A stretch of 64,000 nt of DNA, from the NCBI RefSeq assembly GCF_003314435.2, contig NZ_QNVY02000002.1:248001-312000 (forward strand). Reading direction: 5' to 3'. The number at the start of each line of letters is the position of its first letter. Position 1 is the first letter of the stretch. The DNA is from Flavobacterium petrolei. GTDB lineage: Bacteria > Bacteroidota > Bacteroidia > Flavobacteriales > Flavobacteriaceae. Positions 1 through 64,000 of the stretch are shown here, piece after piece. Position numbers and translations under genes: made by a program. The notes beneath the pieces were generated by a model. That model did not search any database and was not told the origin of the DNA. It saw only the letters and a list, made by a program, of their open reading frames with translations.

Positions 1-33
1 TTAAATTATTTATTTTGTGTGAAATAAGAAAGA

Positions 34-588
34 ATGAAGAAACAATTTTACAAATGGATATTTTTCAGGCTCATGGGATGGAAAATAGTGGGAGGAATTG
101 ACGCAAATATTAAAAAATGTGTCATGATGGTGATGCCGCATACGAGTGCGCATGATTTTTATTTGGGTATTTTCACCAGAGGCATTACCGGATTAGAAAT
201 GAATTGGGTGGGTAAAAAGGAATTGTTTCGTTTTCCTTTCGGATTTTATTTTAGATATATGGGCGGCGAACCACTGGACCGTTCTGGCGGTTTGAATAAA
301 GTGGATTCTATCGCGGCTATTTTTCAAAGGAAAGAAATTTTTCGTTTGGCTGTTGCTCCAGAAGGAACCCGTGAAAAAGTTACCGAACTAAAAACAGGAT
401 TTTATTATATCGCTTTAAAAGCAAATGTTCCTATAATTCCTGTAACGTTTGATTTTGGAAGAAAAGAAGTGAACTTAGGAAATCCAGTTTTACCAACTGG
501 CGATCTCGAAAGTGATATGGCAGTTTTGAAGAAACACTATAAAGGTGCAAAAGGTAAAATTCCGGAAAACGGATATTCATTTGAATAA
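34..588 (+). CDS. 1-acyl-glycerol-3-phosphate acyltransferase family protein
   Basis: A 184-residue protein of the PlsC/LPLAT acyltransferase family, which transfers acyl groups to lysophospholipids or related acceptors at the membrane. An H-x4-D-like motif (HTSAHD, residues 36-41) and the later substrate-binding motif APEGTR (about residue 109) are both present. It lacks the long N-terminal membrane helix of classical PlsC and is shorter than that enzyme (about 240 residues), so it belongs to the compact LPLAT-like subgroup common in Bacteroidota; the acceptor cannot be told from sequence. It stands alone and is followed by a strong hairpin shared with the convergent regulator gene. Confidence 0.85.
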   Translation: MKKQFYKWIFFRLMGWKIVGGIDANIKKCVMMVMPHTSAHDFYLGIFTRGITGLEMNWVGKKELFRFPFGFYFRYMGGEPLDRSGGLNKVDSIAAIFQRKEIFRLAVAPEGTREKVTELKTGFYYIALKANVPIIPVTFDFGRKEVNLGNPVLPTGDLESDMAVLKKHYKGAKGKIPENGYSFE

Positions 589-653
589 ATAATAGTGTAA
601 ACAATAAATTCAGTTTATTGTAAAAATAATTGTTATAGCAAAATAATGTATGA

Positions 654-690
654 GAACCCCAATTCGAAATTCCGAATTGGGGTTCTTTTT
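654..690. terminator. Bidirectional intrinsic terminator
   Basis: A perfect 13-bp inverted repeat (654-666 and 673-685) with a 6-nt loop, followed by a T-run on the plus strand and preceded by A-rich sequence. It sits between the convergent acyltransferase and XRE regulator genes and can serve the first; on the minus strand it directly abuts the stop of the regulator. Confidence 0.85.
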
Positions 691-1167
691 TTAATCGGGA
701 ACATAACTTTTAAAAGTTCCATTTTTATAAAAAATTACGATTTTATCTATTTCAGTTGAATCGGATTCTTTAGGGCTATTTTTATTTTCTATTTTTTTTG
801 TTTCCAATGCAGGAATCGGATTTGGAATTTTTATTTCGGAAAATAGATTCTCAGGAATTATATCAGCAGAAGCTGGAGCAGGAATATTTTGTTTTACAAC
901 TTGCTCAACGTTGTTTACTGTTTTATCAAACTGCTCCGAGTTTTTAGGAAAAGTTCCTTTTCCGTTCAATATCCAATACAAATCTACATCAGGAAAAACC
1001 TCTAATATTTTAAGAATAAAATCCAAGCTAGGTTTGTTTCTTCCTGAGAGTAGGTGAGACAAACTGGAGCGCTGTACACCAATTTTATCCGCAAAAGAAG
1101 AAGCATTCAAGCTGTAGTAATCCAGTATGATTTCTAATCTTTTTATAAAATCCTCGATGTTTACCAT
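691..1167 (-). CDS. XRE-family helix-turn-helix transcriptional regulator
   Basis: A 158-residue regulator. Residues about 5-65 form an XRE/Cro-C1 HTH (FADKIGVQRSSLSHLLSGR, recognition helix included). The remainder is a low-complexity linker rich in Asn, Lys, Pro and Glu and a short C-terminal beta-like segment ending in YKNGTFKSYVPD. It diverges from an M14 peptidase gene. Two of five TTTAC-N4-GTAAA palindromes overlap its own start codon and its probable -7 box, which suggests autorepression. Similar HTH plus linker proteins are common in Flavobacteria; no metabolic target is known to me. Confidence 0.85.
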   Translation of the reverse strand: MVNIEDFIKRLEIILDYYSLNASSFADKIGVQRSSLSHLLSGRNKPSLDFILKILEVFPDVDLYWILNGKGTFPKNSEQFDKTVNNVEQVVKQNIPAPASADIIPENLFSEIKIPNPIPALETKKIENKNSPKESDSTEIDKIVIFYKNGTFKSYVPD

Positions 1168-1464
1168 TGTAAATTATTGATATAAATTAACTATTTACAA
1201 ATGTAATCAAAAGTTATCAAATAACCAATATTACAAGTGTAAATAACATTTATTATACTAATTAACATAAAGTTTAGCATAATGTGATTAATTATAAATA
1301 ATTGATAATATGATAATTACATACTAATTAATTGTTAGATAACATTTGTTAACCGCAAGTAGTAAAAGGACTCACTTAAAAGGCAAAGATGTGTTTACAG
1401 GATTGAAATAGTTGAAATATAATTTGTTTACAAATGTAAATATAAAGATGTTTACTTTTGTAAA
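1160..1464. promoter_or_regulatory. Array of five TTTAC-N4-GTAAA operator-like palindromes
   Basis: Five copies of the palindrome TTTAC-N4-GTAAA (at most one arm mismatch each) occur in the divergent regulator/peptidase region: 1160-1173, 1194-1207, 1230-1243, 1427-1440 and 1451-1464. The first contains the regulator start codon. The second overlaps a minus-strand TACATTTG (-7-like box, 1198-1205), which is preceded by TTG (1226-1228) at a 20-nt spacing. The fifth overlaps a plus-strand TACTTTTG (1453-1460) just before the peptidase start. The simplest reading is that the XRE protein binds these sites and represses both genes. The rest of the 311-nt region is AT-rich with no other feature I can support. 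Confidence 0.7.
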
Positions 1465-1478
1465 TCAAATAAAACAGC

Positions 1479-2633
1479 ATGGATTTAGAACAATTATTCA
1501 GTCAATATAAACAAGAAACTATTCACGGTCGTTACATTACTTTAGATTCTATTGAACCGTTATTACAAAAATTAAACACCAATAATCAACTTCAAATTAT
1601 TGGAAAATCAGTTTTAGGAAAGTCGATTTATTCGTATGAAATTGGAGAAGGTAAAACTAAAATTTTCCTTTGGTCACAAATGCATGGTAATGAAAGTACG
1701 ACTACAAAGGCACTATTTGATTTTTTGAATGTGTTGCAAAGCGGTTCGCAATTGGCACAACAATTATTAAATACTTTTACTTTTTGCAGTATTCCAATGT
1801 TGAATCCTGACGGTGCCACATTATATACCAGAGAAAATGCTAATAAAGTTGATTTAAATCGCGATTCGCAAGCACTTACGCAGCCAGAAAGTAAGATTTT
1901 AAGAGAAGTTTTTGAATCTTTTAAACCAGATTATTGCTTTAATCTTCATGATCAGCGCACTATTTTTGGCGTAAGCGATACTGGTAAGCCGGCTACTTTA
2001 TCATTTTTGGCGCCTTCTTATAATGAAGAAAGAGAAGTAAACGAATCGAGATTAAAGGCTATTAATTTGATTGCGAGTATAAATGAAGAGCTTCAGAAGT
2101 ATTTACCGAATCAAATTGGTCGTTTTGATGATTCTTTCAACATAAACTGTATTGGTGATACATTTCAATATCTGGGCGTACCTACATTATTGTTTGAAGC
2201 GGGTCATTTTGCAAACGATTATCAAAGAGAGGAGACGCGTAAATATGTTTTTATGGCGCTAATTTCAAGTTTTACCATACTTAGCGAAAACGATATAGTT
2301 AGCAACGGAATTGACAAATATTTGAATATTCCTCAAAATAAAGTCGTTTTTTATGATTTAATGTATAAAAACATCAAAATAAATTATGATGGTATCGAAA
2401 TAATCACCAATTTTGCAGCACAATACAAAGAAGAGTTAATTGAAAATCAGATTTGTTTTAATGCTTATGTATCACAGATAGGCGATTTAGAAAATTATTT
2501 TGGTCATTTTGAATACGATGCTGAAGGAGCACTTTATAAAGATGATTTTGATTCAATTCCTAAATTAAACCAAAAAGCTGATTTTTATTTAGATAATAAC
2601 ATAAAAATTGTTAACGGAATGATAAAAATATAA
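1479..2633 (+). CDS. M14-family zinc carboxypeptidase-like protein
   Basis: A 384-residue M14 (carboxypeptidase A-like) metallopeptidase. Zinc ligands are in HGNES (about residue 69) and the later NLHDQ histidine (about 157); LNPDGA and DLNRDS (about 108-130) are typical of the family. The probable catalytic Glu lies in LLFEAGHF (about residue 240). No signal peptide is visible, so it is probably cytoplasmic. The C-terminal third is family-specific and unassigned. It is transcribed away from the XRE gene and its -7 box overlaps one of the shared operators, so it is probably a target of that regulator. An Lrp-type regulator follows 76 nt later. Confidence 0.85.
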   Translation: MDLEQLFSQYKQETIHGRYITLDSIEPLLQKLNTNNQLQIIGKSVLGKSIYSYEIGEGKTKIFLWSQMHGNESTTTKALFDFLNVLQSGSQLAQQLLNTFTFCSIPMLNPDGATLYTRENANKVDLNRDSQALTQPESKILREVFESFKPDYCFNLHDQRTIFGVSDTGKPATLSFLAPSYNEEREVNESRLKAINLIASINEELQKYLPNQIGRFDDSFNINCIGDTFQYLGVPTLLFEAGHFANDYQREETRKYVFMALISSFTILSENDIVSNGIDKYLNIPQNKVVFYDLMYKNIKINYDGIEIITNFAAQYKEELIENQICFNAYVSQIGDLENYFGHFEYDAEGALYKDDFDSIPKLNQKADFYLDNNIKIVNGMIKI

Positions 2634-2709
2634 TATTTTTGTCTTTTTATTGTTTTTATGTATATTTTTATACTTTGTTAAAGCAATTAATAATATTAAT
2701 TAAAGAGTT

Positions 2710-3189
2710 ATGAGTAAATTTCGTTTAGATGAAGTAGATCACCAGATTTTAGATATGTTGATAGACAATACAAGAGTTCCATTTACGGATATTGCAAAAA
2801 AATTATTGATTTCTGCAGGAACTGTCCATGTCAGAGTTAAAAAAATGGAGGACGCCGGTATCATAATGGGATCTTCATTAGTGCTTGATTATGACAAATT
2901 GGGATATTCTTTTATCGCTTATGTAGGTGTTTTTCTAAACAATACGTCACAAACAAAATTTGTTTTGGAACGAATCAATGAAATTCCTTTTGTAACGGTA
3001 GCTTCTGTTACTACAGGGAAATTTAATATCTTTTGTAAAATTAGAGCAAAAGACACGAAACATGCTAAAGATGTTATCTTTATGATTGACGATATTGATG
3101 GAGTTTACAGAACTGAAACGATGATATCACTAGAGGAAAGTATAAATGATAAGAAGCGGTTGATGCATACTATTTTCAAAAATATGTAA
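2710..3189 (+). CDS. Lrp/AsnC-family transcriptional regulator
   Basis: A 159-residue protein with the two-domain Lrp/AsnC layout. The N-terminal winged HTH (residues about 5-65: DHQILDMLIDNTR, then a helix with SAGTVHVRVKKMEDAG) is followed by a RAM effector-binding domain (about 70-150). Members sense amino acids and act as octamers or dimers on DNA. The length matches the family. A hairpin with a T-run closes the gene about 30 nt downstream. The effector is not evident; the neighbouring peptidase and PEP carboxylase are compatible with amino-acid or carbon sensing, but that is only context. Confidence 0.93.
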   Translation: MSKFRLDEVDHQILDMLIDNTRVPFTDIAKKLLISAGTVHVRVKKMEDAGIIMGSSLVLDYDKLGYSFIAYVGVFLNNTSQTKFVLERINEIPFVTVASVTTGKFNIFCKIRAKDTKHAKDVIFMIDDIDGVYRTETMISLEESINDKKRLMHTIFKNM

Positions 3190-3218
3190 TTAATCTTGAA
3201 TGCGCTATATTTAAATAT

Positions 3219-3247
3219 AACCTCAAGTTAATTCTTGGGGTTTTTTT
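3219..3247 (+). terminator. Intrinsic terminator after Lrp/AsnC gene
   Basis: AACCTCAAG and CTTGGGGTT form a 9-bp stem with one G-U pair and a 6-nt loop, running directly into seven T residues. It separates the regulator from the PEP carboxylase gene. Confidence 0.8.
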
Positions 3248-3281
3248 ATGAAAAATTAACTAAACCAACTACAACTAGACT

Positions 3282-5867
3282 ATGTACACATTACCGAAAA
3301 TTGAACGTTTCAACCAGGATGTTCTCTCTAAATACAACATTTACAATAGTGTATTTATTACATTGCCCTTTCAATCCATAGATAATACAGGAGCTTTACT
3401 GCCTTTATTTACAGATATTTGTGATACAGGATTCAAAAAACAAGAAACTCCTAAGGAGATTGTTGATTTTTTTGCAAAAAGGTATTTACACGATCCTTCA
3501 GAATCAGATAAGATTGATATCATGTTTCGTTTTATTCAATATATCGAACGTCAGATTGTTCTGTTTGATGCTATTGAAGATGCTGCTTTTCCGGTTGTTA
3601 ATAATATGGAGGGAAGAGGATCGTTGAGAGATATTAAGGAAAAATCAGATGCAAAAGACAAAGAAGACGAATTGGTCGATTTTCTGGAAGATTTCAATGT
3701 TAGAACGGTTTTAACTGCGCATCCTACACAGTTTTATCCTGGTGCTGTGCTTGGAATTATCAATGATTTAACTGAAGCAATTCGTAAAAATGACTTACTG
3801 AACATTAAGCAGTTACTGGCTCAATTAGGTAAAACTCCTTTTATTCAAAACGAAAAACCAAATCCTTTTGATGAAGCAGTAAGTTTGATCTGGTATCTTG
3901 AAAATGTATTTTATCATACTTCCGGTGAGATGGTGCATTATCTTCAAAAAAATATTTTTAACGGAAACTCCATAAAAAATCCTTTGATTAAACTTGGTTT
4001 TTGGCCTGGTGGTGATCGTGATGGGAATCCATTTGTAACAACCGAAATAACTTTGAAAGTAGCGGAACGCTTGCGAACTTCTATTTTGAAATGTTATTAC
4101 ATCGAAATGAGGGATTTAAAAAGAAAACTAACTTTCTCTGGTGTTGATACTTTGGTTACTGAACTGGAACAAAAACTTTATAGGTCGGTGTTTTATTCCA
4201 AAGGAGAAATTTTCATTACTCTTGACGAATTTAAATCGCAGTTAAGTAAAATAAAACAAATTATTATTGATCAACATCAATCGTTATATTTAGATGAATT
4301 GGAAGCGCTTCTGATAAAAGTAAATTTATTTGGGTTTCATTTTGCATCTTTAGATATTCGTCAGAATAGTAAAATTCATGATGCTGTGTTTAATGACGTT
4401 GTTGAATTTTATCTGAAAGCTAATCCTGATGTTTTTCCGAAAAATTATTTTGAATTAAAAGAAGAAGATAAGCTAAAGGTCTTATCAAATGTAAGCGGAA
4501 ATCTTGATGCGGCTGTTTTTCCGAATGAGATGACTCGTTTGACAATCGAATCCATTCAAGCGATTAAAACAATTCAGGAAAATAATGGTGAATTTGGTGC
4601 CAACCGCTATATAATTAGTAATAATGAAAGCGCGCTGAATGTTATGGAAACCTTTGCGTTATTCCGTTTGAGTAATTGGGAGAATCCTCCAGTTGATATT
4701 ATTCCGCTTTTCGAATCGGTTGATGATTTGCAAAATGCGCATGAAATCATGGAGAAATTGTACACCAATCCAACTTATGCGGCACATTTAGCCAGTAGAA
4801 ACAACAAACAAACCATCATGCTTGGTTTCTCTGACGGAACAAAAGACGGAGGCTATTTAATGGCGAATTGGAGTATTTATAAGGCAAAAGAAGAGCTTAC
4901 TGCGATTTCCAGAAAATATGGTGTAAAAGCAATTTTCTTTGACGGTCGTGGTGGACCTCCAGCCCGTGGTGGTGGAAAAACACATAAATTCTATGCTTCA
5001 TTAGGGCCAAATATTGAAAACAATGAAATTCAGGTTACGGTACAGGGACAAACGATCAGTTCTAATTTTGGAACTTTAGATTCCTGTCGTTATAACTTGG
5101 AGAATTTATTAAGTGCCGGTGTAACCAATCAGGTTTTTAGTAAAGGACAAAATGAATTGACTTTGGATGAGAAAAATATATTGGATCAATTGGCAGGATT
5201 TGGTTATGAAAAGTATTTAAGCTTTAAAAACCATCCTAAATTTATTCCTTATTTGGAACAAATGAGTACGCTAAAATATTATGCTAAAACGAATATTGGA
5301 AGCCGACCATCCAAAAGAAGTAAATCAGAACATTTAGATTTCGCTGATTTACGTGCGATTCCTTTTGTGGGTTCTTGGAGCCAGTTGAAGCAGAATGTAC
5401 CCGGATTTTTCGGTGTAGGTACGGCACTCAAACATTTTGAGGATACAAATCAATGGAGTAAAGTTCAGGACTTATATGACAATTCATTGTTCTTTAAAAC
5501 CTTGTTAGAAAATAGTATGATGTCATTGGCTAAGTCATTTTTCCCACTGACAGCTTACATGAAAAAAGACCCTCAGTTTGGTGCTTTTTGGCAAATTATT
5601 TATGACGAATTTTTAGAAACAAAACGATTACTTTTGAAAATTGCGGGCCATAAAGAACTGATGGAAAATTATCCTGATGGTAAAGCATCAATACAAATAA
5701 GAGAGCGTATTGTATTGCCATTGTTGACAATACAACAATATGCTTTGTTACGAATTAATGAGTTAAACAAAGAAGTGCAACCAGATGAAGCGTTAATAAA
5801 AGTGTATGAAAAAATAGTGACTCGTTCTCTTTTTGGAAATACAAATGCTAGTAGAAACTCCGCTTAA
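3282..5867 (+). CDS. ppc: Phosphoenolpyruvate carboxylase
   Basis: An 861-residue bacterial-type PEP carboxylase (PEP + bicarbonate to oxaloacetate + phosphate), the anaplerotic feed into the TCA cycle. Recognisable signatures are LTAHPTQ (about 144-150), GFWPGGDRDGNP (about 240), HFASLDIRQNS, and the GRGG loop FDGRGGPPARGGG (about 553). The C-terminus ends in NASRNSA, close to the canonical R-N-T-G end. Two signature positions differ from the E. coli form: TAHPTE is TAHPTQ, and FHGRGG is FDGRGG, so Asp replaces a histidine known to matter in E. coli PEPC. The fold and length are complete, so I keep the call. DinB follows after 11 nt. Confidence 0.93.
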   Translation: MYTLPKIERFNQDVLSKYNIYNSVFITLPFQSIDNTGALLPLFTDICDTGFKKQETPKEIVDFFAKRYLHDPSESDKIDIMFRFIQYIERQIVLFDAIEDAAFPVVNNMEGRGSLRDIKEKSDAKDKEDELVDFLEDFNVRTVLTAHPTQFYPGAVLGIINDLTEAIRKNDLLNIKQLLAQLGKTPFIQNEKPNPFDEAVSLIWYLENVFYHTSGEMVHYLQKNIFNGNSIKNPLIKLGFWPGGDRDGNPFVTTEITLKVAERLRTSILKCYYIEMRDLKRKLTFSGVDTLVTELEQKLYRSVFYSKGEIFITLDEFKSQLSKIKQIIIDQHQSLYLDELEALLIKVNLFGFHFASLDIRQNSKIHDAVFNDVVEFYLKANPDVFPKNYFELKEEDKLKVLSNVSGNLDAAVFPNEMTRLTIESIQAIKTIQENNGEFGANRYIISNNESALNVMETFALFRLSNWENPPVDIIPLFESVDDLQNAHEIMEKLYTNPTYAAHLASRNNKQTIMLGFSDGTKDGGYLMANWSIYKAKEELTAISRKYGVKAIFFDGRGGPPARGGGKTHKFYASLGPNIENNEIQVTVQGQTISSNFGTLDSCRYNLENLLSAGVTNQVFSKGQNELTLDEKNILDQLAGFGYEKYLSFKNHPKFIPYLEQMSTLKYYAKTNIGSRPSKRSKSEHLDFADLRAIPFVGSWSQLKQNVPGFFGVGTALKHFEDTNQWSKVQDLYDNSLFFKTLLENSMMSLAKSFFPLTAYMKKDPQFGAFWQIIYDEFLETKRLLLKIAGHKELMENYPDGKASIQIRERIVLPLLTIQQYALLRINELNKEVQPDEALIKVYEKIVTRSLFGNTNASRNSA

Positions 5868-5878
5868 ACGATAAAAAA

Positions 5879-6394
5879 ATGATGTCAACACAATTGCCAA
5901 CAAATGAATATGCTCCTTTTTATGCTCCTTATGTAAACGCTTTGGGAGAAGTAAATTTGATAGAAGAATTAGAAATTTCATTACATGATTTTATCCGTTT
6001 TGTTCAAAATATCCCAATGGATAAATTTGATTATAGATATGCAGAAGGGAAGTGGGATATCAAAGAAATTATTCAGCATGTCATAGATACCGAGCGTATT
6101 TTTGCGTATCGTGCTTTGCGTATTTCCCGAAATGACCAAACGCCTTTGCCAGGTTTTGATGAAAATGATTATGTAAACAATACTCAAGCTACCAATAGAA
6201 GTATTCAAGATTTGCTAACTGAATTTTCAGCTGTGCGACATTCGAATTTGTTTCTTTTTAAAAGTTTATCTGAAGAACAATTAAAGAGAATTGGAACTGC
6301 TTCAAATGCTGCTGTGTCGGTTCGTGCGATCGGTTTTATTATGATTGGGCATCAGAAACACCATCAAAAGGTTTTTCAGGAAAGGTATTTATAA
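5879..6394 (+). CDS. DinB-family putative metal-dependent hydrolase
   Basis: A 171-residue DinB/YfiT-like four-helix protein. Three histidines sit at the positions expected for the metal site: EIIQHVIDTER (about residue 63) and GHQKHHQ near the C-terminus (about 159-163). Characterised relatives act as thiol-dependent S-transferases in bacilli; the substrate here is unknown. It lies 11 nt after ppc and could be cotranscribed. It converges on the Mug-like gene with a one-base gap; a terminator-like hairpin for it lies inside that opposing gene. Confidence 0.85.
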   Translation: MMSTQLPTNEYAPFYAPYVNALGEVNLIEELEISLHDFIRFVQNIPMDKFDYRYAEGKWDIKEIIQHVIDTERIFAYRALRISRNDQTPLPGFDENDYVNNTQATNRSIQDLLTEFSAVRHSNLFLFKSLSEEQLKRIGTASNAAVSVRAIGFIMIGHQKHHQKVFQERYL

Positions 6395-6395
6395 T

Positions 6396-6872
6396 TTATT
6401 GAAAACCGGTTGACCAGATTTTTAGCTTGTTGTCAAATGACATAGTATTTGCAGGACTAGTAGAAGGCATCACATAATACGTGATGCCTTTTATTTGTCC
6501 AAATTTCTTCAGAAAGTATTTATGACTTTCCTTTCCGTTAAACATGATTCTAGTGATTCCGGAGAATTCTTTGAATAATGTTTCAAAATCATTTTCTTTT
6601 TGATTTTTGATATGGATGTCCAAGCTTCCTTTTCTTTCGCAATTTTCTAAAACATCCCAAAGCCCAATGTTGTTTGCTTGGAGTAATTGTATCTTTTCAT
6701 CGAAGATTTCAGATATTGGTAAATTATCCAGCAATGTGTACATTATTTTCCAGAAATGATTTCTTTTGTGTGCATAATATTCCTGCTTTTCCAGTGATGC
6801 GATGCCGGGCATAGTTCCTAAAATCAAAATTTTGGTTTGAAAATTTACAAAAGGAGGAAAGGATTGTATCAT
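6396..6872 (-). CDS. DNA-deoxyinosine glycosylase (Mug/UDG superfamily)
   Basis: A member of the uracil-DNA glycosylase superfamily, of the type named DNA-deoxyinosine glycosylase. It carries the motif ILGTMPGIASL (about residues 15-25, water-activating loop), YAHKRNHFWKIM, GLWDVLENC, and the C-terminal loop MPSTSPAN (minor-groove insertion loop). Length is 158 residues from the ATG at 6872; a TTG three codons upstream abuts the RecQ stop. It removes deaminated bases in base-excision repair. It directly follows recQ on the same strand, so the two probably form a DNA-repair operon. Confidence 0.88.
   Translation of the reverse strand: MIQSFPPFVNFQTKILILGTMPGIASLEKQEYYAHKRNHFWKIMYTLLDNLPISEIFDEKIQLLQANNIGLWDVLENCERKGSLDIHIKNQKENDFETLFKEFSGITRIMFNGKESHKYFLKKFGQIKGITYYVMPSTSPANTMSFDNKLKIWSTGFQ
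6464..6490 (+). terminator. Terminator-like hairpin for dinB inside the opposing gene
   Basis: AAGGCATCAC and GTGATGCCTT form a perfect 10-bp stem with a 7-nt loop, followed on the plus strand by TTATTTG. It lies about 70 nt after the DinB stop but within the 3' part of the convergent glycosylase coding region, so it would have to be read through from the other side. Confidence 0.5.
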
Positions 6873-6881
6873 ATAATTCAA

Positions 6882-8993
6882 TTAAAGTACAGCATTCTCT
6901 TTTTCTATTACAGCTAATGCCAATCGGATTTTTCCGTAATCTATTTTTTCTTCGAAATAATCAAAATAGGGTTTAAGAGCATTTGGGAATTCCAGTTTTA
7001 TTTGTGCTTCGGCAATTTGCGAAACTTCTTCTTTTGAGATAAACGAATCCAAATCTATGTCTGCTCCGTCAATATACAGTTTCGCTAAATGGGACATAAT
7101 GGTACTTAATCCTAATTTCCTTTTTTGAGCAATTTCCTCAACAGAAAATCCGTTTTTATAAAGTTCTAATGTTTCTTTATAAGTTGTGGCTTCTTTTTTC
7201 TTTTTAGTGCCTTTTGCTTTTTGGAAATCTTGAATAACTTTTATAAAAGCATCGCCATATTTTTCCAGTTTTGCTTTACCAACGCCATCAATTGCGAGTA
7301 ATTCGGTATCACTCATCGGTCTTTCGGTTTCCATTTGGCGCAAAGCCGCATCACTGAAAATTACATAAGCTGGAACGGATTCTTCTTTAGAAATTTCATA
7401 ACGTAATTTCCGTAAGGTTTCAAAAAGCGAATTAGCTACTGTTTTGCTTTTCGTTTCTTTGATTTCTTGCTTCTCGATATTGATTTTTTTAACCGTCGTC
7501 AGTTGTACTTTTTCGCCTTCAAACAATACTTTTTTAGCTAAAGAAGTAAGTCGAATTTTATTTTGCTTATGAAAAGCAATCTCACAGTACCCAAGATTTA
7601 TCAATTGTATTAAATATTGATTCCAGTCAAACCATGAAAGATCAACACCAACACCATATGTTTTCAGGTTTTGGTATTCTTTTTCATAGATATACGCATT
7701 TTTGGACCCGCGCAAAAAGTCAATAATTACAGGTAATGGTTCTGTTTCCTGTAATCGAATAATTGCCGATAATGCTTTTTGAGCAATTATGGTTCCATCG
7801 AAAAAAAGCGGCGGATTTTTACAGATATCACAATTTCCACAATTCTCTGTAACGAGTTCGCCAAAATAGGAAAGCAATATTTTTCTGCGACAACTTAATG
7901 CATCGGCATATTGTTTCATTCGCTCCAGTTTGGCAAGTTGTACTTCGGCGTTTAAACCTTGAGAAGCAAATTTTTGCAATTGAATCACATCGCCATAACT
8001 TTCGAACAATACTGTTTCTGATGGCAAACCATCGCGACCTGCACGACCAATTTCCTGATAATAACCTTCAATGTTTTTTGGCAAGTTATAGTGAATCACC
8101 CATCGAACATTTGATTTATCAATTCCCATCCCAAAAGCAATGGTTGCACATACCACTTTGCAATCATCATTGATAAATTCATCTTGTGTTTTCGAGCGAA
8201 TTTTATTGTCTAAACCGGCGTGATAGGCCTTAGCACTAATGCCGATTTTTTGTAATTTTTCGGCTAATTCTTCGGTTGTTTTTCTGCTCAAGCAATATAC
8301 AATCCCGGATTCGTTTGGTTTTTCTTGGATGAAATCTATTATCTGTTTGACTCTGTCTAAAGCGGGACGCACTTCTAAACTTAAATTTTTTCGATCAAAA
8401 GAAGCAACAAATAATTTCGGGTTTTTTAGATTTAATTGTTCGCTAATATCCTTACGTGTAGCTTTATCAGCAGTGGCAGTTAAAGCTAAGATTGGAGTAG
8501 AAGGGAAGCGATTTTTTAGATATCCAAGATTTGTATATGCTGGTCTGAAATCATGTCCCCAAGATGAAATGCAATGCGCTTCATCAATAGCGATAAGACT
8601 TATGGTTAAACTATTGAAAATATTATCCAGAAATGACAAGCTTTCTGGAGCAATGTAAACGAGCTTAATTGTATTCGATTTTAAGCTTTCGATATAAAAT
8701 TGACGTTCGTCTTCGGTTTGACTGCTGTTGATAAAACAGGCTTCAATTCCATTTGCTTTCAAGCCATCAACTTGATCTTTCATCAAAGCGATAAGCGGGG
8801 AAATTACGATTGTAATTCCGGGAAAAAGTAATGCTGGTAATTGAAAACAAATTGATTTCCCACCACCTGTAGGCATAATTGCCAATGTATCTTGCCCAGA
8901 GAGAACACAGTTTATTATTTCCTCTTGGTTGGGTCTGAATTTTTCAAAACCAAAGTTTTCTTTGAGTTTGGCATATAAAATTTGCTGAGTCAT
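6882..8993 (-). CDS. recQ: ATP-dependent DNA helicase RecQ
   Basis: A 703-residue 3'-5' DNA helicase. Walker A is PTGGGKS (residues 41-47) and Walker B is DEAH (137-140); helicase motif VI appears as YQEIGRAGRDG (about 315). The zinc-binding Cys cluster of the RQC region (CRRKILLSYFGE then CGNCDIC) is near residues 370-395. The HRDC domain (about 520-590, with AIDGVGKAKLEKYG) is followed by a C-terminal HTH-like segment (about 610-660). The domain set and length are those of full RecQ. It abuts the Mug-like glycosylase gene. Confidence 0.96.
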   Translation of the reverse strand: MTQQILYAKLKENFGFEKFRPNQEEIINCVLSGQDTLAIMPTGGGKSICFQLPALLFPGITIVISPLIALMKDQVDGLKANGIEACFINSSQTEDERQFYIESLKSNTIKLVYIAPESLSFLDNIFNSLTISLIAIDEAHCISSWGHDFRPAYTNLGYLKNRFPSTPILALTATADKATRKDISEQLNLKNPKLFVASFDRKNLSLEVRPALDRVKQIIDFIQEKPNESGIVYCLSRKTTEELAEKLQKIGISAKAYHAGLDNKIRSKTQDEFINDDCKVVCATIAFGMGIDKSNVRWVIHYNLPKNIEGYYQEIGRAGRDGLPSETVLFESYGDVIQLQKFASQGLNAEVQLAKLERMKQYADALSCRRKILLSYFGELVTENCGNCDICKNPPLFFDGTIIAQKALSAIIRLQETEPLPVIIDFLRGSKNAYIYEKEYQNLKTYGVGVDLSWFDWNQYLIQLINLGYCEIAFHKQNKIRLTSLAKKVLFEGEKVQLTTVKKINIEKQEIKETKSKTVANSLFETLRKLRYEISKEESVPAYVIFSDAALRQMETERPMSDTELLAIDGVGKAKLEKYGDAFIKVIQDFQKAKGTKKKKEATTYKETLELYKNGFSVEEIAQKRKLGLSTIMSHLAKLYIDGADIDLDSFISKEEVSQIAEAQIKLEFPNALKPYFDYFEEKIDYGKIRLALAVIEKENAVL

Positions 8994-9023
8994 TTTGGCG
9001 TATATTTAGAAGTCTAAAGTTAT

Positions 9024-9057
9024 AAAAAAAGGAACTCGTGAATGAGTTCCTTTTTAT
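9024..9057. terminator. Bidirectional terminator between acidic protein gene and recQ
   Basis: GGAACTC (9031-9037) and GAGTTCC pair around a 6-nt loop, flanked by an A-run on the left and a T-run on the right. It lies downstream of the acidic-tail protein gene and upstream of recQ, both minus strand, so on that strand it probably ends the polyamine-gene transcript. Confidence 0.75.
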
Positions 9058-9080
9058 AAGTATATTTAAAACAGGATTAA

Positions 9081-9485
9081 TTAATCCTCATCTTCATCAT
9101 CGTCTTCGTCAGCGAAATCTTTTTCATCAGCATCTTCGTCATCCTCATCATCTCCTGAATCAGAATCTGGTTTGTCGATAGCGTCATCTTCATCGTCGTC
9201 ATCAATATCATCATCTAAATCTAGACCTTTGATCGGTTCAACAACTTCATCGATAAGGATTTCATCATCTTCATCATAATTTTCAATTCTATCTGCAAGT
9301 TTAGTGCTCACTTTTACTAAATAAATAGTGTCTTCAGTTCGAACTTCAACCGCTTCAACCAATTCATTTTTAGCGTTTCTAAAACTAATAATGTTTGAAT
9401 CATCATAACCATCTGGAAATTTGTCCACCAATAGGTTTAAAATTTCATTGGTAAGTTTTGCGTAATCAACAATTACTCTTTTCAT
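9081..9485 (-). CDS. Conserved hypothetical protein with long acidic tail
   Basis: A 134-residue protein I cannot assign. Residues 1-85 look like a small alpha/beta domain. The last 50 residues are almost entirely Asp and Glu with a few Lys and Ser. Such tails can mimic nucleic acid or keep a partner in solution, but nothing in the sequence proves either. It lies 9 nt after the deoxyhypusine-synthase-like gene and is probably cotranscribed with it and the arginine decarboxylase gene; a terminator follows. Confidence 0.75.
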   Translation of the reverse strand: MKRVIVDYAKLTNEILNLLVDKFPDGYDDSNIISFRNAKNELVEAVEVRTEDTIYLVKVSTKLADRIENYDEDDEILIDEVVEPIKGLDLDDDIDDDDEDDAIDKPDSDSGDDEDDEDADEKDFADEDDDEDED

Positions 9486-9494
9486 AAAATTATT

Positions 9495-10466
9495 CTATAG
9501 ATCTAATAAATAAGCGAAAATTAAAGGTGCTACAATGGTAGCATCCGACTCAATAATAAACTTAGGAGTTTTAATGTCTAACTTACCCCAAGTTATTTTT
9601 TCATTTGGCACTGCTCCAGAATACGAACCATAACTGGTTGTTGAATCTGAAATCTGGCAGAAATAGCTCCAGAAAGGAATGTCATGCATTTCCATATCTT
9701 GGTACAACATTGGCACCACACATATTGGAAAATCTCCAGCAATACCACCACCAATTTGGAAGAAACCTACACCATTGGTACTATTTTTTGGATACCAATC
9801 TGATAAGAAAACCATATATTCAATACCGGATTTCATTGTAGAAGCTTTCAAATCTCCTTTAATTACATACGATGCAAATATATTTCCCATGGTACTGTCT
9901 TCCCATCCGGGTACAATAATAGGTAAATTTTTCTCAGCAGCTGCATACATCCAACTGTCTTTTAAGTCAATTTCATAATATTCTTCAAGAACACCTGAAA
10001 GTAACATTTTGTACATAAACTCATGCGGAAAATAGCGTTCGCCTTTATCATCAGCATCTTTCCATATTTTGTAGATATGTTTTTGCAAACGACGGAAAGC
10101 TTCATGCTCCGGAATACAAGTATCTGTTACACGATTTAAACCTCTTTCCAATAAATCCCATTCGTCTTGCGGAGTCAAATCACGATAATTTGGAACTCTT
10201 TCATAATGAGAATGAGCTACAAGATTCATGATATCTTCCTCTAGATTTGCTCCAGTGCACGAAATGATATGCACTTTATCCTGACGAATAATTTCAGAAA
10301 ATATTTTTCCAATCTCGGCAGTACTCATAGCGCCAGCCATGCTCACCATCATTTTTGCACCATTGGCTAATTGTTCTTCGTATGCCTTAGCTGCGTCAAC
10401 TAAAGATGCAGAATTGAAATGCAAATAATGCTTTTCTATAAACTGACTGATTGGTCCTTTGCTCAT
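9495..10466 (-). CDS. Deoxyhypusine synthase-family protein (probable polyamine aminobutyltransferase)
   Basis: A 323-residue homologue of deoxyhypusine synthase. In eukaryotes that enzyme moves an aminobutyl group from spermidine to a lysine of eIF5A. The active-site lysine region is conserved (PNEKITWGK, Lys at about 295; family motif WGK), as are the NAD-binding glycines (GGGIAGDFP) and a C-terminal ESDATIVAPL segment. Bacteria have no eIF5A, so the natural acceptor is probably a small amine. The related plant homospermidine synthase shows that this fold can act on free polyamines. It lies downstream of arginine decarboxylase on the same strand, which supports a polyamine role. Confidence 0.85.
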   Translation of the reverse strand: MSKGPISQFIEKHYLHFNSASLVDAAKAYEEQLANGAKMMVSMAGAMSTAEIGKIFSEIIRQDKVHIISCTGANLEEDIMNLVAHSHYERVPNYRDLTPQDEWDLLERGLNRVTDTCIPEHEAFRRLQKHIYKIWKDADDKGERYFPHEFMYKMLLSGVLEEYYEIDLKDSWMYAAAEKNLPIIVPGWEDSTMGNIFASYVIKGDLKASTMKSGIEYMVFLSDWYPKNSTNGVGFFQIGGGIAGDFPICVVPMLYQDMEMHDIPFWSYFCQISDSTTSYGSYSGAVPNEKITWGKLDIKTPKFIIESDATIVAPLIFAYLLDL

Positions 10467-10559
10467 TTTTTAAAATTTAAATGCTTAGAAATCAAAACGT
10501 TAAAATTATAATCTCAAATTTAACGAATTTTTATATTGAATAATTGAATAGTTGGTAAT

Positions 10560-11960
10560 TTATTTTTTGTCGTAACCCAATATTTTCAAAACGTCTTCAG
10601 AGGTTTGTTGCTCTGAAAAAACCTCAGTGGCCAAAATACCATTTTCGTCTCTGTCTATTAAAATATGTTTAGGTTGCGGAATCAAACAGTGGTGTAAACC
10701 ACCGTATCCACCAATGGTTTCTTGATAAGCTCCTGTATTAAAGAATCCAATATATAATGGTTTTTCTTTGTTGTATTTTGGCAAATAAATAGCATTCATG
10801 TTTTGCTCTGAATTGTAATAATCATCGCTATCACAGGTCATTCCGCCTAACAAAACCCGCTCGTATGTATCATTCCAGCGATTGACTGCCAGCATGATAA
10901 AACGTTTGTTGATTGCCCAAGTATCTGGTAAAGTAGTGATGAAAGAGGAATCAATCATATTCCACTTTTCTCTGTCATTTTGTTGTTTTTGATACAAAAT
11001 CTGATAAATTGCTCCACCACTTTCGCCTACAGTATAGGAGCCAAATTCAGTAAAAATATTAGGAACATCAACCTCGGCTTCATCGCAAGCTATTTTGATC
11101 TGATTGATGATTTCATCAATCATGTATTGATAATCGTATTCAAATGCCAATGAGTTCTTTATTGGAAAACCACCACCAATATTTAATCCGTCAAGGGAAG
11201 GACATTCTTTTTTTAATGCTACATAAACCTTAATACATTTTACTAATTCATTCCAGTAATAAGCGTTGTCGTTAATTCCTGTATTGATAAAAAAGTGCAA
11301 CATTTTCAGTTCCAATTTTTTATTTTCCTTAATTTCTCTCTTATAAAATGGAACAATATTTTTGTATCCAATTCCTAATCTGGAAGTGTAAAACTCAAAT
11401 TTCGGTTCCTCTTCAGCCGCAATACGAATTCCAATTTTGAATTTACTTTTTATTTGTCCCTGAAGTAAATCAAGTTCTTCAAAATTATCAATGATTGGAA
11501 TGGTGTTTTTATGACCATTATTAATCAATCGTGCAATATTATCGATGTATTGATCTCTTTTGAAACCATTACAAATTACATAGGTACTTTTGTTAATTTT
11601 ACCATTTGCCAAAAGGTTTTCTACAATGTTAATATCAAAAGCAGATGAAGTTTCAATATGAATGTTATTTTTGAACGCTTCGTTCATAATATATTCAAAA
11701 TGAGAACTTTTAGTGCAATAACAGTAATAATATTTTGCCTCATATTTATTTTTTTCCATCGATTTACGAAACCAACTTTTGGCTTTGTTAATGTTGTTGG
11801 AAATTTGAGGCAAATAAGTGAATTTTAATGGTGTCCCGTATTGTTCCACCAATTTCATCAAATCGATATTGTGAAATTGAAGATTATCTTTGTTTAATGT
11901 AAATTCTTCTTGCGGAAAATAGTAGGTTTGATTGATTAAATCAGAATATTTTGTATTCAT
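10560..11960 (-). CDS. speA: Biosynthetic arginine decarboxylase-like PLP enzyme
   Basis: A 466-residue fold-III (alanine racemase-like) PLP decarboxylase. The PLP lysine is in YCTKSSHFE (Lys84), the phosphate-binding glycines in NIGGGFPIKN (about 265), and the C-terminal catalytic cysteine in GGMTCDSDDYY (about 375). It is much shorter than E. coli SpeA (658 residues) but of the size usual for the Flavobacterial proteins called arginine decarboxylase. Arginine specificity comes from that family name, not from residues I can read. The product agmatine would feed polyamine synthesis; a DHS-like gene follows, but no agmatinase gene is adjacent. Confidence 0.8.
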   Translation of the reverse strand: MNTKYSDLINQTYYFPQEEFTLNKDNLQFHNIDLMKLVEQYGTPLKFTYLPQISNNINKAKSWFRKSMEKNKYEAKYYYCYCTKSSHFEYIMNEAFKNNIHIETSSAFDINIVENLLANGKINKSTYVICNGFKRDQYIDNIARLINNGHKNTIPIIDNFEELDLLQGQIKSKFKIGIRIAAEEEPKFEFYTSRLGIGYKNIVPFYKREIKENKKLELKMLHFFINTGINDNAYYWNELVKCIKVYVALKKECPSLDGLNIGGGFPIKNSLAFEYDYQYMIDEIINQIKIACDEAEVDVPNIFTEFGSYTVGESGGAIYQILYQKQQNDREKWNMIDSSFITTLPDTWAINKRFIMLAVNRWNDTYERVLLGGMTCDSDDYYNSEQNMNAIYLPKYNKEKPLYIGFFNTGAYQETIGGYGGLHHCLIPQPKHILIDRDENGILATEVFSEQQTSEDVLKILGYDKK

Positions 11961-12248
11961 TAGATGTCATAATTATAGATTAGAATATTGTAAAAATAAA
12001 GTAACCTATAATTCAAACGCGAATATTTGCATATACGATCTGAAGCTTCTCGTGGTCTGCTTTTAAGTATTGGAAAACATCAAAACTAAAGTTTCCTTTA
12101 ATAGAATAAAACCGCTTCAATATTCTCAGGAAAGACATATTGTTTCGGGTTTTATTAGAACTATAATTTCGCTTGTTTTGACTTTTTTTCATTGGTGCAA
12201 ATGTAAAAAATATTATATACGCAATGCAATGCTTTTTATAAAAAATAA

Positions 12249-13316
12249 TTAAGATTTATAATCCTCAAAAGCCCTAAGAATTAATTCATTTTCAACTGAT
12301 TGATTTATTTTTATTTTTCCGATACCTTCAATTAATGCAAACTGAATGTTACCATACTCATTTTTTTTGTCGTGAATCAGTAATTCCAAGATTGGTTCAA
12401 TATCATTTTCTTCAAAAAGGATGTCGTCATATACAGCCTTAATACAGGATTTTATCTCAGAATATTCTTCTTTATTGATTAGTTTTTTATCCAATGAAAT
12501 AAAACTTTCCAAGACCATCCCAACGGCAATGGCTTCTCCGTGTAACAAAGTTGTTTTATTTTCATTTTCTAGAAAATAGCTTTCAATGGCATGTCCCAAG
12601 GTATGGCCAAAATTTAAGGCTTTTCGGATATTTTTCTCCGTAGGATCTTGAAGGACGATTTCATTTTTTATTTCAACCGAACGGTAAATTAACGAATCAA
12701 AATCAGCAAAATCTATAGATTTTAAATCTAAAAATTGCTCCCAATATTTCTTATCATATATCAAACCGTGTTTTAACATTTCGGCAAGACCGGAACGCAT
12801 TTCATTTTGAGGCACCGTTTCAAGATATTGGGTGTCAATAAGAACCATTATTGGAACATTTATAACACCAATTTGGTTTTTTAAATTCCCTAAATCGACC
12901 CCGTTTTTCCCTCCAACAGAAGCATCAACCATTGATAGTAGCGTAGTAGGAATATGAATAAAATCAACTCCACGCTTGAATGTTGAAGCTACAAAACCAC
13001 CTAAATCAGTAACAACACCTCCACCAAGATTAATCACAAGGCTTTTTCTGTCAGCACCAAGTTCAGTGAGTACATTCCAAATTTGGACGCAAGTCTCAAT
13101 ATTTTTATTTTCTTCACCGGCATCAAATTCTATAATTTCAATAGTAAGTTCTGTTTCCAGATATGGTAGGAAATAAGGTAAGCAAAACTCATTAGTATTG
13201 CTGTCTACAATTATAAATAGGTTGGAGTATTTATTTTCTTTTAAATGAAGGTTTAATGCTTCGTATCCTTTTTCGTTGAAATGTATTGGGTAACTGTTGG
13301 CTTGAATTGATTGCAT
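12249..13316 (-). CDS. aroB: 3-dehydroquinate synthase
   Basis: A 355-residue AroB, which converts DAHP to 3-dehydroquinate, the second step of the shikimate pathway. Landmarks include GGGVVTDLGGFVASTFKRG (about 98-116; NAD and phosphate binding), PTTLLSMVDASVGGKNG (about 123-139), and the metal-ligand region ALNFGHTLGHAIE (about 240) with a later LLHGEAIAVGM. The length is normal. It begins 13 nt after the O-antigen-ligase-like gene and is probably cotranscribed with it, although the functions are unrelated. Confidence 0.96.
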   Translation of the reverse strand: MQSIQANSYPIHFNEKGYEALNLHLKENKYSNLFIIVDSNTNEFCLPYFLPYLETELTIEIIEFDAGEENKNIETCVQIWNVLTELGADRKSLVINLGGGVVTDLGGFVASTFKRGVDFIHIPTTLLSMVDASVGGKNGVDLGNLKNQIGVINVPIMVLIDTQYLETVPQNEMRSGLAEMLKHGLIYDKKYWEQFLDLKSIDFADFDSLIYRSVEIKNEIVLQDPTEKNIRKALNFGHTLGHAIESYFLENENKTTLLHGEAIAVGMVLESFISLDKKLINKEEYSEIKSCIKAVYDDILFEENDIEPILELLIHDKKNEYGNIQFALIEGIGKIKINQSVENELILRAFEDYKS

Positions 13317-13329
13317 CTTAGTGTTGTAG

Positions 13330-15702
13330 TTATTTGCAGAATTGATTTAGTAGTTGTTCTGTGTTAGGGTATTTTTTGTTAAAAGCAATATTTAAATAAT
13401 TGCATCCATTTGTTTTATCCTTTATTTTGAAATAGCATCCAGATAACAAGTATTCTGTTTTACCATCATTTAAACGTGGATTATTTAATATTCTTTCTAA
13501 ATAATTGATTGCAATTTCAGGTTTATCGAGTTGATAATAACAAACCGCAATATCCTGCAAAATTACTACTTTTTCAGGATTTTCCTTAAATGCTTTATTA
13601 TATAATACAATTGCTTTCTCAAATTGCTGTGAATCACCCATTTTTTTTGCTTCAACCATATAATTTATTTTAGCGGCAGATTCTGCGGGTAGTCCATTAA
13701 TAAATGTATTATTTAAGTTAGTAGATTCTTTACGTTTTATTAATCTTGTTTTTCTATTCAAAAGAGTAGTATCAGTAGGATATATTTTTAAACCTTTGTT
13801 GACAAAAGCAATTATTTTATTTGTGTCGTATTTAGATATTGATAAAGCAGAAGCGGTATTCTTCCAATTACTGGGCATACTTCTGTATTTGGTAAATAAT
13901 TGATGAATTTTGAATATTTCAGAGGTATCTTTTTTTAATGAGGCCATTTTGAGGGCATCTAAATAAAAATTAGTTGTTCGCGGTCTGGAATAAAAAGCTG
14001 TTTTTATATATTCGTAAGCGGTGTCAAAATTTCCATTTATTTTTTCAATTTTATACAAATACCAATTTGATACACCTAAATAAGGATTTATTTTGTTTGA
14101 TAAATAAAAGTATTTTTTTGCATTTTCATACTTTTCTTCACTAAAATAGGCAATTGCTAAATGCTCATAAAAGGTTTCTGAATAGATTCCTACATTTGGT
14201 AATTGAGGTAAATTTTTTAATATTTCTTCGGATGTTTGGGCCGGGTTTTTATCGTATTTAATTGCGTATTCTAAACGGTATGCTTTTAAAGTTAAAAAAG
14301 TAATATAAACGGTAATCAAACTTAATATGATAATTCCGATTGAAAATTGACGTGTTATTCTCACAGTATTTACTTCATCCGTTTTTAAAGTATTCACTAC
14401 TGTAAAAACTAAAAACAGAACAAAACCAAATTGCATTGTAGGTCTGTACAAAGGGAAATTAAAAAAGGCATCTATAAAGTATCCGGTTAAAATTAATACG
14501 GCTAAAAGTGCTATAATCTTATTATTTGGATCACTTTTACTTAAAATCGCCTTCATGTTTATAAAAAATGCAATTATAAATAATGACAAATAAACTAATC
14601 CATTAAAAACACCGGTCTCAGCTGCTATTTCCAAAAAATCATTGTGAGTATGTGAAGAGATGAAGCCGTCATCAATTGATGTCTTCTCATAAGGAATACT
14701 TTCAATCTTCCAATTACCCAAACCAATTCCAGTGGCAGGAAATTTGTTTATTATACTTAATGCATTATCCCAATATGTAAATCTGGCACTTACTGATGCT
14801 TCATTCGTACTGGCTATTTGAACAACTCGACTACCAACAGACTCATATCGACCAGTACCATTATTAACTTTAAAAACAATATTTGCTAAAATTAAACTCA
14901 ATAGCATTGGGATTAGCAAGTAAACTACATTAAGAACTGTAATTTTTTTTAAGGAGTATAGTTTTAAATAAAAGATGATAAATAGTAATAGTTCGAAAAA
15001 CAAAGCCAAATATGCAGCCCTTGCACTTATCAAAAAAATCGTAAATGTTGCTAAAAATAATGAAAAAATTAGAAACCATTTTTTCCAATTTGAAAAATGG
15101 ATAGCTCCAATTAAAAGAAAAGGAATTTTTATATTTAAACTAGCTGCGAAGATATTTATATTTCCGGTATTACCCTTTAGTTTTGATAGTGCATTGATTA
15201 CAGACCCCGCTTCTTTTAGGATATCACTAAGTTGTAGTACAGTTTGAAGTACTACACTAATACCGACAAGTATGGAAATTCTGTAAATTAAATGTAATCT
15301 ATTAGATACAATAGCTAATACGTTTAGAAACATGATAAAAACTACCAATATTTCGATAAAGCTTACTAGAGTTAAGGATAAATTTTTAGTCGAGAAGAAT
15401 GAAATTCCGCTTAAGAGAATAAATAAAATATAAATTTTAAGAAGATGACTTTTCTGTAAAATTGTATATAAACTTTGATTTATAAAAGTAGGATTTTTAA
15501 ATATAAAAAGAGCGATAATCAAATTTAATATTGAAATGTAAAAGTATTGTGTTCCAATAATTTCGATACTCTTAAAATCCGGTAAAAAATCCATTAACAA
15601 ATAGCAAGCTAAAAATAACAATGACATAAAATCATAATAGACATTATTTTGAGATGCTACTTCTGAGTTCAGAGGAATACTTGCATTAATTTGTTTTTTC
15701 AT
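13330..15702 (-). CDS. O-antigen ligase-family membrane protein with C-terminal TPR region
   Basis: A 790-residue protein. Residues about 25-455 contain around a dozen hydrophobic segments. The long periplasmic loop carries the Wzy/WaaL signature (TGIGLGNW, then SSHTHNDFLEIAAETG near residue 350, with the conserved histidine). The C-terminal 300 residues are soluble and contain TPR-like helical pairs (about 490-560 and 690-770). Members of this superfamily join oligosaccharides to lipid A, to another chain or to protein; the acceptor cannot be inferred. No other glycan genes are nearby, so it is an orphan ligase. It is upstream of aroB. Confidence 0.85.
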   Translation of the reverse strand: MKKQINASIPLNSEVASQNNVYYDFMSLLFLACYLLMDFLPDFKSIEIIGTQYFYISILNLIIALFIFKNPTFINQSLYTILQKSHLLKIYILFILLSGISFFSTKNLSLTLVSFIEILVVFIMFLNVLAIVSNRLHLIYRISILVGISVVLQTVLQLSDILKEAGSVINALSKLKGNTGNINIFAASLNIKIPFLLIGAIHFSNWKKWFLIFSLFLATFTIFLISARAAYLALFFELLLFIIFYLKLYSLKKITVLNVVYLLIPMLLSLILANIVFKVNNGTGRYESVGSRVVQIASTNEASVSARFTYWDNALSIINKFPATGIGLGNWKIESIPYEKTSIDDGFISSHTHNDFLEIAAETGVFNGLVYLSLFIIAFFINMKAILSKSDPNNKIIALLAVLILTGYFIDAFFNFPLYRPTMQFGFVLFLVFTVVNTLKTDEVNTVRITRQFSIGIIILSLITVYITFLTLKAYRLEYAIKYDKNPAQTSEEILKNLPQLPNVGIYSETFYEHLAIAYFSEEKYENAKKYFYLSNKINPYLGVSNWYLYKIEKINGNFDTAYEYIKTAFYSRPRTTNFYLDALKMASLKKDTSEIFKIHQLFTKYRSMPSNWKNTASALSISKYDTNKIIAFVNKGLKIYPTDTTLLNRKTRLIKRKESTNLNNTFINGLPAESAAKINYMVEAKKMGDSQQFEKAIVLYNKAFKENPEKVVILQDIAVCYYQLDKPEIAINYLERILNNPRLNDGKTEYLLSGCYFKIKDKTNGCNYLNIAFNKKYPNTEQLLNQFCK

Positions 15703-16091
15703 ATTTTTTAAGTTGCTATTTCTTCAAAGCAAATCTATAGATTTTTTATTTTAATTAAAGATAGTTTATTCAAAATACAGAAATTTAATAATAATCCTTT
15801 GATGTTGTGTATTTGCTAAATTTTTAAAGGTTTAGTACCATATTGTTGCCAAGTAATCAAAAAAAAAGAATTTAATCGTTTGCACATAAATAATAAATCA
15901 TTCAAAATTATTTAAGATATTTATTTTTCTAAAGTTGATTTAAATCAAAAATTGGTTAAATATTAAATTAGTATTTTTTTAAGGGAATTAGTTTTTGACT
16001 TTTTTTAAAATGCGTTTTTCTTTTTTTAATAATAGTTTTTTAAAATAATATTCAAAACTCTAATTATATTTGCATAAAAAATTAACAAATA
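15703..16091. promoter_or_regulatory. AT-rich divergent intergenic region with probable proline dehydrogenase promoter
   Basis: A 389-nt region between divergent genes, very AT-rich with many A and T runs. A good -7 box, TATATTTG, lies at 16065-16072, 19 nt before the proline dehydrogenase start; I do not see a clear TTG at the right distance. I find no ORF or RNA in the rest. Confidence 0.5.
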
Positions 16092-17261
16092 ATGAAAAAA
16101 ATATTCAATAATACGCAAGTTGCCTTTTCATTAAAAAGTGATACCGAATTGGATAGAGCTTATTTTCTTTTCAAAATGATTGCTAATCAGCCTCTAGTCC
16201 GTATAGGAACTGCGGTTACAAATTTTGCTTTAAAAGCCAATCTTCCTGTAGAAGGTTTGATTCGCGCTACTGTTTTTGACCACTTTTGTGGTGGTGTAAA
16301 TGAAGTGGACTGTCTTTCGGTTGTGGATAAAATGTATACAAAAGGCGTTTCATCTGTTTTGGATTATTCTGTCGAAGGAAAAGAAGAGGAAGATCAATTT
16401 GATGCGGCTCTTGAAATGACGTTAAAAACCATCGAATTTGCAAAAGAACGTTTGGCTATACCTTTTGCTGTTTTTAAACCAACCGGTTTTGGTCGTTTTG
16501 AATTATATGAGAAATTAGGAGAAAAACAAACATTAACTCCAGAAGAACAAGCAGAATGGAATAGAGTTGTGGCCCGTTTTGATTTAGTTTGTAAAGATGC
16601 TCATTCTAAAAATGTTGCTCTTTTGATCGATGGTGAAGAAAGTTGGATGCAAGATGCTGCAGATGATTTGGTGACTGAAATGATGCGCAAATACAACAAA
16701 GAAAAAGCGATTGTTTTCAATACGTTGCAAATGTATCGTTGGGATCGTTTGGATTACTTGAAAAAATTACATGAGCAAGCCAAAAAAGATGGATTCTTCA
16801 TTGGTATGAAATTAGTTCGTGGTGCTTACATGGAAAAAGAAGTTGTTCGTGCCGAAGAAAAAGGATACCCATCACCAATATGCGCTTCAAAAGAAGCTAC
16901 TGATGAAAATTACGATGCCGCTGTTCACTATATGATAGATAATTTAGATTTGATGTCTATTTTTGCAGGAACCCACAATGAGTTAAGTACGTATACTTTA
17001 ATGGAATTGATGCAGGAAAAAGGAATTAAAACAAACGATGACAGAATCTGGTTTGGTCAGTTGTACGGGATGAGCGACAATATCAGCTACAATCTAGCTG
17101 CTAATGGGTATAATGTAGCAAAATATTTGCCTTTTGGTCCAGTTAAAGATGTCATGCCGTATTTGATTCGTCGTGCTGAAGAAAATACTTCGGTAGCGGG
17201 ACAAACGAGTCGTGAATTAGAGATGATAAAAGCAGAACGTAACCGAAGAAAAGGGAAGTAG
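16092..17261 (+). CDS. Proline dehydrogenase (monofunctional, FAD)
   Basis: A 389-residue flavoenzyme that oxidises L-proline to 1-pyrroline-5-carboxylate, passing electrons to the quinone pool. Signature segments are MKLVRGAYMEKE (about 240-251; substrate and flavin contacts), FAGTHNE (about 290), GQLYGMSDNISYNL (about 316) and the C-terminal YLPFGPVKDVMPYLIRRAEENT (about 350, only part is needed for recognition). There is no P5C dehydrogenase domain, so it is the stand-alone form common in this phylum. It is monocistronic, with a strong hairpin downstream. Confidence 0.94.
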   Translation: MKKIFNNTQVAFSLKSDTELDRAYFLFKMIANQPLVRIGTAVTNFALKANLPVEGLIRATVFDHFCGGVNEVDCLSVVDKMYTKGVSSVLDYSVEGKEEEDQFDAALEMTLKTIEFAKERLAIPFAVFKPTGFGRFELYEKLGEKQTLTPEEQAEWNRVVARFDLVCKDAHSKNVALLIDGEESWMQDAADDLVTEMMRKYNKEKAIVFNTLQMYRWDRLDYLKKLHEQAKKDGFFIGMKLVRGAYMEKEVVRAEEKGYPSPICASKEATDENYDAAVHYMIDNLDLMSIFAGTHNELSTYTLMELMQEKGIKTNDDRIWFGQLYGMSDNISYNLAANGYNVAKYLPFGPVKDVMPYLIRRAEENTSVAGQTSRELEMIKAERNRRKGK

Positions 17262-17300
17262 ACATCAGTTTTTAGTTATTCAGGTAAATTTAAATTCATA

Positions 17301-17340
17301 AAAAAACTCCATTCAGTATGTACTGAATGGAGTTTTTTTT
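17301..17340. terminator. Bidirectional intrinsic terminator
   Basis: A perfect 13-bp inverted repeat with a 2-nt loop (17306-17318 and 17321-17333), flanked by an A-run and a T-run. It serves the convergent proline dehydrogenase and ABC exporter genes. Confidence 0.88.
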
Positions 17341-17359
17341 GTCAAATTAGAAATAAAAT

Positions 17360-19147
17360 TTAAGAATTGCTGAATTGTAAATTGCTTAAATTTTTATAGA
17401 TACCATTTTCTAAAGCTATTAATTCTTGATGTGTTCCTTGCTCTGTAATTTTTCCTTTATCCAAAACTAAAATTTGATCTGCACTACGAATTGTTGAAAG
17501 ACGGTGTGCAATTATGATACTGGTTCTTCCTTGCATCAGAATTTCAAGTGCTTCCTGAACCAGTTTTTCGCTTTCACTGTCTAATGATGAAGTGGCTTCA
17601 TCTAGAATCAAAATACTTGGGTTTTTCAATAAAGCTCTGGCAATGGCAATACGTTGTCGTTGTCCTCCAGAAAGTTTAATTCCTCTTTCGCCCACAATTG
17701 TTTCAAACTTTTCTGGGAAACTTTCGATAAAATTAAAAGCATTAGCTTGTTTTGAAGCAGTAAGAATTTCCTCTTCGGTGGCATTTGGTTTTCCATAAGC
17801 AATATTTTCTCTTATGGTTCCGCCAAATAATATCACGTCTTGCGGTACAATACTCATATTTCCTCGCAGACTTTCTAAATCAAAATCATAAATATTTTTT
17901 CCGTCAACTAATATTTCTCCTTCATCAATATTGTAAAAACGCAATAAAAGCGAAGCAATAGTCGATTTTCCGGTTCCACTTGGACCAACGATCGCTATTT
18001 TTTGACCAAAGTTAGCCGTAAAACTGACGTCTTTCAATACTTTAATTTCTTTTCTCGAATGGTAACTGAACGCTACATTCTTGAAAGTGACATTTCCTTT
18101 TATTTTTTCAATTGTAGCAAGATCACGAACTGATTTAATTTTTTCAGGAGTTTCATCTAATAATTCAAAAACACGTTCCGTTGCTCCAATTGCTTTTTGG
18201 ATTTGGGCATAAAGTTCAGCGATTCCTCCAAAAGAAGCACCTACAAATGTGGAATACAATACAAATGAAATCAATTGTCCAACGCTCATTTCACCGCTGA
18301 TGCTTAATCGAACACCGAACCAAACTACAGCTACAATAGCTCCGAAAAGACAGAAGATAATAAATGAAGCAAAGTAACCTCGGTATTTTCCACCTTTAAT
18401 AGCAATCTTAACGACTTCCTTTATTTTTCCGTTGTAGCGGGCAATTTCGTACCATTCATTGGCAAAAGCCTTAACAATACTGATGCCTTGCATAGTTTCT
18501 TCAACAACTACCTGACTTTCGGCAACTTTATCCTGAACGTTTTTTGAATATTTCCTGATGAATCGCCCAAAAATAACAGCAGCAACTGCAACAAGCGGAA
18601 CTACGGATAACATCAATAACGTTAATTTGATACTTTCGTTTGCCAATAAAAGAACGCCACCAATAATGAGAATAAATTGTCTTAAAAATTCGGCTATGGT
18701 TGATGTTAAAGTATCTTGTATTTGGGTTATATCAGAACTGATTCGGCTATTTAATTCGCCAACACGTTTTTGAGAAAAGAAAGACATTGGCAGTTTTACT
18801 AAATTACTATAAAGTGCTACTCTAAGATTAGCCAATGTATTTTCAGTGAAATTGACAAATAAATACAATCTAAAAAACGAAAAAATCGATTGTAGAAATA
18901 AGATTATAATTAAACCGCCCGCAATCATGTTAGCCTGAGAGTTGTCTTTATTTTTTACACAATCGATAAGCATTCCCATTAATTTAGGAAAGGCAAGAGC
19001 AGTTGCTCCTGTAAATAATAAAAAAATTAAACCTACATAAAATTTCCAACGATGATTTCCTGCATATTGAAATATTACAGTTGCTTTTTGGAGTGAACTT
19101 GCAGTAATTTTTGATTTTGGTAAATCGTTTTCTTTGAACCTGGCCAT
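17360..19147 (-). CDS. ABC exporter, fused permease and ATPase (MsbA/lipid A-exporter type)
   Basis: A type IV ABC exporter half-transporter of about 595 residues. Six membrane helices lie in residues about 30-320. The ATPase domain (about 345-590) has Walker A GPSGTGKS, signature LSGGQRQRIAIARAL, Walker B ILILDEATSSLD and the H-loop IIAHRLSTI. I start at the ATG at 19147 (MARFKEND); the longer frame would need a TTG at 19168. Such proteins work as dimers and export lipids, peptides or drugs. The substrate is unknown; a lipid-A-type role is possible but not shown. Confidence 0.93.
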   Translation of the reverse strand: MARFKENDLPKSKITASSLQKATVIFQYAGNHRWKFYVGLIFLLFTGATALAFPKLMGMLIDCVKNKDNSQANMIAGGLIIILFLQSIFSFFRLYLFVNFTENTLANLRVALYSNLVKLPMSFFSQKRVGELNSRISSDITQIQDTLTSTIAEFLRQFILIIGGVLLLANESIKLTLLMLSVVPLVAVAAVIFGRFIRKYSKNVQDKVAESQVVVEETMQGISIVKAFANEWYEIARYNGKIKEVVKIAIKGGKYRGYFASFIIFCLFGAIVAVVWFGVRLSISGEMSVGQLISFVLYSTFVGASFGGIAELYAQIQKAIGATERVFELLDETPEKIKSVRDLATIEKIKGNVTFKNVAFSYHSRKEIKVLKDVSFTANFGQKIAIVGPSGTGKSTIASLLLRFYNIDEGEILVDGKNIYDFDLESLRGNMSIVPQDVILFGGTIRENIAYGKPNATEEEILTASKQANAFNFIESFPEKFETIVGERGIKLSGGQRQRIAIARALLKNPSILILDEATSSLDSESEKLVQEALEILMQGRTSIIIAHRLSTIRSADQILVLDKGKITEQGTHQELIALENGIYKNLSNLQFSNS

Positions 19148-19286
19148 TATATATTGTTTATATCGCAAATGTAAGACTATAACGAATCAATACAAAAAAA
19201 TACTGGAGTTTCATGCTTAGTATAAAGTGCTATAATAGAGCATGAAAACAAATAGAGTCAATATTTTATTGATTTTTTTTACTATT

Positions 19287-19320
19287 TTGCTTGCAGATAC
19301 GATTTCTAGCTGTATATTTG
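19287..19320 (+). promoter_or_regulatory. Promoter of tRNA-Val
   Basis: TTG (19291-19293) and TATATTTG (19313-19320) are separated by 19 nt, matching the Bacteroidota housekeeping promoter shape. The tRNA starts 38 nt after the -7 box. A second TTG at 19287-19289 gives a longer, less likely spacing. Confidence 0.6.
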
Positions 19321-19358
19321 CACTCGCAATAAGGAAATGAAAATAACTGCATTGTTTA

Positions 19359-19436
19359 GGGCGATTAGCTCAGCTGGTTCAGAGCACCTCGTTTACACCG
19401 AGGGGGTCGGGGGTTCGAACCCCTCATCGCCCACCA
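19359..19436 (+). tRNA. tRNA-Val (anticodon UAC)
   Basis: A complete cloverleaf: acceptor GGGCGAT pairs with ATCGCCC, the anticodon stem CCTCG/CGAGG encloses loop TTTACAC with anticodon TAC, and the T-arm is GGGGG/CCCCT-like around TTCGAAC. Position 19433 is the discriminator A, and CCA is encoded at 19434-19436. It is a single gene with its own promoter and terminator. Confidence 0.97.
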
Positions 19437-19445
19437 TAAATTTAA

Positions 19446-19482
19446 AAACCTCCAAAGTCATTGATTTTGGAGGTTTTTTTTG
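19446..19482 (+). terminator. Terminator after tRNA-Val
   Basis: AACCTCCAAA and TTTGGAGGTT form a 10-bp stem around a short loop, followed by a run of T. It begins 10 nt after the tRNA CCA end. Confidence 0.88.
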
Positions 19483-19603
19483 TTTAATATAACTGAATTA
19501 AAGCACGGTAGTTTTTTAAGGCCTTGGCTTCACTGAGAATATTGGTTCGAATGCCGTTAGGTGTTTATCATTATTAAAATGATGTTAATTGAAAGCGTAA
19601 ATA

Positions 19604-19633
19604 TTGAATTAAGGTTTGTTTTTTATAATTTTG
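19604..19633 (+). promoter_or_regulatory. Probable promoter of AraC-family regulator
   Basis: TTG (19604-19606) and TAATTTTG (19626-19633) lie 19 nt apart. The start codon follows 5 nt after the -7 box, so the mRNA would have a very short leader, which is not rare in Flavobacteria. Confidence 0.5.
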
Positions 19634-19637
19634 TAAA

Positions 19638-20513
19638 ATGCAAAATAAAATTACACGTTCAGTTTCAGAGTTCAATACTGACTTGAAATTAAAAGGATTT
19701 AACGTCTTTCAAATTGAGAGTGATGGTAATGCAACACGTACTTATAGTAGAAAGGACTTTTACAAAATTTGCCTAACTACAGGTAAGAGTATTATTCATT
19801 ATGCTGATAAAAGCTTTGAGGCTGAGGGAACTGTTTTATTCTTCGGTAATCCACATATACCTTATTCATGGGAAACAATATCAACAAGTTATATAGGGTA
19901 TACTTGCTTATTCTCGGAAAAATTTTTGAAATCAGATCGTTCCGAAAGTCTGCAACATTCTCCTTTGTTTAAAATTGGTGGAACTCCTATTTTGAAAATA
20001 ACAGAACAGCAAAGGGCATTTTTGAATACGCTCTTTCAGAAAATGATGGAAGAACAACAAACGGATTATGCGTATAAAGATGATTTAATTCGAAACTACA
20101 TTAATTTGATAATACATGAAGCATTGAAGATGCAACCTTCTGAAGATTACGTAAGTAATAACAATGCACAATCCCGAATTACATCTGTTTTTTTAGAATT
20201 ATTAGAAAGACAATTTCCAATTGAAACCAATGAAAAGCCTCTTGAATTAAAGACGGCACAAGATTATTCTACTGTTTTGTCGCTTCATGTTAATTATCTA
20301 AATCGTGCGGTAAAAAATACAACAGGAAAATCGACCACAACTCATATTTCTGAACGTATTATTAGCGAAGCAAAAGCCCTTTTACAACACACCGATTGGA
20401 ATATTTCTGAAATTGCTTATGCCCTTGGTTTTGAATATCCCACTTACTTTAATAACTTTTTCAAAAAAAATACGGGGACAAATCCTAAAAACTTCCGTTT
20501 AGAAATGGTTTGA
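19638..20513 (+). CDS. AraC-family transcriptional regulator
   Basis: A 291-residue regulator with an N-terminal cupin-like sensing domain (residues about 20-170) and a C-terminal pair of HTH motifs (about 195-290). The second HTH has the family pattern ISEIAYALGFEYPTYFNNFFKKNTG. It lies 72 nt upstream of a same-strand gene series (acetyltransferase to cyclophilin-like lipoprotein) and is its most likely activator. A TAATTTTG box (20566-20573) before the first of those genes is a plausible target promoter. The inducer is unknown; related systems in other bacteria respond to aldehydes or electrophiles. Confidence 0.92.
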   Translation: MQNKITRSVSEFNTDLKLKGFNVFQIESDGNATRTYSRKDFYKICLTTGKSIIHYADKSFEAEGTVLFFGNPHIPYSWETISTSYIGYTCLFSEKFLKSDRSESLQHSPLFKIGGTPILKITEQQRAFLNTLFQKMMEEQQTDYAYKDDLIRNYINLIIHEALKMQPSEDYVSNNNAQSRITSVFLELLERQFPIETNEKPLELKTAQDYSTVLSLHVNYLNRAVKNTTGKSTTTHISERIISEAKALLQHTDWNISEIAYALGFEYPTYFNNFFKKNTGTNPKNFRLEMV

Positions 20514-20565
20514 ATTTCTTAACTATAGATTTGAATCTTGTTACCACATAAATCCAGTTTTGCTA

Positions 20566-20573
20566 TAATTTTG
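20566..20573 (+). promoter_or_regulatory. Probable -7 box of the acetyltransferase operon
   Basis: TAATTTTG matches TAnnTTTG and ends 12 nt before the ATG at 20586. The nearest upstream TTG (20538-20540) is 25 nt away, longer than usual, which would suit an activator-dependent promoter. Confidence 0.45.
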
Positions 20574-20585
20574 TATTTGTAATAA

Positions 20586-21173
20586 ATGCAAAGAATTATG
20601 GAAACGACAACTATTTTTACAAGAGACAAAACAGGCGAAACTATTCCGCTAAATGATCCTGAATATCCACAATTATTTAAGGTTATTCAAAAAGCAATGC
20701 GCACTACTGCAAAGCTAAACAATCTTGTTACTGATGATATGCAAGAAATCAATGCTGTTTTTAGTGAATTGATTGGTAAAAAAGTAGATGATACTTTTTT
20801 TATGATTCCACCTTTCTATTCTGATTTTGGAGAAAATATCCATATTGGTAAAAATGTATTTGTAAATCACGCTTGTACTTTCATGGATAGAGGCGGCATT
20901 ACGGTAGAAGACAACGTGCTTATTGGTCCAAAAGCAAATCTCATAACAACTAATCATCCCATAAACCCTTCTGAAAGACGAGCTACAATATCGCAACCTA
21001 TTGTAATCAAAAAAGGAGCTTGGATCGGTGTTGGAGCAACTATTCTACCAGGAGTAACTATTGGCGAAAACTCCATTGTGGCAGCTGGAGCAGTAGTTTC
21101 TAAAGATGTTCCTGACAATACTATTGTTGGTGGAATACCTGCCAAATTTATTAAATCAATTACCAACAAGTAA
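20586..21173 (+). CDS. Sugar O-acetyltransferase (hexapeptide-repeat, maltose/galactoside type)
   Basis: A 195-residue left-handed beta-helix acetyltransferase of the LacA/Maa type. Residues about 95-185 show the hexapeptide repeat pattern: NVFVNHACTFMDRGGI, then VLIGPKANLITTNHP with the catalytic-type histidine, then IGVGATILPGVTIGENSIVAAGAVV. The N-terminal region lacks the full usual maltose acetyltransferase cap, and the acceptor is unknown. A second in-frame ATG at 20598 is also possible. It is the first gene of a five-gene same-strand group. Confidence 0.9.
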   Translation: MQRIMETTTIFTRDKTGETIPLNDPEYPQLFKVIQKAMRTTAKLNNLVTDDMQEINAVFSELIGKKVDDTFFMIPPFYSDFGENIHIGKNVFVNHACTFMDRGGITVEDNVLIGPKANLITTNHPINPSERRATISQPIVIKKGAWIGVGATILPGVTIGENSIVAAGAVVSKDVPDNTIVGGIPAKFIKSITNK

Positions 21174-21185
21174 ATTTAAAAAAAA

Positions 21186-22262
21186 ATGAAAAAAACATCT
21201 ATTTTAATTCTTGCCGTAATTACGTTGGTAGGGCAGGGGTGTACAGAAAAAGACAAAAAAAATCAAACTCAAAAAAACAATGAGATGATAGAGATAAATA
21301 CAAAAGACTATACTACTTTTAAAGTGAGCGACAACGTAACGATGTATGCCGTTACTTTTAAAAATCTATATAAAATGGATGTTTCGGGGCATCTTTTTAT
21401 TCCTAATAGTTTAGATCGTAACACAAAGTACGCGGCTATTATTATTGGTCATCCAATGGGTGCTGTAAAAGAACAAAGTGCAGATGTTTATGCTTCTAAT
21501 ATGGCAGATCGTGGATTCATTACTTTAGCAATTGATCTTTCTTTTTGGGGAGAAAGTGAAGGTGAACCTCGCAATGCAGTTTTACCAGATGTATATGCAG
21601 AAGATTTTAGCGCAGCAGTTGACTTCATGGGAACACGTCCATATATTGACAGAGACAATATTGGTGTAATTGGCGTTTGCGGGAGCGGGAGTTTTGTAAT
21701 TAGTGCTGCCAAAATCGATCCGAGAATGAAAGCCATCGCAACGGTAAGCATGTATGATATGGGATCAGCGAATCGAAATGCACTGAATCATTCTCTAACT
21801 TTGGAGCAACGCAAACAAATTATTGCAGATGCAGCAGAACAACGGTATGTAGAGTTTAATGGAGGAGAAGTAAAATATACGGGTGGAACAGATCTTAAAT
21901 TAGACGAAAAAACGCATCCTATTCAACGTGAGTTTTTTGATTTTTATAGAACTTCTCGTGGAGAATATACTCCAAAAGGGTCTTCAAAAGAAACCACTAC
22001 AAAACCAACTTTGAGTAGTAATGTTAAGTTTATGAACTTTTATCCTTTTGATGATATCGAAACGATTTCGCCTCGTCCACTGCTTTTTATTACAGGAGAC
22101 CGAGCGCACTCCAAAGAGTTTAGTGAAGATGCTTATAAACGCGCAGCAGAACCAAAAGAATTGTACTATGTTAAAAATGCAGGTCATGTTGATTTATATG
22201 ATAAAACAGATTTAATTCCTTTTAATAAATTGGAAAATTTCTTTAAGAAATATTTAAAATGA
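21186..22262 (+). CDS. Alpha/beta hydrolase lipoprotein (dienelactone hydrolase-like)
   Basis: A 358-residue alpha/beta hydrolase related to YcjY/DltD-free dienelactone-type esterases. The N-terminus is a lipoprotein signal ending in VGQGC (Cys19), so it should be anchored in the cell envelope. The nucleophile elbow is GVCGSGSF (about residue 165; Ser in G-x-S-x-x). An oxyanion region GHPMGAVKEQ (about 84) is visible, along with a C-terminal acid/His region ending NAGHVDLYD. Substrate is unknown. The gene is 12 nt after the acetyltransferase, and its stop overlaps a start-like ATG (ATGA) leading into the broken leader of the next gene. Confidence 0.88.
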   Translation: MKKTSILILAVITLVGQGCTEKDKKNQTQKNNEMIEINTKDYTTFKVSDNVTMYAVTFKNLYKMDVSGHLFIPNSLDRNTKYAAIIIGHPMGAVKEQSADVYASNMADRGFITLAIDLSFWGESEGEPRNAVLPDVYAEDFSAAVDFMGTRPYIDRDNIGVIGVCGSGSFVISAAKIDPRMKAIATVSMYDMGSANRNALNHSLTLEQRKQIIADAAEQRYVEFNGGEVKYTGGTDLKLDEKTHPIQREFFDFYRTSRGEYTPKGSSKETTTKPTLSSNVKFMNFYPFDDIETISPRPLLFITGDRAHSKEFSEDAYKRAAEPKELYYVKNAGHVDLYDKTDLIPFNKLENFFKKYLK

Positions 22263-22739
22263 AAACTATAATCAATACTAATAATCATTACAGCGATTAT
22301 AATTTCTGCCTGTAATTCTAAAACAGAAAATACTATGGACACAACAGCAATTTTTCCAAAAGGAGATAAATTATCGAACGACTGGTTCACGGGAAATGCT
22401 TTTTTAACAGCATTTATTGCAAATTATAAAAACAACGAATTTTCGGCAGGCAATGTAACTTTTGAACCAGGCGCAAGAACCAATTGGCACACACATCCGA
22501 AAGGACAAGTCTTAATTGTACTGGAAGGTGAAGGATTCTATCAGGAAGAAGGCAAACCAGCTCAATCTATCAAAAGAGGAGATGTCGTAAATATTCCTGA
22601 AAATGTAAAACATTGGCACGGTGCGACTGCTAAAAGTAAAATGGCACATATTGCGATTACTAACTTCAAAGAAGATGTTCAGGTTACTTGGTTAAAACCT
22701 GTATCTGATCAAGATTATATAGCAGTTAACTGCAAATAA
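22259..22739 (+). pseudogene. Cupin-domain protein whose lipoprotein signal peptide is split by a frameshift
   Basis: The intact part (ATG 22335 to 22739, 134 residues) is a single cupin: HTHPKGQVLIVLEGEGFYQ (about 51-69) and a second-motif histidine in NVKHWHGA (about 95). Upstream, an ATG at 22259 overlaps the hydrolase stop and begins MKTI; skipping one base near 22271 continues in the cupin frame as SILIIITAIIISAC then NSKTEN. That is a textbook lipoprotein signal with lipobox ISAC. As written, the frame from 22259 stops after 18 codons. Either the cell now makes a cytoplasmic cupin from 22335, or the extra base is a sequencing error. The cupin itself seems functional. Confidence 0.75.
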
Positions 22740-22748
22740 TTGTTAAAA

Positions 22749-23933
22749 ATGAAAAACAACAAGAACAAAGAAGGGAGAAGGAAATTTATTCAGCAAACTG
22801 CTTTTGCAAGTGCGGGCGTAATGTTGATTAATCCATTGGGACTACTTTCACAAACTAATAAATCTTTAAATATGAGCAAGAATATAAAATCAAGAGGATA
22901 CGCAGGTAAAGACGAACAAAGCACACTAGTAAAATGGGATTTTGAACGCAGACCTGTAGGAGATAACGATATTTTAATTGATATTAAATTTTCAGGAATT
23001 TGTCATTCGGATATTCATACGATTAAAGGACATTGGGGGACACAAAAATATCCACAAGTACCAGGGCATGAAATTGCAGGAATCGTAACGGCAATTGGTA
23101 AAAATGTAACCAAGTTTAAAATTGGCGATCAAGCTGGTATTGGTTGTATGGTTAATAGTTGTATGGAATGCGATAGTTGCAAGAACGGAGAAGAGCACCA
23201 TTGCGAAACTACTGGGATGACGGGGACTTATGGCTCACCTGAAGAATCATCACCAACAGGAATAACGCAAGGTGGTTATTCTAATAATATAGTGGTTACA
23301 GAACATTTTGCAATTAAAATTCCAAATAATTTGGATTTGAAATATGCCGCGCCATTGCTTTGTGCAGGGATAACAACTTATTCACCTTTGATGAGAGAAA
23401 ATTTTAAAAAAGGGGACAAAATTGGAATTATAGGAATTGGAGGTCTTGGTCATATTGCCATTAAATTGGCCGTTTCAAAAGGAGCTGAAGTATATGCGTT
23501 TACTACTACTGCTGATAAAAAAGTAGATATTATTTCTTTTGGTGCCAAAGAAGTAATTGTAGTGGATTCAATGGAGAAATTAGTTCCATATAAAGGAAAG
23601 TTGGATTATATGCTTTCAACAATTCCTTATGATTATGATGTAGCTTCATATGCTTCCTGTGTAAAACCCTATGGTAATTTTGTTCAAGTTGGAATGCCTA
23701 TCAACGGTCATTTATCTATTAATAATTTTCAGATGATTTTCAACAGAGTTAAGTTTAGCGCTTCTTTGATTGGAGGAATTCCAGAGACGCAAGAAGTGGT
23801 TGATTATTGTGCTCAAAATAATATTCTTCCTCGAATTGAAATTATCAAAGCAGAAGAAATCAACGATGCTTGGGACAAAGTTGTTAATAAAGAAGCGCGT
23901 TACCGTTATGTAATTGATGCTTCAACATTCTAA
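22749..23933 (+). CDS. Zinc-dependent alcohol dehydrogenase (cinnamyl type) with Tat-like signal
   Basis: A medium-chain zinc alcohol dehydrogenase of the CAD/YahK group, about 394 residues from the ATG at 22749 (an upstream TTG is less likely). Catalytic zinc ligands are in GICHSDIH and GHEIAG. The structural-zinc cysteines follow the pattern C-x2-C-x2-C-x7-C (SCMECDSCKNGEEHHC). The Rossmann motif is GIGGLGHIA (about 227). The first 40 residues carry GRRKFIQQ followed by a hydrophobic stretch, which resembles a twin-arginine export signal. That is unusual for an NADP-dependent dehydrogenase. It immediately follows the cupin gene in a probable stress operon. Confidence 0.88.
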   Translation: MKNNKNKEGRRKFIQQTAFASAGVMLINPLGLLSQTNKSLNMSKNIKSRGYAGKDEQSTLVKWDFERRPVGDNDILIDIKFSGICHSDIHTIKGHWGTQKYPQVPGHEIAGIVTAIGKNVTKFKIGDQAGIGCMVNSCMECDSCKNGEEHHCETTGMTGTYGSPEESSPTGITQGGYSNNIVVTEHFAIKIPNNLDLKYAAPLLCAGITTYSPLMRENFKKGDKIGIIGIGGLGHIAIKLAVSKGAEVYAFTTTADKKVDIISFGAKEVIVVDSMEKLVPYKGKLDYMLSTIPYDYDVASYASCVKPYGNFVQVGMPINGHLSINNFQMIFNRVKFSASLIGGIPETQEVVDYCAQNNILPRIEIIKAEEINDAWDKVVNKEARYRYVIDASTF

Positions 23934-23950
23934 CTAAACCGTACTTGGTT

Positions 23951-24433
23951 ATGAAACAGAAAATTTTAATTCTTCTTTTAGTATTTTCTTTTATTACGGT
24001 TTTTGCTTCTTGCGATAAAGTTGGCGAGGTTCAAAATAACGCTAACACGGAAAATAACAATACTGGAAATAACACAGGAAAAATGAATACTAAAATCAAA
24101 ATTAAGATTGGTTCAAGCACTTTCAATGCCACGTTAGAAAATAATGCTACTGCCGATGCATTCAAAGCAATGTTGCCTATGACAATCACTATGAAGGAGC
24201 TGAATGCTAACGAAAAGTATTTTGATTTTTCGACCAGCTTACCTACTAATGCTTCTAATCCTGGAACTATACAAACAGCAGATTTAATGCTTTATGGTTC
24301 TCGAACATTGGTATTGTTTTACAAATCATTTCCAACTCCATACAATTATACCAAACTCGGTAGGATTGATTATACAGCGGGACTTTCAGCTGCATTAGGT
24401 ACTAGAAATGTTATAGTTAGTTTTGAGTTGTAA
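23951..24433 (+). CDS. Cyclophilin-like fold lipoprotein
   Basis: A small lipoprotein of about 160 residues. The signal peptide ends in VFASC, then a linker rich in Asn, Thr and Gly leads to a cyclophilin-like beta-barrel domain (IKIKIGSSTFNATLENNATA at the start; LGRIDYTAGL near the end). Domains of this kind have no proven isomerase activity and often sit next to aldo-keto or alcohol dehydrogenase genes. It is the last gene of the operon started by the acetyltransferase, 17 nt after the dehydrogenase. I start at the ATG at 23951 rather than the TTG at 23945. Confidence 0.8.
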   Translation: MKQKILILLLVFSFITVFASCDKVGEVQNNANTENNNTGNNTGKMNTKIKIKIGSSTFNATLENNATADAFKAMLPMTITMKELNANEKYFDFSTSLPTNASNPGTIQTADLMLYGSRTLVLFYKSFPTPYNYTKLGRIDYTAGLSAALGTRNVIVSFEL

Positions 24434-24530
24434 TATGAAGCAAAATGTATCGTTAAATAATTTTTAATATTTTATTGAAATTTTCTTCAAATTTTGCATA
24501 AAATGGTTAGTAAACGGTCCCGTATGGACC

Positions 24531-24564
24531 ACAAAACTTCTCAAGAAATTGAGAAGTTTTTTTT
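24531..24564 (+). terminator. Intrinsic terminator (copy 1 of a duplicated element)
   Basis: ACTTCTCAA and TTGAGAAGT form a 9-bp stem around GAAA, followed by eight T. The same hairpin with the same A-rich lead-in recurs at 26902-26936. It lies about 100 nt after the operon end. Confidence 0.8.
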
Positions 24565-24619
24565 ACTTTAAACCGAAAAATTAAAATTTTGCAAATCAAA
24601 CGAAATGGTATAAAAGATG

Positions 24620-24651
24620 AAAATCCTTATTCTTTTTTGAATAAGGATTTT
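24620..24651. terminator. Terminator-like hairpin
   Basis: A perfect 13-bp inverted repeat (24620-24632 and 24639-24651) with a loop of six T. No intact gene ends directly before it on either strand, apart from the distant porin-like gene, which would be read from the right. Confidence 0.55.
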
Positions 24652-24683
24652 ATGTTTAATTATTTACATTTTTAATTTTTAAC

Positions 24684-24803
24684 CTCTACCATATTAAAAA
24701 AATTATAGTAGTCAAAACCGGTAAAAATCAAATTGGCGAAAAAAAAGCTGCTGTTTATATGGCAGTCCAAGGGTATAAAAGTGTTGAAATCATTAAGTTT
24801 TAG
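24684..24803 (+). pseudogene. Possible 3' relic of a lost gene
   Basis: An open stretch of 39 codons with protein-like composition (VVKTGKNQIGEKKAA, then YMAVQGYKSVEIIKF) ends at TAG 24801-24803 and has no in-frame start apart from one late internal ATG. It could be the C-terminus of a deleted gene, or chance. I do not recognise it. Confidence 0.25.
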
Positions 24804-25354
24804 AAAAAGAAATAACCAACAGATAATTGAAATACTCTGTTTTTATATTTACTGGAAGAATTATCTAAATTATTAATGTTTGATAATCCAAAATTATATC
24901 TTGCTCCAAAATTAAGTCCGTTTTCTAGTTTGTAACCAATTCCTAAATTAGCAGCGAAGTCAACTTTCTTAAACGTATCTTTTACGTTTGTGCTTTCATT
25001 TTTGGCCGAAAGTAAATACCCAATTTGTGGTCCAGCTTCAATACTCAATCCTTTTGTTAAATAATATTTTCCCATTAAAGGAATGTTGAGATAACTTAAG
25101 GCAATTGTATTATCATTGAAACTATATCCCTGACCAGAATACATTAATTCAGGTTGAAAAGAAAATTTATCTGAAATTGAAATTTCTGATAAAACACCAA
25201 AATTAAATGATGTTACCATATCACTACCAGCGGAATTATTCCCGCTGATCGAAGCAAAGTTTAAACCTCCTTTAGCTCCAAATTTAATTTCTTGAGCATT
25301 AACATTTGTAAATCCTAAAACTGTAACAACAGCTAGTAATAAAATTTTTTTCAT
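24800..25354 (-). CDS. Porin-family outer-membrane beta-barrel protein
   Basis: A 184-residue protein with a cleavable signal peptide (hydrophobic 4-14, cleavage after VNAQ) and alternating beta-strand pattern through to a C-terminal aromatic residue (VGYFFF). It fits the small OmpW/PF13568-type barrel family abundant in Bacteroidota, whose members are mostly structural or of unknown function. GAKGGLNFASISG and LSIEAGPQIGYLL are typical strand segments. It lies 88 nt downstream of the membrane AraC regulator on the same strand. Confidence 0.88.
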   Translation of the reverse strand: MKKILLLAVVTVLGFTNVNAQEIKFGAKGGLNFASISGNNSAGSDMVTSFNFGVLSEISISDKFSFQPELMYSGQGYSFNDNTIALSYLNIPLMGKYYLTKGLSIEAGPQIGYLLSAKNESTNVKDTFKKVDFAANLGIGYKLENGLNFGARYNFGLSNINNLDNSSSKYKNRVFQLSVGYFFF

Positions 25355-25442
25355 AAAAATTGATTTTAATTATTGAAGTGCAAAACTCACATAAGAAAAA
25401 CTAGAAAAGGTGCCAAAAACTTAAAATTGTATAAATCGGTAC

Positions 25443-26579
25443 TTATTTATTAGAATTCCGGTACTCATTTGGTGTTTGACCAGTAGCTTTTTTAAAAGCT
25501 TTATAAAAAGTGGTTTTTGAAGTAAAACCTGATTCTAGTCCCATCGTCAATAGATTATATTTTTCATATTCAGAATTTGATATCATTTCCTTGACAGCTT
25601 CAACCCGATATTGATTGATGTAATTGGTAAAGTTGTCTCCTGTTACCGTGTTTACGATTTGTGAAACATATCCGGCACTTATACCTAGTTTTTCAGCAAT
25701 TTTTTCTCTATTCAATGTACAATCGGTATAGATATGATCTTCCTTGCAAAGAAGATCAAGTTTCTGAAAATAATGATTATCTACCGAGATAGGTTCCCGA
25801 TATTCTTCTGGGCTGTGATTTTCTATAATTTGCGAATTACTGCACGAAATAGCTAAATCTTTATTTAGAAAAGTATAGATGGCATCCTTGTTATTTGCAA
25901 GTTTGTACTTGTAAATACCTATATATGCTGTCCAATGAATAATGAATGTTGCAGATATAGCCACGATTCTCATAGGAGAAGAAATGTCATATTGAAGAAA
26001 TATGCCGACTAACCAGGTAATAAGCCAAAAGAATAACAATGAAGAAAAAAGGGTTAATAAGGTTACTACCCATTTTTTTTCTTCTGAATCCTTTAAATGT
26101 CTTATCATAAAATAAGAGTAAATCAGCAGGAAAGGGATGAATGTAAAGACAAAAAAAAGATGAATTAGAGTAAGCATTTGTATTATAACGATACCTGGTT
26201 CTGGAATGGTATAAATTCCTGCAACACGATCAAGATCGTTTGTAATGTTAAGTATAACGGAATAAGCAAATGGAATAAAACATAAATATATTTTTTGTTT
26301 GCTTTTTACAGTATCATCAATCCGATTTACAATATATAGGAATAGAAATGCTGGCAATAGTAATGCCCACTCGACATTGTCAATAAAGTGTAGAAAAGGA
26401 TAAGGAGTATATACTTCTTCTAATTCAAAAACATAATTCAGTAAAAGAATAGAAAGTGTAAATAGCAAGTATGCCAGATATTTATTTGAATTACTATTAA
26501 ATAAAGAAGAGCTTAAAATAACTAAGCCCAAGACTATTCCTTGAAAAATGGCAATATTTAAAAGTGTTGTATAAATCAA
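25443..26579 (-). CDS. Membrane-anchored AraC-family transcriptional regulator
   Basis: A 378-residue regulator. Residues about 1-225 contain some seven hydrophobic segments. The C-terminal 100 residues are an AraC HTH pair (REKIAEKLGISAGYVSQIV; then LLTMGLESGFTSKTTFYKAFK). This layout, a seven-helix membrane sensor joined to AraC HTH, is frequent in Bacteroidota and senses an unknown envelope or lipid signal. The only upstream start is a TTG at 26579 (no in-frame ATG before the helix), so that start is chosen with caution. The porin-like gene 88 nt downstream is a possible target. Confidence 0.88.
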   Translation of the reverse strand: MIYTTLLNIAIFQGIVLGLVILSSSLFNSNSNKYLAYLLFTLSILLLNYVFELEEVYTPYPFLHFIDNVEWALLLPAFLFLYIVNRIDDTVKSKQKIYLCFIPFAYSVILNITNDLDRVAGIYTIPEPGIVIIQMLTLIHLFFVFTFIPFLLIYSYFMIRHLKDSEEKKWVVTLLTLFSSLLFFWLITWLVGIFLQYDISSPMRIVAISATFIIHWTAYIGIYKYKLANNKDAIYTFLNKDLAISCSNSQIIENHSPEEYREPISVDNHYFQKLDLLCKEDHIYTDCTLNREKIAEKLGISAGYVSQIVNTVTGDNFTNYINQYRVEAVKEMISNSEYEKYNLLTMGLESGFTSKTTFYKAFKKATGQTPNEYRNSNK

Positions 26580-27014
26580 TTTTTTATTATAAAAGTTATT
26601 CTTTAGATTTGTTTTAGGATACGATGAAAATTAGTTGTTTTTTTAAAACATAACTTATTTCATACGAATTCACAGAACGAATTTATATCAATACAGATGA
26701 CTTTCTTAAGGGATTAAGAAATGATTAACTAAAATGACCAACTCCCCGAAGGGTTCTTATAAGTCTGAGGAAAGACAAACAAGACTAATTATAAAAATTA
26801 CTTTGTTCTAATTAGCTTTTAAATGTTTAACTGGATTACCATAAGGCTTCAAAAAATGTCAAAACAGCTAGTAAGTGTTCGATTGCTGTCCTTGACACTC
26901 GACAAAATTTCTCAAGAAATTGAGAAGTTTTTTTTTGATCTATTTTTACCTATTTTTAGTGTAATAAAAGTCATTAATCTATTCCCTATAGTTCACAAAA
27001 TAAATTAAGTAACT
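26580..27014. other. Intergenic region with duplicated terminator
   Basis: A 435-nt AT-rich region between divergent genes. Its main feature is the second copy (26902-26936) of the hairpin found at 24531, preceded here by TAGTAAG and a weak AGTGT/ACACT hairpin. A short open frame across it (26823-27008) runs through the terminator and is not credible. No transcript obviously ends here, so the terminator may be left from a lost gene. Confidence 0.5.
26902..26936 (+). terminator. Intrinsic terminator (copy 2 of a duplicated element)
   Basis: It shares the stem CTTCTCAA/TTGAGAAG (here with T for the leading C), the GAAA loop, the ACAAAA lead-in and the T-run with the copy at 24531-24564. No plus-strand gene precedes it closely. 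Confidence 0.7.
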
Positions 27015-28160
27015 ATGAAAAATAGTAGTCAAATTTTATTTATTTCTATAGTCTTCTTCCTAGTAGGATGTTCAACCTTAAAAAAAAACATTCTTGAAGA
27101 AACTTTGTCTTCCAAAAATGAAAGTATAAAAAGAGTAATGGATAATCCTACACAATTTGAACTTCAGATTATCTATACTCAGATCATACGAAATCAACAT
27201 AATGAAGTGAAGTTTAAAGATTACACCTATAATTTAAATGCCAAAAATTATTTTTATCCTGCAAGTACTATAAAATTTCCCATCGCTATTCTAGCTTTAG
27301 AAAAATTGAACACGATACAAAATACTTCAATGAACTCAGAATTTTCAATCGAGGGAAAATCAGATAAAAATAAATTTACAGAGGAAATTTCGAAAATTTT
27401 TGCGGTCAGTGATAATGATGCTAGTAATAATTTATTAGAATTTATAGGTTTTGATTATTTAAATAAAAGCATGCATTCAAAAGGATTGAAACCTTTCAGA
27501 ATATCACATCGACTGTCTACACCAGATTCAGGAAATCCAATAACTAAGTCTGTAACATTATACAATGATGATAATTCAATTTTGACTCTGCCATCAGTAT
27601 TGAGTAAAAAAGACAACAAACCCTTACGATTGAATAAAATAAAGAAAGGAATAGGGTATATGAATGATGAAAAACTCGTGCAAATACCCTTTGATTTTTC
27701 AAATAAAAATTATTATCCCTTAGAAACTTTACATAATTCTTTAAAACGAATTGTTTTTCCTGAAGCGTTTAAGAAGCGGGAGCGTTTTAATTTGACAAAA
27801 AAAGATAGAGAGTTTATTCTTTTTTCTATGCAAAATCTGCCCAAAAATGCAGGTTATGATCCGACTAAATATTACGATGGTTATTGTAAGTTCTTTATGT
27901 TTGGCGATTTAAAAGAGCCTATTCCTGAAAACATAAAAATATATAATAAGGTAGGGGATGCTTATGGTACATTAATTGACTGCGCTTATATTGTCGATAT
28001 AAAAAATCAAATTGAATTTATGATTTCGGCAACAATTTTAGTGAATAAAGATCAAGTTTTTAATGATAATATTTATGATTATGATGAAGTTGGCCTCCCA
28101 TTTTTGGGAGAGTTAGGCAGACAACTTTACGATAAAAATTTTAAAAAGAAATCCAACTAA
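27015..28160 (+). CDS. Class A beta-lactamase-like serine hydrolase lipoprotein
   Basis: A 381-residue lipoprotein (signal ends in FLVGC, Cys19) of the penicillin-binding/beta-lactamase superfamily. It has the serine motif S-T-I-K (Ser84 and Lys87 in YPASTIKFP), an SDN motif (132-134 in VSDNDASNN), and a late KVGDAYG in place of the KTG box (about residue 311). It is longer than a typical class A enzyme (about 290 residues), with inserts between SDN and the third box, so antibiotic hydrolysis should not be assumed. The protein could instead be a peptidoglycan-related serine hydrolase. Confidence 0.82.
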   Translation: MKNSSQILFISIVFFLVGCSTLKKNILEETLSSKNESIKRVMDNPTQFELQIIYTQIIRNQHNEVKFKDYTYNLNAKNYFYPASTIKFPIAILALEKLNTIQNTSMNSEFSIEGKSDKNKFTEEISKIFAVSDNDASNNLLEFIGFDYLNKSMHSKGLKPFRISHRLSTPDSGNPITKSVTLYNDDNSILTLPSVLSKKDNKPLRLNKIKKGIGYMNDEKLVQIPFDFSNKNYYPLETLHNSLKRIVFPEAFKKRERFNLTKKDREFILFSMQNLPKNAGYDPTKYYDGYCKFFMFGDLKEPIPENIKIYNKVGDAYGTLIDCAYIVDIKNQIEFMISATILVNKDQVFNDNIYDYDEVGLPFLGELGRQLYDKNFKKKSN

Positions 28161-28184
28161 TCTAAAGTTAAAGCAACTAAAAAT

Positions 28185-28275
28185 TTATTCGGATAAAAAA
28201 GGTCCACCGGTATACTTGTATTTAATTCAGATTCATCCAGACATGACCGCGCTTGTTATCATAATAGTATAGCAA
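28185..28275 (-). pseudogene. Decayed 3' fragment of a transglutaminase-like gene
   Basis: On the minus strand, codons from 28266 read YYDNKRGHVWMNLN, and after a 2-nt shift YKYTGGPFLSE then stop. The C-terminus of the intact transglutaminase-like protein at 33225-34157 reads HYHVDERGQIWMNLD then AKYPGGPFMSEE. The two also share the DNA string CAGATTCATCCAGA (plus strand). This is clearly a small out-of-frame relic of that gene family, about 5 kb away from the intact copy. An in-frame stop further upstream confirms that it is dead. Confidence 0.7.
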
Positions 28276-28296
28276 ATTTTTTGAAATATTTCGATA

Positions 28297-28458
28297 ATGA
28301 TTTCTGATTTAGCCCCTTTGATGATAGCCACAATACTTCCTGCTTTCTTTTTTTTATTTGCAATGATAGTATATTATTCGTTACAAGATAAAGCAGTTTC
28401 ATCTATCAATAGATTTTCACCTATGTTTTGGGGACACAACAGCCATTATTTAGTATGA
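28297..28458 (+). CDS. Possible small membrane protein (53 aa)
   Basis: An ORF of 53 codons from ATG 28297. Residues about 5-28 are strongly hydrophobic (LAPLMIATILPAFFFLFAMI), followed by a polar tail (YYSLQDKAVSSINRFSP). It is too short for a default ORF search and I do not recognise it. It sits in a 510-nt gap between a relic and the monooxygenase gene, so it might be real or the remains of a longer gene. Confidence 0.3.
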   Translation: MISDLAPLMIATILPAFFFLFAMIVYYSLQDKAVSSINRFSPMFWGHNSHYLV

Positions 28459-28670
28459 TTGCGTTTCTCCCAAGATTTAAAGTCACTCAAAAAATCTTTA
28501 TAATTTTTTGAAGTATTTTTCCATCTACACCATGAAATTTAGCTATTCTTTTGGTTTCATGAGGGTTAGATTCGACTAATATCTTTTTAAAAAAGAGTCG
28601 AAATCATAGGTAAATTGAGTGCCTTGTGAACTTTTTATTTTCCTTTCATTTCCAACTTTGCGGTTACTAT

Positions 28671-30086
28671 TTACTTATTTTTCAAACGCCGACCCCTTGG
28701 TTCATCACCCTCATAAAGCACAATTTCAGAATGTAGAAACTGTGCGGCAGCAGCAGAGTCATTCACTTTTGTAGCACTGCGTTCTAGCATTTCTGATTCA
28801 AACTCTGTTAATACACTTTCCCTTATTCCAACTTTTCTCCATTGAGATGAAGGTCTACATCCTCTTGAAATAATGCGAGCCAACGATAGAGCGTCTAGCA
28901 GCGCTTGATTTGCACCTTGTCCTTTAAATGGACTCATTGGGTGAGCTGCATCTCCAATCAGAGTTACTTTCTGTATTTTTGCCAATAGTTCTGGTTCTAG
29001 TAATTCCCGGTCATACACAGGATATCCAGAAATCTGAGCTTCCAGAGTCGCCTCTAAAATCTGAGGAACAGGATTGTGCCACAGAGTTCTACGACGGGCC
29101 TCTTCCTTGAGTGCTTGAGGTCCTTGAGCACTTAACGCCTTAGCATCTTCTTCTGGCATTGGGAAACTTAATTGCCACATTACAGAGTCTGAAGCATAAG
29201 GCATGATGTAGATTCGCTCATTGCCATTGGCAGTTTGAAATACAGTGGCCGAATCCAGTAATGGACTATTAAGACCTTCGAGTGCTTTCAAAGGACAGAT
29301 TCCTAATATCACGATACAACCCAGATAATGTAAAGGAGTACTATCATCACCAATCAGCAACCTCCGCACCGAACTGCGAATGCCATCGGCTCCAACTACT
29401 AGATCTGCTTTAGCATTCTTGATTTTCCCATCCACTTGAAAGCTTAGATCAACACCTTTGCCCTCGCATTCCTTAAAATCTACCAACTGATGTCCCCACT
29501 GCACCGAATCCTGTCCGCCGAGTTGTTGAAGCAATGCTAAGCGTAAAGATTGTCGTGCGATATGGATATTAGTACGTTTTTGAAAAATTTTCGCATCTGA
29601 CTGTATCCACTTTCTGATTCCCCATTCGCCAATAACTTTTCCATCGGTAGTATGAACCAAATGTCTTGTCGAAATTACCCCTTCTTCTAATGAGAAAATA
29701 CCCAATCCTTCGATTGCTTTACTAGCTTGTTGCAATGTAAGTCCATATCCCTGAGACCTGGCTTCAAAATTATCATCGCGCTCATAAAGGGTAAAAGGAA
29801 TTCCGCGGTGCAAACAGGCCACAGCAAGAGCTACGCCTCCAATACCTCCACCAATAATGGCAAGATGTGGATAGTTCTCTTTATCAGCTATAGGAGGACT
29901 GGCAGAACGAAGCAGTCCCGATCCAGAACATTTCGGGCAGGAGTGAAGGTGTCCTTTAGGAGGAACCGGAATGGTCCCTTCGCCATTCGTCTTTTCAAAC
30001 TGGTCTAATGCTATCTGATAGTGGAGTCGTGCTTTCTTAGTTAGTCCTCGACTTTTCTTACCTCTTCCTTGACATTCTAGGCACAT
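28671..30086 (-). CDS. FAD-dependent monooxygenase with N-terminal DnaJ-like zinc finger
   Basis: A group A flavin monooxygenase (about 471 residues from the ATG at 30086; a TTG at 30113 would add nine). FAD-binding GGGIGGVALAVA and YERD lie near residues 79-100. GADGIRSS (about 235) and GDAAHPMSPFKGQGAN (about 390) complete the fold. Before the FAD domain is an 80-residue extension with C-L-E-C-Q-G-R-G and C-P-K-C-S-G-S-G, the paired CxxCxGxG modules of DnaJ-type zinc fingers. The gene is noticeably richer in G+C than its neighbours and is flanked by a gene relic, which suggests transfer. Substrate is unknown. Confidence 0.85.
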   Translation of the reverse strand: MCLECQGRGKKSRGLTKKARLHYQIALDQFEKTNGEGTIPVPPKGHLHSCPKCSGSGLLRSASPPIADKENYPHLAIIGGGIGGVALAVACLHRGIPFTLYERDDNFEARSQGYGLTLQQASKAIEGLGIFSLEEGVISTRHLVHTTDGKVIGEWGIRKWIQSDAKIFQKRTNIHIARQSLRLALLQQLGGQDSVQWGHQLVDFKECEGKGVDLSFQVDGKIKNAKADLVVGADGIRSSVRRLLIGDDSTPLHYLGCIVILGICPLKALEGLNSPLLDSATVFQTANGNERIYIMPYASDSVMWQLSFPMPEEDAKALSAQGPQALKEEARRRTLWHNPVPQILEATLEAQISGYPVYDRELLEPELLAKIQKVTLIGDAAHPMSPFKGQGANQALLDALSLARIISRGCRPSSQWRKVGIRESVLTEFESEMLERSATKVNDSAAAAQFLHSEIVLYEGDEPRGRRLKNK

Positions 30087-30113
30087 AGTCCAGCTTGATT
30101 CTTTATTTTCCAA

Positions 30114-30431
30114 TTTTTTTACTTCCTGTTTTATTTAAACTTTTTTATTGCTTTTCTTTTAAAGAAAAAACATAGCCAATACAATTTATATTTCAGCATT
30201 TTATTGCTCTTTGTTGTTGCGTAACTTTGGGACGAAATAGTGTTGCAAAATTACTTATTTCGATTTAAAACAGAAAGGATTTCTCAGCGCTATATTATTC
30301 GAATTTTATTTAGATACTGCATAGAATAATTCGAAAATAGTTCTGCACAACCTCAAAAAACTCCATTATAAATAGTGTAGTATATCTTATTGTTAGAAAT
30401 TTTTAACTTTAAAATCAATAAAATCCTTTAT
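30114..30431. other. Intergenic region, no feature recognised
   Basis: A 318-nt AT-rich stretch between the monooxygenase and MazG-like genes (both minus strand). It should hold the monooxygenase promoter, but I find no clear box, RNA or ORF in it. Confidence 0.5.
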
Positions 30432-30755
30432 TTATCCTTCTATTAATTTTTCGGTTTTAGTTAAGAATTTTTCTGTGGCTTCTTCAATATTAATATTCAT
30501 TCTCTCAGCCAGTACTATGAGCCACCAGATCGATTCTCCTAATTTGTGTTTGAGTTCTTCTTGAGTATTTTCTTTAGGCCATCTTCCTTGCTGTGACATT
30601 GTAAGTCTTCCTACTAAACCTGCATCGGTAAGGAAAGCCAAGGCATCTTCTTCAATCGTCCATTCACTACCGTGGTGCGTACGTTCTAATTCATGGTAGC
30701 GTTCTCTTAGTTTTAAAGAACGCTCTTTTAATTGTTCAAAATCTATTGTTGCCAT
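30432..30755 (-). CDS. MazG-like nucleotide pyrophosphohydrolase family protein
   Basis: A 107-residue all-helical protein of the MazG-like superfamily (NTP-PPase type). The segment WTIEEDALAFLTDAGLVGRL is followed by LKHKLGESIWWLIVLAERMNI; its acidic and Glu residues match the E-x-x-E...E-x-x-D metal site of the family in outline. Members hydrolyse non-canonical or excess NTPs to NMP and pyrophosphate; the substrate here is open. It lies 70 nt downstream of the acyl-CoA dehydrogenase gene on the same strand. Confidence 0.75.
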   Translation of the reverse strand: MATIDFEQLKERSLKLRERYHELERTHHGSEWTIEEDALAFLTDAGLVGRLTMSQQGRWPKENTQEELKHKLGESIWWLIVLAERMNINIEEATEKFLTKTEKLIEG

Positions 30756-30825
30756 TGCTGTGAATTTTTAGTTTGTTTTAAATGCTGAAATCATTTCAAG
30801 AGGTACTTTTTAAATAAAGCATACA

Positions 30826-33087
30826 TCAATCTAAAGCAATTGGAGCTGCAAGACAACTATCCGGAATGTCAAATGCTTTTACTAATGAAACGGCATCCGG
30901 CCTGATTTCCCAGCAAAGCTGATTTACCATCTTACGAATGGCTTTCGTTTTTGCAGCTTCCATATAACCATCTTCGAGATACCATCCTTTATTTTTTTCC
31001 ATTTGTGAAAGGGCATACAATTGACACAATTGAGTCATTATTTCCTTACTTTTCTTGTCCTCGATGGCTTGTATGGCTTTTTGAAATTGCTCCAGAACAA
31101 TTCGTTCGAGATACGCCTCAGCTACATCAATCATTTGATGTTGCACCACATTAAAAGCATCATAAGGTTCAAGTCCGCCATCAATTAGTTTTTTTAATCG
31201 CTTTGCTGCTGATGCCAATATTGTTTTTTCTCGATATTGGAAAGCGCTTAAGTGAAATTCATCATGTACTAAATGGGTTTCCTCAGTTTTGCGCGTTACA
31301 ATTGGATTTTTTTCAGAAATCGCAGTTTTGGCATTTTCAAAAACATAGTTAATTATTCCCATAGCATCCATTTCACCAAATGCCTTGCGAAATTCTGACA
31401 AGCGATTTTTAGCAACTAATTGCATTAAGACGGTATTGTCACCTTCAAAAGTAGTATAGATTTCGGTATCATTTTTCAGCGCATCGATTCTATTTTCGGA
31501 TAAATATCCTTTACCACCGCAGGCTTCGCGACATTCTTGTAAAACATCCGTGGTACTCCACGTTGAGTAGGCTTTCATTCCGGCTGCCAAGGCTTCAATT
31601 TCTGGCATTTCCGATTCTGTTCTAGCAATATAACGATTCGTCACGTATTGCAAAGCAAAATGAATGGCATACGTTTTTGCCAACAATGGAATTAATCTTC
31701 GCTGATGCATTCGATAATTCAAGATTGGAACTTCGGAGCCTCCTTCGGGGCCAAATTGCCTACGTTTGTCGCTATACTGGATCGCGATTGTCAATCCTGA
31801 TTTGGCTGCGGCCAAAGCTGATCTCGGAATCCCAATTCGGCCACCAACCAAAGTACCCAGCATCGTAAAAAACCGTCGATTGTCACTTGGAATCGGACTT
31901 TTAAATTTTCCTTCTTCGTTTACCGAGGCAAATCGATCCAACATGTTTTCTTTTGGAATAACCACATTTTCAAAACGAATGGTCCCGTTATCAACGCCAT
32001 TAAGTCCCATTTTAAGTCCGCAATCACCAATAGTGATCCCTTTCAGGATTTCGCTATTAGTATCGCGTATTGGAACAATAAAAGCATTCACACCGTAATC
32101 TATTTCATCAATAATTAATTTAGCAAAAACGGTCGCCATCTGACCATGTACTGCTGCGTTACCAATGTATTCTTTCTGCGCCTTTTCATGCGGTGTATGA
32201 ATGGTAAAAGTTTGGTTATTATGATTGTATGTTGCAGTTGTTTCTAATCCTTTTACATTCGAACCGTGATTGGTTTCCGTCATCGCAAAACAGCCAGGTA
32301 ACTGGAGCGAACCAATATCTTTTAGATATTTGCGATAGTGTTTTTCGGTTCCAAGTGATTGTATGCTCATTCCCCAAAGCCCGAATTGTACACCAAATTT
32401 AATTACCAAACTTAAATCATGATAGCTCAGCGTTTCCATGATCGCAAAATAATCGGCTATGTTTTCGCCACCACCGTATTGTTTTGGATAAGCCATGTTT
32501 CCTAAGTTTTCGTCTGCAAGGATTTTACACCAGTCATATACTTTTTCACGATATATGGCAGTATCAGTCGAAGTTTCATAAGCAAATTTAGGTCTGCTGA
32601 TGATTGATTTTACCTTCTTAATAATTGTGGACTGTTCTCCGTCCAGAATTTGGGTCAGTTTTTCAATTTCGAATGTATTGGCAGATTGATAATTTGAAGT
32701 AAAGGTTTTTGACCTTGTTTTAAAATTTCCAATTGCTTCTTCTCCTAAAATTCCCAAATCATTCTCCAATTGAAGAAAATCAGCTATGTGGTCTTTGATA
32801 AAAGAATCGTTTTCAGCAAGCACCATCGAAACCTCAAATATAGATTTCAGCAAAGGATTTTGATGAATAACAGTATCAATTTCACCTTTCCATTCAGCAA
32901 GTTGTGCTCGGGAAGGCGGAACAAATATCGCTACTTTTGAAAGAAGAAATTCTTGTTCTTTTTCGGAAATCCAGCGTTGTGAACTTATAAATTCTTGTAA
33001 CGTAACGAATTCTTTTTGAGATAAAAGGTCATCCGACCAAACGAGATAAAAAAATGGGATAAAGGCCTTTAATTTTAAATTTTCCAT
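30826..33087 (-). CDS. Acyl-CoA dehydrogenase/oxidase-family flavoprotein
   Basis: A 753-residue member of the acyl-CoA dehydrogenase superfamily with acyl-CoA oxidase-like architecture. An N-terminal extension (1-160) is followed by the FAD-binding core (CFAMTETNHGSNVKGLETTA, about 263-282; LGTLVGGRIGIPRSALAA, about 405). ACGGKGYLSENRID and FEGDNTVLMQLVAKN (about 515-555) are typical of oxidases and long-chain enzymes. A C-terminal helical domain extends past 560. It probably introduces the first double bond in fatty acyl-CoA beta-oxidation. Whether electrons go to ETF or oxygen cannot be read from this. Confidence 0.88.
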   Translation of the reverse strand: MENLKLKAFIPFFYLVWSDDLLSQKEFVTLQEFISSQRWISEKEQEFLLSKVAIFVPPSRAQLAEWKGEIDTVIHQNPLLKSIFEVSMVLAENDSFIKDHIADFLQLENDLGILGEEAIGNFKTRSKTFTSNYQSANTFEIEKLTQILDGEQSTIIKKVKSIISRPKFAYETSTDTAIYREKVYDWCKILADENLGNMAYPKQYGGGENIADYFAIMETLSYHDLSLVIKFGVQFGLWGMSIQSLGTEKHYRKYLKDIGSLQLPGCFAMTETNHGSNVKGLETTATYNHNNQTFTIHTPHEKAQKEYIGNAAVHGQMATVFAKLIIDEIDYGVNAFIVPIRDTNSEILKGITIGDCGLKMGLNGVDNGTIRFENVVIPKENMLDRFASVNEEGKFKSPIPSDNRRFFTMLGTLVGGRIGIPRSALAAAKSGLTIAIQYSDKRRQFGPEGGSEVPILNYRMHQRRLIPLLAKTYAIHFALQYVTNRYIARTESEMPEIEALAAGMKAYSTWSTTDVLQECREACGGKGYLSENRIDALKNDTEIYTTFEGDNTVLMQLVAKNRLSEFRKAFGEMDAMGIINYVFENAKTAISEKNPIVTRKTEETHLVHDEFHLSAFQYREKTILASAAKRLKKLIDGGLEPYDAFNVVQHQMIDVAEAYLERIVLEQFQKAIQAIEDKKSKEIMTQLCQLYALSQMEKNKGWYLEDGYMEAAKTKAIRKMVNQLCWEIRPDAVSLVKAFDIPDSCLAAPIALD

Positions 33088-33224
33088 AGTAAACTTTAAT
33101 TAAAATAATAATTTCAGTTTGGTTAAGATAGGGAAATTTATTAACTAAAGATGAGGAATATTGGTATACTTGAAAATTTGGAAGGGAATAGGATCCAGTT
33201 TTTTAACCGAAAATGGCATGAAAA

Positions 33225-34157
33225 TTAATCCAATGTCAAAGCACCGAGAATTTCTTCTGACATGAAAGGTCCACCAGGATATTTGGCCGTATAATCCAGA
33301 TTCATCCAGATTTGACCACGCTCATCAACGTGATAATGAAGTTTTTTTTCATTACTTTCATTAACAAATAATACATTTTTAATTAGAAAATTGACTTTTT
33401 CTAAATCTGTCAGAGAGCCTATCAGTATTTCCGGGTAAATGTGACCTGTAGTATGAATCAATCGGGGAGTTCCACCAATAGACTTAATAGCGGCAGCCAT
33501 TAGTATCGAATGATCATCACAATCTCCAGAGAAATAAAGCAACGATTCCGTAGCCGTTGCAATATAATCACGTGCTTTTGGATCACTTACGTAGTTCCAT
33601 CGGCTATTTATTTCTTTGAAAACGGCGAAACATTGTATGATGGTTCTGTAATCAGAATATCCTTTTATATCTTTAAAATGTTTTGTAGTAGCCATAACTG
33701 CAAAATTCCTGATTTTAGGATTTTGATATTCTATGGCATTGATAATTTTTGATTTATTGGGAAACGGAAGCAACTTTGCAATAATAATATCTTGTGGATA
33801 TGGATTGTCAGACATCGTATACATTATCGAATTATAATCTTCAAAAACGCTGTTAAATCCATAGTTTCCAATTGTAGAACCGTACACTAAAACCAATAAA
33901 TACAAAATAATACAAAAGAGGATAATCGTTCGCAAGAACCGAAGGATGATTTGAATTATTACAATCATCACCAAAAACAGCACTACCCTGTCAATATTAA
34001 GAGGCCAATTTGGGTTGATTAAGTTTTGATGCAAGATGATAAAAACCGGAATGGCAATTAATATGTTCAGAACAAAAATAATAACGTCGTCCCAAGGTTT
34101 TTTGACCTGGAATCGCTGTTTTATACCCTGAAAATTAATTTCTTTTATTTTTATCAT
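33225..34157 (-). CDS. Transglutaminase-like (cysteine protease fold) membrane protein
   Basis: A 310-residue protein with three or so hydrophobic helices in residues 20-125, then a transglutaminase-like domain. The probable triad is Cys in SGDCDDHSIL (about 222), His in HTTGHIYPEI (about 247) and Asp in MNLDYTAKYP (about 290). It should face the membrane surface or periplasm. The function is unknown; such domains can be proteases, amidases or cross-linkers. A decayed copy of its 3' end lies at 28185-28275. It is the last gene of a minus-strand group with the binding protein and GNAT genes upstream. Confidence 0.8.
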   Translation of the reverse strand: MIKIKEINFQGIKQRFQVKKPWDDVIIFVLNILIAIPVFIILHQNLINPNWPLNIDRVVLFLVMIVIIQIILRFLRTIILFCIILYLLVLVYGSTIGNYGFNSVFEDYNSIMYTMSDNPYPQDIIIAKLLPFPNKSKIINAIEYQNPKIRNFAVMATTKHFKDIKGYSDYRTIIQCFAVFKEINSRWNYVSDPKARDYIATATESLLYFSGDCDDHSILMAAAIKSIGGTPRLIHTTGHIYPEILIGSLTDLEKVNFLIKNVLFVNESNEKKLHYHVDERGQIWMNLDYTAKYPGGPFMSEEILGALTLD

Positions 34158-34178
34158 AGTAAAAATAAAAACAGTAAT

Positions 34179-35030
34179 CTAGACTGTTTTTACAATATCC
34201 TCAAAAGTACCTTTTTTATCGATAATTTTAAGTTGAAAAAGTTGATTTTGAACTTTGTTTAACATTTCAGTTGATAAAGGCTTTTGTGACCATTGTGTTA
34301 AAGAAATCCATTCTTGAATATCTTCTATTTTTTGATGGTAATTTGAAGCTAACGTTTTATCAATACTTGGAATTTCTTTAAAATCTTCTGTAGTTTGATT
34401 AATGATCTCCAGAATTTTTGAAACAAGAACTGGATTGTTTTCCAAAACTTCTTCTCGAACTGCTATTACAAAACAAGGCCAAGGAGTAGGGCAATCAGCA
34501 ATTCTTCTGAAAATACCTTTATCGACTAATGGTTTGGTCATAAAGCGTTCCCACATGAAATAATCAGCCGTTCCATTTGTCAACGCTTCAACAGCGCCGT
34601 CGATAGTATTTACAATTTCAAATTCCAGATTATCAATTTTCCATCCTTGATTGTCAGCATTGACATACGCCATTAATTGAGAACCAGAACCCAATCTGGA
34701 AATGGCAACTTTTTTGTTTTCTAAATCAGCTAACGTCTTATAATTAGAGTTTGCCGCTACGTGAATTCCCCAAATTAATGGGCTTTCCACATACACCTGA
34801 ACTATTTTGCTTGGATTTCCTGCAATGATATCTTTTACAATTCCTTCGGTTAGGATTACCGCAATATCAGTTTCACCATCACGAAGCATTTGGCACATTT
34901 TTCCAGTTCCTTCGGGAACATCGGTCCATTGTAAATCGATATTTTCTTTTTCGAAATCTCCGTTTTCTATGGCTAAATGCCAAGGAAGATTGAAATGTTC
35001 TGGAACTCCAGCTATTTTTATTGTTTTCAT
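34179..35030 (-). CDS. Periplasmic-binding-protein-fold protein without signal peptide (SsuA/THI5-like)
   Basis: A 283-residue protein of the NMT1/SsuA-like substrate-binding family: KIAGVPEHFNLPWHLAIENG at the start, DIAVILTEGIVKDI (about 57), KKVAISRLGSGSQLMAY (about 107) and FMWERFMTKPLVDKG (about 158). These normally bind sulfonates, nitrate or thiamine precursors in the periplasm and feed an ABC importer. Here there is no signal peptide and no permease or ATPase next to it, so it may act in the cytoplasm as a binding or enzymatic protein. The ATG overlaps the stop of the GNAT gene (TAATG), implying translational coupling. Confidence 0.78.
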   Translation of the reverse strand: MKTIKIAGVPEHFNLPWHLAIENGDFEKENIDLQWTDVPEGTGKMCQMLRDGETDIAVILTEGIVKDIIAGNPSKIVQVYVESPLIWGIHVAANSNYKTLADLENKKVAISRLGSGSQLMAYVNADNQGWKIDNLEFEIVNTIDGAVEALTNGTADYFMWERFMTKPLVDKGIFRRIADCPTPWPCFVIAVREEVLENNPVLVSKILEIINQTTEDFKEIPSIDKTLASNYHQKIEDIQEWISLTQWSQKPLSTEMLNKVQNQLFQLKIIDKKGTFEDIVKTV

Positions 35031-35557
35031 TATAAGTTAGGATTTTTTAATTCGTACCAATTCCAAGAAACACCATCTTCCAGATATTTTTCAGTCATTT
35101 TTAATCCAATTTTTTGTAATATTGTGTTTGAAGCGATATTTTCTGTGTGTGCTGCTGCTTCCATGATTTTGATTTCCATTACATTAAAACCATAATCCAG
35201 CCATGCAAAACTAGCTTCACTAGCATATCCTTTTCCCCAGAATTTTTCGTTTAAGCGATAGCCAATATCGTAGAAATGAATTTTATTATTGACCATTTCG
35301 GTGTTGTATTTTAATCCGGCCCAACCAATTAATTCAGTGGTTTCTTTTAAAACAACCACAAATCGCCCAATATTATTTTGAACATACTGCGCTCTAACAG
35401 ATTCGATATACGAATGTACTTCGCTAATATCCGTCAATGGTTTGTTCCAAAGATATTGATGTACCTTATGATTGCTGTCCATTTCAAATAATGCTTCTGC
35501 ATCTGAAGCGAGCATTTCTCTTAAAATTAATCGGTCGGTTTCTAAAATAAGATTCAT
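35030..35557 (-). CDS. GNAT-family N-acetyltransferase (RimJ/RimL type)
   Basis: A 175-residue GNAT protein of the RimJ/RimL group. It begins with the typical TDRLILREM, then DIGYRLNEKFWGKGYASEAS (about 104-123, acetyl-CoA pyrophosphate loop with GKGYA) and a C-terminal NTILQKIGLKMTEKYLEDG. It acetylates an amino group of a protein or small molecule using acetyl-CoA; the target is unknown. Its stop overlaps the start of the binding-protein gene. Confidence 0.9.
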   Translation of the reverse strand: MNLILETDRLILREMLASDAEALFEMDSNHKVHQYLWNKPLTDISEVHSYIESVRAQYVQNNIGRFVVVLKETTELIGWAGLKYNTEMVNNKIHFYDIGYRLNEKFWGKGYASEASFAWLDYGFNVMEIKIMEAAAHTENIASNTILQKIGLKMTEKYLEDGVSWNWYELKNPNL

Positions 35558-35719
35558 GTTTTTATTGAAAATTTGATGTTGAACGATTTAGCCCTGATCG
35601 CAGTGAAAATCCTTTTTCTTTTTTCTTTAAAAAGGAAAAGATTACTTCACCATACTTTTATTTTTATTTGAGGTCAGTGAATTTCATTTGCAACGTATAG
35701 CAGGAAATAGCTCCTAAAA

Positions 35720-36844
35720 TTACACATTAATATCTTTGAAATTATTCAATTTTGCATACCGAATCATATTGGTGAATGCCTCCTCATCCAGTTTTGGTAT
35801 TTCAAGAATGGAATTCAACAAAGTGGTATCGTATTCATTCGCAGCTGTCGTAAAATAAGGGCTTAAGTGTTTTCCAATACTTTCATAATACAATTTTTCG
35901 ATAGTATTTTTATATGCAAAATCGAGTGAATTTTGTATTAAAGTAAAATTAGTATAGCCAACTTCCTTCATAATCAATCGCAATCCATTTACCATATTGA
36001 AACTCTTATTATGTACAATATTAAGCTGTTCAATATCTTCTCTTTCGAATGTATTTAAAATCACTTTTGCCACATAATCGACAGGAATAATGTTCAAAAC
36101 AGTGTCTTCATTGACTATAAAACGCACATTTTCTTGATCTCCTTTTCGTTGGGAAGTGAAGTGAAAGAATTTTGCCAAAAGATAAAAAACCATATATTTC
36201 GATATAAAATACGGATTTTCGGTTCCTAACATTTTGCCTCCAATCACACTTGGACGCAGAATTTGAAAAGGCAAGCCTATTTTTTTACATTCTTGTGCTA
36301 TAAAATTTTCCGAGTGGAATTTGGCATTTTCATACGCATTGCGATGCTCCGGTTTGAATTCTAAACTATGAAAATTATTGTCAATCAATCCTTTTCGGTT
36401 TCCAGATGAAAAAGCAGTTCCTATGTAAATAAACTTTTTTATGAAAGGATGAAATAGATTGAAAAGGGATTTTGTAATTTTGGTATTTTCGTCAAAAATC
36501 TTTTCTCGTTGCTCTTCATCGGTAGATAAATTCACGAATCCCGCCGAATGGATAAAATAAGCATCTTTTATTTGACTTGAAAAAGTGTCCTGAATAACAG
36601 CCAAATCAGTATCAATGATTTCAATGTATTCTTGCAGTTTTGCGATGCCTTTGTCTTTTATAATTTTTGGCGTATAACTGCTGGATAAAAGTTCATTGAT
36701 GCGATCTAAAGCGGATTTTTTGCCTTTATTTCGAGCAATTATAAAAAGTTTACCATCAATTTTAGTAGTGATGAAAAGCTCCAGAATTTCATACATAATA
36801 TGAGATCCCAGAACTCCTGTTGCACCCGTAAGTATTATTTTCAT
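35720..36844 (-). CDS. NAD(P)-binding extended SDR, thioester reductase/male-sterility type
   Basis: A 374-residue extended short-chain dehydrogenase. The dinucleotide motif is TGATGVLGSH (residues 7-16). The active-site Tyr-x3-Lys is in NAYENAKFHSE (about 173), preceded by YIGTAFSSG. The overall pattern (ARNKGKKSALDRI after the second strand, then ILRPSVIGG) matches the NAD_binding_4 group that includes fatty acyl-CoA and thioester reductases. No reductase partner domains are present. It could reduce an acyl thioester or epimerise a sugar; the first is favoured by family resemblance. A -7-like TACATTTG lies upstream (minus strand, 36864-36871). Confidence 0.75.
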   Translation of the reverse strand: MKIILTGATGVLGSHIMYEILELFITTKIDGKLFIIARNKGKKSALDRINELLSSSYTPKIIKDKGIAKLQEYIEIIDTDLAVIQDTFSSQIKDAYFIHSAGFVNLSTDEEQREKIFDENTKITKSLFNLFHPFIKKFIYIGTAFSSGNRKGLIDNNFHSLEFKPEHRNAYENAKFHSENFIAQECKKIGLPFQILRPSVIGGKMLGTENPYFISKYMVFYLLAKFFHFTSQRKGDQENVRFIVNEDTVLNIIPVDYVAKVILNTFEREDIEQLNIVHNKSFNMVNGLRLIMKEVGYTNFTLIQNSLDFAYKNTIEKLYYESIGKHLSPYFTTAANEYDTTLLNSILEIPKLDEEAFTNMIRYAKLNNFKDINV

Positions 36845-36867
36845 TATCGTTTTGTTCTAAAAACAAA

Positions 36868-36908
36868 TGTAGTTTTAAAAAAATTAAAAGCACTTTTTTA
36901 AAACTACA
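36868..36908. repeat. 15-bp perfect inverted repeat (probable terminator hairpin)
   Basis: Arms 36868-36882 and 36894-36908 are perfect reverse complements with an 11-nt loop. It lies just past the 3' end of the nucleoside phosphorylase gene and just before the SDR gene, both minus strand. It could end the first transcript; its arm also contains part of the SDR -7 box. Confidence 0.6.
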
Positions 36909-36937
36909 AATGGGTACGGTTTTGAAAATTAATTTCT

Positions 36938-37807
36938 CTATCCTAAAGCAATTTTTTCTAATGTATACGCAATCAATTCATCAACTGCTTTGTATGGATC
37001 TTCGCTAAAAGTTCCCGAAGCGCGATTGGCAATTATTGCATTTAGAGATAATGCGTTGTGTCCTAAAAGTGCCGAAAGTCCATAAATTGCTGCGGTTTCC
37101 ATCTCTAAGTTTGTGATTTGATTGTCACCAAATTTAAAATTGTCCATTTTAGAATTTAGCGCTTCATCTTGAATATTCAAACGCAGCACTCGACCTTGTG
37201 GACCGTAAAAACCACCTGCAGTTGCGGTAATTCCTTTGTGCATTTTGTCGCTTTCTATGATTTTTTCTAATTTTTCAGAACAAGCAATCACGTATGGTTT
37301 TCCTTTTCGTAAATCCCAATTGGTATGTTTTACAAAAGCATCTTCCATCTCAAGATTCGAAACTTCGTCAATCAAATAGGAGCGAAGCATGTTGTCCAAT
37401 CCTAATCCAAATTTTGATAGTACAAAACTATCCACAGGAATATCCGCTTGCAAAGAACCTGAAGTTCCGATACGAATGATGTTTAATGAAGTCAGCTTTT
37501 CTATTGGTTGACGGGTTTCCAAATCTATATTGACCAAAGCATCCAGTTCGTTGATAACGATATCAATATTGTCAGGACCAATTCCCGTAGACATTACTGT
37601 AATTCGCTTGCCTTTGAAAATCCCTGTTTGGGTTTTAAACTCTCTTTTTTGAGTCGAAAATTCAATGCTGTCAAAAAATTGAGTGATTTTCTCCACGCGA
37701 TTTTGATCACCTACAAAGATGATATCGTGTGCAATATGTTCTGGTTTTAAATTCAAATGATATACGCTACCGTCTGGATTTAATATTAATTCTGATAATT
37801 GTATCAT
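36938..37807 (-). CDS. Nucleoside phosphorylase (purine/uridine phosphorylase family)
   Basis: A 289-residue PNP/UDP-family phosphorylase, which splits nucleosides with phosphate to give base and ribose-1-phosphate. Markers are FVGDQNRVEKI (phosphate-loop start, about 31), VMSTGIGPDNIDIVINEL (about 70), IRIGTSGSLQ (about 111) and the substrate region NLEMETAAIYGLSALLGH (about 233) with its conserved Glu-Met-Glu. The phosphorylase fold is certain; uridine versus purine preference is not. Repeats of the CCTCTCCCC type lie just upstream. Confidence 0.88.
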   Translation of the reverse strand: MIQLSELILNPDGSVYHLNLKPEHIAHDIIFVGDQNRVEKITQFFDSIEFSTQKREFKTQTGIFKGKRITVMSTGIGPDNIDIVINELDALVNIDLETRQPIEKLTSLNIIRIGTSGSLQADIPVDSFVLSKFGLGLDNMLRSYLIDEVSNLEMEDAFVKHTNWDLRKGKPYVIACSEKLEKIIESDKMHKGITATAGGFYGPQGRVLRLNIQDEALNSKMDNFKFGDNQITNLEMETAAIYGLSALLGHNALSLNAIIANRASGTFSEDPYKAVDELIAYTLEKIALG

Positions 37808-37823
37808 TGTTTTTATATTTTTT

Positions 37824-37926
37824 CCTCTCCCCAGCCCTCTTCAAAGGAAAGGGAAGTAGTTCCTGATTTAGATTGTATTTTTTTTATTTTCGTTTGGTTC
37901 CTCCCCTTCGGGGAGGTTAGGTGGGG
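37824..37926. repeat. Dispersed C/G-rich palindromic repeat, copy 1
   Basis: Two C/G-rich blocks stand out in AT-rich DNA: 37824-37854 (CCTCTCCCCAGCCCTC, a short CAAAGG core, then AAAGGGA) and 37900-37926 (CCTCCCCTTCGGGGAGG). Each is close to a hairpin. Related blocks occur at 49407-49517 and inside a coding region at 60785-60816. Confidence 0.8.
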
Positions 37927-37927
37927 A

Positions 37928-38257
37928 TTAACCTCCAACTCGTTTAACTTTAAATCCTTTTTCTTTTAAAATAATCATTATTTTATCACGATAATCCCCT
38001 TGAATAATGATGGAATTGTCTTTAAAAGTGCCGCCAACACTCAATTTGGTTTTGATTTCTTTGGCAAGAATTTTAAAATCCTCGTCAGTGCCTTCATAAC
38101 CTTCAATTATGGTAGTCGCTTTTCCTTTTCGCTTTTCGAATTTACAAATCATAGGTTCTTTTTGAACATATAATTCGTGAGCCACTTCCTCAATTTGCTC
38201 TTCAGGAGATGGTTCGTGATCTGGAAAAAGGTTTTTTAATTGGTCTTGTAAGTCCAT
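37928..38257 (-). CDS. SUI1/eIF1-family translation initiation factor
   Basis: A 109-residue YciH/eIF1-like protein. Residues about 35-105 form the SUI1 domain (KRKGKATTIIEGYEG, then KTKLSVGGTFKDNSIIIQGDYRDKI with the conserved GGT and QGD). I place the start at ATG 38257 (MDLQDQLKNLF); the longer frame to 38317 would run into a terminator hairpin (38309-38340). In other bacteria these proteins influence initiation fidelity but are not essential. Confidence 0.9.
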   Translation of the reverse strand: MDLQDQLKNLFPDHEPSPEEQIEEVAHELYVQKEPMICKFEKRKGKATTIIEGYEGTDEDFKILAKEIKTKLSVGGTFKDNSIIIQGDYRDKIMIILKEKGFKVKRVGG

Positions 38258-38308
38258 AACTTTATATATTTTGAATACGGATAATGCTAATTTAAATTGG
38301 TAAAAAAC

Positions 38309-38340
38309 AAAAGACATTAAGCATAAACTTAATGTCTTTT
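38309..38340 (-). terminator. Terminator of the 2OG-Fe(II) oxygenase gene
   Basis: A perfect 13-bp inverted repeat (38309-38321 and 38328-38340) with a 6-nt loop, just past the oxygenase stop on the minus strand and ending in a T-run in that direction. Confidence 0.85.
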
Positions 38341-38361
38341 AGTATTTGACGTAAATTAAGT

Positions 38362-39312
38362 TTACTTTTTAATAAGCCCTAAATCTACTAAACGCTCATA
38401 TAAATAAGCTCCTGCTGTAATATCTTCGAATTTTTTTGGATTTTCTGCATCAATACAGTTTTCCAAACAATCCAATTTCATATCACTCACCGGATGCATA
38501 AAAAACGGAATAGAATAACGTGAAGTTCCCCATAGTTCTCTTGGTGGGTTTACCACTTGGTGAATCGTAGATTTTAATTTGTTATTGGTGTGGCGAGATA
38601 ACATATCCCCCACATTAATCACTAATTCATCCGGTTCAGCAATGGCATCAATCCATTCTCCGTTGTGATTTTGTACTTGCAATCCTTTTCCTTGCGCACC
38701 CATCAACAAAGTAATCAAATTGATATCACCGTGAGCAGCAGCACGAATTGCATTTGCAGGTTCAGACGTGATTGGTGGATAATGAATCGGTCTTAAGATT
38801 GAATTTCCGTCTTTAGCATATTGGTCAAAATAAAATTCATCCAAACCAAGGTGTAAAGCCAAAGCTCTCAAAACATAAACTCCTGTTTTTTCCAGCATTT
38901 GGTACGCTTCTTTACCTACCACATTAAAACGGGGAAGTTCTTTAACTTCAACATTTTCAGGATACTCTGAAGCATATTTTGAATCTTCAGACATATATTG
39001 TCCAAAGTGCCAAAACTCCTTCAAGTCCCCTTCTTTTCTGCCTTTGGCATGCTCTGTTCCAAAAGAAACATACCCTCTTTGTCCGCCAATTCCAGGGATT
39101 TCATAACTGTGTTTTGTTTCTAAAGGTAAAGCGAAAAAATTTCTGATTTCACCATACAATTCATCAACCAACTGGTCGTTTAAAAAATGCCCTTTGAGTG
39201 CTACGAAGCCAATATCTTCAAATGCACTTCCGATTTCATTTACAAATTTTTGTTTACGTTTCGGGTCGTCCGAAAGGAAATCACGCAAGTCAACACTAGG
39301 AATGTTTTGCAT
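38362..39312 (-). CDS. Isopenicillin-N-synthase-like 2-oxoglutarate/Fe(II) oxygenase
   Basis: A 316-residue non-haem iron oxygenase of the IPNS/DIOX type. The iron ligands are His and Asp in HGDINLITLL (about residue 193) and a His in STIHQVVNPP (about 250). The cosubstrate-binding Arg-x-Ser is in SRYSIPFF (about 266). The N-terminal DIOX_N half starts with IPSVDLRDFL. The length fits this family. It could hydroxylate or desaturate a small molecule; there is no pathway context, as it stands alone between two terminators and promoters. Confidence 0.88.
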   Translation of the reverse strand: MQNIPSVDLRDFLSDDPKRKQKFVNEIGSAFEDIGFVALKGHFLNDQLVDELYGEIRNFFALPLETKHSYEIPGIGGQRGYVSFGTEHAKGRKEGDLKEFWHFGQYMSEDSKYASEYPENVEVKELPRFNVVGKEAYQMLEKTGVYVLRALALHLGLDEFYFDQYAKDGNSILRPIHYPPITSEPANAIRAAAHGDINLITLLMGAQGKGLQVQNHNGEWIDAIAEPDELVINVGDMLSRHTNNKLKSTIHQVVNPPRELWGTSRYSIPFFMHPVSDMKLDCLENCIDAENPKKFEDITAGAYLYERLVDLGLIKK

Positions 39313-39452
39313 ACTTTTAAATATTTTTTAATAACTTGAAGGTCAAAAACCTTGCAGATACAAATGTAAAGAATAATTTTATATCTGAATTTTAAAACTT
39401 ACAAACAATATAAAAAAATATAACAAAATAATACTAAACTGTTATATTTTTT

Positions 39453-39460
39453 TATCTTTG
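39453..39460 (+). promoter_or_regulatory. Probable -7 box of the branched-chain E1 gene
   Basis: TATCTTTG matches TAnnTTTG and lies 23 nt before the ATG at 39484. I see no good TTG at the expected upstream distance. Confidence 0.4.
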
Positions 39461-39483
39461 AACCATACATTAAAACTGAAAAA

Positions 39484-41460
39484 ATGATCTTCAACAGAAA
39501 AAATCTTACTGACAATCAATTATTAGATTTATATAAAAGAATACTGAAACCAAGGCTTATTGAAGAGAAAATGTTGATACTTATTCGTCAGGGAAAAGTA
39601 TCAAAATGGTTTTCTGGAATTGGTCAAGAGGCTATTTCTGTTGGTGTCACAGCAGTTTTAGATTCGGATGAGTATATTTTACCAATGCATAGAAACCTTG
39701 GTGTTTTCACTGGGAGAGACATTCCGTTGTACCGTCTTTTTTCACAATGGCAAGGCAAAGCCAATGGTTTTACTAAAGGTCGTGATCGCAGTTTTCACTT
39801 TGGAACCCAACAATACAAGATTATTGGAATGATTTCACATTTAGGTCCGCAATTAGGAGTTGCAGACGGAATCGCATTAGCCAATAAACTCAAGAAAAAC
39901 GGAAAAGTTACCGCAGTTTTTACTGGTGAAGGTGCCACAAGCGAAGGCGATTTTCACGAAGCGTTGAATATTGCCTCGGTTTGGGAATTGCCGGTGATGT
40001 TTGTCATCGAAAATAATGGTTATGGATTGTCAACTCCTACAAACGAGCAATACCGTTGTGAAAACCTTGCCGATAAAGGGAAAGGCTACGGAATGGAAAG
40101 TCATATTGTTGATGGAAATAATATTCTTGAAGTGTTTAATTTGTTATCTGAATTGAAGGTTTCGATGAAAGAAAATCCACGTCCGGTTTTATTGGAATTC
40201 AAAACCTTCCGAATGCGTGGGCATGAAGAGGCGAGTGGCACTAAATACGTTCCACAGGAATTAATGGACATGTGGGCTATTAAAGATCCAGTAGAAAATT
40301 ACAGAAAGTATTTGGCCGAAAACGGAGTGCTTACTGAAGATTTTGATGCGGCTTTACATGCTGAAATAAAGAATGATATCGATGAAAGTCTGGCTATTGC
40401 CAATGCTGAACCAGAAATTGAAGCTTCTTTAAGTGAAGAGCTAAATGATGTTTACAAACCTTATGTATTCGAGCAAGTTAATCCATCTGAGGAAAAAGAA
40501 AATATTCGTTTTATAGATGCAATTTCCAGTAGTTTGAGACAATCAATGGAACGTCATGAAAACTCCGTAATCATGGGCCAGGATATTGCTGAATATGGTG
40601 GTGCTTTCAAAATTACTGATGGTTTTGTAGCTCAGTTTGGTAAAGAACGTGTTATCAATACACCAATTTGTGAAAGTGCAGTGGTTTCAGCCGGAATGGG
40701 ATTATCAATCAATGGCTATAAAGCAATTGTGGAAATGCAGTTTGCCGATTTTGTTTCCACAGGATTTAATCCAATTGTCAATTTATTAGCTAAATCTCAT
40801 TACCGTTGGTTGGAAAAAGCAGATGTTGTAGTCCGAATGCCTTGTGGCGGCGGAACACAAGCAGGGCCTTTTCATTCGCAAACCAATGAAGCTTGGTTTA
40901 CCAAAACTCCGGGTTTAAAAGTGGTTTACCCAGCATTTCCTTATGATGCGAAAGGACTATTGAATACTTCTATAAACGACCCAAATCCGGTATTATTTTT
41001 TGAGCACAAACAATTGTACAGAAGTGTTTACCAAGATGTTCCTAGTGATTATTACACGATTCCATTAGGAAAAGCGGCTTTGTTAAAAGAAGGAAATCAG
41101 GTTACGATTATCTCTTTTGGTGCGGCAGTGCATTGGGCTTTGGATACTTTAGCAAAAAATCCTGAAATTTCTGCTGATTTGTTGGATTTAAGAACCTTAC
41201 AGCCTTTGGATACTAAAGCTATTTTTGCATCGGTTAAGAAAACGGGAAGAGTGATTATTTATCAGGAAGACAGCATGTTCGGAGGAATTGCCAGCGATAT
41301 TTCGGCAATGATAATGGAAAACTGTTTCAAATTACTTGATGCGCCAGTCAAAAGAGTGGCAAGTTTAGACACGCCAATTCCATTTACAAAAGCGCTGGAA
41401 GATCAATATTTGCCAAAAGGTCGTTTCGAAAATGACCTGAAAGAACTTTTGGCATATTAA
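39484..41460 (+). CDS. 2-oxoisovalerate dehydrogenase E1, fused alpha and beta subunits
   Basis: A 658-residue thiamine-diphosphate enzyme in which E1-alpha (about 1-320) and E1-beta (about 335-658) are one chain. The alpha part has the TPP motif GEGATSEGDFHEALN then VIENNGYGLSTPT (about 140-185). The beta part has GQDIAEYGGAFKITDGF (about 362) and AGPFHSQTNEAWF (about 460). It starts oxidation of branched-chain 2-oxoacids to acyl-CoA for catabolism and for branched fatty acid primers. The fused form is common in Bacteroidota. E2 and E3 genes are not in the window. Confidence 0.93.
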   Translation: MIFNRKNLTDNQLLDLYKRILKPRLIEEKMLILIRQGKVSKWFSGIGQEAISVGVTAVLDSDEYILPMHRNLGVFTGRDIPLYRLFSQWQGKANGFTKGRDRSFHFGTQQYKIIGMISHLGPQLGVADGIALANKLKKNGKVTAVFTGEGATSEGDFHEALNIASVWELPVMFVIENNGYGLSTPTNEQYRCENLADKGKGYGMESHIVDGNNILEVFNLLSELKVSMKENPRPVLLEFKTFRMRGHEEASGTKYVPQELMDMWAIKDPVENYRKYLAENGVLTEDFDAALHAEIKNDIDESLAIANAEPEIEASLSEELNDVYKPYVFEQVNPSEEKENIRFIDAISSSLRQSMERHENSVIMGQDIAEYGGAFKITDGFVAQFGKERVINTPICESAVVSAGMGLSINGYKAIVEMQFADFVSTGFNPIVNLLAKSHYRWLEKADVVVRMPCGGGTQAGPFHSQTNEAWFTKTPGLKVVYPAFPYDAKGLLNTSINDPNPVLFFEHKQLYRSVYQDVPSDYYTIPLGKAALLKEGNQVTIISFGAAVHWALDTLAKNPEISADLLDLRTLQPLDTKAIFASVKKTGRVIIYQEDSMFGGIASDISAMIMENCFKLLDAPVKRVASLDTPIPFTKALEDQYLPKGRFENDLKELLAY

Positions 41461-41474
41461 TTTATAAGTTTATA

Positions 41475-41516
41475 ATTAGGTTATTTTTAGAATTTTAATT
41501 CTAAAAATAACCTAAT
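41475..41516. terminator. 42-nt perfect palindrome, bidirectional terminator
   Basis: Arms of 20 bp with a 2-nt TT loop, perfect over 41475-41516. It lies 15 nt after the E1 stop on the plus strand and includes the last codons and stop of a 38-residue ORF on the minus strand. Confidence 0.85.
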
Positions 41517-41617
41517 ATCCAATAGATAATAATAAAAATTAGAATTGTGCCAAAACAGCCTCCGCCTAGTTTTTTGGCACCGTAACCTGCTAATATTGTT
41601 TTAAAAAATCCATTCAT
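41501..41617 (-). CDS. Small membrane protein, 38 aa
   Basis: A 38-codon ORF from ATG 41617. Its sequence has an N-terminal charged part (MNGFFKTILAGYGAKK), a glycine-rich turn with one cysteine (LGGGCFG) and a C-terminal hydrophobic helix (TILIFIIIYWILGYF). This layout reads as a genuine one-helix membrane protein. I believe very similar short proteins with AKKLGGGC occur in related bacteria, but I cannot check. The gene ends inside the perfect palindrome at 41475-41516. Confidence 0.65.
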   Translation of the reverse strand: MNGFFKTILAGYGAKKLGGGCFGTILIFIIIYWILGYF

Positions 41618-41672
41618 AAGTTTAAAATTTAATGATTTATAAAATTAGACTATATTTCCAGAATAACAAATT

Positions 41673-42566
41673 TTAGTTCAAATCGATGAAAATTTTCTTA
41701 ATCAAAGCGATTTCTTCCTCATACATTGTTTTTTTTCTGGTTGCAAAATAGAGCGTGTTTTTTAGTGGTGTTTTCCCTTCCCAAATCAGTTTGATCGTTC
41801 CATTATCAATTTCTTCTCGGCAAAGAAAATCAGGAACAACAGCCAAGCCTTTACCACTGCTCAAACAACGTATAATCGAATTTAAATTTGGAACTATATA
41901 ATTAGGTCTGAAATCAGGATGTTTATTGAAATTTAATTGCCAGAAACGACGTAAATGTTCCATATCTCCCGTAGTTCCGTACCATTTTTGGTGCTTTAGC
42001 CAAAGTTCAATTGCTTGAATATCTCCCTTTTTTGCTATCGAATTGAATTCTAAATCGTCAATTTCGCTTCCACCAACAAGTACAATAGTTTCAGATGAAA
42101 ATGCCTGATATTCAATTGCGTTTTTAACGACCATTTGGGGAGTGATAATTAAATCGAGAATTCCTTTTTCTAAATTTTCTACCATTTCCGGATATTCTCC
42201 AAATTGAATAATAACATTAAATGGTAACGTCGAAATATACTGTTCCAGTGTGATTTGGAATGTTTCAAAACACATTCCCACACTTATGGTTGGCGTATTT
42301 TTCTCTGTGCTTCTTTGAAAATTTTTCTCGGCCTCTTCCAGTTTGGTTAATGCTTCAATGATGAAATTGTAGAGCACTTTTCCTTTTTCGGTGGGAACCA
42401 TTTTTCGACCAGTTCGGTCAAATAATTTATAGCCTACATAAGTTTCCAAGGAACTCAAATGCAGACTCACACCAGGCTGTGAAATAAATAATTCTTCCGC
42501 AGCACTTGTTAAAGTTCCTGTTTTGTAAACTGCTTTAAACGTTCGATACCATTCTAAATTTACCAT
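41673..42566 (-). CDS. LysR-family transcriptional regulator
   Basis: A 297-residue LysR-type regulator. The N-terminal winged HTH is clear (TFKAVYKTGTLTSAAEELF, then SQPGVSLHLSSLE, residues 7-45), followed by a two-lobed effector domain (about 90-295). It diverges from an MdaB/YgiN-like pair 87 nt away, the usual arrangement for a LysR gene and its target. The short divergent region contains a loose inverted repeat around GATAC-N4-GTATG and a plus-strand TAACTTTG box (42630-42637). Confidence 0.93.
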   Translation of the reverse strand: MVNLEWYRTFKAVYKTGTLTSAAEELFISQPGVSLHLSSLETYVGYKLFDRTGRKMVPTEKGKVLYNFIIEALTKLEEAEKNFQRSTEKNTPTISVGMCFETFQITLEQYISTLPFNVIIQFGEYPEMVENLEKGILDLIITPQMVVKNAIEYQAFSSETIVLVGGSEIDDLEFNSIAKKGDIQAIELWLKHQKWYGTTGDMEHLRRFWQLNFNKHPDFRPNYIVPNLNSIIRCLSSGKGLAVVPDFLCREEIDNGTIKLIWEGKTPLKNTLYFATRKKTMYEEEIALIKKIFIDLN

Positions 42567-42629
42567 AACTATTATAATTATGATACAAAGGTATGAATTA
42601 TGTTATTTTAATAATAGAAATTCTCGTTC

Positions 42630-42637
42630 TAACTTTG
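42630..42637 (+). promoter_or_regulatory. Probable -7 box of the mdaB-like gene
   Basis: TAACTTTG matches TAnnTTTG, 25 nt before the ATG at 42663. The divergent LysR gene starts 64 nt to its left. Confidence 0.45.
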
Positions 42638-42662
42638 CACCATCAAATTAAAAATGCAAATC

Positions 42663-43256
42663 ATGACAAAAATATTTATAATCAATGGCGGACAAAAGTT
42701 CGGCCATTCCGGAGGACGATTTAATGAAACCATTTCGAATGAAACTTTGAATTTTTTCAAAAATAATAGCGGTTTTGAAGTACAAATAACCAATATCAAT
42801 GATGAGTACAGTCCAGTTGATGAAGTTGAAAAATTTGTTTGGGCAGATGTAATTATATATCATACGCCAATATGGTGGTTCCAGTTGCCACATGGATTTA
42901 AAAAATACATTGATGTTGTTTTTACTGAAGGTCATGCCAAAGGGATTTACAAAAGTGACGGTCGTTCAGCGGAAAATCCGACAATCAATTACGGAACAGG
43001 AGGAATGCTTCAAGGCAAAAAATATATGTTAACCACCTCTTGGAATGCTCCAAAAGAAGCTTTTACTTTACCGGGAGAATTTTTCAATCAGCACAGTGTG
43101 GATGAAGGACCATTATTTGGTTTTCACAGAATGAATGCTTTTACAGGTATGAAACCGTTACAAAGTATTCACTTTCATGACATTGAAAAAAATGCAAATG
43201 TTGAAAATGATCTCAAAGTGTATCAAAACCATTTAGCACAACTATTTTTAAATTAA
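42663..43256 (+). CDS. mdaB: NAD(P)H-quinone oxidoreductase, MdaB-like flavodoxin fold
   Basis: A flavodoxin-fold quinone reductase of about 197 residues. It begins MTKIFIINGGQKFGHSGGR, very close in pattern to MdaB, and carries YHTPIWWFQLPHGFKKYIDVVF (about 64; key aromatic active-site region) and FGFHRMNAF (about 150). I use the ATG at 42663 because the homologous motif starts there; an ATG three codons earlier is possible. The enzyme reduces quinones by two electrons. The next gene is a YgiN-like quinol monooxygenase; in E. coli these two are neighbours and form a quinone redox pair. Confidence 0.88.
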   Translation: MTKIFIINGGQKFGHSGGRFNETISNETLNFFKNNSGFEVQITNINDEYSPVDEVEKFVWADVIIYHTPIWWFQLPHGFKKYIDVVFTEGHAKGIYKSDGRSAENPTINYGTGGMLQGKKYMLTTSWNAPKEAFTLPGEFFNQHSVDEGPLFGFHRMNAFTGMKPLQSIHFHDIEKNANVENDLKVYQNHLAQLFLN

Positions 43257-43258
43257 TT

Positions 43259-43549
43259 ATGGCAATCAATCTAACAGTTATTCTTAAAAGTAAACCGGAA
43301 AATACAGCTGCAGTAAAATCGCTATTACTGGAATTAGTTGAAAAATCAACTCAAGAAGCGGCTTGCAAACAATACGATTTGCATCAAAATTGTGATGATG
43401 CCAATACTTTTATTTTTCATGAGATTTGGGAAAATCAAAACGGTTTGGATAGCCACAATCAGCAATCTTACATTCAATCTTTTTTTGAAAAAGCAAAAAC
43501 ATTGTTGCAAGAAACTCCAATTGTTTTTAGAACGGACAAATTAGCCTAA
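43259..43549 (+). CDS. YgiN-like putative quinol monooxygenase (ABM domain)
   Basis: A 96-residue single-domain ABM protein. The residues match the family layout: LTVILKSKPEN strand, a helix KSLLLELVEKSTQE, C-K-Q-Y-D-L-H, then FIFHEIWENQNGLDSHNQQSYIQSF. It forms dimers and, in E. coli, reoxidises quinols made by MdaB. It starts 2 nt after the mdaB-like gene and is certainly cotranscribed with it. Divergent LysR control is likely. Confidence 0.85.
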   Translation: MAINLTVILKSKPENTAAVKSLLLELVEKSTQEAACKQYDLHQNCDDANTFIFHEIWENQNGLDSHNQQSYIQSFFEKAKTLLQETPIVFRTDKLA

Positions 43550-43598
43550 TAATTGAGGGTATTATTCTTTGATATAACAATTTTTTAAAAAATATAAA

Positions 43599-43635
43599 TT
43601 AACAAAAAGGAGGTTTTTAACCTCCTTTTTGTTAA
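43599..43635. terminator. Bidirectional intrinsic terminator
   Basis: A perfect 17-bp inverted repeat (43599-43615 and 43619-43635) with a 3-nt T loop, followed by a short run of T on each side. It serves the YgiN-like gene and the convergent hypothetical protein gene. Confidence 0.9.
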
Positions 43636-43639
43636 TTTA

Positions 43640-45184
43640 CTATCGATTAATCAATTTCGCTTTTTCCTTAATGATAGTACTGATTTTTCGGTTTTCAATT
43701 TTGCTTTCGAGCCAAGAAATAATATCGAGATAAAGGAAAGCTCTTTTTTCGTATGTGTTTTTTTCCAATTCTATAAAGCGCGCTCTCATTTTTACAAATT
43801 CCTTTTTGATATCTGTTGGATAAATGGAGTTTAAATTCTTTAAAAACTTAATGATTTCTTTTTGCACTTCATGTAAATCATTCATTTTGATTAGGAATTT
43901 ATAGGTGTTCTTCAACTGATTTTCCAGATAATAATCTTTCCCTAATTCATAATGTGCAATCAAACAGAGTATTCTGGCAAAACACATCAAATCTTCTCGC
44001 ATCGAAAGATTTTTGTTGTTTATGATTTTCTCTAAATAAAAGATACACTCCGCATATTTTTCGTTACCAAAATAAATTGAAGCAAATTTATAATAAAACA
44101 ACATTTCGTGATGTTCATCAAGATGGTCCGTGTGAATTTTTAATTTACTTAATACTTCCGGAATTAAGTATTCGCTTTCAGCAAAAGTACCTTCCAGAAT
44201 ATGGTAATTCAATTTATTATTATAGACATATAAAAATGATAAAGACGCAATGTTATCATTTACCGGGAAATGGGAATCTTTGATAGTATCTTCCAGCAAC
44301 TCTAAATACTTTTTAAATTTAGATTTGTACTTCAACATGTATAAAGATTCTAATAAATAATGGTTTCCTTTAAGGAAAAACACAGGATTTAAATGAATCA
44401 TACTTGGATTATCATAAAACAGCGTCACCCATTTTAAAGAATATTTATAGCAGGAAAGAAAATCCTGCACCAGAAAACTTCTCCAAAGATTGGCGTTATA
44501 AAACCAGTATTTTTCCCTAAATCCGAATTTTTTCTCATCAAATTTAGAAATATGCTTATGGAAATAATCGTCTATATATTTGTATTCTTCGTCACTTTTT
44601 ACATAACCCGTTTTAAGCATTATACCATACAATTGCAGGGATAAATTAGATAATTTACTGGAAATGGTATTGCGGTAATTTAATTCTTTAGCCTGAACGA
44701 CTAATTCATCTGCGCGTCCTTGAATACTTCGTGTGATGTATTGTGATTCGATAAGTTTTTCGAATTCTACAATTTCATAAGCCATCAGTTTTTCGTCATT
44801 CTCTAAAGCTAAAATTTTTGTTTTATCCAAAATTTTTAAGCTTTGCTTGTATAACCCTTTATTGTACAATATGGCAGCAAAATCAATTTGTTCTCTCAAT
44901 TGATACCGAATGTTCTGGCTGGGAATATTCAATCGGATACTCACTAAAATTTGTTTGTACAAATATGATTTTAGATTCGATAATTGTACTTTTTTAATGA
45001 TACCGCTTTTCAGAATGAGTTTCTCATCATAGACTTCTGATTTGTCTAAAATATTAAATAATTCGATGAATTTTGTATTCGAACTTGTTTCTAATCGGCT
45101 TGCAAAAATCTTGAATTGTCTTTTTTCAGATTTTGAAAGTGATTTTATTAATACAAATAAGAAATCTTTTTGATGGTTAGCCAT
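43640..45184 (-). CDS. Conserved hypothetical protein, mostly alpha-helical
   Basis: A 514-residue protein that I cannot name. It starts with a conserved-looking block (FLFVLIKSLSKSEKRQFKIF, residues 9-28) and is predominantly helical with repeated Tyr/Leu/Lys-rich helices spaced like TPR or SNAP-type units (for example YNKGLYKQSLKILDKTKIL about 112 and YFGNEKYAECIFYLEKII about 375). No signal peptide, membrane helix or catalytic motif is evident. Similar-sized helical proteins of unknown role are common in Flavobacteria. It stands upstream of, and divergent from, the leu/ilv operon. Confidence 0.7.
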   Translation of the reverse strand: MANHQKDFLFVLIKSLSKSEKRQFKIFASRLETSSNTKFIELFNILDKSEVYDEKLILKSGIIKKVQLSNLKSYLYKQILVSIRLNIPSQNIRYQLREQIDFAAILYNKGLYKQSLKILDKTKILALENDEKLMAYEIVEFEKLIESQYITRSIQGRADELVVQAKELNYRNTISSKLSNLSLQLYGIMLKTGYVKSDEEYKYIDDYFHKHISKFDEKKFGFREKYWFYNANLWRSFLVQDFLSCYKYSLKWVTLFYDNPSMIHLNPVFFLKGNHYLLESLYMLKYKSKFKKYLELLEDTIKDSHFPVNDNIASLSFLYVYNNKLNYHILEGTFAESEYLIPEVLSKLKIHTDHLDEHHEMLFYYKFASIYFGNEKYAECIFYLEKIINNKNLSMREDLMCFARILCLIAHYELGKDYYLENQLKNTYKFLIKMNDLHEVQKEIIKFLKNLNSIYPTDIKKEFVKMRARFIELEKNTYEKRAFLYLDIISWLESKIENRKISTIIKEKAKLINR

Positions 45185-45332
45185 TGTAGAATATAGTAAC
45201 TTAATTTACTGTTAATCAAATAGTTGTAAAGTTATTGTTTGCTTTATAAGCAGTATATTTCATTAAATTGAGTTTTATAATAAAGTAATGAAAGATATTT
45301 TTGTTATCAAGTTGTGAAATTACATTAAATAA

Positions 45333-46514
<1,182 letters not shown>

Positions 46515-46552
46515 GATATTTTAATTTTTATTAAAATCTAAATCGTACAAAT

Positions 46553-47668
46553 ATGAACTTAAAAATAGCAGTACTTTCAGGAGACGGAATAGGTCCGGAG
46601 GTAATCTTACAAGCAAAAAAAGCATTGTATGCAGTAGGTGTGGTGTTTGATCATGAGTTTGTTTTTGAAGATGCTTTAATTGGCGCCATTGCTGTTGAAA
46701 AGACCGGAACACCATTACCAGAGCAAACATTAAATCTTTGTTTGAATACAGATGCCATATTATTTGGAGCTGTTGATGACTCAAAATATGATGCTGTTTC
46801 AGATTCGAAATTGCGTCCCATACAAGGATTATTAAAATTGAGACAAGCGTTGGGATTGTATGCCAATATAAGACCTATTAAACCATACAACGACTTATTA
46901 GATTTGTCTCCTTTAAAAAGAAAAATAATTGAAGGTGCTGATTTTATAATTTTTAGAGAAATTTCTGGAGGATCTTATTTCAGTGAAAAAAAGACTAATG
47001 AACAAGGAACTTTAGCTTCTGATTTATGCGAGTATTCTGAAGAAGAAATTATTCGTATCAGTCATTTGGCTTTCAGAACAGCTCAGAAAAGAAAGAAAAA
47101 AGTGACTTTGGTTGATAAAGCCAGTATCCTTGAAACGTCAAGATTGTGGAGAAAAGTAGTAACAGAAATTGCTGAAGGATATCCTGATGTAACTCTAGAA
47201 TTTCTTTTAGTTGATAATGCTGCGATGCAAATCATCATTAATCCAAAACAATTTGACGTCATTTTGACCGAAAATTTATTTGGTGACATTTTATCGGACG
47301 AAGCGAGTGTAATTACAGGTTCAATTGGATTACTGCCATCCGCATCCTTAGGAAACTCAAGTGCGCTTTTTGAGCCTATTCACGGCTCTTATCCAGAAGC
47401 TAAAAGAAAAAATATTGCTAATCCTATTGCTTCAATAGTATCAGCAGCAATGCTTTTGGAACATTTTGGTCTTCATATCGAATCGCAAAAAGTATACGAA
47501 GCGGTTCATAAAGCAATCGAATTAAATGTCGTCACAGCCGATTTGAATCCGTATTCAAAATTTGGTACCAATGAAGTGGGAGACTTTATTTCAAATTACA
47601 TTTTAAGTAAAGACGACTTATATTTTAAAAGTGACAATGTCTATATAGGCCAATCGACCATAGTTTAA
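46553..47668 (+). CDS. leuB: 3-isopropylmalate dehydrogenase
   Basis: A 371-residue NAD-dependent decarboxylating dehydrogenase. SGDGIGPEVI (about 9), LKLRQALGLYANIRP (about 93-107), FREISGGSYF (about 132) and LFGDILSDEASVITGSIGLLPSA (about 243) match LeuB, and the substrate loop has the usual Arg residues. It lies 38 nt after leuA. Isocitrate dehydrogenase is excluded by the loop signature and the operon. Confidence 0.95.
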   Translation: MNLKIAVLSGDGIGPEVILQAKKALYAVGVVFDHEFVFEDALIGAIAVEKTGTPLPEQTLNLCLNTDAILFGAVDDSKYDAVSDSKLRPIQGLLKLRQALGLYANIRPIKPYNDLLDLSPLKRKIIEGADFIIFREISGGSYFSEKKTNEQGTLASDLCEYSEEEIIRISHLAFRTAQKRKKKVTLVDKASILETSRLWRKVVTEIAEGYPDVTLEFLLVDNAAMQIIINPKQFDVILTENLFGDILSDEASVITGSIGLLPSASLGNSSALFEPIHGSYPEAKRKNIANPIASIVSAAMLLEHFGLHIESQKVYEAVHKAIELNVVTADLNPYSKFGTNEVGDFISNYILSKDDLYFKSDNVYIGQSTIV

Positions 47669-47732
47669 AAATAAATAATTGATATTACCTGTAATTTTTC
47701 AGAAAAACATATTACCTACAAACTAACACATA

Positions 47733-49406
47733 ATGGAATTAAATAAATACAGCAAGACTATTACTCAAGATGAAACACAACCAGCCTCTCAGGCCATGTT
47801 GTACGGAATTGGATTAACTGAAGAAGATCTTAAAAAAGCGCAGGTAGGAATTGTGAGTATGGGTTATGATGGAAACCCTTGCAATATGCACTTAAATGAT
47901 TTGGCTAAAGATATTAAGACTGGCGTCTGGGCAGTAGATTTAGTTGGTTTGATTTTCAATACTATTGGTGTCAGTGACGGTATTTCAAATGGTAATGATG
48001 GAATGCGTTTTTCTTTGGTTTCTCGTGATGTAATTGCAGATTCTATTGAAACAGTTATGGGAGCACAATGGTACGACGGAATGATTGCTGTTCCGGGTTG
48101 TGATAAAAATATGCCAGGAGCTTTAATGGCTATGGGTAGAGTAAATCGTCCTTCTATTATGGTTTATGGAGGTTCTATTCACCCAGGTAAATGGAAAGGT
48201 GAAGATTTGAATATTGTTTCTGCTTTTGAAGCATTAGGAAAAAAATTCAATAACACTATTACACCTGAAGATTTTAAAGGTGTGATTCAAAATGCTTGTC
48301 CAGGTGCAGGTGCTTGTGGTGGAATGTATACTGCTAATACCATGTCATCAGCGATTGAAGCTTTAGGAATGAGTTTGCCTTACAGCTCTTCTAATCCTGC
48401 TTTGAGTCCAGAAAAGAAACAAGAATGTGCTGATGCTGGTAAAGCCATCAGAATATTATTAGAAAAAGATATCAAGCCTAGAGACATTATGACTCGTAAA
48501 GCATTCGAAAATGCGATTACAATTGTGGCTGTCTTAGGAGGTTCTACTAATGCGGTTATGCACTTAATTGCAATGGCACATTCAGTAGGTGTTGATCTTA
48601 CCTTAAAAGATTTCCAAGATATTAGTGATAAAACTCCATTACTTGCTGACTTGAAACCAAGCGGTAAATACTTGATGGAAGACCTGCATAATGTTGGTGG
48701 TGTTCCAGGAGTAATGAAATATTTATTGAAAGAAGGTTTCTTACATGGAGATTGTTTAACGGTAACCGGAAAAACAATTGCTGAAAACTTAGCTTCTGTT
48801 CCTGATTTGAATGATGGACAAAAAGTGATTCATGAAATCCAAAAAGCATTAAAAGCTACTGGAAATATTCAAATTTTATACGGAAACATTGCTTCGGAAG
48901 GTTGTGTGGCTAAAATTAGCGGCAAAGAAGGTGAGTTTTTTGAAGGTACAGCAGTAGTTTTTGAAAACGAGCATGATGTGATTAAAGGAATTAGAGGAGG
49001 CGAAGTAAAACCAGGAAATGTGGTTGTTATTAGATATTGTGGCCCAAAAGGAGGTCCGGGAATGCCTGAAATGCTTAAACCAACATCCGCAATTATGGGG
49101 GCTGGCTTAGGAAGTACTGTTGCTTTAATTACTGACGGACGTTTTTCTGGAGGTTCTCACGGTTTCGTAGTAGGACACATTACACCAGAAGCCTATGAAG
49201 GCGGAGGAATTGCTTTAATAGAAAACGGAGATGTGATTTCAATTGATGCTGTGAAAAATACTATCAATATGAAAATATCTGACGAAGAATTCATAAAACG
49301 TAAAGCCAATTGGAAAAAACCAGAATCACCAATTAAACAAGGAGTGTTACTTAAATATATTCGTTCGGTCACAAGTGCCTCTGAAGGATGTGTAACCGAT
49401 AAATAA
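47733..49406 (+). CDS. ilvD: Dihydroxy-acid dehydratase
   Basis: A 557-residue IlvD, the Fe-S dehydratase that makes 2-oxoisovalerate and its homologue. Cluster-ligand cysteines are seen in [21 protein letters not shown] (about 125) and [18 protein letters not shown] (about 188). The C-terminal [22 protein letters not shown] region is canonical. It follows leuB at 64 nt. A C/G-rich repeat separates it from ilvB. Confidence 0.96.
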
Positions 49407-49517
49407 TCCCCACCCAAGCCCTCCCCAAAGGGATGGGAGTTGAGCAACAAATAATAACTGTAAATTCCCCTATGCCAGTTTTGGCTCTCCCTCCTTCGGA
49501 GGGGGTAAGGGGGGAGG
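49407..49517. repeat. Dispersed C/G-rich palindromic repeat, copy 2
   Basis: Block 49407-49438 (CCCCACCCAAGCCCTCCCC, then AAAGGGATGGGA) and block 49485-49517 (CCCTCCTTCGGAGGGGG and a GGGGGGAGG tail) fill most of the ilvD-ilvB spacer. They resemble the blocks at 37824-37926 in reverse or mixed orientation. Confidence 0.78.
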
Positions 49518-49536
49518 AAAAATAATAAACGTACCC

Positions 49537-51231
49537 ATGGGAACAAATAAAATATCCGGCGCCGAAGCCGTTATTAGATGCTTATTAGAAGAAGGAGTAG
49601 ATTTGGTTTATGGCTATCCAGGTGGAGCTATAATGCCAGTTTACGACGAATTATATAAATTTAAAGACCAGTTACACCACGTTTTAGTGCGTCATGAACA
49701 AGGAGCTACACATGCTGCACAAGGTTTTGCAAGAGCAACAGGAAAAGTGGGAGTGGCGATTGCAACTTCGGGGCCGGGAGCCACAAATTTAGTTACTGGA
49801 ATTGCTGATGCCCAAATCGATTCGACTCCTATGGTTTGTATTACAGGACAAGTAGGAAAGCATTTACTAGGGTCTGATGCTTTTCAAGAAACAGATATCA
49901 TTGGAATTTCGACTCCGGTAACCAAATGGAATTATCAAATTACCGAAGCTTCAGAAATTCCTGAAATCATGGCAAAAGCATTTTACATCGCTAAATCAGG
50001 TCGTCCAGGTCCTGTTTTAATTGATATTACAAAAAATGCTCAATTTGATGAAATAGAGTTCAGCTATAAAAAATGTACCAGTATTAGAAGTTACAATCCG
50101 AAACCAGTTTTAAATATTGACAAGGTTAAGGAAGCAGCTGAAATAATTAATACTGCTAAAAAGCCATTTATCATATTTGGTCAAGGAGTAATTCTTAGTG
50201 AAGCGGAAGCTGAGTTAAAAGCTTTGGTTGAAAAATCAGGAATTCCGGCAGCTTGGACTATTTTAGGACTTTCGGCAATGCCAACAGATCATCCATTAAA
50301 TGTTGGAATGGTGGGAATGCACGGAAATTATGGCCCTAATGTTTTGACTAATGAATGTGATGTTTTAATTGCGCTTGGAATGCGTTTTGACGATCGTGTT
50401 ACGGGAAATTTAGCTACGTATGCAAAACAAGCCAAAGTAATTCATTTTGAAATTGATCCTGCCGAAGTAGATAAGAACGTAAAAACTACTGTAGCAGTTT
50501 TGGCTGACTTAAAAGAGTCTTTAACAGCTTTACTTCCTTTAATTGAAAGTAACTCTCATGAAGCTTGGCACAATGAATTTAAAGAGAAATATGAAATAGA
50601 ATTAGAAGCGGTAATCAATGACGAGTTAAAACCAAAGAGAGAAGGAATTTCTATGGGAGAAACGATTGAAATGATTAACAAACATTCTAAAGGAGATGCC
50701 ATTATGGTTTCGGATGTGGGACAACACCAAATGTTTGCTTGTCGTTATGCCAAATTCAATTCGACAAAAAGTAATGTAACATCTGGTGGTTTAGGAACTA
50801 TGGGATTTGCTTTACCGGCTGCAATTGGCGCCAAAATGGGAATGCCAAATCGTGAAGTGGTAGCCATAATTGGTGATGGAGGTTTTCAAATGACTATTCA
50901 GGAATTAGGAACTATTTTTCAGACAAAAGTTCCTGTGAAAATTGTGGTATTAAACAATGAATTTTTAGGAATGGTTCGTCAGTGGCAACAATTGTTTTTT
51001 GACAAAAGATACGCTTCTACGGAAATGATCAATCCTAATTTTATAGCCATTGCTGAAGGCTATTATATCAAAGCGAAAAAAGTAACTAAAAGAGAAGATC
51101 TTGATGCTGCCGTTGCCGAAATGATGGCTTCAAAAGAATCTTATTTTCTTGAAGTTATGGTAGAAAAAGAAAATAACGTATTCCCAATGATTCCTACAGG
51201 AGCATCGGTTTCGGACATTCGTTTGTCCTAA
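49537..51231 (+). CDS. ilvB: Acetolactate synthase, large catalytic subunit
   Basis: A 564-residue TPP-dependent acetohydroxyacid synthase. The activating Glu is in VRHEQGATHAAQGFARATG (about 49); TSGPGATNLVTGIADAQIDS (about 75) and the TPP/Mg motif GDGGFQMTIQELGTIF (about 446) with NNEFLGMVRQWQ are intact. It makes acetolactate or acetohydroxybutyrate for valine, leucine and isoleucine. The regulatory subunit gene ilvN follows. Confidence 0.96.
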   Translation: MGTNKISGAEAVIRCLLEEGVDLVYGYPGGAIMPVYDELYKFKDQLHHVLVRHEQGATHAAQGFARATGKVGVAIATSGPGATNLVTGIADAQIDSTPMVCITGQVGKHLLGSDAFQETDIIGISTPVTKWNYQITEASEIPEIMAKAFYIAKSGRPGPVLIDITKNAQFDEIEFSYKKCTSIRSYNPKPVLNIDKVKEAAEIINTAKKPFIIFGQGVILSEAEAELKALVEKSGIPAAWTILGLSAMPTDHPLNVGMVGMHGNYGPNVLTNECDVLIALGMRFDDRVTGNLATYAKQAKVIHFEIDPAEVDKNVKTTVAVLADLKESLTALLPLIESNSHEAWHNEFKEKYEIELEAVINDELKPKREGISMGETIEMINKHSKGDAIMVSDVGQHQMFACRYAKFNSTKSNVTSGGLGTMGFALPAAIGAKMGMPNREVVAIIGDGGFQMTIQELGTIFQTKVPVKIVVLNNEFLGMVRQWQQLFFDKRYASTEMINPNFIAIAEGYYIKAKKVTKREDLDAAVAEMMASKESYFLEVMVEKENNVFPMIPTGASVSDIRLS

Positions 51232-51242
51232 AATAGTTTAAA

Positions 51243-51302
51243 GTTTAAGGTTTAAAGTTGTTGGAACCCGAAAATAATGTTGCGCAACTTTAAACTTTAA
51301 AC
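51243..51302. repeat. 18-bp imperfect inverted repeat in the ilvB-ilvN spacer
   Basis: GTTTAAGGTTTAAAGTTG (51243-51260) and CAACTTTAAACTTTAAAC (51285-51302) pair with one mismatch around a 24-nt loop. Further TTTAAAC copies flank the pair. It could form a long hairpin in the operon mRNA between the two subunits. Confidence 0.7.
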
Positions 51303-51325
51303 GATAAAACTTTAAACATAAAAAA

Positions 51326-51859
51326 ATGGAAAATAAAACATTCACCATTTCTGTTTATTCAGAAAACAACGTTGGCTTACTAAACAGAATATCTGGAATA
51401 TTCTTAAAACGCCATATCAATATTTTGAGTTTAAATGTATCCGAATCTGAAATTGAAAATGTTTCCAGATTCATCATTGTAGTAAATACAACTGAAAAAT
51501 GGGTACAAAATATAGTAGGACAAATCGAAAAACAAATCGAAGTAATTAAAGCATTTTATCATATTGATGAAGAAACTATTTTCTTAGAAAATGCATTATT
51601 CAAAATTGAGTCGAGCTTGCTTTTTGATGAAAAACAAATTCAGAATATAATCAAAGAAAGCCACTCTGAAATAGTTACAGTTTCAAGAGACTTTTTTGTG
51701 ATTTCAAAATCAGGACAACGTGCTGAAATAGAATCGTTATATGAAAAATTGAAACCTTTTGGAATCATGCAATTTGTGCGCTCCGGAAGAATATCGGTTT
51801 CCAAAGCAAAAATGGAAATTTCAACATTATTAGAAGAACTTAAACAAGAACCGGTTTAG
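51326..51859 (+). CDS. ilvN: Acetolactate synthase, regulatory small subunit
   Basis: A 177-residue IlvN/IlvH. Residues about 5-75 form the ACT domain (FTISVYSENNVGLLNRISGIFLKRH pattern in part, with the effector-binding NVGLLNRISG). The C-terminal half is the second regulatory domain (EIVTVSRDFFVISKSGQ). It binds the large subunit and confers valine feedback. The ilvBN spacer is 94 nt and holds an inverted repeat. Confidence 0.93.
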   Translation: MENKTFTISVYSENNVGLLNRISGIFLKRHINILSLNVSESEIENVSRFIIVVNTTEKWVQNIVGQIEKQIEVIKAFYHIDEETIFLENALFKIESSLLFDEKQIQNIIKESHSEIVTVSRDFFVISKSGQRAEIESLYEKLKPFGIMQFVRSGRISVSKAKMEISTLLEELKQEPV

Positions 51860-51914
51860 TTTTCAATAATTAAACTTATCAACTATAAAATTTACAATCA
51901 TTAAATAATAAAAA

Positions 51915-53384
51915 ATGGCAAATTATTTCAATTCATTACCACTTAGATTACAATTAGAACAATTAGGCGTTTGCGAATTCATGGATCAATCTGAATTTGT
52001 AAATGGAATAAAAGCTTTAGAAGGAAAAAAAGTAGTTATTGTAGGATGTGGAGCACAAGGTTTGAACCAAGGTTTGAACATGAGAGATTCTGGATTGGAT
52101 ATTTCTTATGCATTGCGCGCAGATGCAATTTCAGAGCAAAGAGCTTCTTTCAAAAATGCTTCTGATAATGGATTCAAAGTGGGAACGTATGAAGAATTAA
52201 TCCCAACAGCTGATTTGGTTTGTAACCTTACGCCAGACAAGCAACATACTGCTGTAGTTACCGCAATCATGCCTTTGATGAAAAACGGATCAACTTTGGC
52301 TTATTCTCACGGTTTTAATATTGTCGAGGAAGGAATGCAAATTCGTAAAGACATCACTGTAATTATGTGTGCGCCTAAATGTCCAGGATCTGAAGTACGT
52401 GAAGAATATAAAAGAGGTTTTGGTGTACCAACTTTAATCGCGGTTCACCCAGAAAATAATCCAAACGGAGAAGGTTTTGAACAAGCTAAAGCCTATGCAG
52501 TTGCTACTGGTGGTCACAAAGCTGGAGTATTGAACTCTTCATTTGTAGCCGAAGTAAAATCGGATTTAATGGGAGAGCAAACCATTCTTTGTGGAATGTT
52601 ACAAACAGGTTCTATTTTATGTTTTGATAAAATGGTTGAAAAAGGAATCGAGCCTGCTTATGCTTCAAAATTAATTCAGTATGGTTGGGAAACAGTAACT
52701 GAAGCCTTGAAACATGGTGGAATTACTAATATGATGGATCGTTTGTCAAATCCTGCAAAAATTGAAGCGTATGAATTAGCAGATGAATTAAAAGACATCA
52801 TGCGTCCGTTGTTTCAAAAACATATGGATGATATTATTTCTGGTGAATTTTCAAGAAATATGATGATTGACTGGGCTAATGATGACATCAACTTGTTGAC
52901 TTGGAGAGCTGCAACTGCAGAAACTAACTTCGAAAAAACTGCTCCTACAACAGCCGATATTTCGGAGCAAGAGTATTTTGATAATGGAGTTTTGATGATT
53001 GCAATGGTAAAAGCTGGTGTAGAATTGGCTTTTGAAACCATGACTCAAACAGGAATTATTGAAGAATCAGCATATTATGAATCTTTACACGAATTGCCTT
53101 TGATTGCCAATACAGTAGCCAGAAAAAAATTATATGAAATGAATAGAATCATTTCGGATACTGCAGAATATGGTTGTTATTTATTTGACCATGCTTGTAA
53201 ACCGTTATTAACTGATTTCATGAAAACGGTAGATACTAATGTTATAGGTAAACCTTTTTCAACTTCAAATGGAGTAGATAATGCGGTTCTTATTGCGGTA
53301 AACAAAAGTATTCGTCAACATCCAATTGAGGAAGTAGGGGAATGGTTGAGAGAATCGATGACAGCTATGAAAAAAATAGGATAA
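51915..53384 (+). CDS. ilvC: Ketol-acid reductoisomerase (class II, long form)
   Basis: A 489-residue KARI. The nucleotide motif is [18 protein letters not shown] (about 43-60), with later [12 protein letters not shown] for the phosphate. [16 protein letters not shown] (about 154) and [15 protein letters not shown] (about 217) hold metal-binding acids. A second knotted domain follows, giving the long class II length seen in E. coli and plants. It is the last identified gene of the leu/ilv series. Confidence 0.96.
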
Positions 53385-53505
53385 TAAAACAGGAATTACC
53401 ACACATGAGGGTGTGCAGGGATTAGCACTATATCATTTGATTTCATAATATCTTGAATTAGTTAAAAAATATTAAAAAAGATAAATGGATATGGATGCTT
53501 GTACA

Positions 53506-53541
53506 TTCACTTAACTTTAAACGAGCTTGAAGTTAAGTGAA
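53506..53541. repeat. 12-bp perfect inverted repeat
   Basis: TTCACTTAACTT (53506-53517) and AAGTTAAGTGAA (53530-53541) are perfect complements around a 12-nt loop. There is no T-run after it. It may stabilise the ilvC transcript end or be a protein site. Confidence 0.7.
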
Positions 53542-53720
53542 GTAGTCCCTATTAAAAAAAATGGGAAGTAGTAGAAATATTATGTTTGTTTTCTAATATT
53601 TCATGCTAAAAAATTAGTAGTAGCATTCCTTGATTGGAACGAAATAGTTTTGGTTGATTATTGTTCAAAAATCATCGTTTATAGTACTAAAATAATTGTT
53701 GTTAAATTTTGTTGATACAG

Positions 53721-53756
53721 AAGGTGAGGTGGATTTAATTCTATCTCGCCTTTTTG
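53721..53756 (+). terminator. Probable terminator of the leu/ilv operon
   Basis: AAGGTGAG and CTCGCCTT (one G-U pair) form an 8-bp stem that can extend inward with weak pairs, followed by TTTTTGTG. It is 336 nt after ilvC, so assignment to that operon is likely but not certain. Confidence 0.6.
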
Positions 53757-53910
53757 TGTTTTACTTATTTTTCTAAAAACAGCAAAATTTAAACAAATTA
53801 GTATTAAAAGTGCTTTTTTATTTGCAAATCTATTTTTTTTTGTAAGTATTAATAATTTAAATAGTTATAAGAATAGCGAGAGATTTAATACTTTTATAAA
53901 AAATTATAAC

Positions 53911-55818
53911 ATGAGCTACTACAAAATTGAAAATCTAGAACAATATTTTAAACATTACAATAAATCAGTTCGTGAACCTAGAAAATTTTGGGGTAAAATT
54001 GCAGAAGAAAATTTCACTTGGTACCAACAATGGGATAAAGTTGTTGAGTTTAATATGGCTGAAGCCGATATCAAATGGTTTACCGAAGCAAAAGTTAATA
54101 TTGTCAAAAATTGTATCGACAGGCATCTTGCCAAAAGAGGAGAAAAAACAGCAATTATTTTCGAACCAAATAATCCGACAGAAACTGCACTGCATATTAC
54201 TTATAATGAATTGCACCAACGCGTTTGCAAAATGGCAAACGTATTGCGTGAACAAGGCATAAAAAAAGGAGATAGAGTTTGTATTTATTTACCAATGATT
54301 CCAGAATTAGCCGTTTCTGTATTAGCTTGTGCTAGAATTGGTGCTATACATTCTGTAGTTTTTGCAGGATTTTCATCCACAGCAGTAGCAAGTCGCATCA
54401 ATGACAGTGAATGTAAAATGGTTATCACCTCAGATGGCGGTTTTCGTGGAAATAAAACGATTGACTTAAAAGGAATAATTGATGAAGCATTAGAAAAATG
54501 TCCTTGTGTCGAAAAAGTTTTAGTGGCCAAAAGAATTCATACAGATATTAATATGAAAGAAGGTCGTGACCAATGGTTGCAACCGCTATTAGATCAAGCT
54601 TCAGATAATAATGTTGCTGAAATCATGGATGCTGAGGATCCTTTATTTATACTGTACACTTCCGGTTCTACTGGAAAACCAAAGGGAATGGTGCATACTA
54701 CAGCAGGTTATATGGTGTACACGGCTTATACTTTTAAAAATGTTTTCAATTATGAAGAAAATGATGTTTTTTGGTGTACTGCCGATATCGGTTGGATTAC
54801 CGGACATTCGTATATTCTTTATGGACCATTATTGAACGGTGCAACGACAGTAATTTTTGAAGGAGTTCCTTCTTATCCTGACTTTAGCCGTTTTTGGGAA
54901 GTTATTGAAAAACATAAAGTTACTCAGTTTTATACTGCGCCAACTGCTATTCGTGCTTTAGCAAAAGAAAATATAAAATTTGTACAAAAATATCCATTGA
55001 AGTCGCTTAAAGTAATTGGATCAGTAGGTGAACCAATCAATGAAGAAGCTTGGCACTGGTATAATGACCACGTAGGTGATAAAAGATGTCCTGTTGTAGA
55101 TACTTGGTGGCAAACAGAAACAGGAGGAATTATGATTTCGCCAATTGCTTTTGTAACCCCAACAAAACCAACATACGCATCTTTACCATTACCGGGAGTT
55201 CAGCCTGTTTTGATGGATGAAAAGCGCAACGAAATTGAAGGGAATCAAGTCACAGGAAGTTTGTGTATTAAATTTCCTTGGCCTGGAATTGCCAGAACTA
55301 TTTGGGGCGATCATCAACGTTATAAAGACACGTATTTCACTGCTTTTCCTGGTAAATATTTCACTGGAGACGGAGCCTTGCGTGATGAAGTAGGATATTA
55401 TAGAATTACAGGACGTGTAGATGATGTGGTAATTGTTTCAGGTCATAATCTGGGAACAGCACCAATAGAAGACGCGATTAATGAGCATCCAGCTGTGGCT
55501 GAATCAGCAATTGTAGGCTTCCCGCACGATATCAAAGGAAATGCTTTGTATGGTTTTGTAATTCTTAAAGAAACTGGAGAAACCAGAAATAAAGAAAATC
55601 TTACCAAAGAAATCAATCAGCACATTTCGGATCATATTGGGCCAATAGCGAAATTAGATAAAATTCAGTTTGTTTCTGGTTTACCTAAAACCCGCTCTGG
55701 AAAAATCATGAGACGAATTCTGCGAAAGATTGCAGAAGGAGACTATTCGAACTTTGGAGATATATCAACGTTATTAAATCCTGAGATTGTAGAGGAAATA
55801 AAAGAAGGAAAGTTGTAA
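53911..55818 (+). CDS. acs: Acetyl-CoA synthetase (AMP-forming)
   Basis: A 635-residue acyl-adenylate ligase that makes acetyl-CoA from acetate, ATP and CoA. The P-loop-like YTSGSTGKPKGM (about 248), the WWQTETGG motif (about 398), YFTGDGALRDEVGYYRITGRVDDVV hinge region (in part) and the catalytic Lys in PKTRSGKIMRR (about 595) are all intact. The Trp in the WWQTE segment fits acetate preference. It stands alone with a strong terminator. In many bacteria acs is next to an acetate permease and a DUF294-exonuclease pair; that pair is about 7 kb further on here. Confidence 0.95.
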   Translation: MSYYKIENLEQYFKHYNKSVREPRKFWGKIAEENFTWYQQWDKVVEFNMAEADIKWFTEAKVNIVKNCIDRHLAKRGEKTAIIFEPNNPTETALHITYNELHQRVCKMANVLREQGIKKGDRVCIYLPMIPELAVSVLACARIGAIHSVVFAGFSSTAVASRINDSECKMVITSDGGFRGNKTIDLKGIIDEALEKCPCVEKVLVAKRIHTDINMKEGRDQWLQPLLDQASDNNVAEIMDAEDPLFILYTSGSTGKPKGMVHTTAGYMVYTAYTFKNVFNYEENDVFWCTADIGWITGHSYILYGPLLNGATTVIFEGVPSYPDFSRFWEVIEKHKVTQFYTAPTAIRALAKENIKFVQKYPLKSLKVIGSVGEPINEEAWHWYNDHVGDKRCPVVDTWWQTETGGIMISPIAFVTPTKPTYASLPLPGVQPVLMDEKRNEIEGNQVTGSLCIKFPWPGIARTIWGDHQRYKDTYFTAFPGKYFTGDGALRDEVGYYRITGRVDDVVIVSGHNLGTAPIEDAINEHPAVAESAIVGFPHDIKGNALYGFVILKETGETRNKENLTKEINQHISDHIGPIAKLDKIQFVSGLPKTRSGKIMRRILRKIAEGDYSNFGDISTLLNPEIVEEIKEGKL

Positions 55819-55882
55819 CATAGCATTTTAAATAAAAAAACAGTTTAGAACAACCTTTTTATAAAGATCCCATTTTTAATAT

Positions 55883-55920
55883 AAAACCCTTTCAAATAAT
55901 CAAATTTTGAAAGGGTTTTT
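55883..55920 (+). terminator. Terminator of acs
   Basis: AAAACCCTTTCAAA and TTTGAAAGGGTTTT pair perfectly around a 9-nt loop and lead into T-rich sequence, about 65 nt after the acs stop. Confidence 0.88.
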
Positions 55921-56077
55921 AGTTCTAAAAACCCATACATCAAGATTCTAATACAATTTGAAGATATGAAAACTAATACAGATAAAAATATAAAATGTTA
56001 ATGTAAACCCAATGCAGCTGTTGTTTTTGACTGCTTAAAATAGGAAAGCTATATTTACATTTAAAGTTAAATTACCA

Positions 56078-57352
56078 ATGATTCAAATCGAAAAAAAATA
56101 CAACATCGCACTCTGGTTAGACAAATTATTTATTGACGATTTTGGTTTAGAACCAGTCCCAGCCTTATATTTAAAACTTTTGACACTAATCTTGGTGCTA
56201 GCTATAATATGCTTTTTATCTTGGTATTTTACGAAAATAGTTATTGTTCGTTTTTTACATAAATTTTTATTAAAAACAGAAGTAATTTGGGATGATGTTT
56301 TCATAGAAAAAAGAGTTTTTGAAAAAATAGCTTACTTGATACCTGCTTTCATCGTTGTTTTAATTTCTCCTTCTATTTTTGCAGATTTCCCAACGTTAAC
56401 TGATTTTGTAGTACTTCTATCCAATATCTTTATAATTTTAGTACTAATTAATTTAGCTATCACCGTACTATCAGTCTTTGATGAAATTCTATCCAAGATC
56501 ATAATTTTAAAAGACAAACCTATTACCAGCTACATTCAAGTACTTAAAATTGTAGTCTATTTTATTGGAGGAATTCTGGTTTTATCTTTAGTTTTAGGAA
56601 AAAGTCCTTTCTATTTTCTAGGTGCAATGGGAGCCATGACCGCTATTTTGCTTTTAATTTTCAAAGACACCATTTTGGGGTTTGTAGCCAGTATTCAAAT
56701 GTCCGTCTATGATATGGTCCGAGTCGGAGACTGGATTTCGATGCCAAAATATGACGCGGACGGTGATGTATTGTCAATCAATTTAAATACTGTAAAAATT
56801 CAGAATTGGGATAAAACAATTACCACAATACCCACATACGCATTTATAACGGATTCTTTCAAGAACTGGCGTGGTATGAATGACTCTGGCGGAAGACGAA
56901 TAAAACGAGCGATTTATTTAAAGGTTAGCAGTTTTCAGTTTTGTGACGAAAAAATGCTATCCCAGTTCAAAAAATATAAACTAATTCAAGATTATATCAC
57001 TAAAAAAGGAGATGATGTTCAAAAATTTAATTCTAAAATAATTGATAATGAAATAGATTCTGTAAACCTTCGAAGATTTACCAATATAGGTGTTTTTAGA
57101 ATCTATGCTGAAAAATATATTACTGCCCATCCTGATATTAATAAGGACATGACTATAATGGTGCGCCAGCTAGAATCTACTTCAAAGGGACTACCATTAG
57201 AAATTTATTGCTTTAGCGCAGAAAAAGAATGGCTAAAGTATGAAAATATTATATCCGATATCTTTGATCATCTATTTACCATTACTTCGGAGTTTGAACT
57301 GGAGGTTTTTGAAGAACCCACAGGAAAAGACTTTAGAAATATTAACAGATAA
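56078..57352 (+). CDS. MscS-family mechanosensitive channel
   Basis: A 424-residue small-conductance channel protein. Hydrophobic helices occur at about 30-55, 90-105, 110-135, 150-175 and the pore-lining segment 180-205 (LGAMGAMTAILLLIFKDTIL), followed by the beta domain with VRVGDWISMP and NWDKTITTIP and a C-terminal alpha/beta domain. It opens under membrane tension to release solutes in hypo-osmotic shock. The N-terminal region is longer than minimal MscS, similar to the YbdG/YnaI-type relatives. Confidence 0.9.
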   Translation: MIQIEKKYNIALWLDKLFIDDFGLEPVPALYLKLLTLILVLAIICFLSWYFTKIVIVRFLHKFLLKTEVIWDDVFIEKRVFEKIAYLIPAFIVVLISPSIFADFPTLTDFVVLLSNIFIILVLINLAITVLSVFDEILSKIIILKDKPITSYIQVLKIVVYFIGGILVLSLVLGKSPFYFLGAMGAMTAILLLIFKDTILGFVASIQMSVYDMVRVGDWISMPKYDADGDVLSINLNTVKIQNWDKTITTIPTYAFITDSFKNWRGMNDSGGRRIKRAIYLKVSSFQFCDEKMLSQFKKYKLIQDYITKKGDDVQKFNSKIIDNEIDSVNLRRFTNIGVFRIYAEKYITAHPDINKDMTIMVRQLESTSKGLPLEIYCFSAEKEWLKYENIISDIFDHLFTITSEFELEVFEEPTGKDFRNINR

Positions 57353-57443
57353 TTTAGGACTTATTCAATATCAAATAATTATGTAAGTTTTATATGAAAT
57401 AATATAGTTGCTTTCTCGAACAAATCCATAAATTTACTTCTAT

Positions 57444-58571
57444 ATGAAAAATAAAGAAGTTTTAATTATTGGTGGAGGTTTAGCAGGATTGACTGCGGCT
57501 ATTCATTTGTCCAAAATTGGACTTCAAGTAACGGTTATCGAAAAAAATAGTTATCCAAAACATAAAGTTTGTGGCGAATATATTTCTAATGAGGTTTTAC
57601 CGTATCTTAATTGGTTGGATTTAAAAATAAGCGATTTAAAACCTACAAATATTACAAAACTTGAGTTTTCAACAGCAAGCGGAAAAACAATTAAAAGTAA
57701 TCTACCACTTGGTGGTTTTGGAATCAGTCGTTTTACTTTAGATGAATATTTGTATAAAAAAGCTCTTGAAAACGGATGTAAAATTATTCAAGACAATGTT
57801 GAAAATATACTATTTAAAGACAATCAATTTATAGTTACTACTAATAATAGCATTTTAAAATCAGAAATAGTTATTGGCTCTTTTGGCAAACGTTCCAATA
57901 TAGACCAAAAAATGAATCGGGATTTTATTCATAAAAAATCATATTGGTTAGCGGTCAAAGCACATTATTCTGGAGATTTTCCAAATGATGTAGTTGGACT
58001 ACATAATTTCAAAGGAGGATATTGTGGTGTTTCTAAAGTAGAAAATAATAGGATTAACATCTGTTATTTAGCCGATTATAAAACTTTTAAACAGTTCAAA
58101 AATATAGAAGAATATCAGAACAGTATCGTTTCTGAAAACCCTCATTTAAGAGTAATTTTCGAAGAAAGTAGTTTGCTTTTTGAAAAACCTTTAACCATCA
58201 GCCAAATATCTTTCGAAAAAAAACAAGTAGTTGAAAATCATATTTTAATGATTGGCGATACCGCAGGATTAATTCATCCTTTGTGCGGTAATGGAATGGC
58301 AATGGCAATTCATAGTGCCAAAATTGTTTCAGAATTAGTGCAGAAATATTATACCAATGAAATCAAATCCAGAAATGAACTGGAAGAAAAATACATTTAC
58401 GAATGGAATTTAAATTTCAAAAAAAGACTTAAAACTGGCCGCTTTTTATCCAGTATTTTGCAAAAACCGAAACTTTCAGCCATATTGATGCGTATATTAA
58501 TTATATTACCATTTTTATTACCAATTATCATTAAGAAAACGCACGGAAAACCAATCATTCTAAACTCCTAA
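57444..58571 (+). CDS. FAD-dependent oxidoreductase, geranylgeranyl-reductase type (cluster gene)
   Basis: A 375-residue flavoprotein. GGGLAGLTAAIHLSKIG (residues 9-25) and VIEKN bind FAD. CGEYISNEVLPYL (about 43) and GDTAGLIHPLCGNGMAMAIHSA (about 271) match the GGR/hydroxylase branch of FAD oxidoreductases. A C-terminal hydrophobic stretch (ILIILPFLLPIIIKK) suggests membrane association, which fits a lipid substrate. It is the first gene of the type III PKS cluster, directly abutting the methyltransferase. Its role is probably hydroxylation or reduction of the cluster product. Confidence 0.85.
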   Translation: MKNKEVLIIGGGLAGLTAAIHLSKIGLQVTVIEKNSYPKHKVCGEYISNEVLPYLNWLDLKISDLKPTNITKLEFSTASGKTIKSNLPLGGFGISRFTLDEYLYKKALENGCKIIQDNVENILFKDNQFIVTTNNSILKSEIVIGSFGKRSNIDQKMNRDFIHKKSYWLAVKAHYSGDFPNDVVGLHNFKGGYCGVSKVENNRINICYLADYKTFKQFKNIEEYQNSIVSENPHLRVIFEESSLLFEKPLTISQISFEKKQVVENHILMIGDTAGLIHPLCGNGMAMAIHSAKIVSELVQKYYTNEIKSRNELEEKYIYEWNLNFKKRLKTGRFLSSILQKPKLSAILMRILIILPFLLPIIIKKTHGKPIILNS

Positions 58572-59282
58572 ATGACACTAAACACTAAATATAGAACTGA
58601 TAAACCGGAAATCATGGATGATTTTGCCATGGAAGGCGAAATTTTACGTGATGCTTTGGATAAAATAGCCAAAATCAATCAGCTTTTAGGAGGAAATCAG
58701 TTAACTTTAAAAGGAGTACAAGAACTGATTCAGGATTCTAAAAAAAGGGAAATTGTTATTGTGGACGTAGGTTGTGGCAATGGCGATATGTTGAGGACTT
58801 TAGCTGATTTCGGACTTAAAAACGATCTTAAATTCCAGTTAATAGGCATTGATGCAAACAATTTTACAATTTCGCATGCACAAAAATTATCCGATAAATA
58901 CGCTAATATTAGTTATCGTTGCGAAGATATTTTTAATGAATCATTTAATGATTTAAAGTATGATATTGTTTTATGTACTTTGACATTACATCATTTTAAA
59001 AACGATGAGATTGTACAATTATTGAAAGTTTTTTATACTAATGCAGCAATAGGAATTGTAATCAATGATTTACACCGAAGTGCGGTTGCTTATCGTTTAT
59101 TTCAAGCTTTATGTTTCGTTTTTCAATTGAATGATATGTCTCGAGAAGACGGATTAACTTCAATTTTAAGAGGTTTTAAAAAAGAAGAGTTAATCGAATT
59201 TTCTAAAAAATTAAATTTTAAAAACTATAAAATTCATTGGAAATGGGCTTTTAGATACCAATGGATAATTTCAAAAATATGA
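58572..59282 (+). CDS. SAM-dependent methyltransferase (cluster gene)
   Basis: A 236-residue class I methyltransferase. The SAM-binding motif I is IVDVGCGNGDMLRTL (about 59), followed by GIDANNFTI (motif II) and DIVLCTLTLHHFKNDEI (about 134). It starts right after the oxidoreductase stop and its own stop overlaps the PKS start (ATGA at 59279-59282), so the three are translationally coupled. A role in methylating a phenolic hydroxyl or ring carbon of the polyketide is likely. Confidence 0.87.
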   Translation: MTLNTKYRTDKPEIMDDFAMEGEILRDALDKIAKINQLLGGNQLTLKGVQELIQDSKKREIVIVDVGCGNGDMLRTLADFGLKNDLKFQLIGIDANNFTISHAQKLSDKYANISYRCEDIFNESFNDLKYDIVLCTLTLHHFKNDEIVQLLKVFYTNAAIGIVINDLHRSAVAYRLFQALCFVFQLNDMSREDGLTSILRGFKKEELIEFSKKLNFKNYKIHWKWAFRYQWIISKI

Positions 59283-60331
59283 GTGTAAAAATCAAAACCG
59301 TAACCAAACAGTTACCTAAATATTCCAGAAATACAGATGAAATTATTCCTTTTTTGGATGCTTGGCTCGTTGGGCAAGACGAGCGTTTCATTAGAAAAGT
59401 AAAGAAAATTTTTGAAGGTGCAGCAGTTGATAAACGGTATTCCATTATGGATCCAATTGAAGTGTTTACCAAAACTTCATTTGAGGAAAGAAACGATATT
59501 TATGTTCGTGAAGTGATTGATTTAGGCGAAAAAGTATTGGAAAAAGCGTTAGAAAAAGCCAGTTGGAACCCTGAAGATTTAGATTATATCATCACAGTAA
59601 GTTGCACTGGAATTATGATTCCATCATTGGATGCTTATCTTATTAACAAGTTAAAATTGCGTCAGGATATTGTACGGCTTCCCGTTACTGAAATGGGTTG
59701 TGCTGCCGGAATTTCGGGGATCATTTATGCTAAAAACTTTTTGCAGGCCAATCCTGGAAAACGTGCTGCTGTGATTGCAGTAGAAAGCCCCACGGCAACC
59801 TTTCAATTAGATGATTTCTCGATGGCAAATATAGTAAGTGCTGCAATTTTTGGCGATGGTGCTGCCTGCGTTTTACTTTCATCACATGAAGATGATGAGG
59901 GACCGGAAATTGTATCAGAGGAGATGTATCATTTCTATGATAACATCCACATGATGGGGTTTAAACTCACCAATTCGGGTTTGCAAATGGTATTGGACAT
60001 TGAAGTTCCAGAAACGATTGCTTCTCATTTTCCCGATATTATTCATCCATTTTTAGAAAAAAACAATTTAAAAATAGAAGATATTGATCATTTGATTTTT
60101 CATCCAGGAGGAAAGAAAATTGTCCAAACTGTTGAAAGTTTGTTTTCTAGTTTAGGTAAAAATATAGACGATACTAAAGAAGTTTTGCGTTTGTATGGAA
60201 ATATGTCAAGCGCAACAGTTTTATATGTTTTAGAGCGAATAATGGACAATCAGCCTAAAAAAGGAGAAAAAGGATTAATGCTGAGTTTTGGTCCGGGTTT
60301 CTCGGCGCAAAGAGTTTTATTACATTTTTAG
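59279..60331 (+). CDS. Type III polyketide synthase (chalcone/stilbene synthase superfamily)
   Basis: A type III PKS of about 350 residues. The catalytic triad is visible: Cys in EMGCAAGISG (147 in the long frame, 141 from this start), His in FHPGGKK (275) and Asn in YGNMSSATV (308), with the C-terminal loop SFGPGFSAQ. I choose ATG 59279 because it overlaps the methyltransferase stop in ATGA; an upstream ATG at 59261 is possible. These enzymes extend a CoA or ACP starter with malonyl-CoA and cyclise it to resorcinols, pyrones or related rings. Linked carrier and ketosynthase genes suggest a long acyl starter. Confidence 0.93.
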   Translation: MSVKIKTVTKQLPKYSRNTDEIIPFLDAWLVGQDERFIRKVKKIFEGAAVDKRYSIMDPIEVFTKTSFEERNDIYVREVIDLGEKVLEKALEKASWNPEDLDYIITVSCTGIMIPSLDAYLINKLKLRQDIVRLPVTEMGCAAGISGIIYAKNFLQANPGKRAAVIAVESPTATFQLDDFSMANIVSAAIFGDGAACVLLSSHEDDEGPEIVSEEMYHFYDNIHMMGFKLTNSGLQMVLDIEVPETIASHFPDIIHPFLEKNNLKIEDIDHLIFHPGGKKIVQTVESLFSSLGKNIDDTKEVLRLYGNMSSATVLYVLERIMDNQPKKGEKGLMLSFGPGFSAQRVLLHF

Positions 60332-60362
60332 CCACCTAACTCCAAATGGGAATTGAAAAAAT

Positions 60363-60836
60363 ATGACTAGCCAAGAAATTATATCAAAATTACCGTATTC
60401 TAATCCGTTTTTGTTTGTAGACGAAATTCTTCAAAGCAATGAAAATGGGGTAGAAGGAACCTATACTTTTGATGAAAATCTTGATTTTTACAAAGGACAT
60501 TTTAAAGAATATCCCGTAACTCCAGGAGTTATTTTAACGGAAGTTATGGCGCAAATTGGTTTGGTTTGTTTAGGTATTTTTTTATTGGATGATTCATTTA
60601 ATAAAAACACTTCAATCGCCTTAACATCAACAGAAATAGATTTTCTAAAACCTGTTTTTCCTAAAGAAAAAGTGACCGTAATTTCAAAAAAAGTATACTT
60701 TAGATTCGGAAAATTAAAATGTAAAGTCATTATGAAAAACGAAAAAGGAGAAGAGGTTTGTACAGGAACAATTGCCGGAATGATCCTCTCCCCAGCCCTC
60801 TCCAAAGGAGAGGGAGCCGAAATTGGATTAAAATAA
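60363..60836 (+). CDS. FabZ-like 3-hydroxyacyl-ACP dehydratase with repeat-encoded tail
   Basis: A 157-residue hotdog-fold dehydratase. The catalytic pair is His46 in GHFKEYPVTPG and Glu60 in VILTEVMAQIG, the FabA/FabZ pattern. The domain ends near residue 140 (TGTIAGM). Residues 141-157 (ILSPALSKGEGAEIGLK) are encoded by a dispersed C/G-rich repeat (60785-60816). It starts 31 nt after the PKS gene. It would remove water in a dedicated acyl-chain cycle with the neighbouring ketosynthase and carrier; no ketoreductase is in the cluster, so that step may come from primary fatty acid synthesis. Confidence 0.88.
   Translation: MTSQEIISKLPYSNPFLFVDEILQSNENGVEGTYTFDENLDFYKGHFKEYPVTPGVILTEVMAQIGLVCLGIFLLDDSFNKNTSIALTSTEIDFLKPVFPKEKVTVISKKVYFRFGKLKCKVIMKNEKGEEVCTGTIAGMILSPALSKGEGAEIGLK
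60785..60816 (+). repeat. Dispersed C/G-rich repeat, copy 3, inside a coding region
   Basis: CCTCTCCCCAGCCCTCTCC, then a CAAAGGAGAGGGAG arm, matching the blocks at 37824 and 49407. It lies in frame at the end of the dehydratase gene and encodes most of its last 16 residues. Confidence 0.85.
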
Positions 60837-60869
60837 TCTGTCGAAAATGTCATTGAAATTAAATTTTAT

Positions 60870-62141
60870 ATGAATAAAAGAGTAGTTATAACGGGTCTTG
60901 GTGTTGTTGCTCCGAATGGAGTAGGACTTGATGCGTTTACACATGCCATCAAAAATGGAATTTCGGGGATTAAGCACGACGCTGAGTTGGAACGATTGCA
61001 GTTTTCATGTCAAATAGCTGGAAAACCAGCCATTTCTACTGAATTAGCTTTAAAGTATTTTTCTGAGTTAGAGTTAAGAAACTTTAATTCTACGGGGATT
61101 TTATACGGTGTAATTGCTGGAATTGACGCTTGGAAAGATGCAGGATTATCTTTGGAAATAAATGAAGAACCGGATTGGGATAGCGGAACTATTTTTGGTA
61201 CAGGAACATCAGGAATTGATAAATTTCGGGAAAGCATTTATAAAATAGATGATTTTCAAACGAGAAGATTGGGCAGTACTGCCGTGGCTCAAACCATGAA
61301 TAGTGGCGTGAGTGCTTATCTGGGAGGGAAATTAGGACTAGGAAATCAAGTATCTACTAATTCTTCGGCTTGTACAACAGGAACGGAGAGTATTTTGATG
61401 GCGTATGAAAGGATAAAATCCGGTCTGGCCAAACGCATTTTGGCAGGAAGTACAAGCGATTCAGGTCCTTATATTTGGGGTGGCTTTGATGCGATGAAAG
61501 TCTGTACTTTTAAACATAATGAAAATCCGGAACAAGGCTCAAGACCAATGTCAGCAAGTGCTTCAGGATTTGTTCCTGGAAGTGGAGCAGGAGCTTTAAT
61601 TTTGGAAGATTTAGAAAGCGCATTGAATAGAGGTGCTACAATTTATGCTGAAGTTTTAGGTGGAAATGTAAATTCCGGCGGACAACGCGGTTTAGGAACG
61701 ATGACGGCGCCAAATCCAATTGCTGTACAGAAATGTATTCAAAATGCTTTGGCAAATGCTGGAATTTCAGCCAATGAAATTGACGCAATCAACGGACATT
61801 TGACAGCCACTTCCAAGGACAGTTTGGAAATTCAGAATTGGAGCGAAGCTTTGGACAGAAAAGGAAAAGATTCCCCATACATAAACTCTTTGAAATCAAT
61901 GGTAGGTCATTGTTTGTCCGGAGCGGGAAGCATAGAAAGTGTGGCTTCGGTGCTGCAATTGCATCACGGATTTGTTTTTCCGAATATCAATTGTGCCGAT
62001 TTACATCCTGAAATTACAGCAATAATTGATGAATCGAGAATACCACAACAACTGATTGAAAAGGAATTGAATATAATTGCAAAGGCCAGTTTTGGTTTTG
62101 GAGATGTGAATGGATGTGTGATTTTTAAGAAATACATTTAA
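60870..62141 (+). CDS. Beta-ketoacyl-ACP synthase (KAS II-like, cluster gene)
   Basis: A 423-residue ketosynthase of FabF type. The Cys-His-His triad is seen at Cys168 (NSSACTTGTE), His310 (NGHLTATSKD) and His347 (KSMVGHCLSGAGSIE). The N-terminus has RVVITGLGVVAPNG. The Cys context NSSACTTG and the GHLTATS loop deviate from the usual ACATG and HGTST, which suggests a specialised family rather than primary FabF. With the ACP, dehydratase and type III PKS around it, it probably elongates the dedicated acyl starter. Confidence 0.92.
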   Translation: MNKRVVITGLGVVAPNGVGLDAFTHAIKNGISGIKHDAELERLQFSCQIAGKPAISTELALKYFSELELRNFNSTGILYGVIAGIDAWKDAGLSLEINEEPDWDSGTIFGTGTSGIDKFRESIYKIDDFQTRRLGSTAVAQTMNSGVSAYLGGKLGLGNQVSTNSSACTTGTESILMAYERIKSGLAKRILAGSTSDSGPYIWGGFDAMKVCTFKHNENPEQGSRPMSASASGFVPGSGAGALILEDLESALNRGATIYAEVLGGNVNSGGQRGLGTMTAPNPIAVQKCIQNALANAGISANEIDAINGHLTATSKDSLEIQNWSEALDRKGKDSPYINSLKSMVGHCLSGAGSIESVASVLQLHHGFVFPNINCADLHPEITAIIDESRIPQQLIEKELNIIAKASFGFGDVNGCVIFKKYI

Positions 62142-62196
62142 TCAAAAATTTATAACTAATCTCGAATTGAAAAACATTAACAAAAAGTAAAAAATT

Positions 62197-62457
62197 ATGA
62201 ATAAAGAACAAACAATTGAAGAATTAAAGAACATAGTAAAGCCGTATATTCAAAACCAAGAAGCTTTTGATGGCCTTACAGAAGATACTGATTTTATAAA
62301 TGATTTGAAAATCAATTCTGCTAATTTAGTAGATGTGATTTTAGATATCGAAGAGAAATATGACATTGTAATTGATAATGAGGCTATGGAACGCATGATT
62401 AATGTAAAAGCAGCAATGGAAATTATCGAGAATAAATTATCGGAGAAAAATTCGTGA
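62197..62457 (+). CDS. Acyl carrier protein (cluster gene)
   Basis: An 86-residue acidic four-helix carrier. The phosphopantetheine-bearing serine is Ser41 in LKINSANLVDVILDIEEKYD; the usual D-S-L is N-S-A here. DTDFINDL before it and the acidic helix II fit the ACP fold. It lies between the ketosynthase and a phosphopantetheinyl transferase gene, 25 nt before the latter, which supports a dedicated carrier for the polyketide or its acyl starter. Confidence 0.9.
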   Translation: MNKEQTIEELKNIVKPYIQNQEAFDGLTEDTDFINDLKINSANLVDVILDIEEKYDIVIDNEAMERMINVKAAMEIIENKLSEKNS

Positions 62458-62482
62458 ATTAGCAGTAAAAAGTCAGTAAAAA

Positions 62483-62974
62483 ATGATTGGAAACGACATA
62501 GTAGATTTGGCTTTAGCTAAAAAAGAAAGTAACTGGCAACGCAACCGATTTTTAGATAAAATATTTACTAAAAACGAGCAACAAATGATTTTGAATGATG
62601 CGAACCCAGAAATCATGGTTTGGAATTTATGGTCCCGAAAGGAAGCAGCTTATAAAATCTACAATCGTGAAACTGGTATTCGAGGTTTTTTTCCTTTACA
62701 ACTGGACTGTTCTTTCGAAAACGCAACTTTGGGAACCGTTTCCATAAAAAAGAAAATATATTTCACTCAAAGTAAAATTGAAAACGATTCAATCTATACA
62801 ATTGCCGTTGCAGAAAAAAAACATTTCGACAAGATTGAAAATATTAGTTCTTCCGATGAAATCTATAAAAATAACGGAATACCTTTTATAATTGATTCTA
62901 CTTCAAAAATAAAAAAACCAGTTTCCATAACTCATCACGGAAGATTTTGGAAAGGAATAACGCTGATGTATTAA
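62483..62974 (+). CDS. 4'-phosphopantetheinyl transferase superfamily protein (cluster gene)
   Basis: A 163-residue AcpS/Sfp-superfamily transferase. GNDIVDL (Asp5 and Asp8, metal binding) and the signature W-S-R-K-E-A-A-Y-K (residues 50-58) are intact. It transfers the phosphopantetheine arm from CoA to carrier proteins. Its place directly after the ACP gene suggests that it activates that carrier, whose modified D-S-L motif may not suit the housekeeping enzyme. It is the last gene of the cluster and faces the exonuclease-like gene. Confidence 0.9.
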   Translation: MIGNDIVDLALAKKESNWQRNRFLDKIFTKNEQQMILNDANPEIMVWNLWSRKEAAYKIYNRETGIRGFFPLQLDCSFENATLGTVSIKKKIYFTQSKIENDSIYTIAVAEKKHFDKIENISSSDEIYKNNGIPFIIDSTSKIKKPVSITHHGRFWKGITLMY

Positions 62975-62982
62975 AGAAAATA

Positions 62983-63579
62983 TTACTTTATACCCAATCT
63001 GGATTTCAATTTCAAAAACAATAAAGCCGTTTTATAAGCATCTTCAGCTGAAGAATTTCGGTCACTTTTAGGAATATTATAAACTGCACAAAGTTCATCT
63101 AGTGAAAATTGTTTGTCATTAATATCATTAAGTTTCCGATGCATAACATCAACATCCAGAGCTTCGTTTTTCAAACGACCGCAATCTAATCGTTCCAGGG
63201 CTGCATTGATCATTTCAACATCAAAATCTATATGGTGTCCTACTAAAATAGAGTTTCCGATAAATTCAACAAAGGATTTTATAGCATCAGGCTCCCCCAA
63301 TTTTTTCATTTTACTTTCTACTAAAAATTCATTAGAAAGACCGTTATCATGAAAGAATTTATATTGTAATAAAACTGCTTCAAAACTATCACCAATAGCA
63401 ATACTATCATTAGTAACAGCAAATGATCCAATAGACATAATGACATCTTTATCAGGATTTAATCCCGAAGTTTCAGTGGAGAAAACAACAAATCGAGTGG
63501 ATTTTTTATCAAATTTAGAAACATAGGTTTTCCAAAATTCAGGATATTCTTTGTTAATATTTTTTAGCCAGTCTAACAT
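62983..63579 (-). CDS. DnaQ-like 3'-5' exonuclease-fold protein with altered catalytic site
   Basis: A 198-residue DEDDh-type exonuclease fold. Exo I is normally D-T-E-T-x-G; here it is S-T-E-T-S-G (residues 34-39), so the first catalytic Asp is Ser. Exo II HHIDFD (115-120) keeps its Asp. Exo III is normally H-x4-D; here it is N-x4-D (175-180, RNSSAEDA), so His is Asn. Two of five catalytic residues are lost, and the nuclease may be inactive or altered. It follows a DUF294-type nucleotidyltransferase gene by 2 nt, a pairing seen elsewhere near acs. Confidence 0.82.
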   Translation of the reverse strand: MLDWLKNINKEYPEFWKTYVSKFDKKSTRFVVFSTETSGLNPDKDVIMSIGSFAVTNDSIAIGDSFEAVLLQYKFFHDNGLSNEFLVESKMKKLGEPDAIKSFVEFIGNSILVGHHIDFDVEMINAALERLDCGRLKNEALDVDVMHRKLNDINDKQFSLDELCAVYNIPKSDRNSSAEDAYKTALLFLKLKSRLGIK

Positions 63580-63581
63580 AA

Positions 63582-64000
63582 TTATGAAAATTGAGTTAGT
63601 TGAAATTTACTTTTAATTAATTCTTCTAATTCCTTCATTGGAGCCAAGGCATTTTTCAATTTTTCTCTATCAATTTTTGAAAGTTCATTCAAATTTATAA
63701 ATTGACCGGAGTTATCATTCTTTAAACCTTCGAGAGTTCTAAATTTGGATAAAATTAAAAATGCTTCCGCACAATTTAGATAAATTTCAGCATGTTTTGG
63801 ATCCGTAATGGATAATTGCTTGAACCTTTGAAAAGTGTTATTGATTCCTCTGATATCAAAATTTAAAATAAATAAACGTGCACCATCAATCAGAGGCATC
63901 AAAGCACGAGTTTTGATATCAAATTTATCTTTGTTAGGACCTTCTTCTTCCACAATGAAATTCTTGAAAAAAGTCAATGGTGAATTTTTTCTCAAAGCAT
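63582..64000 (-). CDS. DUF294-type putative nucleotidyltransferase, C-terminal part (runs off the window)
   Basis: The last 139 codons of a gene whose start lies beyond the window; the frame stays open to 64000. The visible part (SPLTFFKNFIVE, then IDGARLFILNFDIRGINNTFQRF and AFLILSKFRTLEGL) matches the DUF294_C substrate-binding-like domain. In full proteins that domain follows cNMP-binding, CBS and nucleotidyltransferase domains. In other bacteria this gene often accompanies the exonuclease-like gene and acetate genes. Its biochemical role is unknown to me. Confidence 0.8.
   Translation of the reverse strand, partial: ALRKNSPLTFFKNFIVEEEGPNKDKFDIKTRALMPLIDGARLFILNFDIRGINNTFQRFKQLSITDPKHAEIYLNCAEAFLILSKFRTLEGLKNDNSGQFINLNELSKIDREKLKNALAPMKELEELIKSKFQLTQFS

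Follow-up and report, generated by a model that had tools for sequence, protein, structure and literature searches.

A conserved seven-gene cluster of Flavobacterium that may couple a type III polyketide synthase to its own carrier-based fatty acid module

We identified seven closely packed genes in the window, the 64,000-nucleotide stretch of Flavobacterium petrolei DNA analyzed here, in which a type III polyketide synthase (T3PKS) and two putative tailoring enzymes stand beside a carrier-based module. The set was confirmed as real, with active-site residues intact, and the evidence supports the cluster as one co-inherited unit. On balance, we favor reading it as an operon for a phenolic or pyrone lipid, whose T3PKS would be fed by a few discrete fatty acid synthase (FAS) enzymes dedicated to that role. 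The genes are as follows.

57444..58571, + strand: FAD-dependent oxidoreductase (FAD) of PHBH/halogenase-type fold, geranylgeranyl-reductase/UbiH-like (Pfam over cut-off, NCBIfam below cut-off, AlphaFold model)
58572..59282, + strand: class I SAM methyltransferase (MT), PRK06202-like (Methyltransf_25; PRK06202 at 131 bits, below the cut-off of 243)
59279..60331, + strand: T3PKS, triad C141, H275, N308 (Chal_sti_synt N and C; ATGA overlap with MT)
60363..60836, + strand: FabZ-like hotdog dehydratase (DH), His46 and Glu60 (FabA-like Pfam match, NCBIfam search, residue alignment)
60870..62141, + strand: FabF-like ketosynthase (KS), Cys168-His310-His347 intact (ketoacyl-synt N and C, NCBIfam search, residue alignment)
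62197..62457, + strand: acyl carrier protein (ACP), phosphopantetheine Ser41 (NCBIfam ACP models, below cut-off; Ser alignment)
62483..62974, + strand: AcpS-type 4'-phosphopantetheinyl transferase (PPTase) (PF01648 over cut-off, motif residues)

These seven genes had been proposed by a sequence-only reading of the same DNA, and all seven open reading frames were recovered on the + strand at the positions listed. Six of the seven proteins passed curated Pfam cut-offs (FAD-binding, methyltransferase, Chal_sti_synt, FabA-like, ketoacyl-synt, and ACPS); the ACP has no Pfam match and reaches the NCBIfam ACP models below cut-off at E 1.2e-10. The FAD and MT genes abut (0 nt), the MT/T3PKS junction is an ATGA overlap at 59279-59282, and the later gaps are 31 nt (T3PKS/DH), 33 nt (DH/KS), 55 nt (KS/ACP), and 25 nt (ACP/PPTase). 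At the 3' end of the DH gene, a repeat element at 60792-60814 is read through by the final codons. No sharp edge to the cluster emerged when it was scanned for promoters and terminators: 34 promoter-like sites were counted where shuffled sequence averaged 25.7 (sd 5.9), and eight terminator-like sites where it averaged 2.9 (sd 2.1). No terminator-like site lies between the PPTase gene and the next gene.

The same gene order, which the earlier reading had suggested looking for elsewhere, was found complete (FAD-MT-T3PKS-DH-KS-ACP-PPTase) in 76 of 80 Flavobacterium loci, the other four being cut by contig ends, and kin of the cluster occur in other genera; the nearest named loci are from Flavobacterium, in agreement with the phylum Bacteroidota named in the earlier reading, and F. 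hydatis DSM 2063 and F. aquatile LMG 4008 are among the strains with the cluster. Among 150 Flavobacterium genomes searched at E <= 1e-60, with the two sets matched by eye, T3PKS and KS occur in the identical 74, on the same contig, and neither was found in the other 76, which bears out the proposed tie between the carrier-based module and the T3PKS. At the level of the phylum, close T3PKS (68-100%) and close KS (62-100%) matches fall in the same 25 of 296 genomes. Both the conserved order and the sharing of T3PKS and KS are well beyond chance. Purifying selection acts on each of the seven genes, with dN/dS values of 0.01-0.25 between the window and seven close loci of the 80.

The central protein is, from its sequence, a type III PKS of the chalcone synthase superfamily, predicted to carry out iterative malonyl-CoA condensation. 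Its Chal_sti_synt N and C domains score 77.5 and 71.1 bits against a Pfam cut-off of 27, and the Cys-His-Asn triad noted earlier was confirmed as Cys141-His275-Asn308 in all 93 aligned T3PKS, the window's included. Residues are numbered here from a start at 59279; this start is better than 59261 because the longer reading meets stops, within its first six residues, in 3 of 20 strong genus matches, and the shorter one does so in 0 of 74 genus matches. The nearest solved enzyme by both sequence (E 9.3e-53, about 29-30% identity) and fold (Z 34.9, rmsd 3.4 over 329, from a model of modest pLDDT, 72.4) is Pks11 of Mycobacterium tuberculosis, and CylI is second by fold. Since Pks11 is an alkylpyrone synthase, a resorcinol product is not secured. 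In Azotobacter vinelandii, residues W281 of ArsB and G284 of ArsC are described as a cyclization switch (PMC6274091); ArsB and ArsC are not among the matches listed for the window T3PKS.

In a phylogenetic tree that was built without HidC and SrsA, the T3PKS falls in its own clade (100/100), outside the clade of enzymes from PKS-MT-FAD trios and nearer to Pks11, CylI, and enzymes linked to an isoprenylcysteine carboxyl methyltransferase (ICMT). The window clade (18 rows), the ICMT-linked clade (12), and the trio clade (8) separate with bootstrap values of 99-100, with the long branches of Pks18, CylI, Pks11, and two trio rows flagged as unsure. An ICMT-type partner of the BpsAB kind is absent among the seven genes. 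Such a partner is annotated at four of five plasmid T3PKS loci fetched by T3PKS, the fifth carrying no annotation, and was seen by eye at 8/8 distant Bacteroidota loci.

The carrier module is equally well preserved in its functional residues: the phosphopantetheine Ser of the ACP is kept in 90/90 aligned sequences and the PPTase motif residues in 87/87. The window genome holds one further PF01648 match besides the cluster PPTase, and the cluster has no ketoreductase. The sequence-only reading had described the KS and ACP as specialized; this stands only insofar as the KS is distinct from the genome's other ketosynthases, the nearest of which is 32% identical. Related modules also occur without a T3PKS, one beside DarB (NF053539, 635 bits) and three beside GNAT and glycosyltransferase (GT2) genes, and their position beside acyl-using genes fits a role in supplying acyl-ACP to a partner enzyme.

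Outside Flavobacterium, the cluster can include an eighth gene, a short-chain dehydrogenase/reductase (SDR) between T3PKS and DH whose nearest relative is FabL. A YX6K spacing is the mark of FabL and a YX3K spacing that of FabG; all 11 aligned SDRs have the YX6K, enoyl-reductase-type spacing. The gene is present at the cluster in eight of 12 other-genus loci and absent from the remaining four, as it is from 79 of 80 Flavobacterium loci. At E <= 1e-40, SDR matches were found in only two of 150 Flavobacterium genomes, both at the T3PKS cluster; Flavobacterium sp. GT3R68 is an example of a strain with all eight genes. In the window genome, the best matches reach 37% identity or less (30% for the top-ranked one), so we take the gene to have been lost rather than moved. 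Ancestrally, the module probably read KS-DH-ER-ACP-PPTase and had no ketoreductase of its own. Being missing from some other-genus and most Flavobacterium loci, the enoyl reductase (ER) is evidently dispensable for the cluster. A polyene reading drawn from KS and DH alone is weakened, since the SDR of other genera is FabL-like.

In the pathway that we envisage, the AcpS-type PPTase would load the dedicated ACP, on which KS and DH would build or lengthen an acyl chain. Ketoreduction might be provided by the host FabG and enoyl reduction by the FabL-like SDR where it is kept, or by a host enoyl reductase in Flavobacterium. The T3PKS would then accept the acyl group from the ACP, extend it with malonyl-CoA, and cyclize it to an alkylresorcinol or alkylpyrone lipid, after which MT and FAD may methylate and hydroxylate or oxidize the ring, in an order that we can only suggest. 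The end product would be a lipid resembling an alkyl-(methoxy)hydroquinone or a quinone, probably kept in the envelope. In its most specific form, which we advance tentatively and with less assurance than the lipid-operon reading as such, a discrete type II FAS module, equipped with an ACP, a PPTase, and originally a FabL-type ER, may hand acyl-ACP directly to a T3PKS of a distinct clade to make an envelope quinone or phenolic lipid in Flavobacteriaceae and some relatives. Such a system would do with a type II FAS what the type I FAS does for the T3PKS of Azotobacter; in most Flavobacterium, with the ER lost, the chain would be unsaturated or a housekeeping enzyme would take over the step. If the handover is true, acyl-ACP priming of type III PKSs extends to a discrete FAS, and many Flavobacterium would probably make an envelope lipid or quinone that is new. 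The locus is a compact unit whose T3PKS is strictly linked to a dedicated carrier module, and both ER-containing and ER-free versions of it occur naturally.

The class of cluster is already known, and the window arrangement varies on it. The closest parallel in composition is arsABCD of A. vinelandii, described as grouping a dedicated FAS (ArsA), two T3PKS (ArsB and ArsC), and a PPTase (ArsD) (PMC4824345, PMC6274091). The ACP domain of ArsA is reported to pass fatty acyl groups to ArsB and ArsC (PMC6274091), and a comparable transfer from the window ACP to the T3PKS cysteine may occur. The grouping of FAS, PPTase, and T3PKS recurs in the gene set and order of the window, minus a ketoreductase. 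Unlike the multidomain type I FAS described for Azotobacter, the window has discrete KS, DH, and ACP, with MT and FAD besides and a FabL-like ER in its kin. Other precedents for carrier-bound priming are the S. coelicolor GCS, which is reported to use acyl-ACP (PMC6274091), HidC, proposed to start from C14 acyl-ACP, and CylI, which receives a carrier-bound chain (both PMC8086630). The cyl/paracyclophane clusters (CylB ACP, type I PKS, CylI) thus resemble the window in passing such a chain to a T3PKS, and CylI lies near it among solved folds; unlike them, the window has no type I PKS elongation.

The tailoring genes point toward a second group of systems. By sequence, MT and FAD are akin to their counterparts in the PKS-MT-FAD trios that plasmids of other phyla carry: in five loci compared of nine fetched, all five matched the window MT (25-30% identity, E 8.5e-34 to 2.7e-19) and FAD (E 6.5e-29 to 1.1e-5), and the GGYCG motif of the FAD protein recurs in one of the five (Falsirhodobacter). 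The earlier reading had likened the trio to the srs genes of Streptomyces. As types of enzyme, MT and FAD appear to bear this likeness out, both having matches in the other-phyla trio, but the T3PKS falls outside the trio clade tested. In locus L145, a YceI gene, of a lipid-binding family, lies directly upstream of FAD. The combination of MT, FAD/oxidoreductase, and T3PKS also recalls, by description only, hidABC (hierridin) and planctomycetal operons (PMC10896814, PMC8086630), the T3PKS of the latter being reported to make alkylresorcinols when expressed (PMC10896814); the window order is FAD-MT-T3PKS instead, and the excerpts available describe no carrier module for those operons. Plasmids pKN1 of Sphingobium yanoikuyae and pLA3 of Novosphingobium US6-1 bring ACP, KS, T3PKS, MT, and FAD together, and a carrier module joined to the PKS-MT-FAD trio is therefore not unique to the window cluster. 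Unlike the window, the stretch examined there has no annotated DH, ER, or PPTase, its T3PKS belongs to the trio clade, and the Sphingobium KS is 26% identical to the window KS, so that the carrier set looks like a separate recruitment. We know of no characterization of these plasmid loci.

As an alternative to direct handover, the T3PKS might be an ordinary acyl-CoA-fed enzyme making an alkylpyrone or alkylresorcinol, with KS, DH, ACP, and PPTase altering chain length or branching in the fatty acid pool generally. CoA thioesters are reviewed as the usual type III PKS substrates (PMC6274091), and modules of this kind exist without a T3PKS, but we consider this unlikely, as neither KS nor T3PKS was found without the other in the 150 genus genomes and a general effect would not call for an ACP and a PPTase of the cluster's own. 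It is very improbable that the locus is two adjacent operons with separate functions: T3PKS-free modules occur, yet strict co-occurrence, fixed order, and short gaps speak for one unit, as do correlated T3PKS and KS distances (r 0.89 over 85 loci, 0.60 within 76 Flavobacterium loci), in rows that are related by kinship and so do not amount to a test. Several observations count against the lipid-operon reading itself, namely the alkylpyrone-synthase nature of the nearest solved enzyme, the place of the T3PKS outside the trio clade, the missing ketoreductase, the dispensable ER, a PPTase not found in three of 12 other-genus loci, and the chance that the T3PKS draws on common acyl-CoA and the module has its role elsewhere in the pathway.

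The direction of flow could also be reversed, with a DpgA-like T3PKS making a small aromatic acid that primes KS and ACP for an aryl-polyene-like chain, later methylated and oxidized. DpgA is the best NCBIfam match of the T3PKS (180.6 bits, below the 425 cut-off), KS and DH without ER could leave double bonds in the window's product, and an antiSMASH 'T3pks-arylpolyene' cluster is listed for Aequorivita, though it may be a different locus (PMC6139392). We find this rather improbable, however. The seven genes include no aryl-CoA ligase or acyltransferase. They also lack DarA/DarB and the enzymes that supply the aryl starter of aryl polyenes and flexirubins (ammonia-lyase or chorismate enzyme, together with a CoA ligase); the enoyl-reductase-like gene of the other genera argues against a polyene, the KS is nearer to FabF (273.8 bits) than to PRK07103 (182.6), and related modules accompany acyl-using enzymes. 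A chlorinated or brominated product, made with FAD as a halogenase, seems scarcely credible. The FAD model (pLDDT 86.6) matches FAD halogenases, aromatic hydroxylases, and others at Z 31.6-35.4, and although PltA, ChlB4, and Mpy16 lead the list (Z 35.4, 35.0, and 34.6), 3-hydroxybenzoate 6-hydroxylase follows closely at 34.2. The halogenase motif is WxWxIP, and its occurrence in 0 of 91 aligned FAD proteins led us to reject an FADH2-dependent halogenase.

The lipid-operon reading that we favor agrees with the earlier reading in having no characterized product for the arrangement, none having been found for this cluster in open-access literature. The available excerpts of PMC6498172, PMC12376047, PMC9860996, PMC7477175, PMC6139392, PMC8307928, PMC11225308, PMC10752948, PMC5916927, and PMC3992019 give no product for the locus, and the open-access papers searched yielded none for Flavobacteriaceae T3PKS clusters. 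Such clusters are reported in a survey of the family as its second commonest class of biosynthetic gene cluster, at 9% of the total (PMC7440613).

The seven genes of the cluster are co-oriented and separated by gaps of 0 to 55 nt:

56078-57352, upstream of the cluster: MscS-like channel gene
57444-62974, + strand: seven-gene cluster
Cluster gene 1: FAD oxidoreductase (FAD)
Cluster gene 2: SAM methyltransferase (MT)
Cluster gene 3: type III PKS (T3PKS)
Cluster gene 4: FabZ-like dehydratase (DH)
Cluster gene 5: FabF-like ketosynthase (KS)
Cluster gene 6: ACP
Cluster gene 7: AcpS-type PPTase
62983-63579, opposite strand, downstream of the cluster: exonuclease-like gene, by reading of the sequence alone

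The coupling of FAD, MT and T3PKS by an ATGA overlap, claimed in the sequence-only reading, was located at 59279-59282, where ATGA joins MT and T3PKS. We prefer 59279 over 59261 as the T3PKS start because the six-residue extension contains an internal stop in 3 of 20 strong genus matches, while none of 74 genus sequences read from 59279 stops early. A near-palindromic repeat lies inside the final codons of the DH gene (60792-60814); its 19-base core has three exact and four one-mismatch copies in the genome, and the pattern read backwards has none there. The C-terminal DH codons seem to run through an inserted repeat.

Relatives were encoded in 467 stretches, the best 80 of which were analysed. 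The gene order described from the window recurs, with all seven genes complete and ordered in 76 of these 80 loci and the cluster cut by contig ends in the other four (L046, L074, L081 and L100). The closest named locus is from Flavobacterium sinopsychrotolerans (T3PKS 99%), records of the window's own genome possibly having been left out. L081 and L100 come from records of Klebsiella pneumoniae and Candidatus Nitrotoga MAGs, respectively; because their T3PKSs are 90% and 87% identical and the neighbouring gene order is the same, these are probably misbinned Flavobacterium contigs. Across the phylum, 25 of 296 genomes encode a close T3PKS (68-100% identity), and the same 25 a close KS (62-100%). 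A further 103 have only a T3PKS at most 38% identical (E <= 1e-30), and another four encode a KS at 49-57% identity (E <= 1e-60) without a close T3PKS. In the genus sample, at E <= 1e-60, T3PKS and KS occur in the identical 74 of 150 genomes, on one contig each, and neither appeared in the remaining 76.

The reported T3PKS catalytic triad is indeed present, and is kept in 93/93 sequences. Also retained, with the window included, are the KS Cys (92/92), both KS His (91/92, the exception being L100, truncated at a contig end), the ACP Ser (90/90), the DH His and Glu (93/93) and the PPTase active-site residues (87/87). Between the window and seven close loci among the best 80, dN/dS was 0.01-0.25 for all seven genes and steadiest for T3PKS (0.02-0.04).

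In other genera, 8 of 12 loci carry an eighth gene between T3PKS and DH, which encodes an enoyl-reductase-like (ER) SDR. In NCBIfam this SDR matches FabL best, at 151 bits against a cut-off of 328 (FabG scores 119), and FabL is also its top match among solved structures. FabL-type YX6K spacing occurs in all 11 aligned SDRs, of which two belong to T3PKS-free modules. Among 80 Flavobacterium loci (best 80 of 467), only L048 has the SDR, and matches at E <= 1e-40 occur in 2 of 150 genus genomes, both within the cluster. No relocated copy was found in the window genome, the best SDR matches being 24-37% identical. Given the FabL-like SDR in other genera and this lack of a relocated copy, the ancestral module was most likely KS-DH-ER-ACP-PPTase, with a ketoreductase from the host. 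Alternatively, the SDR may have been gained in some lineages instead of lost, which is compatible with its distribution on a tree of 32 T3PKSs from the window's clade, where at least four changes are needed, three of them forced by well-supported branches. An SDR-less cluster in two genomes (L151 in G138, L152 in G195) adjoins Flavobacterium in the T3PKS tree, although their genus belongs to another family of the class, which suggests acquisition by horizontal transfer.

The four phylum genomes with the more distant KS carry DH-KS-ACP without a T3PKS, with the SDR in two and a PPTase-like gene in one. In L171 (8775-15109), SDR-DH-KS-ACP-PPTase lies back to back with a dialkylresorcinol locus; its neighbours there are a DarB that scores 635 bits to NF053539 and a gene judged DarA-like by eye, which had no library match. 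In L172 (9596-14745), L173 (7824-12188) and L174 (8605-12855), DH-KS-ACP has genes for GNAT-like proteins and family 2 glycosyltransferases as neighbours (identified against the library in L172, by eye in L173 and L174), and L172 also has the SDR and, ~4 kb off, a BioF/serine palmitoyltransferase-like gene. These three modules possibly serve an unknown glycosylated acyl lipid. The T3PKS-free modules and their neighbours fit a portable acyl-ACP supply and argue for the direction from module to T3PKS. In published precedents, ArsA passes acyl groups to ArsB/ArsC and acyl-ACP is used by GCS (PMC6274091), ArsD is the PPTase of the Azotobacter ars system (PMC4824345), CylI is a precedent for a carrier-bound chain feeding a T3PKS, and an acyl-ACP start is proposed for HidC (PMC8086630).

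The MT had matches in 34 plasmid records, and all nine loci inspected carry a T3PKS and a FAD/NAD-type oxidoreductase at the same place, the Deinococcus T3PKS bearing a KAS III-type annotation. In all five loci compared (Sphingobium, Psychrobacter, Falsirhodobacter, Deinococcus and Microvirga), both MT and FAD matched those of the window, the weakest FAD match having E 1.1e-5. A midpoint-rooted T3PKS tree of 41 rows, including eight of the nine trio (T3PKS-MT-FAD) loci and with HidC, SrsA and ArsB absent, contained three separate groups: the window clade (18), an ICMT-linked group (12) and the trio (8). With long branches flagged, the window clade groups with Pks11, CylI and the ICMT-linked enzymes at a support of 100/99, and the trio falls on the other side. 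Pks11 is the nearest solved T3PKS by sequence and, in the predicted fold, at Z 34.9 (CylI, Z 33.9). ICMT-like genes adjoin distant Bacteroidota T3PKSs in 8/8 loci viewed by eye. Sphingomonad plasmids (Sphingobium L183, 2471-6790; Novosphingobium L187, 695-5678) resemble the cluster in carrying ACP, KS, T3PKS, FAD and MT; since the Sphingobium KS is 26% identical to that of the window, the joining of an ACP and a KS to trio-type tailoring genes there is apparently a separate recruitment.

The FAD enzyme is predicted to have a PHBH/halogenase-type fold (pLDDT 86.6). Its 50 listed fold matches run from Z 35.4 to 31.6, with halogenases at the top, aromatic hydroxylases just below and a geranylgeranyl-reductase-like protein at Z 31.6. 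A halogenase motif was found in none of 91 FAD sequences, and the likelier role would be aromatic hydroxylation or oxidation. In 13 of 79 loci (L039, L043, L049, L051, L052, L057, L067, L076, L080, L084, L089, L105 and L109), FAD is 55-64% identical to that of the window while T3PKS is 88-96%, most clearly in L039, L043, L051 and L052, where MT is still 80-84%. This may reflect either two FAD lineages or replacement of the gene inside the cluster.

According to one study, 58 of 96 planctomycetal T3PKS genes occur with an oxidoreductase and a methyltransferase, several such T3PKSs yield alkylresorcinols when expressed, and adding the G. maris MT and FAD gave methylated forms (PMC10896814). The MT and FAD kin and the dedicated ACP and PPTase fit a specialised lipid, and none proves one. 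T3PKS clusters in Flavobacteriaceae are already on record as antiSMASH classes (PMC7440613, PMC6139392), one Aequorivita cluster being labelled T3pks-arylpolyene (PMC6139392). We found no report of the seven-gene order or its product in the open-access literature searched. Small genes of YceI, Lipocalin_4 or DUF2147 type, which we take to be lipid-binder-like folds, lie near the T3PKS upstream of FAD in L142, L145 and L146, upstream in L147-L150, and beside the T3PKS in L178 (3349-3693) and L187 (4335-4769); the YceI and lipocalin assignments each come from a library test of a single locus, and DUF2147 was assigned by annotation.
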